Source: Gonapodya prolifera JEL478 (lineage: Eukaryota > Monoblepharomycota > Monoblepharidomycetes > Monoblepharidales > Gonapodyaceae). From it: 64,000 nucleotides of DNA. The notes under the pieces were generated by a model. That model had not been told where the DNA came from. It saw only the letters and a list, made by a program, of their open reading frames with translations, and did no database searches. Shown in pieces: positions 1 to 64,000 of the stretch. Position 1 is the stretch's first letter, and every line of letters begins with the position of its first letter. The stretch is from NCBI GenBank assembly GCA_001574975.1, contig KQ965804.1, positions 124,353-188,352 of the forward strand. Reading direction: 5' to 3'. Position numbers and translations under genes: made by a program.

Positions 1-162
1 GCCGACACCTCTGGACGCGTCTCGTGGTCGAACCAAGCGTCGACTGGTTTCACGTTCGATACCTTCGTCACCGGGGACAGCACCTGGCTTAAATCGGTGG
101 TGAAGTACGGGGCGAGCGTCAGTCACGGCAATGGATATTTTTCTAGAGCGAATCCTCAGTGA
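1..162 (+). CDS. 3' end of an unrecognised gene
   Basis: Frame 1 is open from the first base to a TGA at 160-162 and gives 53 residues. The piece is rich in Ser, Thr, Gly and aromatic residues (for example GFTFDTFVTGDSTWLK) and has no run of hydrophobic residues. The composition would suit the C-terminus of a secreted or beta-rich protein, but that is only an inference. The rest of the gene lies outside the window, so no family can be named. A spurious open frame is possible over so short a stretch. Confidence 0.4.
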   Translation, partial: ADTSGRVSWSNQASTGFTFDTFVTGDSTWLKSVVKYGASVSHGNGYFSRANPQ

Positions 163-750
163 ATGGTAACGACCTTTTGAGAGACTGAGTACACGATTTC
201 AACAGAATCTTGAAACATTGTTTTTGGAGCATACGCACAGCTTCATAGACTCATGCATACTACAATCTAGTACTTTGGGAGAGAGGGCAGCGTAATAGTA
301 ATAAAGTCTTTTGGAGCGTAAAAAAAAGGAGTACTTGTGATGAAAGTAGTCGGGTCGAGTTTAGATTGCGAATGCGAATAACACCGCCTCTCGGCTCAAC
401 TTCGAACGCGGGTTTCCACCTGTTCCCCTTTTTTGTCCCCACCCGAACACAACCCGAGGTTTTGAGACTAATAGGTCTCGCGAAGGTCTGTCTCTGGGCA
501 ATAAACTCCGCTTTCAAGTGTGCAGGTGAGAGATCCAATGAGAAACGACCAAATGCTCATAATTAAGCCAATCCATGAATCCTGCCGTCCCCGCTCTTCC
601 CCTACCTGCTATCATCACTGCCGGGGCGATCAGGCTAGCCCCTGAGCATATTAGCGCGGCGCCAATAGCTGGATCCTAGCCGATTCACATCCAACCTCAC
701 ACATCCACAGTTAAACTCCTTTCGACGGTTCTATCCTACTCGCCCTTCAA
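163..750. other. Intergenic, no gene seen
   Basis: The stretch lies between the truncated gene at the left edge and the membrane-protein gene at 751. The only open frames are short and look like composition shadows. I see no RNA gene, repeat or clear core promoter element. It presumably holds the 3' UTR of the left gene and the promoter of the right one. Confidence 0.4.
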
Positions 751-1278
751 ATGGCATCATCTGGCTACGCACCTTTGTCTTCCGGCGACGGCTCTTACAA
801 CCCTCCCCCTCCTCAAATACCGTGGACCACCATCATTCTCTCCCTGGGCATCCTCATCGCCATTTCCTTCTTCATCCCATCCGCATTCTTCCTTAGTCGA
901 GCGTTCTCGGCCGCGCAGGTCGTTGTTGCTGTTCTGAGCGTCGCCGCGCTCTTACTCTCGTCGGGTGGCCTGTACATCTGGCTCAGGGGCCCCGAACACC
1001 AACGCGAACTGGTCGCGGTGTACAACTCTCACATTTTCAACGGCATCCTTGGTGCGATTATCCTCGTCAACGCCTTTGTCGCGTGGGGCAGCATCCTTGC
1101 GGTTCTCCAGGTCATTTTGGGCGCCGCCATGCTCGCCCTGGGTATATTGGGGACATACGTCGCGTACCGCAGCAGGGGCGGTAGCCCACTCAACTGGGGT
1201 GTGCCCTCCTTCCCCAGCAGCGGGCACCCCAGGACGCAGGAGCCGAAGGCGTACAGGTTGGACGGTGGCGCCGTCTGA
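751..1278 (+). CDS. Small four-helix membrane protein
   Basis: An uninterrupted 175-residue frame. A short Pro/Gly/Ser-rich N-terminal tail (about 1-25) is followed by four hydrophobic segments at roughly 27-50, 54-78, 92-112 and 115-138, and by a polar, basic C-terminal tail. The helices are rich in Leu, Ile, Ala and Val with few charges, as in small tetraspanning proteins. I do not recognise the family; MARVEL-like or other small fungal tetraspan proteins are possible. The ATG at 751 is the first in the frame and follows a pyrimidine-rich leader. No intron is needed. Confidence 0.6.
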   Translation: MASSGYAPLSSGDGSYNPPPPQIPWTTIILSLGILIAISFFIPSAFFLSRAFSAAQVVVAVLSVAALLLSSGGLYIWLRGPEHQRELVAVYNSHIFNGILGAIILVNAFVAWGSILAVLQVILGAAMLALGILGTYVAYRSRGGSPLNWGVPSFPSSGHPRTQEPKAYRLDGGAV

Positions 1279-1880
1279 GGGGAACCAGGGTGCAGAGGAC
1301 GTGGGAGAGAGTGGGAAGGGGCGTATAGAGTGGCGCTCGAAGGTCGGATGTGGGGAATGGTGAACTCTGGGACCCAGCTAGCTGAACACAAAGTCGTGCC
1401 AGTATCCAAGTATGGTTTGGATGAATGCCTGCACCTCTCTTCTGCCTCGCTTCTGGATGGCGTGTGTGAGATCTCCCCCTATTCCATTTGACGGCGGGAT
1501 GATGTTGTTGGTCGCTTGTATGTTTGTGATTTGCAAAAAGATTTCCATAAATATGTGCTTTTGAATCCCGTTTTGCACTTTGTTCGGTCATGAAGCGATT
1601 CTCTGCCCCCTTCACTCTGAGATTTCACCAACGGCTGAGCTGACTTGGAGCTTGAGTCGTCTTCCCACTCCCCATTCGCGAAACATCCAGTGAAGCAGTA
1701 GTATTCATCAATCGAAAAAACACCTATCAATTGCACTAAACGTGTACCATATATGCTGACGACCGCCCGCTGTTCCAACGAGGCTCGCTCGGACGTACGG
1801 ACGTATCGCCTGGAAGAAGGAAACCGTTTCAGTATCTACCCCCGCACCGCACCTCCACACCACACCACGACACCGCATCA
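1279..1880. other. Intergenic between convergent genes
   Basis: This lies between the stop codon of the membrane protein and the stop codon of the minus-strand proline-rich gene. Several overlapping short frames on both strands are not supported by composition or motifs. A His/Thr/Pro-coding CACACC-rich stretch near 1850-1880 is part of the low-complexity sequence at the end of the next gene. Nothing else is seen. Confidence 0.35.
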
Positions 1881-2795
1881 TCATCGCGCCCTACGGTTCA
1901 TCCGCGCAGGCCCCCCGCCGACCGCAATCGGCGCCTCTCTGGTCTTGGGCGGCGTCAGGAGAGGGTACGGACCGGGCTTTCCGTGCCCGTGTGTGTGCGG
2001 GAGCGGGAGAGTCGTGACGACGCCGGCGCCAGTCGTAGGAGGGGTGGTGCTGGGGCGGCGAGGGAGGGAAGGCTGCTGTGTTGGAGCAGGTGCAGGTTGT
2101 TTCGCGGCGGCTTTGGCGCGTTCCAGTTCGAGGAGCTTCCGGCGCAGAACTTCCTTCTTTTCCAGGATCAGTCGCAGCTTCTCGGTAGAGTCCGGGGACG
2201 GTGGAGTCGGAGCGATGATGGGGTAATCAGAAAGTTCCAGCTCGATCCGGATGTGTGGGTCGTAAAGGGGGAGGTTCAGAGCCACGCGGAATCCTGTGAG
2301 TATGTTGACGTCTGTCCTTGGCGGGTGGGTGTAGGGAGGAGGTTCGGATGAGGGGCGGTGGTAAGGGGGGGTGGATGGATAATGAAGGGGCGGTGTCGAC
2401 AGGCGGGGAGAGGGGGAGTGGGTGTATTGGGAGAGCGGGGGAAAGGAATCAGAGTGGTAGTGCAGATGGAGGTCTATTTGGACCGGCGGTGGCTGTCGAG
2501 CGGCCGCGGGATGAGTTGGAGGGTTTGAAGGTCTCGAGTGGTTTTGAAACCCCAACCGAGGGCTATGAAGGCCCGATGATTCGGGGGTCTGGGGCTCCAC
2601 AGTCCAGACATTGGCCATCGGTAAGGTATCGGGAACTTTCTGAGGTGCTGGGGATGAGATACGGGAGAGGGTGGGTTTGGCGGTGGAGACGGATGCAGGG
2701 GCGGCGGTCCCACTGGAGGTAGGCGAAGGGAGTCCAGACGAGAGCGAACGAGGGGAGGCGCTTGCTGCCGTTTTCGCTTTGCGGCGGGTACTCAT
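1881..2795 (-). CDS. Proline/serine-rich hypothetical protein
   Basis: One open frame of 304 residues. The N-terminal half is disordered and rich in Ser, Pro and Ala. A central part (about 165-205) has alternating hydrophobic residues (NILTGFRVALNLPLYDPHIR). It is followed by a charged helix that should form a coiled coil (EKLRLILEKKEVLRRKLLEL), and then another Pro/Thr-rich tail ending in Arg residues. No family is recognised. The mixture of long disordered arms and one coiled coil suggests a scaffold or nuclear protein, but that is inference. It lies in tandem behind the gene at 3069-3626 on the same strand. Its frame is uninterrupted over 0.9 kb, which favours a real gene. Confidence 0.5.
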   Translation of the reverse strand: MSTRRKAKTAASASPRSLSSGLPSPTSSGTAAPASVSTAKPTLSRISSPAPQKVPDTLPMANVWTVEPQTPESSGLHSPRLGFQNHSRPSNPPTHPAAARQPPPVQIDLHLHYHSDSFPPLSQYTHSPSPRLSTPPLHYPSTPPYHRPSSEPPPYTHPPRTDVNILTGFRVALNLPLYDPHIRIELELSDYPIIAPTPPSPDSTEKLRLILEKKEVLRRKLLELERAKAAAKQPAPAPTQQPSLPRRPSTTPPTTGAGVVTTLPLPHTHGHGKPGPYPLLTPPKTREAPIAVGGGPARMNRRAR

Positions 2796-3068
2796 GGTGG
2801 GTGTTCCATCAGTTGTCGTTCCAAGGCAAAGATGGCGGAAAACTTTGAAGAACCCTTTTATTCATGACTTGAAATTTTTACATGTGATGTCTGAAGAGCT
2901 CCCCCAGTTGCAAAATATGGAAGTGGTATTTCTTGAAATGGCGAGTGAATGGCGAATGGAGTTGCTTGCCAGAGTGGATTGAAGAGATGTCCTCACCTGA
3001 GGTGACAATATCGACGCTCCGCCAAAGTGGGATGGTGTATGTGCAGAATTCGGGTGGGGGTTGTACTT

Positions 3069-3626
3069 TCAGTCCATGCCCGCAGGCTCAACCTCATCGT
3101 CGCCGAACATTTCAAGGTCGAGCTCAGTGCTCTTCTTGTACCGCCTCCTCCCGCCATTCTTCTTCTTTTTCTTCTCTTGCCTGTCTACGTCCATGGCAGT
3201 TCCGCCAAGGGGTGGGGGTGGGGTTGCGGCGCTTCCGAGACTCTTTGTCTTCTCCGCCCTCCCTTTCACCTTGGTGTCACGCGCAGAGGGTGCCTGAGCT
3301 GTTTTTGGGGTAGCTCCGTCGATATCCATTGCGCCCGGCGAGTCGGCTCCGCTTTCGTCGAGCGAGAGTTTTTTGGGACCGCGGAGCGAATCAACGACGG
3401 CGTGACGCAGCGGATGAGTTGTGGTTGAGCGTTTCCCGAGTATAAGGAGATTCTGAGTATAGTGGTTGTGAGAGGAGGAGGGAATGAAGGAATCTGCTGG
3501 TTGAGCGCTGCGCAGCTCGTTGGGGCCAGGATGCGCAGGCGTAAGGCCGCGGTGCAGAAGCGACCTTGGCTGGAGAATCGGGCGCAGGGATGCGTTTGGG
3601 TCGGAGACGAGTGAGAACTCGTTCAT
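3069..3626 (-). CDS. Small basic/acidic hypothetical protein, possibly nuclear
   Basis: An open frame of 185 residues. The C-terminal part has a strongly basic patch (EKKKKKNGGRRRYKK, about 150-165) that looks like a nuclear localisation signal, followed by an acidic end (ELDLEMFGDDEVEP). Two MDID/MDVD motifs lie at about 97 and 144. The N-terminal half is Ser/Pro/Leu-rich and has no predicted fold. I do not recognise the family. A longer gene model using the ATG near 3702 in another frame would need an intron that I could not support. Confidence 0.45.
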   Translation of the reverse strand: MNEFSLVSDPNASLRPILQPRSLLHRGLTPAHPGPNELRSAQPADSFIPSSSHNHYTQNLLILGKRSTTTHPLRHAVVDSLRGPKKLSLDESGADSPGAMDIDGATPKTAQAPSARDTKVKGRAEKTKSLGSAATPPPPLGGTAMDVDRQEKKKKKNGGRRRYKKSTELDLEMFGDDEVEPAGMD

Positions 3627-4159
3627 ATGTGAACGTGAGAGTTGTTGGAGGTGTCGGCTTTGGTCGCGTCAGCCTGAGGTTGATGGATTGATGCGTGGCC
3701 ATTCTTTCATTAATTTACATCAGCACTCACCTCAACTTGATTGTTCTCCCATTCTTCAATTTAAGTTTTCGATCAGCGGTAGACAGAGCGCATCATATTC
3801 AGACAGTAAGGGAAATTATGACTATAATTAAAATAATTAAATGCCACGTTCAGAAGGACAAAAAATGTCGTGTGGAAGTCGAGCGGTCGGGACTTGTGCC
3901 GGTGGAGGCCTCACGAACCCTAAATGTGTGAGTCACGTGTCTGCTTCCTCTGTTTCACTCACTTCTTGGGCTGATTTCACTCGAACGCGCTCCAAAAAAC
4001 GTTGAAATGGCTGCGTAAATACCTTCTGTAGATTGTGTACCGTCTTTACCGTGTATTTCGACGAAATTTTCGTCATGTGTCATCTACCAGGAATATCGTT
4101 CTTCCTGCCACAAAACGAGGGCAATTCTCTGCCTGCTGCCTCTCCTCTCTTCCTCCATC
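3627..4159. promoter_or_regulatory. Divergent upstream region
   Basis: About 530 bases separate the minus-strand gene ending its 5' end at 3626 from the start of the reductase-Hcp gene at 4160. The part at 3700-3850 is AT-rich (for example around 3815-3840), unlike the coding DNA on either side. It must contain the promoters of both genes. I could not pick out a specific nitrosative-stress or other binding site by eye. Confidence 0.35.
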
Positions 4160-7100
4160 ATGCTATCGAAGCCGTCCGCCGCAACCACACCTCTCATCCA
4201 CCTGGCTGCCCTGTCGGCGGCAAGTCCTCGGGCTTTCCAGACTGCCCTTGCGCCGAAACCCAAACCTGTCTCGGGCGTTCTGTCATTCTCGACCACCCCC
4301 CGTCCGAAACGGCCCCAAAATGCCTCTGCATCCTCGAACAGGTCCTTCCACGTCAAGCGGCCCGAAATGTTCGCTACTGCATCGTCATCCTCCCACGCAT
4401 CGTCGTCGCCCGAGCGAATGTTGATTCTCTACGGCAGCCAGACCGGAACATGCGAAAGCTTCGCGAAAACACTCGCATCCTTCTCCAAGTCCCGGGGCAT
4501 TGCCGTCAGCGTCCAGTCCATGGCCTCGTTCGTCGAGAGGGTGACATCTTCGGGAGGAGACGTCGTGTCTGCTCTTGGGCGGGAATCCAACGTTGTTCTG
4601 ATGACTTCGACGTTCTACAACGGTGAGCAATTCATTGAATCGGTGCAATGTCGATAATGGGTTTGAATCGTTTGTTTTCCTGCCACCAGGCGAGTTTCCC
4701 GACAATGGTGAGTAAACCCTTCCGTTCTCTCTATGTTCATTAAAGTACTTACCTTCTCTACTTTACACTCATAGCTCTTCCCCTTTGGAAGGTGTTTGAG
4801 CAGGCGAATACCGCAACCGCATCTCGAGTTCTCGCAAACACAAAGTTTGCCATCTTCGGACTCGGCAACCGCTCAAACAAGGTTTGTTAAGCTTAGTACA
4901 TCAAATTATGTAGCCCCCGCTCTCGTTGACACAGATTCTTCCCCACCTTTTACAGTCGAACTTCAACCTTGCAGCGCGCCGCTTCGAGAACCGAATCAAA
5001 GAGCTCGGCGCTAAAGAATTCGTCCCCGCAGGTGCGTTTCATTCTCTTCCTCCTCCTACTTATCGCCACAAATCTGACCCATCAACATCAACCCTCCCTC
5101 AAGGCTATGGCGACGAACTCTCCTCTTCCTCCCACGAAGCCGCCTTCCGCCCCTTCGTCAAGAGCATCTGGGCCGCTCTCGGCCACTCGTCGCGGTCGTC
5201 GACACTGCCCTCGGCGTACCGCATCCAAGCAGCGGCCCCCGGATCCAAGGCGAGCTCGGCAACACCAGTGGGGTACACCCAAGCTTCTGTGAAGGCCAAC
5301 AACGTTCTGTCGGGGAAAGGATTCGAGCGTGAGATTAGATTGATCTCGATTGACGCGAAGGGAGGGTACCCCGTTGCTGGACACGTCCTTGTGAGTTGCG
5401 CGAAGCAGTGGTGTTGCGATGGCCTGTCGACTCATGCCAACTCCACCCCACCTTCGCTAGATATCCACACCAAACACATCCAATACCGTCTCGCGTGCCC
5501 TCTCCGCCATTCAACTCCCGCAAGGACTTACCGCCGACACACTCGTCACCATCACCAGCATCGACAACCCCGCCGAGTCCTTCACGTGCACCGTGCGGCA
5601 GGTGCTCGAGAGCCACCTTGAGCTGCAGGGACTGGCAACGCGAAGCTTCCTTGAGGCACTCAGTGTTGTGGCAACCGATGCTAAGGAGAAGGAGGTCCTG
5701 ACGGAGACCGCTGAGGGAATGCAGGACGGGAATGAGTATTCCAAGCTGACCACGGGAGAGGTGCGTGTGTTGCCCTTTGTGCATGGCTTAGGCGTCAAGT
5801 TTAATTTCGATGCTTTTCCATAATCAGGTATTTTCGTTTGTGGACGCTTTGGAAAGGTATCCAAGTGCGAAGCTCTCTCTTGAGCAACTTCTGTCTACCG
5901 TTCCTCGCTTGCAGCCAAGGTACGTTCAACTAAAGACCTTGAATGTTTCCAGTATTAACTCTTATTTGTTCTTCATCAGATACTACTCGATTGCGTCTTC
6001 CCCCCTCGCCAGTCCAGATGCGGTCGACGTCATCTTTGGCAAGGATGTCTGGCCCACGCTGTCAAACCCGTCACGCAAGTTTGCCGGTCTGGCGAGCTCG
6101 TACCTTGCGAACCTGAAGCCCGGAGACAAGGTCGCGGTAAAGATCCAAGAATCGCCAATCAAGCTCCCGTCGCCAGACACTCCGCTCGTGGCTGTGGGGC
6201 TGGGAACCGGTATTGGAGTCCCTCGTGGTATTCTGCAGCACTACGCAGCGCTCAAGAAGAAGGGTGCCAAGATCACACCTGTAGAATTGTTCTATGGGTT
6301 CCGACACGACGACAAGGACAAGGTGCTGGCGAAAGAGCTCCTCGAATTCGAAGCACAGGGCTTGTGCAAGGTGAGAGTCTGAAATTGTCGCGGTTCACCA
6401 CAGTCCAATTTGCTCAGGTGTTGGTTCGTTTCAGCTCTCACTTTCTGCAATGGACCAAGGCTCTCTAGTCACAGAGCCCATCGCCAAATCAGAGAGCGTT
6501 GCAAATGCCCTACTCAACGCTCACGGTTCGTTTATCTACACAGGCCCCGGAGGCGTCGTTCCCCAAGCGGTGGAGCTCGCAGTCCAAGAGTCGATCGGAG
6601 CATCGCGACAACTACACCCCCAAGCAGCTGCAGCGGAACTCGCAGACATCAAGTCCAACACGTCGAAATGGATCGTGGAGGCGTACTCTCGTGAGATAGA
6701 TGTCGAAAATATCCTGAAGGCGTACACCTCCAAAGTTGAGGCAGAGAAGCCTCTCGCAAGTGTGTTCGAGAACAGCAAAATGTTGTGCTTCCAGTGCGAG
6801 CAGACATTCCAAGGAAGGGGGTGCACGACGTAAGTGTTTGTGCTTTTTACACAAGACCAACGTTCGTGTTGACTAATGATGGTTTGCCCTTGTCACCAAC
6901 GAAGTGTGGGAGTTTGCGGGAAGACTCCCCAAGGTAAGTCGACTGAAGCAAAATTGGAGGTTTGACCCTTGTCATAACGCGGTTGCTTGTAGTTGCCGCA
7001 CTTCAAGATCTGTTGGTCGATGTTGTGAAACGTCTTGGTTGGGTCAACCATCAAATCAGGACCGTCGCAGCGTCCACGAGTGGTTTGAGCCCTGGACTGT

Positions 7101-9300
7101 CTGACGCGATTAACAACCGCGAGACCGACAAGTACACCATGCTGGCTCTCTTCTCCACTCTGACGAATGTCAACTTTGATCCTGAATCCATCCGAGACTT
7201 TATCGTCCAAGTTCGGTGAGCTATGGCGTAGCGCTGCTATCATGACACGTCACTGATATCTGTCACAGAGAGCACACTGCAACACGCACAAAGCTCTATC
7301 ACGACATTTGCAAGGCTCAAAACGTCACCCCTCAACAATGCCCAACCCCCAACCTCTCCGGAAGTCTTACCGACCCGGATGCATTGGCTAAGAAGGGAGA
7401 GCTCGTCGGAATTCTCTCGAAATTCCGCACCGTGAAGAATGACGTTGTTGTTGGATTGGCGGAGATGCTTGTTTACGGACTGAAGGGCGTGTGCGCTTAC
7501 GGTGGTGAGTCAATTCTTGGGGGCATTCTTTGATCTTGCGTGAACTGATTCGAGATTTTATTTTCTCGTAGATCACGCCGTGTTACTTGGCGAATCAGAT
7601 GCGCGCGTGTTTAACTACGTCAACGAGGCTCTCGCATTCTTGATCAGCCCAGAGAGTGCCGATTTGAACGCCGTCGTGACCATGCTTCTTCGATGTGGCG
7701 AAGCGGTGAGTGACCGAAAGGCTTAGTGTCGCTAAACTAAATGTTGATCAACCTGACACCACCCAGAACCTTGTCACAATGGACACACTCCACCGAGCAA
7801 ATACGAAACGTGAGCAGCATTTGCGGGAGTAAAGTATTTGCCAAACTTTTACTGATCGATTTTGTGCCATAGATGGTCAACAATCACCCGCCCAGGTCAC
7901 AGTTGGGCCGACACCAGGAAAAGCCATCCTCATTTCCGGGCACGACATGAAATACCTGGAGGAGCTTCTTGAGCAAACTAAGGGAACTGGGATAAACATT
8001 TATACTCACGGCGAAATGCTTCCCGCGCACGGATACCCCAAGCTCAGGGAGTATGGCAACCTGGTTGGCCACTTTGGAGTCGCGTGGCAAAGGCAGAGTA
8101 AGCAACAATCGCCGTTCCCCTTTCTCCCCACACTCACCTTCTCTCCATTTCAAGCGGTCGAGTTCCCTCACTTCCCCGGGCCTATTGTTATGACATCAAA
8201 CTGTCTTGTGCCACCGAAAGATGATCTTAAGGATAGAATCTTCACTGCTGGGTGAGTAATTACTCACGAATTTGGTTTCGACACATACCAATCATTTCTA
8301 ATTGTTCTAGAGCTGTTGCTTTCCCGGACTGTCCCAAAATCGAAGGATTTGATTTCTCCAGAGTCATACAGAAAGCGCAGAGCATGAACGGCTTCCGAGA
8401 AGCTGATACTGAATTCACATACCCACTTGACCGTAAGTTTCCCACCTTGTCTTCCTTTTTCATTTTGCTCAAACTTCAACGGCAGCATTCGGCAAGCCTG
8501 CAAAGTCTTACAACGTTGGATTTGCCTACGAGACTGTGTTGTCTGTCGCCCCTCAAGTTATCTCGGCGATCGAGAAGGGAGATATCACACGCTTCTACTA
8601 TATTGGGTAGGTCCCACGATGCGATTATCCAATCGATCTCATTTAACATGAAATTTACTAGTGGATGCGATGGTTTTGAGGGAGAGAGGAACTACTGTGA
8701 GGCTTGCTTCGTTCCGATCCGTCGCCTTGTCGTCTCATCTCGCTGGACCCCCAGATACCGAGCTTATGGAGAATCTCCCGCCGACGTCCGTTGTGTTGAC
8801 AAGTGGATGTGGGAAGTACCGCGTTCTAGGTGACAAGCTGCAGTATGCTACCATTGGAGACACGGGAATACCGCGCCTGTTGGACTTGGGGCAATGCAAC
8901 GATGCGTACTCCGCCATCAAAATTGCGGTCGCGCTGGCTGAGCACTTTAAGTGCGGCGGTATGTTAAGTCGCTTTTCTACAAAACTGAGGAATGGGAGCT
9001 GACGACGAACTCAAAACAGTCAACGACTTGCCACTTAACCTTGTAGTCTCTTGGTTCGAGCAGAAGGCGGTCGCAATTCTCCTCACCCTGCTTCACCTCA
9101 ACCTCAAGGGGGTAAGTCTCTGCGAGTGCTATGCTAGGAGGGTTTGCCTTTTCTCATTAGTTCTCCAATAGGTGCGAATTGGTCCACGACTACCCGCATT
9201 TGTTCGTCCTGCCGCTTTGGATTTCCTTGTCGAAAAGTTTGATCTGAAAGCTATTGGGGATCCCCTGGATGATTTGAAAGCGATGACGGGAGGGAAGTAA
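4160..9300 (+). CDS. Diflavin reductase-hybrid cluster protein fusion
   Basis: Predicted 1,272-residue protein from 22 exons: 4160-4622, 4690-4707, 4775-4881, 4956-5031, 5104-5390, 5461-5760, 5828-5919, 5980-6370, 6435-6829, 6905-6933, 6993-7215, 7269-7504, 7572-7705, 7767-7809, 7873-8097, 8155-8251, 8311-8432, 8486-8606, 8662-8696, 8755-8958, 9020-9111, 9172-9300. Phases join throughout. Residues 1-85 lack Asp/Glu until about 69 and are rich in Ala, Ser, Arg and Lys, like a mitochondrial presequence. Then come a flavodoxin domain ([16 protein letters not shown]), an FAD domain (PRYYSIASS), an NADPH domain ([17 protein letters not shown]), a linker of about 30 residues, and complete Hcp from about 694 (MLCFQCEQT). 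Hcp cluster ligands are all seen: CX2CX8CX5[36 protein letters not shown] and WFEQKA. The family reduces NO or hydroxylamine. Here the electron donor is built in. Confidence 0.9.
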
Positions 9301-9555
9301 ACCGAGCGGTCCATTCACTGAATCTACATGGGACAAAGCACTTTAAAATTGATCGTAATGTTACATAATGAAAAAATTTAGAAAGCAATAATATTTTTCT
9401 GACTTTTCTGATGGATATCTGTCTCGTCCTTTCCTTCCTTTACCAAGGAAGAGCAAAGGAGTGGCGAAGATGGAACAGAGAAGAGTAGATACAGAGGGAT
9501 GATGAAGTCGTGTATCGCTTCTAGGATCAAAGTCTGAGAATTCAATCCAAATGTC
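9301..9555. other. Shared 3' region of convergent genes
   Basis: The stretch lies between the stop codons of the fusion gene and the PAS kinase gene. It is AT-rich around 9340-9410 and carries AAT-rich runs suited to polyadenylation of both transcripts. No gene is seen. Confidence 0.4.
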
Positions 9556-12500
9556 CTAATTTATTACAGTGTCATTAAAAAATTCATGGCCCACAACTTC
9601 CTCTGCACTGGGTCTGTTGCCCGGGTCTCGCTGCAACATCCAGTTGAGAAGCTCAAACGCCTGCTCCGACACCTGATAAGGAAATCGTAGCTCTTTCGAG
9701 GTGATTTCGGCAACGTCGCGGAAGGGGTTCTCGGAAAATAGGAGGATGTGGAAAAGAATACCCAGAGCCCATATGTCCTGTTCTGGACCGCGATACGTGT
9801 TGCCTTCTAAGACTGTTGGAGACATAATGTCAAGTGTTGTTTGGGATGCGTAAGTCTGTGGAGACGGCAGATCCTTTACCTTCCGGAGAGGCATAATCAA
9901 GAGTCCCGCAAAAAGTGGTAAAGTTCACTCCTGGTCCATAGAATGCCGCAGAGCCAAAATCAACAATTGTAACATCAAGGTTGTCTGATACAATCACGTT
10001 TTCATCCTGAGAAAAATGCAAGATGTACAAGCAACGTTGGCGAATTCGACTTCAGGCTTGAAACTACTTCGGTTGAGTGCTGCTCATACCTTGATATCTC
10101 TATGCACAATACCCTTCGCGTGAAGGTATGCGACCCCTTCTACGACCTGTTTGAAGATATGACGTACAATCCCTTCAGGTATTCGATGACTACCCTTTCC
10201 AAGGTACATCTCGACATAGTCAAACAGATCCGCGGAACCAAGACATGGCATGACGACATAGAAGTACTTTTCATCGGCAAAAAAATCTACCAGATGCGCG
10301 ACGTATGCAGAGCGCTGAGGATCTTTGCGTATCTTATCCAGCACAACAATCTCAATTGGGACCTTGCCCAGCTCGGGATCACTTGAGTACCTCGAAGCGG
10401 CGATCGAAGAGCGATGACAGTGCTTGATCACGTAAGGTGTTCGTGACGGGTCGCTTTTCAGGTAAGCCTTGCGGACAAATCCAAATGCCCCCGGTGCACC
10501 CATGCGGGGTCCCACAACGTATTTGGCGAGTCCTCTCGCAACAACGTTTTCATTCTCATTGTCAAGTTTGCGTGGAGGCAATTTCTTCATTGTGATCTCG
10601 GAATCCGACATCAGATTTTCAGGAGAAGGCTTGTGGAAACTCGATGCTGCTTCTCTGCCAAGATTGGCACTAGGCAATATTGAACCTTCGCTCCTTGAGC
10701 CCCCGGCCACTTTCATTCCCGACAAGAATCCACCACCAGGTGCTCCGTTATCAATTCCATCAGGGACCGCAGCCACGGTTGCAGAGTCTACTACCGTTAG
10801 CCCCACCGATTGCGAATCATCACTCGATCTCCCCATTTCCCCGTATGGCAGCTTTCTATGCAATTCCTCTTCACCCGTCCGCATCATTGATGCCGACATA
10901 CTCGCCACCTCTCTGAGTGCAGTAGTACCAGTCATCCTCTCAACTGTATCATCATTGTGTTCCTCTAAAAGGACCCCTGGGTCAAATGCCACTGATTTCC
11001 ACAGTCCAACTCCCGGGCGAGCACGGTGAGATGCGTCCGTCATTGTACACACACTCTTGGAAAGGTTGCCCGCTGACGGAATACTCCTGCGATGGTACGC
11101 GATCCATACTGCAAGCACATCTCCACCTTTGTCTCGCAGACGGCGGACTTGAACGGAGACTGAGAGATGGGTGCCATCACGATGTATTGCGGTCGTGGGA
11201 ATTGCCGGGGAAATTGGGGAAAGTGGTCCGGCAGAAAGTCCGGCCGATGAAGCAGATGCCGGCGAACCAGTCGAAACCGTTGGAGAAGGAGAAAGGAGAG
11301 ATGTTATGGCAGGCAGAACGCGCTCCACGGGGATGCCTTCAGCAAGATGATGACCCGAATACCCCAACATGTACTTCGCAACACTATGGTTGCATTTGCT
11401 GATGATGCCTAAAGAGGGCTGTTCGGCAGCAAATGATGACGATCCCGCCGACAAGTCAGGTCGAACCACGAGCAATCCTGCAACATAAGGAAGTGCATGC
11501 AATCTCAGCACAAGCATTCCTCCGTCCTGCTCTTCATCGTTCTCCCCAATCTCGTCTTCTCCTCTTTCGTCATCGTCCATTTCACCGCCACCCTTGGACA
11601 ATACTTTCAGCACGCAGGGTACACCAGCGCCCCCTGCATCCACTGCGCAGAAATACTTTTCCTTCATCACTCTGCCCATGCTATCCTCGAGCCAAGACCC
11701 TCCAGGTGTGCCACCTTCGGGACGCAATGATGGCACGACATCCCATAGTTGGTATCCTGACAGTGCAGATGCGGACATGCCAAAAAGATCCCGCGCAGAG
11801 GAGGTAGCAGAAATGATGCAACCCTGGCGGAAGAGAACAAAAGTAGTCCACCTTACACTTGAAGACGGTACAACCCCCTCAACCACTTACGTCGGTTCTG
11901 ATTCTCACAGCACATTCCAGCTCGTCCACCGGTTGAATCAGCCAGACCAATACAACTCGCGAGTCTTTATCCTCCCGGGTATCGGGAGGCTTTTGCCCTT
12001 TGCGCACCACCTCCTTGACCCATAAACTGGCGGCCGCCGTGGTACCATTAACGCGCTGCACTCGGATGACCTTGCCATTGCACCGCACACCGCCCGCACT
12101 GTGGGCCCGACTTTGTTCAGTAGTCTGGAGGATCCGCTGGGCGCCCAGGATGAAACGATCCACGCGGGCGCCAATGGACTCCTCTGGGTCGGCGCCAAAG
12201 AGAGAGCGGAAGACAGAAGGATGGGCTACAGTTAAGACCTCCCCCATGAGACTGGTGGTAAGCGCTGTAGAATTGGAGGTGGCATGCAACGTGGGTGTGT
12301 GCAATGGTGCTTTGGATAATAGGAAATCCGGAGATTGTTGTAATGCTGACCCTAAGGGTGGTGATGGGAGAGAGGATGGTGTTGAAATGAAGGGCGATTG
12401 GACAGGTTGCTTGGAAGGTGATTCCAATGGAGATCCTAGGATGCCCAAATGCGAGGATGCCTGACCTCCATGGACTGGAGGCGATGGCAAGGGCGATGGC

Positions 12501-14261
12501 ACTGGCGACTGCTGCGTGTGCGAGGAAGACGTCGAATTCATGAATGATGCGTTCAGGGCCGCCCGGATGGCGAGTGGGGCCGGTCGTGTCTTTTTGGATG
12601 TAGATGCAGGCCCGTTTTGCAGACCGGGAAATGCACTTGGGAGGGGAGCTGGGAGACGGCCTCCTGACCACGCTGCTTGCATGGAATCAATGGAATCCAC
12701 AGACGCGTGCGAATTGGCACTGGCTACATTGTTATAGGATGAGAGGGGGAGAGCAAAAGCGGAGGAGGAAGGCGCAAAGAGTGATGGTGAGGGTGAAGGG
12801 AAGGATGGCGAGCCCGGAATGGAAGATATACTGGCCGATGGATTGGAAAAAGAGTCTGTTGATAGTGTTGGGGATTGAGGTGGTAGACCTTGCGTGGAGG
12901 CATTTAATGTGAGAGGAGCGGGGGTATCGGATGATAGATCACCCAGGCATGACGTCGTGCGAAGGGCCGATGGCTCCGATGTTCCCCAGGAGAGGGTGCT
13001 TGTGACGCTGGAAGAGGCGGTGATTGATGTTACGATAGGGAACGTTGAAATGTCTTGAATACCCCCGATACGGGAGGACAGTTTGGGTACGGTAGGAACA
13101 CTAGAGTCTTGTTGGGTGTGCAAGGACGGGAGTGCAGATGTGAAGTGGAGAGGGCCCGAGCCAGAGCATGGTCCCGGCGTGGAAGATGATGCAAGCGACG
13201 TGTGGTGGATGGTAAGGGCGTCTTCGGAAGAGGGACGAAAGACTGGCGCTGTTGGAAGAGATCCGAATACGATCATTGTGTGCACGTGGATGTTCATACC
13301 CAGCTGAACTGCACGCACCATCTTTGTCGATAAATTGACCGCGTATTCCAAAACCATCGGGCCTAAGTGACACATCTGTGTCTACAGTTGGCGCAACACG
13401 GGGCACCGAACGGGCAGCAAGGACCCTCGACGACGAAAGCCACAGTCGTTCCTCGGTTGCAGAGTCCGGTCTCCGCGCCCAAGCTCCGGAGGCGGTGCTG
13501 AGTGAGTGATGCGCCTGGGTCCGCGAAGGCCGCTTTGCTGGCGCAAGAGACGAAGGAGAGAAGGAGACGGAGAGGGGAGACAATGAGAAGGCGTCAAGTG
13601 GGGACGTTGGGGAGTTGGAGGTGAGCGAAGCTGGGGAAGTGGACGATAGATCCACGAGTGCCATAGATGGGGCCAGCCGCGCCGATGGTGGCGGAGCTCG
13701 GTGCAAATGGAGTGTCCGTCGCATGGCAGTGTTCATGGGGGCAACTCCACCCCGATTACATTCCCCGTCTTCGGTCCCGACCGCCTCCGCCTCTTCATCC
13801 TCCCGGATAAATGGCAGAGCCGAATCAAAAATTGTATCAAAGGCGTCCACGGAATCGAACTTTGGACCACCCGCGGGTGTTGCCGGGCGCAAAGTACCGT
13901 GGGGTGAAACGACCGACTCGGTCGAAGCAGAAGAGCCCGATGCCTCCCACTGCTCGTTTGACTCGTATTCATTTCTATCTCTGTTTTTCTTCCCGAGTTT
14001 TGACGCATCGCCGCCTTTGTGAAGAAATGCAATCTCCAGTGCATCGTCACTAGCGGCCGACAATCCCCGAGGCAGTGCAGGCAAGTCAGCATCATCGAAG
14101 CTTGCCCTCTTTGCATCAGACTTTCCTAAGTCCCCATCTTCGGCTGACGTCCCTCCGTGTGGTCTGGGCAGGGAGATCGACACCTGTCCAACCTCGCCTC
14201 TGTCCCCAATGCTCCCAACGCCGCTCTTAGCTAGTTTGGGAGCATCATCCGCAACGTTCAT
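9556..14261 (-). CDS. PAS-domain serine/threonine kinase
   Basis: Predicted 1,472 residues from five exons (14261-13319, 13248-11891, 11823-10090, 10006-9880, 9812-9556), whose phases all join. The first 750 residues are Ser/Pro-rich and disordered. A PAS-like segment begins near residue 768 (GCIISATSSARDLFG, then GYQLWDVVP), with a second possible one about 190 residues later (SKCNHSVAKYMLGYSG). The kinase domain fills the C-terminus: glycine loop GAPGAFGFV, VIKH lysine, HRDIKDENV, VDFGSA, and CGTLDYASPEVLEG followed by YRGPEQDIWALGILF. The YRGPE and ENPF segments are characteristic of PAS kinase (PASK in animals, Psk1/Psk2 in yeast), a nutrient-sensing kinase that adjusts glycogen and lipid metabolism. 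All catalytic residues are present. It converges on the fusion gene. Confidence 0.88.
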
Positions 14262-15060
14262 CGTGCGATCGCTGCGATCGCTGCTTGTGGGAATGTCACC
14301 GGGTCAAAGAGAGCTTGACGCCTGGAGAAGACCAATGAACTCACCGATCATTTTCTGCTGACAAGATCGACACTCCCTAATCTTATAATGCTTTCCCGCA
14401 GAAGGGGAGGGCGAAGGGCGCGAAATCAAGGGAAGAACGCCGTTCGGGTGTCGCTCACAACCATTCTCGACATGAGGACAGAAAGAGGTTATTACATGAC
14501 TTCTAACCATGTTCGAATCATGTTCGGATTATTTGTAGCACCTTTTCATTAATTAATTCTTCTGGATCCCACATGAAAGCTTCGGTGGGGGTGGTTGGAG
14601 TGGTCTTCGAGTTTTCTTTCTACTGTGGAAACGATTTCGCCTCCTCTCGGCCGACATACATGAAGAACAAGCTAGGACATGCTAGCCAAGAGCAACACTG
14701 TATGAAAACGACTGTTGATGGTGACAGCTTTTGGAAAGGAAAGCCAATTTTGCCCGTTATGTGCGAACAAACAAGTCCCAAGCCGCAATTTTAACGGATA
14801 GTGTCATATCTCCCCTTGAGAAGAGAGAGATGTTCCTAATCATTCTCTCGATTACTCATAGTGGGCTCAGCGATGGTTTCGAAGTTGCGTCACAATAATG
14901 TACCTGTCCGTCGTAAGTGCGCCTCCGCCATCCACCAATCGCACCAGAATTCCCCATTTGATTCCGATAATTTAATAAAACACTACTCTGCTTTCAATTA
15001 TAGCATTCACTCGCAGAAACTTCTGCTTTCCCATCGCTACTCCGCTGCATTAGCAATAAT
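14262..15060. promoter_or_regulatory. Divergent upstream region with one doubtful small ORF
   Basis: About 800 bases lie between the 5' ends of the PAS kinase and the TauD-like gene. A minus-strand frame at 14510-14304 (68 residues, with four Cys) could be a small gene or upstream ORF, but nothing else supports it. An in-frame ATG at 14861 could lengthen the dioxygenase. The stretch around 14960-15010 is AT-rich. I call it mainly promoter. Confidence 0.35.
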
Positions 15061-16621
15061 GACTGCCGCCACCGACGTCAATGCACCCTCGACAGCTGTG
15101 GAGGTGAAGCCCTCCATTGAAGCCCTCAAGGTAGCTTCCAAGGCTGCTGTACCTATTTCGACGGACAAACCGCGCAATCGAGCCCGGCCCGTCGCTACGA
15201 GGAGCAATCCGCTGCGCTCAGCGACCTGGCGTCTCCCGACATCGAAGAAAAAGTCTTCCCACAATACATTCCTGCGGAGTACCCTCCAATTCCCGTCCTG
15301 GAAGTTGTTGATCGTGGGTGCCCGTTGATTATTTTGTCCATCTTCTCACATTTCTCACACAATCTTCTACACAATCATGATCTTCAACAGGCGGTCTCAG
15401 AGCCGACCCCAAAAAGCGATCCTTGCTATCTGCTGCCACCAAAGTCATCCACCTCACGCCGACCATCGGCACGGAGCTGCACGGTCTTCAACTCAACAAG
15501 CTCACCGACCAGCAAAAAGATGAGCTTGCCCTGCTCGCCGCCGAACGTGGCGTCGTGTTTTTCCGAGACCAGGACATCTCGGTGAAGGAACAGCTCGATC
15601 TGGGCCGCTATTATGGACCCTTGCACTTCCATCCCACGACGGGAGCGCCAAAGGACCACCCCGAGGTGCACGTCGTGTACGCCGACAAGAAGTAAGTCCG
15701 TTAATGCGATCACACTTCTGAAGGTCGACCACCAATGTAACGCCCGGCCCGCTCCCTTAGCTCTGGTGACCTATTCGCCTCGAACCACACCCGTCAATGG
15801 CCCTGGCACACTGATGTCTCGTACAGCGCCAGCCGCCGGGTCTGACCTCCCTCAGCAGGTCACGGTGCCCCACGTCGGGGGGGACACGCTGTGGGTCAAC
15901 ACCTATCAGGCCTACGAGACCCTTTCTGTGGAGCACAAGGAGTTGATCGAGGGCAGGTTCGCGGTACACAGCGCAAAGGTAGGTTGCGGTTTTCATCGGC
16001 AATGGGGTCTGAACAGATCTCTGACCGTTTCCAACCTCCCCAACCGTTATTTTGTGGCCGTGCAGGAGCAAGCAGACAACGGCATCAAAGCCGGCCATCC
16101 GCTCAAACGCGCTCCCGTCGACCATGAGCACCCCATCGTGCGGACGCACCCAGTGACGGGATGGAAGGCGCTGAATGTGAACCCCATATTCACGCGCCGG
16201 ATTGTAGGACTGCCCAAAGACGTGTCTGGTGAGCCTTGCTGGACAAAGGCTTGCTGGTGTGCTAGTGGCTGAGGTGTTTTCGCAATACAAAGACCGTGTC
16301 CTCCAGTTTTTGTACGACCACATCTCGAACGGGGAGGACTTCAAAGTCCGCCTGAACTGGAAAAAGAACACCGTGGCTGTGTGGGACAACCGCAACGTGA
16401 GTACCGACCACGCTCTTCTCTCTGTCATGGTTCCTAGACCTCTTACTTTCACCTCCCTCAACAAGACAATCCACTACGCCATCACGGATTACTACCCCGC
16501 CCGCCGGCATGGCGTGCGCGTAACCCCACACGCCGAGGCGCCATTCTATGACCCACAGAGCAAGGGACAGTTCGAGGATGTCGTGGCGCGGGGGTACAAG
16601 GGCGGGGCTCTTGGGGTATGA
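15061..16621 (+). CDS. TauD/TfdA-type 2-oxoglutarate dioxygenase
   Basis: The gene resembles fungal sulfonate/taurine dioxygenases (Jlp1 type), Fe(II)/2-oxoglutarate enzymes that release sulfite from alkyl sulfonates. Visible motifs are LTPTIGTELHGLQL, ERGVVFFRDQD, FHPTTGAPKDHPEVH, the metal ligands in WHTDVSY and IHYAITDYYPARR, VGGDTLWVNTYQAYE, and the 2-oxoglutarate-binding Arg in ARRHGVR. At least four introns join well, including 15691-15758 and those near 15979, 16229 and 16397. Two frame changes have no convincing intron: one between the first 40 residues and RRYEEQSAAL (about 15180), and one just after WHTDVSY (about 15828), where one extra base would explain it. The gene is therefore either decayed or carries base-call errors. 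It converges on DGAT2. The symbol is withheld because the substrate cannot be told from sequence. Confidence 0.75.
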
Positions 16622-16728
16622 GGTGTGCCGACCGTGTGAGGCGCGGTGGCGGTGCGGGGACTGGGTTTTATGAAACGACTTGACATGTATTTAAATACGA
16701 ACGAGGTAAAAGGACAAAGACAAAGACG

Positions 16729-18304
16729 TCATCCCACAATCACCAAATCCTCCTTCCGGTCCGCGTCGAACACGTCCTTGTACGTGTTGTACAGGGATAC
16801 CAGGCTGTCGACGTACCGCGCGTGCCACGCCGACACGTCGGCGGACGTGGGGGACGGGATGTGTGGAAGTTGGAGGGGTTGCCCAACTGGAGAACCCAAG
16901 GGGTGCGGTGAGTTGCAAGACATTCACCTCGCGCTCTGCCCATCAAAGGCCACTGCACGCTGACGCAGCACTCACCAACAACACGCACGGGCACCTCCCT
17001 AAACGCCCACCCGAACGGCCAGGGATCGTCCCCGCTTGTGCTGAGAAAAAGCGGCACCCAGCTGAAGCGTTTGCGGAACCAGGCGTAGAATTTTTCAAGC
17101 CAAGGAGGTGTGTTTACGTAGAGGAGGGAGGTTTCGCCGAAGGCATAAACGGGGACCAGGGGGGTGCTAGTGCGGGAAAGGAGGTGGATGAGAAGAGAAA
17201 GAGAAAAAGGGAAGAGGGGGGGAATAATCACCCTGTCTCAAGGGCGAGACGGACAAAACCGTGGCGCTTCGCAAGTACGAGGCGGTTTGTACCTGGCGCG
17301 GCGTGCTGTGCTGTACAGCGTTGCGCCGCGTGATGGCACCGTGTGTCAGTGAGTGGGCCTTCAGCGACAAAAAGGCCAAGATACCTACTCACATTCTTCT
17401 GCGCCACCGACAATGAGACAAGCTACGTTTCCCGCGCGACCGTCACTGGAGCGGATGATGTGGTGCAGAGATGCACGTTCGGCGGTGATGAAGCCGCGAA
17501 GGAGCAGCCATTCACGCGAAAATGGGATTATGAACTGCGCAAGCGGATAGTCTGTCGTCCTCGGAAGAAGTCAAACCCAATAGGTTCCAAGGTGACCACG
17601 TACATTGCCAGATATGGTTGCGACAAAGGTCCGCAACCCATTGAGTACCGTTTCAGGACTTCCGAAATGGGCGTCTGGATGTGTTGTTGCCATTTTATCC
17701 CTCTGGCGCTCCCACAGATTGCCCTTCCCCGGTTTGGGCTCCGTGTCCTGGGTCAAGGCACACCAGAAACTGTATCTAAAACAATTTTAGATTGTGGAGA
17801 TGCAAAAATTACATGAAGAAAGTTTAGAGATTATATAGCGGTAGAGTATGGAGCTACTCACCCAATGACACCGTGGGGATGGCAAGCAAAGAGGTAGTTC
17901 CTATCTGCAGGCAAAGTAGGGCCATTCCGAACAATTACAACGTCATTGTACCGGACGAGCCACCTGCTCCACGATCCGTTTCGTGCCCATTGAGCTGGAC
18001 GGCCGCCAGCACGGGGCGCGTCGTCTATGAAAATCCAGACCACGTAGAAGAGAAGGAGGGGAAGAAAAACGCGGGAGGAAAAGGCGAGAGCAAGGAAGAT
18101 GATGAATCCTCCGGGGAGCAGCAGGACCGAATAGGTGAGCACGGCGAGACCGAGCAGATGCGCGCGATCGAAGAACGCGCGGCGGAGAGCGGGCTGCGAT
18201 GGATCGGTGGTCATTGGTCCCGGACGGATGGCGACTTGGGGCGCTGTGGGTGAGTCCGGTAAAATTTCACAGACTTTGGACATCATCTGACTCGTGAGAT
18301 TCAT
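16729..18304 (-). CDS. Diacylglycerol O-acyltransferase 2 (DGAT2 family)
   Basis: The family makes triacylglycerol from diacylglycerol and acyl-CoA at the endoplasmic reticulum and lipid droplets. The first exon (18304-17862) holds two hydrophobic segments (around LLGLAVLTYSVLLLPGGF and ALAFSSRVFLPLLLFYVVW) and ends in the family hallmark FACHPHG. Later exons give REWLLLRGFITAERASLHH, VACLIVGGAEE, RRGFVRLALETGAPLVPVYAFGE, GDDPWPFGWAF and VRVVGE. The last exon gives ARYVDSLVSLYNTYKDVF and a short tail. All diagnostic blocks occur in the usual order and spacing. I did not fix every intron boundary. Monoacylglycerol acyltransferases and wax synthases of the same family are alternatives. It lies 166 bases from the divergent seven-helix gene. 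Confidence 0.85.
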
Positions 18305-18470
18305 GTACTTCCTTCTTTCATTTGCATCAGACTAGGCAGCCATTTGCCAAGCTGCGCTACATCAGGGACTCCAACGAAAATGAAAGGACGAGGAGAAGGG
18401 CAGCACGCCGATCTGGCGAAGTCTCTGTTAAAGTTGCGATGTATCACATCACAGTGAGGCATCGCATTTC

Positions 18471-19910
18471 ATGGACCTCGATGACCCGAAATACCGGCAG
18501 TCGCTGCGGGCCATCCCGATCGCACTCTCTGTCTTCCTCGACTGTTGCGTCGTCGGGTTCATGTTGATCACTTCTCGGTGAGGGACTCCCGTCTGCATCG
18601 CTATGCGGAGAATTGGGATTGAGGCACTATCCCCGTGGTAAACTCACATCCAGACTCGGCGCTCAGGTCTTCTCGGTCGTCCTAACACGTCTTTTTGGCT
18701 TGCTCATCATGTTCGACGTCGCTTCGCAAATGGCTTTGCTGTGGATCGAACATCCGGACAAATCATTCACATGCAGGTACGGCATGCGAGCAGAACAGGT
18801 CCGCCTTCACCGATCTGCAAAGGAGGGGGTATTGGGTGGGCACGAACCTTTTGCCCAACCTGGATAAGAAGTGAATCTCCGAACTGCACCTAACGTCCCA
18901 CCCTACCACCAGAATAAACTCTTTCTTTCTATACGGCGGCTTTACAGGCGAGTTCGCATCCAGCGCCTGCATCGCCTACATCATACTCCACGTGGTCGGA
19001 TTTCCCGGCAAAACAATGTCCAGTCGTGAAGAGGTCACCGTCCAAGTCCTTCCCGTCGCGGTGTTCTTCATTTCATCGCTCACGAGTTTGGCTGGGTGAG
19101 TGATGTAGCCCTCTCCTTTTCTTTTTCACACACACACTACAACATTGCACCCAACCGCCTCCCCATCTAACAGCGTCAGCTACTACAACTTCAACGAAGA
19201 GTGTTGGTTTCACGATCCCTCTGGTATCGTCTTTTACATCATCGGGAGCGTGCTCGCGCTTGCCATCGTCTCCAACATCTTCCTCGTCCTCGTCCTCGCC
19301 GTGCGCCTTTCTGTGGCTCGGAGGGAGATCTCGGGGTCGAACTTGAACAGGCACAGTAAAGCGGGTCAGGGTCTAAAAGTGACGGAGTTCATGGGCAAGC
19401 TCAGTGCTAGGATGGCAATTTAGTGAGTCATTGCGTAGGCGCGCCCGGCTCCTGTCTTCGCCATGCTCCAACCGCACTGCTCGCATCAGTCCGTTTTCCG
19501 TCACGGTGTTTGGAGTAGGGGGCTTCGTTGGGTACGCTGTATTCGGCAACAGCGGACTTGCGCACTTGTTACGAGGTACGTCCCTCCTCGTTCGTTCCCA
19601 ACAACATGGACGAATCGTGGAGCCGGGCGCACCACAATTGCAACCACCACCTTCATCTCACAAACCTCGCCAACCTCACCGCAGGCTGCCTCCTAGCCCT
19701 GACCGGTGTTGTCAACTCGCTCGCTTTCTTCCTCTTGGACCCCTCTGCGGGTACAATGGCGCGGCAAGCCCTCTCTGTCTCCCCCGACTCCTTGAACCGC
19801 CTTGTACCGCTCAAACGGCTCCTGATGTGGATGGCGGGCGTGTCGGCGAGTGATGTGTCCATGCCCACGAGTAGTGAAGCGAGCAGAGTACCACCCTCTT
19901 CGATGTCGTA
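18471..19910 (+). CDS. Seven-helix receptor-like membrane protein
   Basis: Exons join to a protein with seven hydrophobic segments, starting at MDLDDPKYRQ: AIPIALSVFLDCCVVGFMLI; VVLTRLFGLLIMFDVASQMA; FTGEFASSACIAYIILHVVG; VLPVAVFFISSLTSLAG; IIGSVLALAIVSNIFLVLVL; VFGVGGFVGYAVFG; and LTAGCLLALTGVVNSLAFFL. A conserved-looking CWF sits before helix 5, and a basic loop (VARREISGSNLNRHSK) precedes helix 6. This layout and the NSLAFF end of helix 7 recall cAMP-receptor-like and Git3-like GPCRs. That assignment is inference from topology, with no decisive motif. The C-terminal tail is short, Ser-rich and acidic-poor. Introns lie near 18579, 18776, 19095, 19422 and 19575. The ligand is unknown. Confidence 0.65.
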
Positions 19911-20004
19911 GTGTGGGTTTGATCTCGTGTGAATATTTTTTTTTATCTACATATGTGTTGTTTTTCCACGTTTTGATAAAGAAAATGGCAAATGGCGAAC
20001 ATAA

Positions 20005-20023
20005 CCCCCCCCCCCCCCCCCCC
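20005..20023 (+). repeat. Poly-C tract, 19 bases
   Basis: An uninterrupted run of cytosines in the short gap between the convergent seven-helix gene and threonine deaminase genes. It is a smaller cousin of the 71-base C tract inside the deaminase gene 1.6 kb away. Its length may be imprecise in the assembly. Confidence 0.9.
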
Positions 20024-20102
20024 AAATGCCCCGGTTTGCAATAGCAAATTCAATGTTCGAATACAAACTCATACTTACTCACACCATCACGCTTCCACAC
20101 CA

Positions 20103-21594
20103 CTAAGTCTTCCCAAAGAACGTCTTAAACGCCACATTCTCCGTCTCATCCACCCCTACAAACGCAGCACAAATCAGCAACCGCCTCACGACCCACACGG
20201 AACCACACTCACAATCGTACCCCTTCTGCCCCATCTCCTCCAAAAACGTCCTCCACACCGCCTGCGGCTCGTCCTCCGGGGGCACGGAGAACGCCACGAG
20301 GAGCCGACCAGTGTCACCTCCCGTGTTGCGGTACTGCAGCATGGTGATTTCAAACCGGTAGAAGACCAGACCCATCAGGTCAAACAGTCCACCAGGGCGC
20401 TCGGCGAAGCGGATGCGCAGGACGCGTTCGTGCGGCACTTGCGCTTGTCGCGTGCCGCCGAAAACGCGGAGATGGTCTTTGGCGAACTGAATGTGGTGTT
20501 TGAGGCAACAAGGTGGGGGTAATTGACGGTCTTTAAAGCACAGTGTTGCGGTGACCCTGGAGACACCACACAACTCACGTCATTATCCGACAAATCCACC
20601 AACTCATAGCACAGCTTCGTCGCTCTAATTGCTTTCATAACCTGCGCGATCTCTGGGTTTGGTTTCTCTGGCCAATTCGTGCCGTCATCAGCCAACCACC
20701 CTTTTCTGCACATGTGGGGTTCCTTCGCTCACCTGGACTCGGCGTCACTTGGAACGCCATGAAGGCCGTCTGCGCAAGGCGAGCGGCCGCATGTAAGACA
20801 AGAGATCACCTGTAACGAACCCCGCCGCCGCAGTAGAACTCACGCACTCCTTGGCGTCCTCCGACTCCTTGCGGTACGTGATCTCCGTCACGGCGTGCGG
20901 TACAATGGCTTTGTACAGCTCCAGGACTCTGGGGGGGGTTGGCGGGGTTCTCTTGGTGAGCCGACTGCCGCGCGCAACCCAACCGATAAACAAGCCACTC
21001 ACGTGCCCCTGTATTCCGGAATCTTGACGCCCAGCAGGGCCTCGTTACCCTGCCCCAAGTTTGCGCGGTCCGCGATGTACTTGAGCCGGTCAAAGTTCTT
21101 TTTCACCAAGTGGGTGAGCACGCGTACGAGTCTCCCGGCGGTCATCAAGAGGTACGCACCACATTCGCGCCCGACAAGATGGCCACAAACACGCCGTCCT
21201 TGACTATCACCCACACACAAAGACACCATTGATACTCGTCAGTCACAGTCACCACCATCCCCCCCCCCGCCCCCCGGGCTCAGAACGCACTCTGCGGGTT
21301 CCCCTGGACGTACTTCTTCCACCCCGCGACGCCCAGAGCACCGCTGGGCTCGACGACGCCGCGAGTGTCCTCGAAAATGTCCTTGATGGCGGCGCAAATC
21401 TCGTCGTTGTCGACCGTAACAAAGTCGTCGACGTACTGGAGTGGGCGGCGGGTCGGTTAATTTCTGCTTCGTTTGGTGGTATCACACGTCATCACTCTTG
21501 GCCCTTCCACCTTGTTCTCTACCCGCCCACCCGTCCGCCTTGTTCTCAACCACTCCCACCTCCACCTCCAATCACCCACCGCCACGCACTACCC

Positions 21595-21667
<73 letters not shown>

Positions 21668-23069
21668 CCCCCTCTCCCCCCCCGACCGCAACACACCTTC
21701 TCACACAACCTCAACGTCTCATCCCCGACTTTCCGCACTGCCGTACCGTCCGAGAACAGCCCGCAGGTGGGCAAGAGCACGGGCGTGTGTTCGCGCAGCG
21801 ACTGCAGCATGGCGGTGCTGGTGGCCGCGTTGACCCCGATGATCTTGACTTCGGGGCGGACGCGTTTGATGTAGCTTTATTTGTGTGGGGGGGTTGGGGG
21901 TTGAGGAAGGACATGGGACAAGGGGACGAGAAGCACAACCACCCACGCGGCAATCCCGGCAATAAGCCCCCCCCCGCCGACAGAGACAAACACGCCGTCG
22001 AGCCGGTCCTGGTGGATCTGTTTGAGAATCTCCATGCCTACGGTGCCCTGGCCGGCGATGACGAAGCTGTGGGGATGTAACGGGGCGTGCACGGTTAGTT
22101 TGTGATTGGAGGTGGAGTTTGAAGTGACGTCCGACGACGCACGACGCCCGGTGGCTTTTACGTGCCATCGTCAATGTCAAAGCTTTCTCCGGTTTTCTGC
22201 CCTTTCAATGTCAGTACTCGCTCCGATTCTCTACCACCTCCAGATGAAGAGTCTCCCCCCGAGCCTCCGACCTCAACAACCACTCACGGATCGTCAAAGG
22301 GTGGCACAAACGTCATTCCTTCTTCGTCTCTGAGGCGCAGGGCCTCCGCTTTGGCCTGGTCAAAGTCGTCGCCAAAGAGGACGACGCGGGCGCCGAAGGA
22401 GCGGACTGCGGACACTTTAATTTCCTGGTAAAGTAGGCAAATGGAGTCCTTTTGAGCACGCCAGCGACGTCAGGACGCGCAAATGGTTATTGAGAGACTC
22501 ACGGGCGCAAAGGTCGGCATGACGATCGTGGCCTTAATGCCGAGTTTCTGCGCCGCAAGCGCACACCCTTGAGCGTGGTTCCCGGCGCTCATGGTGACGA
22601 TGCCGTGATCGCGCTCCTCCTGTGTTAAATTCGCGACCTTGTTGTAGGCGCCCCTGCACTTGAACGAGAAGACCGGCTGGAGGTCCTCCCGCTTGAGGAA
22701 GAGCTTGTTTGCGAATCTGTTTGACAGGCGGGGTGCATGCTGCAAGGGCGACTCGATGCAGACGTCGTACACGCGCGCGGTCAGGACCAGCCTGAGGTAG
22801 TCGATGTCGTCCTCGTCGATGGGCTCTGTGGGGTTGAGCGCGGGCGTCACGGAGCGGTGCGGGACCTGCGCGGGGCGCGGGATGATTGGGCTTGGAAACT
22901 CAAACGGCGGCGGCGCGAGCGGCTTGAGCGGGGTGCGCGGCGAGTTGAGCGACGCGCGGTGCGGGCGCGGCACGGGGTGCTGCAGGTCGTGGATCTGCGG
23001 CAGCTGCGGCAGGAGGGGGAGTTGCGCGTGCGGCTTGGCGAGGGATGGCGGCGGCGGCAGCGATTCCAT
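20103..23069 (-). CDS. ILV1: Threonine deaminase (threonine dehydratase)
   Basis: A PLP enzyme converting threonine to 2-oxobutyrate, the first step of isoleucine synthesis, normally mitochondrial. Exons on the minus strand: 23069-22503, 22424-22288, 22066-21947, 21874-21697, 21435-?, 21203-21160, 21097-21003, 20928-20844, 20769 onward, ending at 20103. Motifs are [31 protein letters not shown] (the PLP lysine lies in SFKCRG), [24 protein letters not shown], the PLP-phosphate loop [20 protein letters not shown] and SGANV/NFDRL. A C-terminal regulatory (ACT-like) region contains [14 protein letters not shown]. The N-terminal 75 residues are Pro/Ala/His-rich, and a start further upstream in the same frame is possible. 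One intron, 21696-21436, is unusually long for this window and holds a 71-base homopolymer. Confidence 0.88.
21596..21666 (-). repeat. 71-nt C/G homopolymer inside an ILV1 intron
   Basis: The plus strand reads 34 C, one A, then 36 C. On the coding (minus) strand this is a G tract, so the pre-mRNA would carry G36-U-G34. It sits within the intron bounded by a GTGTGT donor at 21696 and a CAG acceptor at 21438-21436, 261 nt long against the usual 50-80. Such runs can form G-quadruplexes and slip in replication. The true length may differ from the assembly. Confidence 0.9.
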
Positions 23070-23500
23070 CGTGGGCCGGTGTGCGGATTGCGGGTGGGCG
23101 GGGGTTGTGCATGGGAGCTTCGTGTGCGACGCCAGACCCTGTGTCCGCAGCAGAGCACCGGCGCATCCGTTGCACCCCATCTGACTCACGCCCACTCTCC
23201 TGCACTGGTACTGTTCACACGCTTGGCCCTGGACTTTCCTCATAATCATTTTCCCCGAATGTCTGAGCATGCAATTTGGGCAAACTTCTTGGCAATCTTT
23301 GTGTTCCATCTCATCTGTTTTGTGTTTCCGAAAATGGTGGCGTCAACAAACACAAACAGGTTCTGTCTGTTTACCACCTGTTCTCGCGGTTCCAACACAG
23401 ACCCACCTCCCTCACTGTCCATGCATCGCACGGCTTGTGCACAACATGTCCCACCAAAACCATAGAAGGAGAAAGTGCACGCCCCCCCACACTTTATTGT
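23070..23500. promoter_or_regulatory. Upstream region of ILV1
   Basis: The minus-strand deaminase frame stays open up to 23309, so an N-terminal extension is possible. Beyond that no gene is supported, and the DNA becomes AT-richer towards the island that starts near 23.5 kb. Confidence 0.35.
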
Positions 23501-25390
23501 GAGAAATAGAGAATATAGGGTTTTTACCTGCAGTGCTTGGCACCCTCCAAGACGTTCGACCTTTGAGCAGGGTGCAAACACCTGACTTCCTCTGCCCTTC
23601 TGTGTTTATGTCTTGAGTCTCCTTACAGTGTGTGCATGCATAGATCAAAACAACAGTCAAGCAAGTATTGCAACCACACAAGCATCTCCACTCATAGGCA
23701 CCTTTCCACATATATCTACAGCAAATCAGTTGGACATATAAACTAATTAGGGTTCCTTGCGCACTGACAAATTACTGTTCAGGAAACTCAACCCCTATGC
23801 CATGGAGATTTGAGTGGTTTTGAATGATTCTCCATGGCATCAGGACTTTCCAGACCTTGCCCAAATACCCGACAATTTATCAAGGCGGACCCAAGAGCAT
23901 CACAACTTCTGTTTTATTTCTACAAGTTTTGTGAATAGCACATACTGTGTGTAAGTTGTGTAAGATTGACAGTAAGCCAAAACGCACTCCTCCACATAAG
24001 TCACTTGTAAGACTGGTTTGGCGTCACGCTCCAGAACCCCAACAGCAAGACACATTTCATGCCTCCACCCCAATCACATTGTCAAAAGTTGATACATACA
24101 GCCGGGTAGCATGCTCCCGCGCAGTTGTCAGAATCACATGCACATTAGATTTTTCTTCAAGAATCCGGGCCTTGCAAACCACCTTTTCTGCAAGAGTGCC
24201 AAACCCTACAGCGGTTGCCAGGCTCACAGGTATCAACAGCTGCACAGTGTCCCGATTTCTGTTCTAAAGATTCATCCTGCATTCATTGATACCAGCTCTT
24301 TGCACGTATCGTCCTCCATTGTCCATGACCCTGCAACACTCTGCTGTATCCGTGATTTGGAAAGTGGAAGAGAATATCCCATCAAACTCAAGTTTGAGAG
24401 GGTGCAGAGGATTGTCAAAGTACCCGAAATGGATCGTTCTGGTGAGAGGCGAATGGTACAATGACTTGCAAGTTATCAAGGCATGAGGAATGACAAAATG
24501 TGCATCAGTACTTCAAAGGGAATGTTTGAAATGGTAATCATGTTGGTCTGTTTGGGTTCAATACTTTAAATGAACTATCACCAATCCTCGCAGTTCTTGC
24601 AATCTTTATGTGCTGTCATAAATGGCATCACACAAAGATTGTACTGTACACTGACAAATGGCTCCCCCTTCTGCGCAATCTGTAGAAAGCGTGGAAGCGC
24701 TTCTTGTAGTGTCAATGTTGGTGCTGAATTTTGGGCTTCGCCTGGTTGCTGAAAACATTGAAAATAAGGTGGGCTTGCTTGTAGTGAGCCAAAGTGTGCA
24801 GTTCATGTCTGTTGTAGCCGTTTTCTATGTAGTGACACGACACCCGTTTTTGTTGCTTGTGTTGGCTATAGTGTTGTTACTTGTACTTGAGTATGTTCTT
24901 GCTCCCTTGTCAGGGTCGCACTTTTAGCGTACAGTTGGTACATATATCAGTATTGACTGAGAGGGGCCTGGCAAACACTCCTGTCCCCCTCACCAACAAC
25001 TACCTTGCCCCAAAATCCGTCAAGAGCACTCAAACATTTTTGCTTTCCAGCAATCTCTACTTCCCCATACATTTGCCTGAGTGTTCTTTGGACCCAGCAC
25101 AATTGTCAACTTCTGCCTTTTCAGCTATGAATCAAGCAACACTTCAAAACACTTAGTAGTAATTCTCTTCATTGATAAGTAGTGTTCCGCTGCTACTCAC
25201 CTAGTGGAACTCCTTGCAAGTTGTGCAGGATATCAACCCCAGATGGACCTCCTTGAGAGGGGTCTCAATATGAAAATTTAAAGTGCAGCATATTCCCACA
25301 ATGCAATGTCACATTACACTCACCTTCTGGAGGAATGTCAAACATGACCAAGTCCTCCAAATCATCCTCCACAACCATGGTGTCAGAGAG
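23500..25390. other. AT-richer stretch with unassigned ORF pieces
   Basis: Base composition falls clearly below that of the flanking genes. The minus strand has two neighbouring open pieces at 24479-24264 (contains FGYFDNPLHPLKLEFDGIF) and 24245-24057 (contains SLATAVGFGTLAEKVV). They have coding-like composition and may be exons of one gene, but I could not join them or name a family. A further minus-strand piece at 24806-24606 is Cys/Thr/Ser-rich. The plus-strand hydrophobic frame at 24658-24927 is probably its shadow. Together with the two methyltransferase-like genes it forms the compositional island. Confidence 0.35.
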
Positions 25391-25393
25391 TGG

Positions 25394-26230
25394 CTACTTT
25401 GGCATGGGTTTGGTAGCCTTAGACTTGCAGAATGTTGCAACAGTGTAGTAGAGGAAATTGCGGTCAAGAATTAATCTACAAAAGAGATGGTGAAAGTGCA
25501 TCACTGCAAATAACAAGACCAAAGAGCTCACTTGGCAAATACCTTTGATACATCTTCAGCAGACTATGCCTCAAGACCAATCAGGTGGTTATCAAGTGCA
25601 GAATGCAGGGAAGTATCAAACACCCATGATGTGTACCTCCTACCACAAAGTGCATATGCAGTTGCAGTGCTCCCAGTTCCCATGCTTAGAATCACAACGT
25701 GGTTGCTGGTGTACTGAGGCTGACACACCCCCACCCTAGAGAGGTACCCCCACCAAAAATATGAAGCACCCCCACCTTCAAAAGTATTGTAATGGTTATA
25801 GGAATGGAATTTCATCCAATAATCTTCTCAACACTTATTGCATCTATTCTATTTCCTTCCTCGGCAAGCTCTACCTCCAGTACCCTCATCATCAGTTGTC
25901 TCCCTTCCCTGCTTCCTGGTTGGTCTTGTATCTCTCCCAGCTGCTGCCCTAGTCACAACACCTGTGCTACACAACCTAGGTGAGCTGCATGAGCCTGTAA
26001 ACTGCAGGAACATGTATATATGATCAGATGTACATAGCAAGACGTGATGTGCATAGAACTCACCTGCAGGAACGTGATGCCAAACTTAGGGCACGTCCTG
26101 CAGGTGTNATGTGCATAGAACTCACCTGCAGGAACGTGATGCCAAACTTAGGGCACGTCCTGCAGGTGTGCACATCTAAACCCGCGGCCACAGTAGTGGC
26201 ACAGCAGCTAATACCCAACACTCATACTAC
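25394..26230 (-). pseudogene. Methyltransferase-like gene fragment, C-terminal half
   Basis: The minus strand encodes NHVVILSMGTGSTATAYAL followed by CGRRYTSWVFD. This closely matches the AdoMet-binding motif of N4/N6-type DNA methyltransferases (usually DPFxGSGTTxxAAxxxGRRxxG) at the place where it ends such proteins. A spliced C-terminus follows (DRNFLYYTVATFCKSK, stop near 25394). Upstream pieces include a Cys-containing exon (VHTCRTCPKFGITFLQ) with a good donor, and a basic, Arg/Gly-rich exon. The usual acidic/aromatic residues of the motif are replaced, and the frame appears broken, so I treat it as a decayed paralogue of the gene at 26400-28074. It could also be the downstream part of that same gene. 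Confidence 0.4.
26046..26169. repeat. Exact 61-nt duplication around a single N
   Basis: Positions 26047-26107 and 26109-26169 are identical and are separated by one N at 26108. The unit contains an inverted repeat of about 15 bases (CACCTGCAGGAACGTG near its start, CACGTCCTGCAGGTG near its end). The pattern is what an assembler leaves when two contig ends overlap but are not merged, so the duplication is probably an artefact. Confidence 0.85.
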
Positions 26231-26399
26231 ACTATATACTCCACGTTAGTGGATGTCAGTGTGACAACCTGGTGATGTTGCAGCTACAGACCCACCACAA
26301 TCCATAGGCTTCACAGGGGTGGGGATATCTAGCATAATATATCTAGTGATTCAGCAACTGGGTCAGCCAATACTCTCAAGTTGGATAACTCACCAACAT

Positions 26400-28074
26400 C
26401 AAATGCACCTGAAGCAGATACTAGTGCCACAGTAGGCTTGGACATCTGAGGTGGTGTGTGTTGGACTAGCAAGATGTTTGTAGTGAGATTCAAGGCTCAT
26501 AGCACAAGTAAAAGAAAAAAGACAACACACTACCTTCATCAAGATCAGATCCAATTTCCTCAGCCTCCTTGTCCTCATCCTCCTCCACATCATCCTCATC
26601 ATTGTCATCATCCTCTTTGTCTTCATCCTCGCCATTGTTATCATCCTTGCCAGACTCTTTTGCCTCGACATCAAGGTAGCAACTCACAAAAACAAGTTCT
26701 CAGTTCTGACTGGTGAAATAAATTGATTTGCTCACCGTCTTTTGGAATCTGTGGCAACTTAAAGACATCTTTTTCGTCCCAAGCATCCTTCTCATCCTGG
26801 TGGTCTCCATTCCTGCCTCTCTTCTCAGAAGCAAGTCGTTCTGGCACAAAGTTGCAAAAGGACTGGGCAATATACTGGAGCTTCTTCTTGTTGGAATGAA
26901 GTAGCCTATCAACAGTACACCAGAGGTTAGTTGGATAAGAGTTAGTTATTTAGTAAGGAAATAACACTTGCATGTAGAAGGCATTGAAGGCATCCTTGCT
27001 AAACTCATCCTTTTGCTTGGCAAAGAGGCTGTCAACACCACTAAGAACTTCACTGGTCAGTGTCATGCCATAGAAGCGACGCCCAAGGGAAGTAGAAGCT
27101 ATGGCAAGGGATCCACACCCAACAATAGGTGCAAAAACAGTGTCACCAGGGTTAGTAGTAAGGAGAAGGACCTCCATCCAGACTGAAATAGCAATTTGGC
27201 AATTGTAAAGAGGCAATTCTGCCTTCTTGCCAGGTGGAATTGTTTTCTGGGAAGTACAAAGGAGTATTTGTGTTGAATTTTGCAAAGCAGAATGGAACAT
27301 CAGTCTTACCAGAATCTCCATCTTGTGCAGCTTAGATGGACCAAACATTGCCAATGCAAGTGGGGACNNNNNNNNNNNNNNNNNNNNNNNNNNNNNNNNN
27401 NNNNNNNNNNNNNNNNNNNNNNNNNNNNNNNNNNNNNNNNNNNNNNNNNNNNNNNNNNNNNNNNNNNNNNNNNNNNNNNNNNNNNNGTTTTTTGACTTGG
27501 TAGAGGTTGGTGTCTCTCCCATATAGATTGTGTGGAAGGTGTGACATCCAACTCCAAAGTAGTCAGATTGTATAGCCATATACGTGGCTGCCTCAACAGC
27601 CTGTAGAAGCAAGCAGACAGTGTCAAGATAGACTTTGCTTTTAAAAAAAAACAGATAAATACCTCCAGAATAATGCTGTCATCTTTCAATATATCCCTGT
27701 AACAGTTTTGACGAATTGAACGCAACATTAGTGATGAGCCCTGTTTGAGATATAGCTATGATATGTATGGGCACGAATTTTTTGTCACTTACAACACTGT
27801 CAACCCCCTGAGAGTTCGTCTGCAAAACAATCAATGAAGCGCCACATTCCTTATCTGCCTCCACTTGCTCGTCTCCACAAAAAGTTAAGACATTGGAGGA
27901 GAAGGTGTTCTTCTCTGCCTGCCAAACAACTGGATCCACAAAGGGAACACGGAGCTGAGGCTTATCGGCTTCATCGAGTTCCTGGGAACAATATGCAATG
28001 CAGGATTTGTATTAATACATGTGGTGTGCAAGAGATAAAGTACGCACCTGTCTCAGAGGATCAACTTGTAACAT
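26400..28074 (-). CDS. DNA methyltransferase-like protein, degenerate motifs
   Basis: Exons read from an ATG at 28074 (28074-28048, 27981-27793, 27740-27661, then 27600 down into the N-gap). They give FVDPVVWQAEKNTFSSNVL, ASLIVLQTNSQGVDSVV, then after the gap NPGDTVFAPIVGCGSLAI followed by ASTSLGRRFYG. A Lys-rich segment and a very acidic tail (NNGEDEDKEDDDNDEDDVEE) complete it. The order, a D/N-PP-Y-like position first and the FxGxG AdoMet loop near the end, fits the beta-type N4/N6 DNA methylases. However, the catalytic tetrad is QTNS-like and the AdoMet loop is altered, so activity is doubtful. Spliceosomal introns join in phase at most junctions. One junction, near 26940, could not be resolved. 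It lies in an AT-richer island and may be foreign or transposon-derived. Confidence 0.5.
27368..27486. other. Assembly gap, 119 N
   Basis: A run of undetermined bases inside the methyltransferase-like gene. The number of N may be a size estimate rather than a true length. Confidence 0.99.
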
Positions 28075-28900
28075 CGTCTACTCTTTTCTTAAACGCCTGG
28101 CAACACTCGAACGCAAAGACCTTATCAACAACTCTCTCTACGGTACAAATCGAACAAAACCTCCGACAATTGTCAATGTCCTCTTCTCCCTTTCGGAATC
28201 CGCAATCTATCAATCCAGCTCGCCATCCACACGTCCTCTCAGCGCCTCCCATTTTGAATCGTCTGACGACGAGGCCTCTTCTCTTCTCGCTCGGCGTCTC
28301 GTCCACAACGTCGCGCACATTGACCCAGTCAGAGGGAAAATCGCCTTGCGCTTACAGAAGTGCACCTTTCGACCTTGACCAATCTCGTTATCAACCTGTT
28401 ATCTGATGTTCAGGATGCCTTTAGCACCATCGCCGCGAATGCGCTGAAATCAGTTGCCTCCAGCTTCATTTCTCGAAAGCGCACGTTGGTAGGCAAGCAA
28501 AGAAGATCACCTGCGGCCAACGTCCACACGATCCGAGGGTCAGCAGGTGCCTCACGCCATGTTGCACAGTACCTCGAACTCTACAACCTTTTGGAACTGG
28601 TCCATGTCGCGTACTACAACGACACTTCTCCTTCTCCCGTTGCTGGTCCGGACAATGGCGTGTTAGAAAATGAAAAGTCGGCCAAAACAATCGCAAACAC
28701 TCTTCGATCCAGCTTGAATCGGGCAGCAGAGCCCGTAAAGAAGGGGACGGTGGCGTCTTTACGCAAGTTTAATCTAGCTTTACCTTATGGCGCGGAGCTA
28801 TGCATCAAGTTTTTTTAATGTAGCCTCTCGAAACAAGACATATCAATAAGCCGACGAGCCGCATGTCGCGCCAAAGCGAGTTTCGTTCCCACAACGTGTT
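28075..28900. other. Region with overlapping unassigned ORFs
   Basis: On the plus strand a 152-codon frame at 28360-28818 (contains HVAQYLELYNLLELVHVAYY) and a shorter overlapping one at 28019-28378 are open. The minus strand also has an 85-codon frame at 28318-28061. None has a recognisable motif. The plus-strand frames may belong to the virus-like remnant just downstream. The first few hundred bases must also hold the promoter of the minus-strand methyltransferase-like gene. Confidence 0.3.
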
Positions 28901-29647
28901 TGCTAGACCGACTTAACACCGCGTGGTAGATCCTGTTGACGTACAGACTTTCCGGCGCCGCCAAAAACAACTTGAGTACGAGAGTGCAGAAACACGTTCA
29001 ATGGCTGGCCACGCTTCTGATGCGGTACAACGTACAGCAACAAGTTTATCGCCAAGGTCATTGGACACTGTACGATACGTTTCGACAAGTGTTGGGGTCG
29101 TCCAGCTCATTACACAGGCCCCGCGCCTCTTGTCATTGAGAGTCCGGTTGTGCCCGTCGAAGAAGCACGGACCCAGCAGCGGGGGGAGGATGAAAGATCA
29201 TTAATCGTACCCGGCCAATCTCTGCTTCCTCAATACGTCGCGCGGAGTGCTAGCGCTCGCATCTATATCTTGCCGCCACCCGGAAAAGGTATTAGAACGT
29301 GCGAACGGCGTCGCATTGTGCACATTAGGAGTAGTGATAGAGACCAGACAAGGTACCCAGATACCAACAGCTTTCGGATAGATATTGGGCACTTTCGAAA
29401 CGTCTTGCAAGTGCGGCTGGTTTTTCTTGAGATGCTAAATGCTGCCAATGCCGTGGATCAAAACAACAATCAAATCTCTTGGTACAATTACGAGGACTCT
29501 GTTTTGAACCCACCCTTTCCAAAGTACACGGCCACCTGGTGCCCGGGCACGTTTGGGGTAGACGGCATAAAGATTGAGCTTCAGCGCGCAATGAACGTGC
29601 ATATATATTATCTTTCCACCCCGCATTCTTTATCGCCAGGGGATTAA
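28900..29647 (+). pseudogene. Possible large-DNA-virus remnant (virion-protein-like)
   Basis: The last open piece (29150-29647) carries HIRSSDRDQTRYPDTNSF followed by alternating hydrophobic residues and an NNNQISW segment. This pattern is typical of the N-terminal region of structural-type proteins in nucleocytoplasmic large DNA viruses and Polinton-like relatives (an I-x-S-x-DRD...YP...F-x-I block, then N-N-x-I-x-W). Neighbouring pieces upstream share its GC content but have no match I know. The element looks partial and broken, with at least a couple of breaks, and I see no terminal repeats. It sits beside the AT-richer island. Age cannot be judged. The assignment rests on one motif only. 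Confidence 0.4.
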
Positions 29648-29749
29648 ACGGGAGAGATTGGGGTCGTCGCCTGCCGAGTGAGGGTTCTTGCCTGCGGCAC
29701 AAGCCATTGAATCCTCTTCCAAATCCGGCAAGGCCAACATCAACCACCC

Positions 29750-31034
29750 ATGTACTCCCCCCGCAGCCCCAACCCGTGGGCGCGGGACCGCCACGGCAAC
29801 CAGGGGTTCACGGATCGCTCGGAGTACTCAGAGTACGAGGATGAGGAGGAGGACGACTACCGGCCTTACCGCGACGAGGTCGCAGGCTACAACGACGACG
29901 AGGAGGATCCCTTCGACAACGAGGACGAGGAGGCCCCGCTCTCCGCACGCCCATCGCACCCGCCGTCCTCCCGTCGCTCTGGCAAAAAGAGCCACCGCAG
30001 GGCGCCTTCGCTGCTGGACCCGGACACCGCATGGCCTGGTCGCTCAGAGGTCTACTACGGGCGCGCATCGTCAGTCTCGGGCCTTCTCTTCTGCGGGATT
30101 CCCAAACACCGCCGCAGGGCCGTCGCGGGGGCGGTGCTTCTCGCGCTCGTGCTTGTCATTGGGCTTGCCACGGGAGTTCCCCTCTCTCTCTCCGCACGCA
30201 GCGCGGCAGATGCGGCGGCTGCGGAGGACCAAAACCGTATCGCGGCCGTCAGGAGTGCCGTCAATAAGGAGCTGGCTCCTGAGACCGTCGACATCAACCT
30301 GATGCGGAGCAAGGCTTCCGCGGAGTTCGCCAAAGCCACTGTTGCTGTCGTGGCCCAGGGAGCCAAAATCACTGTTGCAGCGCCCCAGTCCGCCGCGGTC
30401 ACGCAGGGCGGTGGAGGAGGTGGAGGAGTGCAGACGACCGCGGCTGCTGGTGCAGGTACAGGTGCTCCCCCGGCTGCACAACAGACGCAGGCGCCAAACA
30501 CACAGACCCGTGCACGTGCGTAGAAGATGCATGCGGTGCAAAGAGCGTGCAGAGGTTCATGCGCATCCCTCCGTTTTTCCTCCCTACAGCCACACCTCCG
30601 GCTGCTCCACCTCCACCTCCCCCACCACCACCGCCACCTCCTCCCCCGCCGCCCCCACCTCCACCGTAAGTTCAGACGCCACCCTTCTCTTCCCCACCGG
30701 TGTCCTCACCCCATCCCACTCCAGCCCGCCCCCACCCCCACCACCGCCACCGCCACCGCCCACCGGCATCGACACCTCGCGATGCTGGCAACCACCCTTC
30801 GAAAGCTACGGGACCTGCGCCGGGGCACGCGCGCCCGCCTGCTCCATCTTCAACGCGCAGGGGGTGATTCAGTGCCCGTACTGGCTGGGCGGTGTGGTGT
30901 CCGCGGGCGGCGGGACGTACTGCGCGGGCGATAACAACCAGATGATCCTGTCCAAGTGCGGCCACCTGTGCCGCACGCCCAACATCTGGCCGTGCTATGA
31001 CCCGTCCACGGGGGAGTGCGTTGAGGGGTGTTAG
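29750..31034 (+). CDS. Single-pass membrane protein with Pro linker and Cys-rich end
   Basis: Three exons join. The first (from 29750) encodes an acidic, disordered N-terminal tail (EYEDEEEDDYRPYRDE), a basic patch (PKHRRR) and one membrane helix near residues 125-148 (AVAGAVLLALVLVIGLATGV). An Ala-rich segment and a Gly run follow. The second short exon, after an intron near 30511-30589, is almost pure proline. A third exon, after an intron near 30666-30723, continues the proline run and ends in a compact Cys-rich domain (CWQPPFESYGTC, CSIFNAQGVIQC, YCAGDNNQMILSKCGHLC). Basic residues before the helix predict a type II topology with the Cys-rich domain outside. The family is unknown; a wall-associated or sensor protein is plausible. 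Confidence 0.6.
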
Positions 31035-31070
31035 CGGAGCAGAGCAGAGCAGGGCAGGGCAGGGCAGGGC
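31034..31070 (+). repeat. GCAGA/GCAGG pentanucleotide repeat
   Basis: Directly after the stop codon, about seven tandem 5-base units (GCAGA then GCAGG) run in the 3' UTR of the membrane-protein gene. It is a short microsatellite with no coding role. Confidence 0.8.
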
Positions 31071-31187
31071 AGATGTGCCCCTGCACAGACTTCAGGACTT
31101 GAGACTCTGGATACCCCTTCAGGCGGCGGTGGACCGAGTGTGTCGGTCGCATTTTTTATTTCTTCGGTTTTATTCGACTCGTGGCTA

Positions 31188-31385
31188 TCGATAGGCTTAC
31201 TCTATGTATGCATGTACCTAAACCTAAACCGGCTCGAAAGAAAACGCGCGCTGACTCATGGATCTCGATAAGCTCATTATGCATCTCACTAACCGCCTCG
31301 ACAAAATCACTCGTTGAGCTGACTTGTGGAATCTCGGTAGACTTACTACACATGTACCGTAAAAACGTCTCGAAAGAAAACGCTT
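31188..31385. repeat. Two-copy degenerate repeat, about 160-bp spacing
   Basis: Two segments share a CTTACT start, a CATGTACC core and a CTCGAAAGAAAACGC end (near 31196-31251 and 31339-31385). The minus strand across them is open for 100 codons and reads like coding sequence (FLRYMCSKSTEIPQVS). They may be the worn remains of an exon duplication or of a short tandem repeat. Confidence 0.4.
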
Positions 31386-31505
31386 CGTTGATGCCTTTTA
31401 TTCTTTGCCGTCGTTCTATCTGGGGTTGGGGGTGGGGTGGGGGGTTGGTTTCTCCCAAAAATCAACTGTGTCCTGTCGGAGTGAATCTCTCCCACCTCAC
31501 TCCCA

Positions 31506-32891
31506 ATGTCCACGACCACCGCCGCCGCATCCCGCGGAGGCCGCCCCGCCCCGCCGCGACCGAGACGCAAGCCGTCCATCCTGGTCGTGCGGGCGTCGTA
31601 CGACTACACAGCGAACTCGGAAGCGGAGCTGTCCTTTAGCGAGGGAGATACACTCTAGTGCGTTTGCGTTTGCGGTGCGGGTCTGGCGAGGTGCACTTCT
31701 TTTCATGCAGCGGAGGGGAGGAGGGGCTGATGGAGGGCGATCTGGGAGGCTGGGCGATTGCGATTGATTGCTGATTGTTCTCGTTGTGCTGACTGCTGAC
31801 CCGTTGTTCGTTTGACGTTTCGCGCGGACATCGCACGCACGCACCGCATCGCGCAGCATCGTCGAGAAAGAGGGCGAGTGGTGGAAGGCGCGCAAGGATG
31901 GCGAGGAAGGGTACGTCCCCGCGTCGTACGGTGAGTTTCACCCCACCCCCAACCCCGCTCGCGTCGCGGACTCGACTCCAACGCTAGCTGGGATTTCCAC
32001 TTACGCTCGTATCTCACTCGCGCGATTTACATGTACCCTTGCGACCCGTCTACCCTGCCTGGCGCTGGCGCGGGGTCCCACAGTGGCTGCCCACACTGCG
32101 CCCATCAACCACCCCGTGCACGAGGCCTGCAAGCGCGGCAATGCAGACTTCCTCCGCGAGCTACTCGCGCAGGGGGCCTCGGTCAACGAGCTTGATTTCG
32201 CGTCAAACGTTCCGCTCCATTGGGCGTGCAGGTCGGGGAAGGACGAGTGCGTGGCGCTGCTGCTCGAGAAGAATCCGGTGGTGGACCAGGCGGTGAGTGT
32301 GTGGAGGCGTAGTAGCTGCTACATGCCGGAAATGCTTCGGGGGGAAGGAAGGGGGGGGAGAGGGGCCAGAGCACGGGCACCCGTGATTTCAGAACTTGGC
32401 TCTCGAGGTTGAGTTATCCAAATTGATGGTGGTGAGATGGCAGATGGGAACTGTGACGTGCTACTTATCACAGTTGGGCCATCATAATCGGACTTTTGAC
32501 AAACGTGACAGCGAAAAACCTGGGATTTCGCGTTTCATTCCTCGAATCCTCAGTCTTAACCTCAACCTCCATTTCTGTCCTCCACCCCCCCACCCCCCAG
32601 AACAACATCGGCGACACACCTCTCCACTCTGCAGCCTGGGGCGGTCACGCGAACTGCGCCGAGCAGCTCTTGAACCACGCCCACGCTAACCACAGCCCGA
32701 CCTTCGTTCTCGAAATGCTCACGGCCCGCAACCGCGCCGGCGAAACGCCCTCGGACGTGACGCGGGGCGTCGAGGTCAAGGCCGTGCTGCAGAGGTGGGA
32801 AAGGATCGCTACGCAGGAGTCTGGGGGCAAGGGAATCTCGGCGAGCTTTGAGGCGTTGGCGGGAGAGAGTGATGATGAGGGGGATGATTAA
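31506..32891 (+). CDS. SH3-ankyrin adaptor (OSTF1-like)
   Basis: Exons join to a protein with an N-terminal SH3 domain followed by ankyrin repeats, the layout of animal osteoclast-stimulating factor 1. The SH3 shows VRASYDYTANSEAELSFSEG, then after an intron (about 31659-31857) IVEKEGEWWKARKDGEEGYV and PASY. Ankyrin units follow: HPVHEACKRGNADFLRELL, NVPLHWACRSGKDECVALLL and, after another intron, IGDTPLHSAAWGGHANCAEQ and NRAGETPSDV. The C-terminus is acidic (GESDDEGDD). All key SH3 residues (ALYDY-like, WW, PSNY-like as PASY) are recognisable. It is presumably a cytoplasmic adaptor linking proline-rich ligands to signalling or actin regulation. The leader upstream of the start is AT-poor and has no other ATG. 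Confidence 0.82.
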
Positions 32892-33181
32892 AGTGCTCCA
32901 AAGTAATTTGATAGAGGGTCATTATTCCCATTTCTATTTTTGTTGACCAACATAAGAATGCGGGCAGATAAAAGCCTGCGGTCACTTGTGGGCACTGCAG
33001 GTGTGAAAATAGATGGGGGATATGTTATTGCCATGTCGCGAGCCACAAATAAATCACTTCGACATCACTAAGGCGTGTAAAGTTATCAACTCCGTCGAGT
33101 AAAATCAATACTGGAGATATTTCTTTCGCAATGTCTGAGCACACTTTCCGCATGGTTAACTCGGGCCTGGCAGCGACCTAA

Positions 33182-34492
33182 TCAAAAGTCCCATACGGCA
33201 TGTTCCTCTGGTTCCGGCACATCTGGTACCTGCGCAATCCGCTCCGCGTCATTAAAGGACAGACCCGTCCCCCCCTCCTCAAGCAACATCTTAACTGCAA
33301 CCTCAGTTCTCCTTGCCAATGCGTTGACCAACGCTTGGTCATTGCACGTGTGGATATTTCCACCCCTATCAAGCAGACGGAGAACGACTTCACCCCTCCA
33401 ATCGTTGAGGCATGCGTCCCGAAGACCAGCATCGTGATGCGCATGAATGTCAGCACCACGATCCAGCAAAAGCTTCACTGCTTCCAATCCAAACAAGCTA
33501 CCTGTAGCGGTGCGGGGTGCGATGTCGCCATCTGCGTGGATGTCAGCACCTCTTTCCAGGAGGAGGTCGACGACGTCAGCACGACGATTCAGCACATGAC
33601 AAACTCTTGGCTTGGGTCACCAATTCCATGATCCAGCAACATCTTTGTTATGGTGACAGACCCACGGGAGGCTGCGCAATGCAGGAGACAAGGGTCTCGG
33701 GGAACAACTCCCAGAAAAACTTCGCAACTTCGATTTTACCGCGTTCCATCACTTCCCGGAGTATCGCATCATTCCCAAAGTGGACGTCACCGCCATGATC
33801 CCACATGTACTCCAACACAACAGGGTTTTCTCCACGTGCAGCCGCTTGAATTGCACCGCGCCTGGCTGGCAGACTGACAATGTCAGCGCCATATTCCAAA
33901 AGAAGCTTCACCATACCAAGGTGACAACTATAAGCGGCACCCCGGATGGCTCGTCCACCGTCCGCGTGGACGCTCCACGGTCCAAAAAGAGTTGCACAAG
34001 CTCTACATGCCCTCTTGCAACGGCGCGGAGAAGCGCGTCGTCATCCACCCCACATGCACCGTAGTTCAAAAGGAGCTTTGTTACCTAAAAGTGATCTGCT
34101 GACACTGCAGCAGAAAATGCACGCGAGTCAAACGGCCTCAGTCCCGCATGTAGCATCGCCCCAACAAAAGCGGTATTACCTTCGTATGATATGGAACTGA
34201 GAAAGTACAGTGAAGATTGTTCGCTGAGCGTTCTCCACACAAGGACCATGGTAATGTTCCCAACGCTATGCTCAGTCCTGCTCGCTTCGGCAAGAAGCGC
34301 TGCATTTTGGGAGCTGTAGTGACGCAACGTCCGTTCGCCGATGCTCCGTGGATGCGATAAAATCGCATTAAGAGTTTTATCGAGGACGGGAAGACCAAGA
34401 CGATGGGGGAGAAACGGTGCAATCAGCCCAACAATGAGGACTCTGTGTTGAGGAATGTGATGAAGACGAAACCTTGATCCCGCATTGGTCAA
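33182..34492 (-). pseudogene. Broken ankyrin-repeat gene
   Basis: The minus strand carries a long ankyrin-repeat array: LLNYGACGVDDDALLRAVAR, HVELVQLFLDRGAS, MVKLLLEYGADIVS, DVVDLLLERGADIHADGD, EAVKLLLDRGADIHAHHDA and VVLRLLDRGGNIHTCND, ending at VPDVPEPEEHAVWDF. An N-terminal piece (34492-34085) without repeats has PFLPHRLGLPVLDKTLNAIL, as often precedes ankyrins in chytrid proteins. The repeats are spread over three frames. Switches occur near 33970 (after LDRGAS, one base short) and near 33600-33650, and I see no splice sites that explain them. Either the gene is decayed or the assembly has small deletions. The repeat units themselves are still well conserved, so any decay is recent. Confidence 0.65.
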
Positions 34493-34639
34493 GGTTCCGA
34501 TAGCACAGCTCCTTTCTCATCGACGATCGATCAATGTCAGAAAAAAGGTTGCTCGGCGTAGAGAGAGGAGTGTTTTCCCGCGGAGAAGTCCGTTATCCCA
34601 CCGGACCACAGCTCTCGAAAGCGACACGGCAAACTGAGA

Positions 34640-35168
34640 ATGCAACTGGGAATGCGTTTCCTTCTCTCATTCATCGTGTTGGTGGCAATTTTGGTATCCG
34701 ATTTTGTTGCAGGATCGGGCTACACTCATGGATCGCGAATGGAGCACATCTTGGAACATCTACCGGGTGGTGACAAACCCACGAGTTTCTCCGCTGATGA
34801 GCAAATCTATGTTATGTATATATTACACGACCTTGACAAGGATGGGAAGCTAGATGGCATCGAGCTGAGGGCTATGTTGGCGGTGAGCACAATGTGTCTC
34901 ACTTTATCGCCAGGCATATGGTCGACAGACGACGGTCTCACAGGACTCTCTTCCACACGGTTCGCACGCTGATAAACTGACATTGGAGGAGGCTGATCAG
35001 TTGGTGGAGCAGATGCTGGAATCTGATGACCTTGACAACGAGTAAGCACCAAACTCAAGAGCTCAAAACGCCGACAGAGTCACTGACAAGCACTGCGTGC
35101 CTTCGCCCTTCTATATCAGTGGAAAGATATCCTGGCCTGAGTACCTTACGAGTATTCAAGGAAAATAA
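34640..35168 (+). CDS. EF-hand secretory protein, MCFD2-like
   Basis: The first 25 residues form a signal peptide (MRFLLSFIVLVAILVSDFVA). Two EF-hands follow: loop 1 DLDKDGKLDGIE, and loop 2 split by an intron, DDLDN then DGKISWPEYL. Between them are the helix LEEADQLVEQMLE and a short spacer. The introns at about 34883-34940 and 35042-35121 join in phase. The small size (about 130 residues), the signal peptide and the paired C-terminal EF-hands match MCFD2, the calcium-binding partner of the ER cargo receptor ERGIC-53, although the sequence alone cannot prove that partnership. A start at 34640 gives MQLGMRFLL; the Met five codons later is equally possible. Confidence 0.75.
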
Positions 35169-35203
35169 GGTTCATCCAGCCTTTTTCAATGAATGTAATG
35201 ATG

Positions 35204-36509
35204 TTATTCATTTTTGGACGAGACTTCGCCATGTACAATTGTTTCACCACCCCCATCTGCTCTGGCGCGAGGAACAGCGTAACAAGGCCTCCACATTCTG
35301 CCCAGAAACTCTCCCCGATATGTTCCATGCAGCATATCCAAAAACGGAAACGGAAATGCATAGTTAACATTTACGTACTGGTGGTGCGCATCTGCAAGAA
35401 AAAAGAATGAGCGATATTTCACTGGCGAAACGATGCCCAACTAGTACCATGGTCCCGTGTATCATAGATGCCAGGAATGGTCCATCGAATGCCTGAATGG
35501 TCCATTATTCCCGTCACGCCACAGAGCGCCATGTATCCCACCCAAACCCACACCGTGAGCCCACCAGGGTAGAAGAACTGCCATCGAAAGGAGTTGTTGT
35601 CGTCCTCGGGAAACGGGGAAGCGTTTTCACCATGAGCAAACGAAAAGCCAATTTTGGGGTAAGATGCCTGCCAGTTCAGCTCTGCGGCAAAAGAAAAGCG
35701 AGGAAGACATATTTGAGAGGGCGAGAACAAAATGAAATAATATCCAACTATCATGGAAGTTTTTAGTGCTCTCGTTCTCCTTCAAGCACGATGCAACACT
35801 CACATGCTTCAAGGGGATGAATCATCATGTCATCGAAAATCTCTGGAGATACATAGTAATGATGATACCGATGAAATCTTTTGTACAGTGCGGGTATGTG
35901 CTGTTTCAGTGACATCACATTGCATCAGCTCTTAAATCTACGCGCACTGTGGGAAGTCCTCGTGCCCACCAGTATTCGATGCCAGTAGTACTCGGCGACT
36001 CCTTGCAGTCCATGTGCGAAAATGGTGCTTATAACGGCGTCCCGGATTGTGAAGGCATTATACCGCGGATTTCCAGGTAAAACCACGCAGCTCGTAGTTT
36101 CTTGCTGTTTCACTATCAGATGGGTGGACTGGTCGACGTTATTAGATGTGAAAAGCCGAACAAGTGTTGGGAGTCGACTCACCATTCCCATAAATCCTGC
36201 GCTCATGAGGAGATTGATTGATGCGATCAGCCAAAGCCATTTGTAACGTCGAAACTTGGACGTCCTTAAAATAGGGAGCCACGATTGCCGAGCAACATCG
36301 CCCACGTTAGCTAGTCGGTTGATTGGAGCCAGCTGGATCTTCCACTTCGATGCATCGTTGCTATTACGGAAGTAAAACCAATACTGAAGAACACGGGAGA
36401 GGAGGTAGTACCCCAGGACGAGCCCCGAGGAAGTTATTATTGGATAAATGTATGACATGGGCAACGACTGGCCGCAGGATGCTTGACCAATCTTCCTCCG
36501 ACAACTCAT
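35204..36509 (-). CDS. Sterol-desaturase-family fatty acid hydroxylase
   Basis: A di-iron membrane hydroxylase/desaturase. After splicing, all three histidine boxes appear: YYWHRILH (intron near 35975-35909), KRFHRYHH, and RDHDAHHQYVNVNYAFPF across the intron near 35448-35397. Hydrophobic segments lie near the N-terminus (SSGLVLGYYLLSRVLQYWF), before box 1 (LWLIASINLLMSAGFMGM) and before box 3 (VWVWVGYMALCGVTGIMDHSG). The order and spacing are those of PF04116 enzymes such as C-4/C-5 sterol oxidases and sphingolipid hydroxylases; the exact substrate cannot be assigned. Its first ATG overlaps the COG5 stop codon as ATGA, so the real start may be the Met 17 codons downstream (MSYIYP). Confidence 0.82.
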
Positions 36510-39500
36510 GATTTGTCATGTTTTTCAAATAGTGCTCTAGCAACCGGGAACTCTACACAAAACTCCCGTTGCCCCTTCAAGCGCACATCGTCCGCGTACA
36601 GGTCCAAGCTTCTGCGTAACAAGGATAAATGTTCTGTCAAACTCGGATGCGCGTCGACCCAATCAGAATACTGCTGTGGTGTCCAGGAAAACCTTTCGGT
36701 GGGAAGAAGAAGAGTGCCCGCGGGTGATCTGCTATAGATGTGCTGAATAATCAAGGGCGGAGAAATGCCCGAAGCGGTGGGAATATCGTTCAGCTCTAAG
36801 AAGAGCAAGGACTTCAACGACCTGAGGGCTCGGTACTGAGCAGTCAGCTCGGCGTCTTTCCCTTCGTCAAGACCCCCTTTGACACCACAATCGGTGATCC
36901 ACGTGTTCACGACGAACTCAAATTGGGCGAGATCATTCGCGAGTCGAAGTTTCCCGGCATCACCCAAACGTATCATAGTGGCGTTGCGTAGAAATATTTG
37001 CAGCAAGCGAACAGCCAAGGAGCGGATCCAGCTACGAGGTTCGTCGTTCTCAGACTGCAGAATATTGGGTGAAAGACGTGCAAAAACATTGGTGGTCATC
37101 CAACGAAGCTTCGTACTAAGCTCTGGGAGATACGGCGAGAGTTCGTTTGGCCGGCTGCTCATGTGCTCAGAGGTAGCCGTTGTTGGAGGAACTTGCCCTA
37201 CATGAGACACCCCTCTGCAAACAACTCAGTTGCCGGGTCTGCAACACGCACCCATCACCGTACTTACCTTCCAAAATCCACCGTGTGCATCTTCAATATG
37301 ACCAACTCTAACTCTCTTCCCAGTCCACGGAGCAACGGTTCTACCACGCTCATTATGACACTTCGAACGTCATCGAGGTGCTCATGAATCTTAAGAAACA
37401 ATGACCCCGTCGGTTCGGCTTGGTGATTCTCGGCTTTTCCAACCAGAGAATCCGGGGTGCGTGGAGGCTCAAACTCATCTACAAGCTTCCAGCAGCCTTC
37501 TTCGAACGTCCAAAGTGCCACAACCAAGTCCAAATTATTAAACAGTGGTATTGTGTTTATTGCAACACCGGTTGGTGCACCCGGTCCAACTGGACCAGTT
37601 TGAGTAAAGACGGCGAATGGTTCATGACTGATCATGGCCTCGCCCCGTTTAGCGACTTCTCCAACCATCCCCGCCACAACGGAAACAACTTTTTCGAAAA
37701 ACTCGTGGTGGAAACGAGCAACTTCAAGTTCCGAGTGAACGGCACGCACACACTTCTCAGCATCCACTGCAGTTGGCATCTGTGCGCGCGAAGCATTCGG
37801 AAATGCATACTGAACTGGCTCAAAGAGTCTCGACTGACACCGAGAAAGGTAAGCAGTTTCGTACGGTTGCAAAATCCCGATGAAGCTGTTGATAGGTTTC
37901 CAATTTACTTTGGAATATATGCAGATACTCTGAATCGAGCACAAACCTTTTAAATCCACTCCCTTCTGGTGCAGTCTCGGTCCGTTTCATGTTCCCGGCA
38001 CCGTCTTTTGCTCCATCAACTTCAGAGGTCGTTGCGATGGCCACTTTCTCACTCAATTCAGTTACCATTCTCAACAACCTCGGATAGCTGCGCTGGAAGG
38101 TTGCCTGCAAATGCGTTGACTGGCTTCCTGCTGTTCGCAGCGCAGCGGCTGTCGCCATTGCTGCATGATGCCAAAAGAAAGCCGTGGGAGTGGCCGTCGC
38201 ACCAGCTTTTTCTTGTTGCAATGCTGCCGACTCCCCCCATTTTGTTGTCCAACCCCATCCAGGAGAGTTTACAAGTTCTACCAGGAGAGCAACCTGCGTC
38301 TCGGTATCTCTCCGCAGGGCAAGAACGCGCTCCAGAGCTAAAACTCGTTGAAAGCAGGCAAACGTTGTATCAGCTGCAAGGCTGAGGCGAGTCCACATTT
38401 GTGCGGTGAATGCACTGGACTGTGCTTGCGTGGTTGGCTCGTACAGTTGAGAATTGTTAGAGTTTGAAAGCTGCGATCCATTGGGCTGTACCACACGTTT
38501 CCCTGTCCCAGGAGCACTCATGCCAGGTATTGGGATACCAGCTGCTCGAGATAAAGCAGGCACGTCTGCTGCCTTCTTCCAAGCTTCGTTGGTTTGCTCC
38601 ACAATAGCAACAAGAACATTATGCACACGACGTGGAAGAGCTGTTCGGTCCAGATTTCGATGAATCACGAGGGCAGACGAGAGTGACGCAAGGGCAACTG
38701 AAGTTGGGGCTTGAAGTGCTTCCGAGATGGAGGCTGGTGTTTGGTCCAGTACTGTGACTTTGGCGGAAAGACCGAGCACACCATTCATGATGGTGTCAGC
38801 GTGATTGATTATGTCCTTGCGAGATTGTGAGATAAATTCCAATTCTTTCTCCACGACGGAAATGCCCGACAAGTCTGATTGCAAACAGAGTGCATCAATC
38901 TCAGACAGTGTGAGTGCCGCAGCACCAAGTTCCACTTCACGCGAGTTGATTATGCGAGTAGATGAAGGGCCAATCGCTCCTGGAGAGGTCTCTGTCATGT
39001 TTGTGGGCGGCGCCTCAGCTGCCGACTTCATTTGCAGTGTGAGCCGTTTCTGAAGGGATAGGAAACGAGAAATTTTGCGGAGATAGTCCGCAGCCACAAG
39101 AGCTCTGGATAGTTGCGTTGTTAGACTACTGAGAGCGTTGTACGGTGCCGTTGTCTTGGCTTTTATCCTTAAAAATGAACCACCACAATAAATCCCACCC
39201 ATAATGATGAACAAAAAAAAAACAGAAAGTCACCTATCCACACTTCCTTGCAACTCAAGGACAGCCTCTTTAAGAGTTTTGAGTTGCTCGCTCAAGTCGG
39301 CCAGTCCCGTGACTTGCTGTATTAACTCTGAATGGCGCATTGTCACCTGTCGTTCCCAGTTACGCGAGACAGAAACCATGTCAATAGTAAGAGGTAAAAA
39401 AGGTGACGTTCTCTTCCGCCAGAACAGAAGTCAAACCCCACCTGCTCATGAATGCTCCGGGAGAGGACATCAAGTTGAACTTCAAGCTTCGCGATAAGCG

Positions 39501-39921
39501 GGGCAATATCTGGGAACGCTGCTTGCTGGAGTGACTCGAGGTCCATAAGATCGCTCTCCTCTCGACGCGAGTCGTCGATTGTCCATGCAATAGACTTATC
39601 ATCCTTGCCAGTCCGCTCGAATCCATTTTCGTACCGACCCGATGAATTCAAAAGTCCAATCATTGGATCTGTGGAGACCTTTTCAGAGTGAACAGGCGAT
39701 GCAGTTCGATGACTAGGGGAATGTGTTGCGAGGAGCTCTGATGCATGCCTTTCGGGGTCGAAACTAGGAAGACCGAACTCGTGGATAATCGACGCTATAG
39801 CTCCTGTTGTAGCTGGTCCAGTGTGATGAATTAAGCGTTCTCGAAGTGACATGAAGACCGCGTGGCATGAGACAAGGTTTTCCACCACAGGGTAAGTGAT
39901 CCATCCAGTAACAGTATCCAT
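36506..39921 (-). CDS. COG5: Conserved oligomeric Golgi complex subunit 5
   Basis: COG is a vesicle tether at the Golgi for retrograde traffic, and Cog5 is a lobe B subunit. The N-terminal exon (from 39921) has a disordered insert and the helix DIAPLIAKLEVQLDVLSRSI. It is followed, across introns, by MRHSELIQQVTGLADLSEQL and LKTLKEAVLELQG. A second part has LRIKAKTTAPYNALSSLTTQ and the QLSRALVAADYLRKISRFL coiled segment. The C-terminal half has YAFPNASR, then WIRSLAVRLLQIFLRNATMI and LGDAGKLRLANDLAQFEF, a block I recognise from Cog5 (LGESGKLRLA-like). The helical make-up, domain order and length (about 1,000 residues) fit. It is followed on the same strand by a hydroxylase whose ATG overlaps its stop. 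Confidence 0.82.
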
Positions 39922-40196
39922 CCATCTTTACCATATCTTTCCCGTGTTTCTCACAATGTTTCTCTTTGTACTTATAATTGGTGAATTGGAGTATATATTA
40001 AGGTAAAAATAACTCATGGTATTGATATCAATGTCAGCTTCTCTTCCTCCTATTTGCTCTTTTCTTGGATAACTAATCCACTTTCTTCCAAAGGAGATCA
40101 AATTCACATGGATCTCGTTCTGCCGGTTCCGGCGGAGATTGGCGGCCTCGGTCCTGCCTCGATTCCCCCCGAACCCAAACCCACCATCCCCCAAAA

Positions 40197-41743
40197 ATGC
40201 CTTTCTCGGATGTTCTGATAGGATGGACCTTCGCGGTCGGCAATGCATTGTCTCCAATCGTCCGTCCTATTGAATCGGGCGGGGAGAGCATCGTTTCAGG
40301 ATTAGCATCTGTTGGATTGACCGCTCCACTTCAGTTGGTGAACTCGGCGAAGGAATGGATGGCCGCAAATGGAAGCAAACACAGCGATCGCTTGCCTCTG
40401 ATGAATCCCGTGAGTACAAGGTAGCAGGCGACGGTCTCATGTGAAGATTCTGGAACACAAACAAAAATCCGGAGCCCTGGATATATCGAAATCAAAATGC
40501 TGGGAGATTCACGTGCAAAATGGCAAAGTTCTATTGTTCTTCCGTGCTGCGATGTCTTTGGTGACTTGTCTTGGTGAAACTCACTAAAGGCTGTTTTCTC
40601 ACACTTCCCGCCCACAAGTTTCACGTCATCCTCATAATTTCCCTCTATCTGGTGATTGTCATCTCAGGGAAACGAATTGGAGCGAATTCTTCCGTCCCGA
40701 AGCTGGAGGTTAAGCAATTCGCCCTCATCCACAACCTCCTGATGGTGGCTCTGTCCGCATATATGTGTCTTTCTATCTTGGCAAATGCTTTCTTCAGCAA
40801 ATCGTCTACTGGTTACCGGTATGGACTGTGGGCCAATCCGCCTGATGAGACGGAATCAGGGTGGAGTATGGCAAAAGTTATTTGGGTGTGGGTACCACAG
40901 ACGATTGATTCAGAGATTTTTGGTACACCGACACAGAATTCTCACTTTTTTAGGTTCTATTTCTCCAAAATACTCGAATTCAATGATACGGTAAGGTCGC
41001 CATGAAGGAAACTTTGCCACATCAGAGCGTGCTCAATTGTCTTGTCAAAAGTTCATTATGATAGCAAAGAAGAACTTTCGACAAGTCTCGTTCCTTCACG
41101 TTTATCATCATGGCTCAATTTTTGCCGTGTGGTGGCTGGTCACGTTCACAGCTCCAACTGGAGAAGGTTCGCCCTGGCGGTAAACCACACATATTTGAAG
41201 TTGGATTCATCTTCCTTTCGCTAGCATACTTCTCCGCGGCTCTGAACTCATTCATTCACGTCGTTATGGTGAGTGTTGACTGTGAATGCGAATTCAATTT
41301 GAAACTGACAGACATTTTCCTTTGTACCGTTAGTATGGGTACTACTTCTGCTCTGCGATCGGCATAAAACAGGTTTCGTTCATTAAGAAGTACATCACCA
41401 TGATGCAGATGACACAATTTTGCTTGATGATGTGCCAGGTTGGTACACATCACATCACTGAGATGTCTTCGCACACATAACTCTTGGCTTTCAACAGGCA
41501 ACCTACGACATCGTCCACTCCTTTGTCATTGTACCATCACTCCCGGCTCCCCAACCACCATTCACAAGCAACTCCTACCCAGTTTACCTCTCCAGCATTC
41601 TGTTTTTCTACATGATCTCCATGTTAGCCCTCTTTTACAACTTTTATCAGGCGGACAGGCGAAGAGAGAGGGAAGCAAGAAAGGCTGGGAACGCCAATGG
41701 TGCCCCCAAAGTGGGGCAGAATGGCAAAGGGAAAGAAGAGTGA
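40197..41743 (+). CDS. ELO-family very-long-chain fatty acid elongase
   Basis: The enzyme is the 3-ketoacyl-CoA synthase of fatty acid elongation in the ER membrane. The hallmark QVSFLHVYHHGSIFAVWW (HxxHH box) is at about 41080-41130. Other blocks are FFSKSSTGYRYGLW, FYFSKILEFNDT (the family KxxExxDT) spanning an intron, AALNSFIHVVMYGYYF (across another intron) and KKYITMMQMTQF. Several hydrophobic segments are visible, and the protein ends in a lysine-rich tail (GNANGAPKVGQNGKGKKE) that could act as an ER-retention signal. An N-terminal exon of about 70 residues precedes the first helix. The stop at 41741-41743 lies only 67 bases from the RIC1 start. Acyl-chain specificity cannot be told from the sequence. 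Confidence 0.88.
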
Positions 41744-41810
41744 AAGTTGGAGTAAATATAGCCTACAATATTCTCTCACGGCTGCCGAACTAGGGTCAAT
41801 TCCACTCTGC

Positions 41811-44800
41811 ATGTATTTCGCTCTTGGATCCGCCACGGAAGTCCAGCTGGATGTGCGCCTTCCTCCTTCTCGACAGCGACGACGTATCGATAGTTTCAAT
41901 TCTGTTGGACGCCATGATTCTCCCCCAAGCTCCACGAGCATTCCATCTTCGCCCAATCCACCGAACCTAGCGGGCTCAGTGCCCCCTCTACCGCTTAGGA
42001 ATCCTCCTGCAGAACCTCCAGAAGCTCCAGCCCCAACATCAAGCGTGGACGTGCCAAAGGTACCACATTTGAATACCAAAAGGGAAGATGTGCCCGAGCC
42101 GGAGTTTTTCATTCGACCTAGCCCAAGCGGAGGTCATTTCTTGGTTGTCTCGGATTGCGAGGCTCAATTGTGGTCTGCGGCAGTAAGTATTCGGTTCCAG
42201 TTCAGGCTCCGAACCTCGTTACAATGCTAACCAACTCCATATCACAACTCACTCGGCGGATTGACACTGGTGCTGTGAAAATATAACAGCCTTTGGCATT
42301 TTTAACGTCGGTTCACCGTGATCCGAACTCCCTGGAAGTTCTTGGGACTAACTTGGATGCGGTATGGCGAACGCGACCCAAGCGGCCATTTGAGTATCCA
42401 CAACAAGCACGAAATCAACCCGAATCTGGATTTAGACCATCAACCGACCATCAGGACCGGGAGGCGAAGGAATTATCAACCTCGGATGGTGCTAATGGAA
42501 GTGAGAGTGGAGCCGCGAAGAGGTCAGGGAGCTCCTTCTGGAACTGGGTGTGGGGATCAAGTGGAGATGATGGTGGGGCTAAGAGTGCAGCGCCATCACA
42601 ACTGGAAGCAGCGGGCGCCGATGACGAGGATGAACTGTTTACAGATGCGTTAATGGACAACGATGAAAGTTCCATCTTCATCGAACAAGTTGCCATTTTA
42701 GTGAGTGTAATCTTTCGGCATAAGGATAGTGCCGCATGACAACTTTGTCCAATAGACGTCTTCCCGTCGTCATGTTCTATTTCTGACTATCGAGCACTCT
42801 ATTTCGGAGCTGGAAGCCACTACCTCCCAATCACATCTACCACCCTCGTCGACTCTTTTACACGACCGTATTTATCAGTTGTCAGGAGCTCGAGCTGATT
42901 CCTCAAATGCACCTCGCGGAGCCAAGCTGTACGGTGCAGGAGAAGGCTCTGGAGTGTTGGACTCAACAATGGCAGTGACCGGCTGGTGGGAACTTCCAGA
43001 CCTCTACTCAGTTGAAGAGGGAGCGCCTTTTCCCGGTATAGATCGCGCTGATGAGTATGAAGCAGCTACACCAGCAGCAGTGATTACGGCCATTTCTTCG
43101 ACGACAGGAGATATTGTGTTGGCTACTTCGACGTCACGCTGGCGACCGAATCAGCCTTTCGATGGTGGTGGACCAAATACCCAGTGCTCATTCTTGCATA
43201 GGCTTTTGTGGCCAAGTCCCTTCAGTGATTTGGAAACGGAAGACGGCAGACCACCACTCTTCTTGGAGTTACCGTTCTCGCGTCCACTGCTTGACGTAAT
43301 GAGCTTGAATTTGAATGGGGGAATTCCTTTGCTGCGTGATGCTTCTCAGCGCCCGCAAGTCGAAGTTACACATATTTGCCCAGTTGTGATGCCATCTCAT
43401 CTGCACTATACCCTGACGTCTTTTGGATACGTCTTGGGCCTGTCAACCATGGAAGCCATAATTGCGCTTCCCCCTGCTTTCATGGTCAAAGGCTCGGATC
43501 CAAGACTGGATCTGCAAGATGATAGGAATCATTGGTTGTTTTGGCGATTGGCTCACGGGAGAAGTTTTGAAGAGCGCGAACAAATTTCTGTCATCACGGT
43601 CAATGAAGAATTTGGAGTAGTTGCAGTTGGAAGAGACAAGTGGGTGTGGGTCCCTAAGGACAGAAACTAGTGAAAAGCTGATACAGCCATCCATAGTGGA
43701 CTGGTGACCACGTATCAAATACCTCGCCAATTGCCAAGCTACGTTTTCCAGGCTGAGGCCTTCCACCGAGAGCTTGGAGCGAATGGGGTTCTTGTACCAC
43801 TAAGCATCTACCGCCCGATCTCAACCAAACTGTCACCGACCACACCACAATCCGGAGGGTTACTACATCCTCCAAACTCTGTTTCACTCGCCTTTACTAG
43901 CGATGGATGCGCTCTGGCAATAGGTTGGGAAAGGACTGGCATCCAAGTTGTGAGCGTCTTCGGCAAAGACAAAAACCCAAGTACCGTCCAGATTGGGGAT
44001 GAATTTTTCGATAGAAAATTTTCTCTCGAAACCTACATGAAGGGAGTGAAATTCATTGTGAGTGACTTGTCTGTATTTGCCTCTGTATCTCATTAGAACC
44101 TTCTTTTCCCTACCTAGTTCTGGGATTCCTCTTCGACTACACTTTTTGCGGTACCATCTGTCAATAACATGTACACAGAACACCTTGTGTTTCAGCAATG
44201 GCCGCTTTACTCGTTGCCATTTGCCAAACTGAGTTCCACCAACCCACCAAACTTTAACCCAACAGCAAAATCTCACACGCACTCGAAGTGGATTGTTTTG
44301 AGCGGTCGAGACTATCTGGTACTTGGTAATACAGGTCTGGAAGTGGATGTGTCTCGAGTTGCCTCCAACCACTCCCGTCGAAGCTCTCCTGGAAATCGTT
44401 TGAGGCTTGAAAATACCTTCCAACAGGTTTCCATTCCGTTGTCGTACAGCTCTCTTTGCCTTCCGGTATCTGCAACATCCGCTTGCCCTTTCCCAGTCGG
44501 ACGCTTCGTCGCAGTTGCAGGTGCTTTCGCTTTCACTATTTACGACTCGGAACAACAGAAGTGGAGATTGTTTTTGAAGGAAAAGCACGAGAAAAGCTTT
44601 AAAGTGGAAGGGGGAATGGCGTGGATGTGCACGCGTCCCTTTAAAACGGAGAAGGGACCGAGCATGAATGACGGCAATCGAGGAACCGCTCTGCTCATCG
44701 CCGGCTGCTATGATTTTGAAAGAAAGACGTATTCGGTGAGACTGTAACATCACGTCGTGTAAAGTGTCGTGACTGGATGTCTTTCCAGCTCAGGTTTTTC

Positions 44801-47800
44801 AATCCCGAAGTCAACTTGGATCTCGACACTTGTTTGCACACAGAAGCACTTTGGAGTCGCGTCGTTACACTTCATGTTCGGGATCAAAGCGTCCTTGTCC
44901 TCTCTGCTGATGGGGTGTTGAGACATTATCTAATACTGATGACGCACGGGAATCAAACGAAAGATAGCTCAATAGGCAGTATCGGAGCCGGGAAAGGTGA
45001 ATATTGTATGTTTTTCGTTCTAGAATGGACTTTCCAGACTCAAGTGATTGGACAGGACTGTCAGTGCACGTGCAGGTATTTTCCGAAACCTCCATACTTC
45101 CAATCATCGCCTGGCCAGAGAGGGTGCGAGCAATCTGCTGGTACCCAGTTTCTTTTGGTGAGCCCAACCTCCACTACGAGAGAAGACACTTTTGACTGGA
45201 GCTGTAAATTTCCAGAACGAAGGCTGTCGGCAGCAACCTTGGATCGTAGTCCTCTCCTTGTTCTCGATGGACCACACTTGGTCTATCTTGCTCCACAACA
45301 AGCGGTGCGTCACAATCTTTGCTTCATCTCCTGAATATGGGCAAAGACTTGTTTTTTCAGGACCCATCGAGACCGAATGAGAGACAAATTACCGCGACCC
45401 TTCTGTCCAACTTTGTGGAGACATTTATGGTGTGCCCATACCAAGACAGTGTAGGCGAGCTGCTGAACAGTCTTTGGGTGGTTTGCGGTGGCAGTCGGAT
45501 TAAGGTTTGGACCAACTTGGGTTTGCAAAATGAGGTCTTAAATGAAGCACCAGAACAGTCGAGAGGTGAGAGAAATTCTCTTCTTCCCTTGCCTATTTCC
45601 TGAGGGATTTCGTCCGTGCTCCCGACTAAAGTCGAGGACCCTGAAGCTGACAGTCAGCTAATCTGGGAGGAGAGAGCGGCAGTTCCTCCACGATGGCGTC
45701 AAGAACTTTTGGGATCCGCCGCCCAAGAGTCGTTCGTGATGCAAGCCCATGGCTATCCCATAGGTGACGTTTGTTTGCAATCCACAGATTCATTGAGTCC
45801 TTTGTTTACATCTTGCACAGGTCTGAACGTCCAAACTGGGCTCGTTTTGGCAGTGTCTCAACACAGTTTGTTCAGGAAACTGCTTGGGCGTAGTTTTTTT
45901 CGTGTCGAAGCCAGCGTCGGTGTTTCGTGTCGTGATTGTTTCACTTTATCTCATAAAACTCTCGCCGCTTCAGTCATCGCTATTCCTACCGTCCTTGCTC
46001 CGCTTCCTTCTCGCAAACTTGTGAGCGTTAATAATTTTGCTTCATCTCTTTTATCTGCGAAACTTTGTTGGTTCACCTAGCCTTCAAGATGAAGCGATTT
46101 GGTTTGCACATGAGTACAAACATCTCCCATATTTTGTGCACGGCCTAGAGCTGCTCCTTCACGAAATACTTGAGATTGAAGCACCTAATTTCCCCCCGGC
46201 CCCGAAAGGTAACACCAGCACTGCAAGTTTTCCAAGAATCCCAAATGATATCGCATTGCAGCTGCCTTACTCCCGCATGTCATTCTGTTCTTGGACTCCT
46301 TTGAAGAGAACTTGGATGTCATTGGTCAGTGCGCTCGAAAGTCCGAGTATACATATTGGACGTACCTGTTCTCTATCACGGGAGACGCCAAGGAACTGTT
46401 CCAGGTATAACATTCACCCCAAACAGTGTTTTGGCAAGCTCACATGTCAAACTTTCAGAAATGCGTCGCCAGAGGAAAGCTCATGACTGCGATCACGTTT
46501 CTCATCATCATCCAAACAATGGAGTCAGCGGCAGTCAGCTCAAAGGTGTGCCATTTATTTACCCTGACCATACTTTTTTCCCCTTTTCCTGAAAACTCTG
46601 TGTAGTCTGCGCTGACGCTCTTAGAAAAGGCGCTCCAGGTCAACGACTTTAATGTGAGTCCTCCGATTGGCCGTGAACCGGATGCGCAAATGGATGACTA
46701 TGAAGTCACAGCTCTGCAGTGAACTCATTCGCTTTCTTGCCTCTATTTGTGAGTGAAGTGTGAGGTGTACGAAGATAGGCAACAGTTTCGTTTCTGAACG
46801 CACCATCGCACAGCACATACAAATAGAGACCCACGAATGGAGTGGTTCGACGCAGACCCCACGGAAGGTTCCGCTTCATACGATTCCAAAACCCTTCCGG
46901 ATGGCACGGACATGGTGGGTCTTCCACTTTCCTGACCCGAGGGAGGGGGTCATCGATTTAATCCACCATATGATACACCATGGTTTCTAATTCGATGGAA
47001 ACAGTTCTATATTGAAATCCTCGTTAACCAGCATGCCCGTCGCTTGCTCAACAATATGCAACTTCGGGCGCTCGGCCACCTCACAAGAACCCTCAAGTTC
47101 CCATTGGCAACTTGGCTCGAGCGAGAACGGTGTGTGTCCTTTTCCGACGACTCTCCCACAGTTCTTCAAACCAAAACACAAATATCAACAGAAAAACGAA
47201 GCATCTCACTGTTGTTTCCTGGCCTGCAGCCCTTATTGCAATGCACGCGCAGTTCGATCTACCCCCACCTCCCCTTAACTGGCACCGGTTCCACCCGCCC
47301 AGCCCAACAATCAGCCCACAATCCACCACGAAAGCGTTTGCATTCGATTTCTCCTCGGTTTCAGAAGGTCGCGATAAAGAACCGCCTGCTGAACCTTCCC
47401 CAAGTCATATTTCATGGCTAACGGAGGAGGGTCCAACCGTAGCTGAAACAACGATCGCCATAAATAGCACAAAAATGGAAAGAAGAGGATCTAAGGGGGG
47501 TAAGAAAGGTGTAGAAAACGAGCTCAGGTATGTTGTAGTGCGAAGTAATGCACCAAACTCGGCGAATGCTGACAGCTGTGAATATGATCTCGGTAGATTT
47601 CTCCAGTCGAGCTTCCGTCGCGCATCTGTGACACCATGGCTTCTTATCCTTTCCACGCTCCTTTTGGATGTTCGTTCATGTGTGGAGGTTCTCTCCGACC
47701 CTTCCAACCCCTCCCAACATGAGCTTGTCATGCAGTGGTTGGAAATGATCAAGGAAGCGGCAACGCAAGGCGGGCTGAACGTCAGTAAGCCTAATGGATA

Positions 47801-47861
47801 CTCGGGTTTCGGTGAAGCAGTGACTGAAATGCTCCGGCTGGGCGGGGTCCCCGGTGTGTGA
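41811..47861 (+). CDS. RIC1: RIC1-like subunit of the Ypt6/Rab6 exchange factor
   Basis: RIC1 with RGP1 activates Ypt6/Rab6 at the Golgi for endosome-to-Golgi retrograde traffic. The start MYFALGSATEVQLDV resembles the MYF start of the family. A beta-propeller-like N-terminal half with low-complexity inserts follows, including GGHFLVVSDCEAQLWSA, SGSSFWNWVWG, SLAFTSDGCALAIGWERTG and VLSADGVLRHYLI. The C-terminal RIC1 domain is clear: AHEYKHLPYFVHGLELLLHE, FLDSFEENLDVIGQCARKSE, TYWTYLFSITGDAKELFQKC, ALTLLEKALQVNDFNLCSEL and LLNNMQLRALGHLTRTLKF. The last exon ends at 47861. More than a dozen short introns are present; I did not place each one. It sits in tandem with the ELO gene and near COG5, another Golgi traffic gene. 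Confidence 0.8.
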
Positions 47862-48286
47862 GAATGATGTTTTCTAATTTACGCTGTACCATCACGAATG
47901 TATGTGGAAAGGGGGAGTCAAAGTAGACTGCGTCTTTACACTGGAATTGTGCAGCAAAAGAGTACAGGTTGAGCAACGAGCTAACGATGGTAACTTTGTA
48001 CATGTGAGTTTAACATGGAATGTAGGGGCAGGCAAAACGTCCAAGGCATTCGGCGCACCAGAGGTTGCGCCCTTCAGACACGCGACTCCTAGTCACCCTC
48101 ACTCCCGTGGTCCCGCCAGCGCCACCTCACAGATTTTCCTCCCATGCCCATAGCCGCCCCGACTCGCGCCAACCTTTTGGCCCGCACCGCAATATCCCAT
48201 GTCGCCGCAGATCTGTTTATTCTTCCCCGCATTCGGACCCTTCTGGTATCCCCTCGTGGTGTGTGTTTGTGTGGTAGAAAATGTGG
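47862..48286. other. Intergenic between convergent genes
   Basis: The stretch holds the 3' ends of RIC1 and eIF1. Short frames on the plus strand are His/Pro/Arg-rich and look non-coding. No repeat or RNA gene is seen. Confidence 0.35.
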
Positions 48287-49102
48287 CTAGAACCCGTGCA
48301 CCTGCACTTGGTCCTTGCTGGCGATGCCCTCGGTGGCGAGAAATTGCTGGACTTTGAGACGCTGGTCACCTTGGAGTTGGATGACTTCACCGTGGTCTTC
48401 GTCTTGGACGAGAGACCCGTTGCAAGCGAATTCCTGAGTTCGATGAGAAAGGAAGGCCGTTTCAGTAAAATCACGATCTTGCGATACCAAGCGTGCAAAT
48501 ACTTCAGACAGGGCATCCACACTTTCCATCGATACCCTCCGTTTATGAATTTTTCGTGTGCCATTGTCACCACCCCCAACCCAGACGCAGCAAGCTCACC
48601 TTCTTGAACGCCTTGAGTAACTTCTTCTGGTCAAGCTCCGGCGGCAGTCCTGCGATCGTGGTGAGGGACTTACGTCCGTTGCGTTGCTGGATGCGGATGT
48701 CTGCGGTGGGTAGGGTTGAGCGAACAAGAGGCGTTAGATGACGGTGATGCTATTGTTAACAAGAGGAAGCCCTGATATGTTCTCTTCCGTCTTTTCGAGC
48801 CGGCTTCAATCTCGGCTTTCCTTGAGCCCCAATGTTTCGCTGCACATGGTCACCCTCGCCTTGCCAATCACGGTCCCGTTCCTTCTCATACTCACGTATC
48901 TTTCCAGAAACTTTCAAGTCTAGTCATCCGCCAGTCCAAGTCGTTCCGCACGCGATAAACGAGGTTCGAAAAGCCCAGGTACAGGTGTGGCGGGAAAAGC
49001 ATCCAGTCAGTTACAGTACCCTAACGGGCCGCTGCATCACTCACCGTCCACCTCGCCGACGTCGGCGAAAGGGTCATAGGCCTTGAGGTTCTCAATTGAC
49101 AT
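48287..49102 (-). CDS. SUI1: Translation initiation factor eIF1
   Basis: eIF1 sits in the 40S P-site region and enforces AUG selection. The start MSIENLKAYDPFADVGEVDG at 49102 matches the family N-terminus exactly in style. A middle exon gives DIRIQQRNGRKSLTTIAGLP and ELDQKKLLKAFKK, and the last exon (48529 and below) gives ACNGSLVQDEDHGEVIQLQG, DQRLKVQQFL and a terminal VHGF. Introns are present near 49040, 48900, 48700 and 48600. The product should be about 110 residues, the usual length. All core blocks (QQRNGRK, GDQR, VHGF) are intact. Confidence 0.92.
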
Positions 49103-49691
49103 GCAACGGCGGGACTTGATTGGGGTTTGCGGTAGTGTCGAAGCTTTGGGCGTGTGCGGGAGGGGGTGAGAAAGGCAGTGAGAGCAGGTTAGGGGAGCCT
49201 ATGAGCTGTGGGAAAGACAGGGGGGAACGTACGGTGTGGAAAGGGAAAAGACGGGGGTTGTTTGGAGGTTGAGAGAAAGGGAGGGACTGCGAGGTGCGAG
49301 CGGGGTAGAAACAAGGGGTAGGAAAAGTTGCGATGCAGTTGGTGGACGATGCGCGGACGCCGAAACTGCGAAGGTCGACGTACAGGAAAAGCGTGAAAGT
49401 GGGCGAGCAAGAAGTCCTGCGGACAACCACGACAAACAGCACCTGGTTCTCGTCCCACCAACTCAGCCCACATATATCCAAAAATTTTGGGTGGCATGAG
49501 TGATTGCGATTATTTGTATTTGCTGCGTTAAATGAGTTAATGGTGGCTCTTCGTCACGAATTCGGCCAAAACTTGTCCTGCGGTTACCGTGAAATAACTA
49601 GCCACCCACAAATGTTACCCATGCAGCTCCAGATTGACGGTTGCACGCATTCACAGGTCGTCCAAAAATAGTGAACCTCTTCGTGGCCACA
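49103..49691. promoter_or_regulatory. eIF1 upstream region
   Basis: About 590 bases lie between the eIF1 start and the end of the TatD-like gene. A pyrimidine-rich stretch on the minus strand near 49200-49300 lies upstream of the eIF1 ATG, as is common for highly expressed fungal genes. An intron in the 5' UTR is possible. No other gene is seen. Confidence 0.4.
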
Positions 49692-51687
49692 TCACAATGC
49701 GATTAGTCTGCCCCTTCCCGTTCCCCTCCCCGCCCCCCCTGCATTTTCGTCTGTTCCGTTCTCTGCAACCGCCTCAGATTCCTGCAGGCCAAGGAGCGAC
49801 CTCAAATTGTCCCTGGTCCGCCGTGCGCACTCGTCCGGCGTCCACCCACGCCATTCGGCCACAATCTCAACAACGTCGCGCAGGAGGGGTTCCACGGGGA
49901 AGGGCACGTCGCTGGATCGGAAGGGTAGGTCGCGAGAGATGGAATTGGCTTAGTCGAACAAACGTTGTCTGGACCAACGCAACTCACACGTCGCTCTCAA
50001 CAAGCAACCTCCCCGCGTCCACCGCCTGCACTCTCTCCCTCCACCGCGTCAGCTCGGTGCGCCCGTTGATCGCGATCGAGAACGACGCCCACGTGTTCCC
50101 GCGCGTCGCTTTGGACAGTGCGCGGTACGTGTCGGGCGAGCCGGTGAAAGAGTGCATGTGGATCCTCAGCGGGGAGAGGGGCGTGCTCGGGGGTGGCGTG
50201 TTGCCTAGCGCGGTTTGGAGGTTGGCGAGGTCGGATGGCGGGATTGCACCCCATGTTGTTGGGACGGCGACGTCTCTGATAACGTCGACGAGTGCGCCCC
50301 ACGTTCGCACGGCGTGGCATGAGACCGGTCGGGAGAGGGCGCGGGCGAGGAAGAGCTGGAAGCGGAGGAGAGCGAGTTGGTGGGCGAGGGAGGGGCGGAG
50401 GTGCGGGAAGGAGGGGAGGACGGCGAGGGAGTCTAGGAGGTGCGGGAGTGGTGAGAGAGTGGAGCATGGTGAGGTAGCAAAATCCCCAATGGAAGTTGAA
50501 GCCCACGAGATAAGCCTCCTCCGTCGTATCGCATCAAGCCCGCAGCATCCAAGAACAGCCCACCAGTGCCAACTTTGCCCACGACGGCACCCGTCCACTC
50601 TCTGAGTATGCGGACCGGATTGGTGCTCCATAACTCCTTAGCCTCGGGGTTCGCTCCGCGAGAGTATATTCCGCTTCGCCGGGCAGTAGGCACTCGTCTC
50701 CAGTAGACTCCTCGGTCAGCGTCGTGTGCCACTTAGGCCTCGGGCTCGCGGCGCTCGCGGGTCTCTACTCCACTTCACTCAGCTTCGCCTCGTTCGTTCC
50801 GTCTCCCCCCCTCCCCCCCTCCCCCCAAACGGCAACCCACCGACGCCCACTTCACCCACGACGGCACCGGGCCACTCCCTAAGTTTTCGGACCAGGTCGG
50901 TGCTCCACATCTCGAACGGGACGGCGCGAGCGTGGATGAAGCGTGCGGCTGCGCGAGCGAGCGTGGAAGAGTCAGGAGGAGTAGGAGTGGAGGTAGAAGA
51001 GTCGGTGGTAAGGGTGGGTGGAGAACGGAGGAACTCGGCGTGGAGACGGCGAGACGCAGTGTGGACGCGGGGCTCGGCGGGTGGCGACCAGACATCAGGG
51101 TCGGTTGGGTCGGCGGGGTCGGCGGTCTCTGTGGCGTCGGATGGGGTGGAGGCGCGAGATGTGCAAGGGCATGAGGTGTCGTCAGACTCGCCCTGCGTTA
51201 AAGTTGACGTGGCCGGTTGTTCGGTGCGCCGCGGCGGTGCGCGCGGTATGACAACGTCAAACATGCCCTGCGGGTCGTCCTTGGCCGTGTGCACCTTGAC
51301 GGGGCGGTTTTTCTTTGCACTTTTGGCAAGGGAGGCTAGCGGCGCAGGCCCGTCTTCGCTTTCCTTGGTGGTTTGCAAAGGAGGGGGAGGAGGCGGTCTC
51401 ACCGTCCACGAGTACCACGGATGCACGCCGAATGCAGGCACAATACGACCGGGCTTGTCGGCAAACGCGCGGGCGCACTCGTGCACTGCGTCGAAATCCG
51501 CGTTTTCGACGGACACGAGGACGATTGGGTTGGCGCGTTCGAGGATGGAGGACAGCGCTGATGAGAATCGCTTTGGCAAGGGAGGGGAAAAGGCTGGAGA
51601 TGACGGTTGGGAATGCGACGGCGTGGATCGCAGAGGCAGGTGGTTGTACAATGCATCGTGCAGGTGCAGGTGAGCGTCGGAGAGCAT
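49692..51687 (-). CDS. TatD-family metal-dependent hydrolase
   Basis: The start MLSDAHLHLHDAL gives the first metal site (HxH). The protein continues with NPIVLVSVENADFDAVHEC, IVPAFGVHPWYSW (third conserved block), a long Pro/Thr-rich insert of about 150 residues, and WPGAVVGEVGVGG, which holds the catalytic Glu. The C-terminal half has FLARALSRPVSCHAVRTWGA (metal His), RIHMHSFTGSP and GRLLVESD, where the Glu/Asp ligand lies, followed by VEPLLRDVVEIVAEWRGW. The family includes 3'-5' DNA exonucleases and the fission yeast Cut9-interacting Scn1. Between the two halves lies a second, diverged copy of the exon holding the Glu block. The insert and the duplication are unusual. Confidence 0.75.
50568..50925 (-). 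repeat. Tandem duplication of a TatD exon segment
   Basis: Segments at about 50925-50845 and 50650-50568 encode MWSTDLVRKLREWPGAVVGE and MWSTNPVRILREWTGAVVGK. They are about 80% alike over roughly 80 bases and are separated by about 200 bases of Ser/Arg-rich, GC-rich sequence. The catalytic Glu of the first copy is Lys in the second. Confidence 0.7.
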
Positions 51688-52008
51688 CGAAACGCAGGAG
51701 AGAGCAATTTCGGTGGGCGCCGGCGACAAAAGAACGAGAAAACCGATGGAATCGTTGCGATTGGCGAGTGAAGCTCGAATTGGGTGATCGGTGCTGTGGC
51801 CTAACCCGACAGAACCGTGCCCCTGCCTCCCGTGGCCTCTGCATCCTCCGCCGAATGTGCCCACACACACATTTACATTTGCATCGGTATCGGTGCCCCC
51901 GAGCTTCTTGCTGCCGCGGCGTCTCTTCGACAAGCGGTATCCTCTGCACACATGGACTTCCGAGGACAAGCGAGCGCAGCAGCGCAGGATCACGTCGCAA
52001 CTCTAGGC

Positions 52009-53073
52009 TTCTCTTCCGTTGTCTTTATTCAGAACGCGTGGGCTGCTTTCTTCTTCCTCTTTTCCCACCGCCCTTATTCCGCTCCAGCGCGTCCACCCGT
52101 CGTTGTTTCGTTTAAATACTTCACTACTCAGTTCCACTTGCGGTCTGGATCCCTAGCAAGCTTGGCACCCGCCGCTCCGATATTCAGAGGCGGGTTCGTT
52201 TGACGACAGGTCTGGGTTTGGGACACCGGTGGTGTGACAGGAATCGTTTAACGATGCTTGCCAAAGAAAGTAAATTTCATCTGCATTTGCAGTACAATGC
52301 CTCGAAGGCTATAAGCTATCAGGAGCTATCGCCAAACATGTCCAACCATTCCGTTTGCAGTCCCAGTTCAACAATTGCAACGGCCTTGAATACTGATGCT
52401 GTAATGCTTTACTCGGTTTCATCTCCCGTTGTCCCAGCAGCTCCAGTCAAAAACTTCAGGAACACACTGGCCCCTTATCCCTACGGGTCAAACAGGTCGG
52501 TAAAACCAATGGTGAGCTCGCGCGCGACGTTTCTTTGTCAATCCCCCACCCATTGCGGACGATACAAGGACGGCGAAGAAGAGGTCGAGCACCACGAGGA
52601 AGGAAGCGCGCCGCATGTCGACGGAAGTTCAAAGCCGCCGAAGTTTGTTGTGGTATTCGGCTTTCTGGGGTTTGCTGGCCTTGGGGGAAACCTGTGCGAG
52701 GTCTGGCCATGGTGCGGCGAAGTCGATGTTTTTGGGACCAGGTCACGCATTTTCGCTTCGCCCTGATGCGGAAATGTAGTTCATGTCATTTCCTTGGCAT
52801 GGCCAGATGGCCAGGGGTATGGATCATATGACGTTCGCTCCAAATCGCTTACCAATATTATCTTCAAGTTTACGGTCAATTTACAGAGCCACTTAACCTG
52901 GAGTCCAATCAACACTTCGGGATTGGAGACGAAGCTCGAACAAATAACATATGCGCGAGAATATGTAGGAAAGGCGATGGACAGGCCACAGCTAACTTAG
53001 CTTAGCCCCGTCTCGTCTCGGTCTGTGGTCACTCTGCAGCGACACCCTCCACACAAACACAACCAGAATCAGC
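52009..53073. other. Long intergenic stretch with doubtful small ORFs
   Basis: Over 1 kb separates the TatD-like and RBR genes, with lower GC than both. A minus-strand frame of 42 codons at 52616-52488 (MRRASFLVVLDLFFAVLVSS, then a basic tail) could encode a small single-helix membrane peptide. A 188-codon plus-strand frame at 52200-52766 crosses it and has no motif. I would not annotate either as a gene with confidence. Confidence 0.3.
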
Positions 53074-54439
53074 CAATGCTCGGGATTTTGCGCTTCTTTG
53101 GCCTCGATGCAAAGCCGCCACCCGTGAGGATCTCTTTCTCACCATACTCTTCGCTTCACGGCGCGATGATCCCTCCGTCCTTTCCGTTTCTGTCCCACTC
53201 ACACAGTCGCGGGAGTGCGCCGTGTGCGCGGACACGAAGGAGGTGCGTCGCAGATGACAGGAAACTCGGCCTAGATCGCGCCACTAAGGGGCTGGTGTCT
53301 CTTTCGCCGCCCCAGGTGACAATGTACCCAAGGCGGCCCGTCACGTCTCAATGCACCGTGTGTATCTCGTACCGTATCACGCTTTCACTTTCTGTAATAC
53401 GATCGCACTTGCCCGGTTTCTTTTCAGCACGAAGTCGATACGTGCCTGTCATGCTTGTCAAAGCACATCAATAACGAAGTCCACTCGAAAATGGGGACCC
53501 AGATCACGTGTCCGTCTGTTGACTGCAAGAAGGACCTTGAGTTTGAGGACGGTGAGCGCGGGGATTGTGATACAGTGTCCAGTGAGAAATAACCTGCTAC
53601 GTCACCAACTATTTTGTACTTTTCCTATGTGGGAAAGTCCACCGCCTGGCCGCCGAAAGGGACTTCCTCCGCTACGACGAGCTCCTACGCAACAAAGTTC
53701 TTACCTCACTCCCCAATTTCCGGTGGTGCAAGGCCGCGCGGTGCGGGAACGGGCAGGAACACGAGGGCGGGGACGATCTCCCCATCATGGCGTGTGGGAC
53801 TTGCAAGAAGTTGTCGTGTTTTACGCACGACATTGTGTGGCATAAGTGGGTGGATTAAATTCTGGTTTTAGGGAAGTGCGTGCCGTTGCTGAATTACATT
53901 TGGGCAGGGGAGTCTCGTGCGATGAGTACGACCGAACAATTCGAGTGCAGGAGATTGCGAGCCTTCACTACCTCGAGACGTGAGCGTTTCAGATTTGGAT
54001 TCTGTAGTGCATACTCGCTTAATCTCGTGGGGTTTGCTAGGAATACCAAAGAATGTCCCAAATGCAAACGAAACATCGAAAAAGACGGGTATGCCTTTCT
54101 CTCCTTTGTCATTACAACCAGCAACCGCTTTGAATCACTTTATGCCCCACTCTCACAATGTAGGGGCTGCGACCATATGACTTGTCGCAAGGCTTCTGGC
54201 GGATGCGGGTTCGAGTTTTGCTGGTATGCAAAGTGTACCTTTGTAAAGACGAGTCACGTAGGCGATACTTTTGGTTCCAGGTTGTGCCTCGCAGATTACA
54301 AGGAGATCCGCCGCGTCGGAAATCACAAGCATCAGCGCACGGTGAGCGACACATCGTAGTGTGTGCGGGCCTATTTTGCTCACCTAGATTTTGCACATCA
54401 AACTCCCTTGCAGTGCCGGTACTACTCACCAAATGCATA
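53074..54439 (+). CDS. RBR ubiquitin ligase, Ariadne-like
   Basis: Exons join to RING1-IBR-Rcat. After a short N-terminus (MLGILRFFGLDAKPPP), RING1 begins with SRECAVCADTKEV and ends in CQSCLSKHINNEVHSKM. An IBR region has SLPNFRWCKAARCGNGQEHE and IMACGTCKKLSCFTHDIVWH. The Rcat domain has ECPKCKRNIEKDGGCDHMTC, with the GGC catalytic cysteine in the position of HHARI Cys357, then GFEFCW and LCLADY across introns. The protein ends shortly after at CRYYSPNA. It should accept ubiquitin from an E2 as a thioester before transferring it. It lacks the long UBA-like and Ariadne domains of animal members, so it is a minimal RBR. The introns of 53070-54440 are all short. Confidence 0.8.
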
Positions 54440-54605
54440 ATCTCACGATTCATAATCAAATACACGTAATCATTAGTTGTTCTTTTCACATGTTGGGTTC
54501 TGGCCTGAAATGCATGTGTTTTGCTTGAACTGTGGCCTCCAAAAGGCCTCACACGGGCCCCTCACCTCCCCTCACACTCCAATTACCGGTCACCTCCGAT
54601 TGTAC

Positions 54606-56737
54606 ATGTGCGGCCGAACGGCGCTCTCTCTGGTGCGCATCTTGTACTCTGCTCCCCATGCTCCCTCGGCGTGCCTTCTTCCCCTTCTTTAACATCAACT
54701 ACCGCTGTGTCACCCGCAGGCACCAGACCAAATAAAGGCATCCACGGGCGTTTCGAACTGGGTTGATTCCGTGGGTGCTCTCCTTACTCCTCTCCTCGCT
54801 CTTTTCAATCCGTCCACCCCGCTCCTCTCCTTCCCGCCGTCTTCGCATTCTTGCCGAACTCCGCACCTGACTCTCCACCTCCAAACCACACAGGACAAAT
54901 ACCGCCCCTCTTACAACGTCGGCCCCACGCGCTACCAACCCGTCCTCCTCCTCGACGACACCGGCCACAAATACATCCGCTCACACAAATGGGGCCTGAT
55001 CCCGTTCTGGACGAAATCCACCCCCGACTACACGTCCCTCGCGCGCATGATAAACGCGCGGGACGACTCCCTCGTGGGGCCTGGAGAGAAACCGGTGTTC
55101 AAGGGGGTCAAGAATAAGAAGCGATGCGTCGTTGTCGCGGAGGGGTTTTTCGAGTGGGATAAGTCCCGCGGCAGTGGGACCAAAGTGCCATTTTTCGTGC
55201 ATCCGACATCCTTCTCTGGGCCGCCTCCTCCGTCTCCGCCTTCCGCCTCGCCGCCACCGCCACCTCACACAACGACCGACACCGACGCCACTGACGATAG
55301 CTCCGCGAACCCCCCACAAACTCCCACGTCACCCGAGATCCAGCGCAGGGACTTACTCTACATGGCCGGGCTATGGGACAAAGCCACTATCGATGGTGAG
55401 GACCGTGGACCGGCGGGGTGGTTTTGGGGTGGCGTGAACGCGTGGACGCACGTCAACCACACTCACACGTGTTTCCCCAACAGGAGAGGATGTATACTCG
55501 TACACGATTGTCACGACGTCGTCTTCATCGTCCTTGGGGTGGCTGCACGACCGCATGCCCGTCATTCTGTCAACCTCCTCTCCTTCCTCTCCGTCCTCTC
55601 CGTCCTCTTCCCCCCCTCCCACAACACTCCCTTCCTCCCACTCTGCGGCCACAGACCGCACCCCCATCGACATTTGGCTCGATCCCGCCATCCCAATCAC
55701 AGACTCGCGCGTCGCGTCGCTACTTAGGCCTTACGAGGGACCGGGGCTGGCGTGGTACGCGGTCAGCGGGGTCGTGGGGAGCGTGAAGAATGATTCGGTG
55801 GTGGGTTTGGTTGAGTCCTGTTCGTTTGGTGATGTTTCGTTGAGGAACTTTCCTCTGTATTGCACACGTGCACTCCCGCACTCATTGCGCGCACCCCACC
55901 CATGCCATCCCTTATTCGAATAAACAGGACTGCATCCGTCCGGCTAATCCCGACGATGTCGCTCGTGCCGCCAAAGCCAAGAAAAGCGGCACTGGTCCTC
56001 CGGAAAAGGGGCTGCAGAGTATTGCCGGGTTCTTTGGAAAAGGGGGGTTTAAGACTGGTGGCGGTGGTAATGGCGGAGGAGTCAGCGCGGCGCCGACGCA
56101 ACCAAACTCGCCCAAAGGCCACACGGAGGTGGCAATGGCGACGCAGCCGAATGGGAGAGACAGTGCGGGCGATAGGGAGCACGTTGTGGACGTGGACGAT
56201 GGGGAGGACTATGACGTGCCGCGCGATGACCCGCCCGATGACGTCGTGGGGCCTGCGTCACCTGAGGAAGCGTCGGCTGTGACGCCTGTGACGCCTTCAA
56301 AAAGGAGGCGGCTGTTGGAAACAGATTCAGAGGGCGAGGGCGAGGGGCAGGAGCAGGGAGGGCGCGGTGCTGGTAGGGAAAAGGAAAAGGAAAAGGAACG
56401 GCGTGAGGGTGGGAATGGGAATGGGAATGGGACACGGACTGTGCCGACACCGACACCAGTGACACCGCAGGCGAAGCGAAGACCTGTCGATGGCGGTGGG
56501 TCTGCTGGATCCCCCGCTGGTACTGCTGCGGTAGCGGGTGGTGGTGGTGGTGATGTGAGGTCCGGTGGAACGACCCCGCATAGGGCCACGTCGAGTCCCG
56601 GTGGGAGCGTTAGCGGGAGTGCCAAGGCGAAGGCATCACCCGGTGGGAGTAAAAGTGGGTCACGCGGAGGGAAGGGCGGTGGTAAAGGTGCGAGTGGGGG
56701 GCAGCAAAAGCTGACGAGTTTTTTCCATCCCAAGTGA
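54606..56737 (+). CDS. HMCES: HMCES / SRAP-domain abasic-site crosslinker
   Basis: SRAP proteins shield abasic sites in single-stranded DNA by a thiazolidine crosslink from Cys2. The start MCGRTALSL places Cys at position 2. Other SRAP blocks are DKYRPSYNVGP, HKWGLIPFWTK, ARMINARDDSL (catalytic Asn), RCVVVAEGFFEWDK (catalytic Glu) and LHDRMPVIL (catalytic His). An insert of about 60 Pro/Thr residues splits the domain near 55210-55330. The C-terminal tail is long, Gly/Ser/Lys-rich and disordered. It holds two PCNA-binding-like boxes: QSIAGFF near its start and QKLTSFF at the very end. The first intron (about 54633-54718) has a clean donor; the one before DKYRPS is less certain. Repair at replication forks is the likely role. 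Confidence 0.88.
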
Positions 56738-57571
56738 TAAGAGCGTTGGCGGTAGTGCATTGTACATTTTTGCTGAATAATCTTTTTCAAGTACGGCACG
56801 CACGCAAATATTTGACTTGAGCTCAAGTTTGACAACGCTCACACGATTCAACGTTGCACAATATCAGAGATTTTTGTTGACTCTGTCGCTCCTATTGTTG
56901 CCATACACAAAAGGGAAACTCGAGATGCAGATACAAGTGGTACATCGGAGAAGGTATTTCCAGCGAGGAGTTCCTGCGCCTACACTCTTTGTATCATGCT
57001 AAATGTGCCCAACTGGAGCCAATTGTTCTCACGTGGGGAACACGAGCGAAGTGACCAGAGCTCGAGAACCGACCGAGGACTGGACATACATCCGTGTGAA
57101 CTTGAGCGGTGTGCGCCAATGAAATGTAATGTGAATCGATTCAAAGCAACACAACATTGAACCCGACATTGATATCGTCGCCGGTTCGAAATTCGAGCAG
57201 CGTGAATCGATGCTCAAGAATCAAAATTTGATTAGCACTCTTGCTTGTTGTTTTGGATTCACTTTCGTTGCGTTAGTCGAAGAATCGGGCCACATCTTTT
57301 CTGAATGCTGGCTGGTCTTTCAAAGATCTGCTTGAACTTTTTGCACTGATTGAGGTGCAAAAGTTGTCAGATGATCGAGCTTCGAAGCTTCATTTCATTC
57401 CTGTGCCACCGATTGCGCAAGCGTCGTTGAGGACAGCACCGAGAAAGGTAGTGAAGCGGAGTGCCTGTGAACCTTCTTACCTTTGAATATATTGTGAGCG
57501 TATTGAACCTGGCCATTTCCGGCTGGAGGCTGTGCAACCTGCTTGCACCTGCACTTACCATCCCCACTCCA
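56738..57571. promoter_or_regulatory. Long upstream region of the receptor-like gene
   Basis: About 830 bases of lower GC, with no supported gene. Part may be a 5' UTR with introns: an ATG at 57371 opens a short frame (MIELRSFISFLCHR) that stops after 19 codons. Nothing else is recognised. Confidence 0.35.
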
Positions 57572-60500
57572 CGCATGCGCCGCCGCCGGGCACACGCCCA
57601 CTCACTGCACCGCATTTTTTGTGCCGCCATCGTGTGCGCTGTCCTGTGCGCGTCCCCTGCCGCGGCCGATGCAGAACGTGAGTGCACTCTCTCACACGTA
57701 GCCAGACCCAAGCGCGCAATCTCACGCACCCCGCAGTCCACCATGCGCACGCCGCACGGGCCATGTCGCCGCGCAGTCTCTTCGCGCGCCAATCGGGGCT
57801 CTGCGGCATCCCGGACCTCACGGTGAGCGCTCCTTGCACTCTCGCACATCCATCCAATCGCACCCCCTCACACGCTCGTTCGCACAGTACTGCCCTGGTG
57901 CACCACGCACGGCAGATTCCTGCATGCCCGTGGGCGCAGTGTGTTGCTCTGGCCGATGGTGAGTGTCCGGGGATTTGGGTTGTGCGGTGAGTGGTGGGTG
58001 CGTGAACTTGCTTGAACTGTTCCTCTTGTTCCCACCAAAGGTGTCCCGCGACAACGGCCTGCTCGGCCGACGGATTGGGTTGTCTGGGATGCAATACAAC
58101 GTGCGGAGCAGGGGATCCAACGGTCGCGTGCACAGAGTGAGTCATCCTTTGTGATTGTGTGGGAAACCGTCAATGCTGATTGGCGATTCGAACCGATTCG
58201 TGGTTGGCTGACGAAAATTGGTGATGACTGGTGGATGGGTACTGGTGGGAACTTGTGGTGACCCACGTGACGACTGCTACTCGTTGTGACTGGTGGGAAC
58301 TCGTCTTGCTGGAACTCGTGGCGACTGGTGGAAACTCGTGTGCAACTCTGGATATGTGTCTACAGTCGTGAGTGATCCCCCCACGCGAACTCCACGTTCG
58401 CAAATGTCCTCTCACACTCCCAAAAGTCCAAATAGGTACGCAACCGCCTCCCCACCCCATCACGTTTTCCTTTCCTAACCCACACCTACAAACTCTTCTT
58501 CCACCACGTATAACCCCAGACTACTTCAACTGCGGAAAGTGCGGCGAGTGGTGGTACGCACGCTCGACTCGACATTTTCCAACCCCGGTTCACCACTCAC
58601 ACGCCCGACCTTCCAACACAGCGCCGGCGGTGGTCTCCGGCTCCCGGGCAACGACGGCACGGGAAAGGGATACTGCGACGGAGGGAAATGCCGCGTCAGT
58701 GAGTCTCATTCTTCTCTCGTCGCGTACCGACGTGTGGCAAGGTGCTGATTCGTGTCTACTGTGTGTTCGCGCCTGTGTGCGTCTGCGTCTACGACGTGTT
58801 TGCCTATGTGGCCCCGTGCGCATCCGCCTATCGTTCTACCTGCACCCTCCCCTCCTCCCCACCTCACCCACGTTCCCTCCAAAGAATGCTTCAAAGGAAC
58901 AACCCGCGTAGGCACCGACGAGTCCGTCGGCGTCGCGTGCGGTGAGTCGACCTTCCCCTTACCCGGCGTTGGTCTTTTCACCATATCCCACATTTTGCTC
59001 CCGTCCACTCCACAACTTTCCCCTCGCTCACCCCATAGTTAACGCAACCTCCAAATGCAAGTATTCCCAATAGCCTCGGCCACTCACTTGACACACTGAC
59101 CCCTCCCACACACACCAACCAACCCACCCACCCATTAACCCACAAACAGTCCCCACCTGCGCCCGCGACACCATCCTGACAATCATCGGGCAGCTCCCCT
59201 CGGGCGCCTACTTATGGCGGGACTCGCGGCTCTGCAGCGGGTGCGACGACCCGCAAGGCGTCGCGATATGGAACAAGACCAAGGAGCAGTGCGACTCGAA
59301 CCTGGCGCCGCGCGCCACGCCCACGTCGCCCGTGGATGGTGGGACCGGGGGTGGGGTGAGCACGGGCGTGATTGCGGGCAGCGTGGTGGGAGGCGTGCTC
59401 GGACTGGCGGCACTGGTTGCGGGCGTCGTGGGCGCTGTGATGTGGCGGAGGAAGAGGGATGGTGGTGGTGGTAGTAGTGCGGATGAGACGCGGGCGGGGT
59501 GAGATTTTTTTTTCGGGGTGGAATGTGTCGAGTGCCGCACTTGGGTCACCACAACCCACAACCACCTCAACAGAACTCGCGTGCCACTTCTTGCACACAC
59601 GCGCGACGCACCATCCCCAGGTGGTGGAAGGCGGCCGTCGGAAGGTCAACCGGTGCGTTGACGTTGCCTTGTCCCGGGCTGTGAAGGGTTACTGATTTTC
59701 ACTCTTACATGCTGTACGCTCTGCCACACACACGCGCGTTCACCGAAAAGAGCATGCACTGGTTTTTCGTGCAAGTTGCCGGTGTGAGTACAGCCACCTC
59801 CCACGTCCCCTTGTCGACTTCTTCACTCGAACTCCACCGAACCCCAAACAGCCTCTCAACCGCCTCAACGATCTCAGCGTTCCATACAAAGGGACACCAT
59901 TCCTCGTCGAACGCGATTTTATGCCCACGTCCGAGGACGAGATCAAATTGAGGGTTGGGGGGGTCGTCAATGTGAGTCCCTGCTCTGATGGTCGTCTCAT
60001 GTTCTCATTACTCACAGCCCTACCACCACCAACCACCTTTCACCCACGCTCATCCGCCGCGATCAGGTCCGCGAAGTCTTCCAAGGCAAGTTGACACACG
60101 GAATATCACGGCAGAATTGCTAACATCTGAATTGCAAACATCATCACTACACATTCGACAGATGGTTGGGCGATTGGCGATGACCTTACCGCGGGGCTCA
60201 CGGGAGTCTTCCCACTTCCCTGCCTGCGGCTCTCTCCCTCCTCACCCGCGTCTCCCACAGCAGGGTCCCTGTGGGCCCCACCGGCGTATGACTCGGGATC
60301 GCGCGTCGCATCGCGGTCGGCCAAACTGGGCAATGTGAATGAAAAGAACGACAGAAAGGACAGGAAGGGGTCCGCAGCGACGCTGGTCTCGGAAGCGCCG
60401 ACTCCGGGAGGGCAAAAGACTGCTGGAGGGTCGTTTGTGAGTGTGGCCGAGCTTGCGACTTTCTGAATTTAACGTCTTCTTGATCGTGGCACTCATATGT

Positions 60501-61189
60501 CTGACCAAACTCGCCCCTCATGTCGGCTGCCACTTAAGCCCGTGGACGTCCGCGGGCCCTCTCCAGGTGCATCCACACCCACCACTCTCTACAGTGCACA
60601 CGGTTCCTCCCCCGACGCGGGCACGTCGTCCGGCGTGTGGCCCTTTGGAATCGCGTGGGGCGGCGGAGGCCATGGCACGGCATCTACGTCCTCCGTGGGC
60701 GGTGCGCTGCACGTGATTCAGTCGCCGAACTCCCCGACTTCGCCAAATTCGGTGGATAGCAGAGTGTCGCTGTTGGGCGAGCGCGGAATGAGAGTCGTCG
60801 AGGGGATGGGGTTGTACGGTGGCGCTCAGGGGCAGGGAGTCGGTGGAGGGACTCCGTTGTACTCCGGTCCGGGACCGGGTGGGGCAGGTTCGGAGCGTAG
60901 TCCAGGGCAGAGGGGACAGGCGCCGTCTTCTCACCAGGACTTTTCCGTGAAACCACCTCCACTGCGGCGGGACAGTGCTGGGGCGGGATTCTCGCCGGGA
61001 CTGTCGGCTTACACCCCAGGGCCTCAACGGCAACGTGGGTCGTCACTGGTGGACGGAGGAGGTGGTCCATTCGGCGCCTTCTCATGGGACGCACCGGAAC
61101 GGACACAAGCGGACAGTGGGTCGCCGAAAAATGACAATAGTGGTGGCAGTGTGCAGCCTCCTGCCCGGACATCTTCGCGGGATAGATAG
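57572..61189 (+). CDS. Cys-rich receptor-like protein with cytoplasmic SH3
   Basis: Exons join to a type I membrane protein. A signal peptide (LHRIFCAAIVCAVLCASPAA) leads into a Cys-rich ectodomain made of several short exons: SGLCGIPDLT, YCPGAPRTADSCMPVGAVCC, CPATTACSADGLGC, NCGKCGE and CARDTILTIIGQLPSG. One helix follows (GVIAGSVVGGVLGLAALVAG) with a basic stop-transfer end (WRRKR). After further introns the cytoplasmic part has an SH3 domain: MPTSEDEIKLRVGGVVNVRE, VFQDGWAIGDDL and GVFPLPCL. A long Ser/Pro/Gly-rich tail ends at 61189. The layout resembles fungal sensor proteins that pair an outer Cys-rich domain with an inner SH3, but the family is not known to me. That this is one gene and not two rests on splice joins near 59500-59850 read by eye. 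Confidence 0.6.
58200..58345 (+). repeat. Degenerate minisatellite in an intron
   Basis: Several imperfect units of the type ACTGGTGGGAACTCGTGG (18-26 bases) recur within an intron or intron-like part of the receptor gene. The spacing is irregular and the units are diverged. Confidence 0.6.
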
Positions 61190-61402
61190 GGGCGTATCGC
61201 CTGTAGCGTGTCAAAAACCACACGTAGATGCGTTATTATTCGCGTGAAATACTAGTTTATTATTTTTATTGATGAGATTCCCAGATTTGAACAGATCACA
61301 CCACAACAAGCACATTTTGCGGGTGCAAATGAATTACGCATTTAGTAATTACGGTGACATCACCAAATCAAATAAATCACACAACGATAATTACAAAATA
61401 AT

Positions 61403-64000
61403 TCAGTCCGATGTGCGTAACGCCTCCTCAACAACCCGCTCCAGTACTTCAAAGACTCCTCTTCCTTTGAGGCTTTCTCTCGACCGGCGCGTTCTCGACT
61501 CTTCGAATCCAAGGTCCCAGATCATAACCATGCTGATAGGGTCCTCCCAAAGAAGTCGTAACAGAGCCTCCCTCGATACTGCCCACCGTTCCGCTCCAAC
61601 AGCTGGGTACGTAGACGCCAAACGATCCGACAATGCTGCGTTGCGACCCCGTTGTTCCTTTGGGGACGTGGATGACTCTGTGACGTCCACACCTGCACCT
61701 CGCCAAATGTCCTTCACCGAAACCTCCGGACTCATGGCTTCCAGTCGCTGGATCAGAGTTTGTGCTGTCATATCACCACTTCCCCACGATCCACCCACTG
61801 ACTTAGCAAGTGCCTCGCTCACAGCCCAAGCACGCTCTCGAGAGTGTCCTTGTTCCACCAGAGGCTCAATATATGATGCCTGGAGGATCCGTTGCTCATA
61901 TATAAACGTCAGCGCAGTCACTAAGGTGACCTCTTCGGCGAATCCGCGGCGCGGTTGTGGTGGCGCTCCCGCGATTGAACACGAGCTGGACTGCCGAGAC
62001 CCAGGGCCCCCAAGATGATTCCCAATGAAGCGGAGGATGCGCTTGAGTGTAGCGACCCCACGCGTAGGGAACTTGCTGAAGTCTAGATCTGGAGGATCAG
62101 ATGGTGCCTTAAAGTGCCGCGGAGGCCGACCAGTTGGAGCACCAGCTGGACGTTTCCCAAGAAGGCCCTCGCGGTGCAGAAATCGCACCTCCTCTACGTA
62201 CTCACGATCACCAACAATCATGTTGGATATATCCACAGAAAATTCCAGGTACACAAGTTCGTGTAGTTCCCGCAGAAAGGCCCAGCCGCCCCGACACCCC
62301 AAGAGGAACGCCTTGAATCGACCGCGAGCTTTTGGAGACGTGTCAGTCCAATTGCGTGGGTACAATGGGATGTATCCTGAGAATTCGAACATTAATCACT
62401 CATCGAGACCTTTGGAACACGTTGCAAAACATACCTGCTTCATATTCAGCCCGCACTTCAACGTACGCACGGTCTTTTGCGGTCAATTGCCTCATGGGTA
62501 TCTCAAACTCTTCCTCTCCTCCCTTTCGTACCACCACGCGATCCCCCATGAGACTATCCTTGATAAATCGGATCCATTCCACCCGCATCGCATCCGAAGT
62601 CCCTTTCGCAAAGGTGTAAAGGACGGGATAAGGCGCTTGAGCTGCACCTGGGCGCATCAAAGCTGTTGTAACAACATCCTTTTCTTTTTGCACCGAAATG
62701 AGCTTTGGGGTCGTCGCAGTGCGCGGCGGGGCCGTTTCCTCCGCTAATTGCTCTCTGTAGTGTCTGGATAGCCAAATGGGCCGGACATCTGCGCGGCTGG
62801 TTGGATCCGGATCCAGATTAATGCCAAGGAACTTTGGGGCAACGGCGCCGGCTGCGGACGGCGCCCTTTGGCGTAACGCCATCAGGGTAGACTCGACGGG
62901 CGAAGTGATTTCGGCCTCATGCACGGGAGGACGGGAACCTTCCTTGACAACCGGTACAATCTTGATTTTTCCCGCCTTTACTTTGGTGAGGTCATTGACA
63001 GGCGCACTGGGCTTGACAGATCCTTCAAGGGATCGAGTGGGGGTAGGAACGGGAAGGGGAGTATCTTCAACAGGACTCTGAGGGTGACTTTCCACGTCAT
63101 TTGGTAGTGCTGGGAGCTCAGAGTTGTTCGACTTGACTTGTCGAGAGGCATCTGTTCTCGCAGACGGTGGAGAAGAGCGGGAGCGAGATGTCGACTGGCC
63201 CCAGTCAGAAGATGGATTTGGAAGAGGTTTCATCGTATCCACATTGGGGTTCACTCGTGCAGCAGCAGATCGCATAGGTGGCAGCTGAGGTGGCGCGTCC
63301 ATCACTGTCGCCGCGCCGGCCCACGCGTCCGAGTCCTTGCCTTTTTTACCAAACACATTGTTCATTTTCAACTTCCCGAACAGACCTTTCCGGCGACTGT
63401 CCGAGTCAGATGAAGGGGGTTCGCTTGGTGCTCCAATTGGAGTTGGTCCCCAATTAGCATTCGCGGTATCCCGAGACAAAAACGATCTTTTGCCACCCAA
63501 AGCATCGCTGTTAATGTTGGCAGGATTTGGCTTCATCCGAGGTTCCTTCCACGCCACCACGCGCAATCCGTCTGCAGGTGCGTAGCCCACCTCCACACCG
63601 CCATGGGGTCGATCTCGAGCACAACGCCAGCGTAACGGTTCGGTCGAGTCCAAAACGGAGACTATTTCGCCAGGGAAAGCAGCGAGTTCCGTAGGCGATG
63701 TGGGCATCATTGCACGGAGAACGGCGGCGGCGGCGGGGACAAATCCGGGAGGAAACGCATGCAGAGAGCGTGGAAGCACTGGTACTGGTGCAGGCCTTGA
63801 CTTGGAAGGCGTGGGGGGTGGTGCAGCCTAAGAAAGGGTGAGTTTAGTTGTCCATCAGTCCAAGAACTCTTGGCATGACAGTCCAGTTTGTGAGTTCGAT
63901 GGAGTACAAAGAGCACATTCCCACAAGCTTGTCCATGGTGAACAGATGATTCACGCACCTCGATGTTCTCAAGAAAATTAGCTGGTATGATACCCCACTC
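61403..64000 (-). CDS. Large SH3-domain adaptor, 3' part
   Basis: The gene runs off the right edge. The outermost exon ends in EWGIIPANFLENIE, the C-terminal signature of an SH3 domain. The next exon (63830-62432) begins with Pro-rich sequence and a second SH3-like block (AFPGEIVSVLDSTEPLRWRC, then VGYAPADGL). It then has a long disordered Ser/Pro region with a basic stretch (RRKGLFGKLKMNNVFGKKGK). An intron near 62432-62379 joins in phase to the last exon, a folded, Arg/Leu-rich region of about 320 residues (GYIPLYPRNWTDTSPKARGR, LHELVYLEFSVDISNMIVGD) with no family known to me. Actin-patch or cell-polarity adaptors have similar layouts, but I cannot name a homologue. Confidence 0.6.

Follow-up and report, generated by a model that had tools for sequence, protein, structure and literature searches.

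The window, that is, the whole stretch of 64,000 nt that was analysed, contains a gene on the forward strand in which a diflavin-type reductase is joined to a hybrid cluster protein (Hcp), an iron-sulfur enzyme with a proposed role in nitric oxide removal. We found that 22 exons join in one open frame at 4160–9300, giving a spliced translation of 1272 aa, and GT-AG borders occur at 21/21 introns, which are 53–75 nt long. The exon count and phase proposed in the initial annotation were thus borne out. The parts of the gene are as follows.

4160..9300, + strand: whole gene, 22 exons, 1272 aa (spliced frame, GT-AG at all 21 introns)
4160..4405, + strand: N-terminal leader, residues 1–82, presequence-like in composition, with a putative role in targeting
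4424..5150, + strand: flavodoxin (FMN) domain, residues 89–237, exons 1–5 (Pfam)
5280..6103, + strand: FAD-binding domain, residues 281–489, exons 5–8 (Pfam; R448 and S451 kept)
6179..6686, + strand: nucleotide-binding region, residues about 515–662, exons 8–9 (NADPH signature lost)
6435..6829, + strand: exon 9, with the reductase end, the linker and the Hcp start (splicing, codon scores)
6687..6779, + strand: linker, residues 663–693 (31 aa)
6780..9297, + strand: class I hybrid cluster protein, residues 694–1272, exons 9–22 (Pfam, NCBIfam, cysteine spacing, ligands)
9298..9300, + strand: stop codon TAA

Several other features were noticed in the window. The fusion gene is adjoined by a Ser/Thr protein kinase (10087–11886, − strand) with sub-threshold PAS matches before it, which makes it PAS-kinase-like, and a further kinase piece was recognized by eye at 9556–10051. 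Three TauD/TfdA-type dioxygenase frames, the last one just below the cut-off, lie at 15381–16618 (+), and the N-terminal part of a PLP-dependent (PALP) enzyme lies at 22473–23342 (−). In addition, there is a sub-threshold N6/N4 DNA methylase match at 26953–27678 (−) within a low-GC stretch (24–28 kb, 42–45% GC), and a tandem duplication of 62 nt with an N at 26044–26167, perhaps an assembly mark. A COG5 Golgi subunit (37823–39229, −) and a SRAP protein (54693–55724, +) were also found. The introns and the COG5 gene mark the host as a eukaryote. Meanwhile, the tRNA scan and the Rfam scan of the window gave no matches.

The reductase half starts with a Flavodoxin_1 match (residues 89–237, E = 1.3e-24) followed by a FAD_binding_1 match (residues 281–489, E = 7e-32), both over the Pfam cut-offs, and this order of domains is that of the diflavin reductases (CPR/BM3/CysJ). 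The flavodoxin domain, which is expected to bind FMN, includes GSQTGT and NGEFPDN; the FMN-stacking aromatic is not seen at its usual place in the alignment rows displayed, which counts against an electron-feeding flavin module, although a splice border falls at that place. Furthermore, R448 and S451 of the putative FAD site are kept, and the corresponding R and S are present in 31/31 bacterial diflavin reductase rows. Among solved structures, this half is closest to CPR and to bifunctional P450/P450 reductases, for example BM3. Reductase relatives were present in 81 of the 299 genomes in the sample of the Zymomonas phylum, where the best nine matches have open frames of 1075–1175 aa, and in 4 of the 199 genomes in the sample of the phylum of a Clostridiaceae MAG. 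By eye, two of the bacterial reductase frames (L078 and L079) resemble P450 fusions, and another (L083) has an apparent molybdopterin-type oxidoreductase part before the diflavin reductase, which would be another diflavin fusion.

The C-terminal half was identified as an Hcp, as had been proposed, by a Prismane match at residues 694–1265 (E = 6.8e-130, over the Pfam cut-off) and by two NCBIfam hydroxylamine reductase models that were passed with 636 bits (cut-off 367) and 593 bits (cut-off 361). It also matched the solved structure 7de4, which we take to be E. coli Hcp, with E = 6e-127. For comparison, 67 loci were used, of which 57 gave full-length Hcp open frames (534–603 aa) and 8 gave shorter ones. 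The spacing C-X2-C-X8-C-X5-C of the fusion protein is common to 35 of the 57 full-length frames; the X11/X6 spacing is found in 17, all of them from the Zymomonas phylum sample and all in a separate clade of the tree, and the other five have other spacings. We take C-X2-C-X8-C-X5-C as the mark of class I; the class labels follow the literature, and the exact spacing was read off the aligned rows. By its cysteine spacing and its full-length core, the Hcp half is assigned to class I, and the class II spacing (C-X2-C-X11-C-X6-C) is not found in the fusion protein. As a side observation, eight shorter Hcp-like frames of the Zymomonas phylum sample (L029–L036, 451–494 aa) align only from about Hcp residue 113–157 on, and no N-terminal Cys motif was found in them by pattern.

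In the alignment of 56 bacterial Hcp rows (the duplicate L010 was left out), the four N-terminal Cys and the seven hybrid-cluster ligand positions, presumably H, E, four C and E, are invariant in 56/56, and all 11 are kept in the fusion protein. In addition, 100 of the 110 columns that are identical in at least 55 of the 56 rows are kept. However, two His that are invariant or nearly so among bacterial Hcps are replaced (N994 and K1048), which counts against the reading as an electron-fed class I Hcp. The initial annotation had called for separate phylogenies of the two halves; the one built, for the Hcp half with bacterial Hcps, placed it on a branch 1.56 long and not within any supported small group, and we name no donor lineage. 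According to an excerpt of PMC10502027, class I Hcps are found in bacteria, archaea, and unicellular eukaryotes.

The two halves meet inside exon 9, which encodes the last reductase block, the 31-residue linker, and the first three Hcp cysteines, with the Hcp starting from Met694; there is neither an intron nor a stop codon at the junction. To score the codons, each exon was left out in turn and codon usage was trained on the remaining exons of the gene. The score of exon 9 was +17.0 in the read frame versus −12.9 to −34.7 in the other five frames, and that of the linker alone was +6.0 versus at most +0.8. The Hcp start within the exon (50 bases) scored −2.1 versus at most +1.5, but it is too short to discriminate. 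Furthermore, the splice from exon 9 to exon 10 restores C-X2-C-X8-C-X5-C by putting the fourth cysteine in position, while reading on without splicing intron 9 meets an immediate TAA. Splicing and codon scores thus agree with the exon borders (6435–6829) and the in-frame junction given earlier. Because the junction lies within exon 9, with gene-like codon bias, a splice to exon 10 that fits, and a TAA if unspliced, a single transcript across both halves is likely. A bacterial-type promoter scan at the junction found none, a scan that has no weight for a eukaryote.

It might be argued that the locus gives two products, namely an early-ending reductase transcript and a separate Hcp beginning at Met694 (6780) through an internal promoter or alternative splicing. 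The Hcp half indeed begins with Met at the position where bacterial Hcps begin, and the TAA in unspliced exon 9 comes soon after the Hcp start. However, the codon bias continues up to and across the linker, the reductase half has no stop codon of its own, and retention of intron 9 would leave a reductase still bearing a piece of Hcp. We therefore regard two products as very unlikely. An artefact of the assembly or the gene model is more improbable still: the N within the 62-nt tandem repeat is in the same window, but it is located at 26 kb, and the junction is in frame within one exon, with homology on either side and matching codon bias. The fusion of a diflavin-type reductase to an Hcp, which the initial annotation had described, is confirmed at the sequence level by Pfam domains in one frame, and it is real and unusual.

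To our knowledge of the samples searched, the same fusion was not seen in bacterial genomes, plasmids, or viral contigs, and no second species was found there. The bacterial sampling comprised two phyla (those of Zymomonas and of a Clostridiaceae MAG). Hcp relatives were present in 28 of the 299 genomes of the former sample, where none of the 28 matches listed has an open frame longer than 588 aa, and in 151 of the 199 genomes of the latter, with a longest frame of 620 aa among the matches listed. On the 31 bacterial reductase loci examined, no open frame of at least 300 aa had an Hcp match. A bacterial origin of the fusion was considered and set aside, since it was not seen among the sampled phyla, plasmids, or viral contigs. 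None of the 170 matching plasmid records covers 80% of residues 83–1272. Single-protein queries found no relatives in viral contigs; the profile search of IMG/VR found four Hcp relatives (L098–L101) in frames of 326–544 aa, and no reductase match was present in frames of at least 100 aa on these four loci. Beyond the two phyla, a family search, which reports presence but not frame length, gave matches for 5 out of 14 control genomes. Among the matches listed in the literature search (titles and abstract starts), no description of the fusion was found, which agrees with the initial annotation, to which no described eukaryotic protein of this make-up was known. A hybrid cluster protein and a P450 reductase are mentioned together in only two of 5.39 million papers; one of them, PMC6397501, names Hcp and CPR separately in the part that was available and states no fusion.

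The initial annotation named NADPH as the electron donor, and here the result is different. The fusion protein was aligned with 31 bacterial diflavin reductases, and 31 columns were inspected, including seven NADPH-site positions chosen beforehand. These positions and their presumed roles (the S-R...K-x-Y-x-Q and C-G-D signature) are those of CPR. S, R, K, Y, Q, C, and D are present in 31, 29, 27, 30, 31, 31, and 30 of the 31 bacterial rows, respectively. In the fusion protein, the same positions are A, M, a gap, L, T, T, and P, so 0/7 are kept; with an alternative gap placement S is kept and R becomes A, and R, K, and Y are lost in both placements. The changed Cys is the one that we take to be catalytic in CPR. 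Several more near-invariant positions differ too (P522 to L, A527 to G, P528 to V, Y564 to L, and M620 to V), and NAD_binding_1 scores 14.8 bits, under the Pfam cut-off of 22. The label of an NADPH-specific diflavin reductase was therefore rejected as unsupported.

Meanwhile, the nucleotide loop retains its G, G, T, and G, and R530, G554, D561, V590, and G615 are likewise retained. The terminal aromatic of the reductase is Y (W or Y in 29/31 rows), and the Asp before it (30/31) is Glu here. In addition, the IYTGPGG block is similar to CGP stretches that occur in frames close to six hcp genes of the X11/X6 type, out of 17 such loci inspected; these frames were selected by that motif, and one of the six has CGPGG. 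From their position, we presume that these frames are Hcr. The likeness of TGPGG to CGP is a hint of NADH use, and the reductase half may be an NAD(P)H reductase, perhaps an NADH-using one.

Alternatively, the nucleotide site could be dead, and the flavin module could receive its electrons from a different carrier, either ferredoxin or a separate reductase, or be mainly structural. All seven selected positions are altered or gapped, the presumed catalytic Cys included, and the NAD_binding_1 match is below its cut-off. However, the loop G, G, T, and G as well as R530 and D561 are retained, the TGPGG stretch is like the CGP stretch of the putative Hcr reductases, and a useless module would be expected to decay, yet the frame is open from end to end. 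We consider a dead site unlikely, although it deserves some weight.

Known systems share some features with the fusion protein. P450 BM3/CYP102 and CPR have the same FMN-FAD-nucleotide order and are the best matches of the reductase half. However, their identity to it is about 25–31%, the fusion lacks their NADPH signature, and its partner is Hcp, not heme. E. coli Hcp/Hcr (class II) also pairs an Hcp with an electron-supplying flavoprotein, and its Hcp gave the strong 7de4 match. In contrast, it has the X11 and X6 spacing and no fusion, and Hcr is a separate NADH reductase with FAD and [2Fe-2S], unlike the fused module here. The class I Hcps of Desulfovibrio, Methanothermococcus, Clostridia, and Zymomonas share C-X2-C-X8-C-X5-C, the ligands, and about 39–51% identity, but they are stand-alone, with open frames of 534–603 aa in all full-length loci examined. 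The class III Hcp of Methanobacteriales likewise has an electron-transfer domain, rubredoxin, fused at the Hcp N-terminus; as excerpts of PMC10502027 describe it, however, this archaeal homodimer has rubredoxin only, with no flavin module, and the role of the rubredoxin domain is unclear. Pyruvate:NADP+ oxidoreductase (PNO) carries a CPR-type module on a Fe-S enzyme in eukaryotes, and this PFOR plus CPR arrangement is a precedent for a fusion of this kind (PMC3129679, seen as an excerpt). PNO differs in that PFOR rather than Hcp is the partner, the CPR module is C-terminal, and NADP is the nucleotide in its name. The 1272 aa have no Pfam match to a PFOR domain, so the protein is not a PNO.

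Taken with these features, the locus probably encodes a single polypeptide whose diflavin reductase module, of the CPR/P450-BM3 kind, supplies the attached class I Hcp with electrons. The most likely route would be NAD(P)H to FAD, FMN, [4Fe-4S], and the hybrid cluster. The self-contained electron chain of the initial annotation (FAD, FMN, [4Fe-4S], hybrid cluster) thus stays the best reading, while NADPH as its source does not. The likeliest reaction would be NO to N2O, since high-affinity NO reduction is reported for E. coli Hcp in the part of PMC7412212 available; hydroxylamine would be an alternative substrate. According to section 4.3 of PMC10210160, NAD(P)H would reduce class I Hcp exergonically under assumed potentials, but with the help of a partner enzyme. 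For Chlamydomonas Hcp4, however, the donor proposed in PMC4773151, again in excerpt, is reduced ferredoxin and not a flavin reductase, which counts against a flavin donor.

A further reading keeps one fusion protein and gives its Hcp half a different job. Peroxide removal is an Hcp activity, and such a job could be this or protein S-nitrosylation. What Hcp does is a matter of debate, and an S-nitrosylase role is discussed in excerpts of PMC7412212. However, a fused electron supply best suits a reductase, and all cluster ligands are retained in the Hcp half; a different job is rather unlikely, less probable than a dead nucleotide site. Returning to an electron-fed reductase, its location may be read from the leader. 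The first 69 residues contain 1 acidic and 10 basic residues; by composition only, the leader fits a mitochondrial presequence and suggests that the protein is active in mitochondria or in a related organelle. A mitochondrial proteome is reported to include one algal Hcp (PMC7412212).

Tentatively, the protein could be a eukaryotic single-chain, NADH-driven, organelle-targeted reductase of NO (or hydroxylamine), made of a diflavin module re-tuned off NADPH and a class I Hcp. This complete reading is possible, but its probability is well below that of electron feeding as such. If it is true, the fusion would give a physically linked donor for class I Hcp and a eukaryotic NO-reductase route besides P450nor and flavodiiron proteins. 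A natural fusion is informative here because two 2023 papers (PMC10210160 and PMC10502027, both as excerpts) describe the class I Hcp electron donor as unknown. It points to a flavin reductase that would deliver electrons to the N-terminal [4Fe-4S] cluster of class I Hcp, and this could be tested on one polypeptide. If active, the protein would be a eukaryotic sink for NO and perhaps a source of N2O, in addition to the candidates from microalgae (CYP55, flavodiiron proteins, and Hcp) that are named in the excerpt of PMC7412212.
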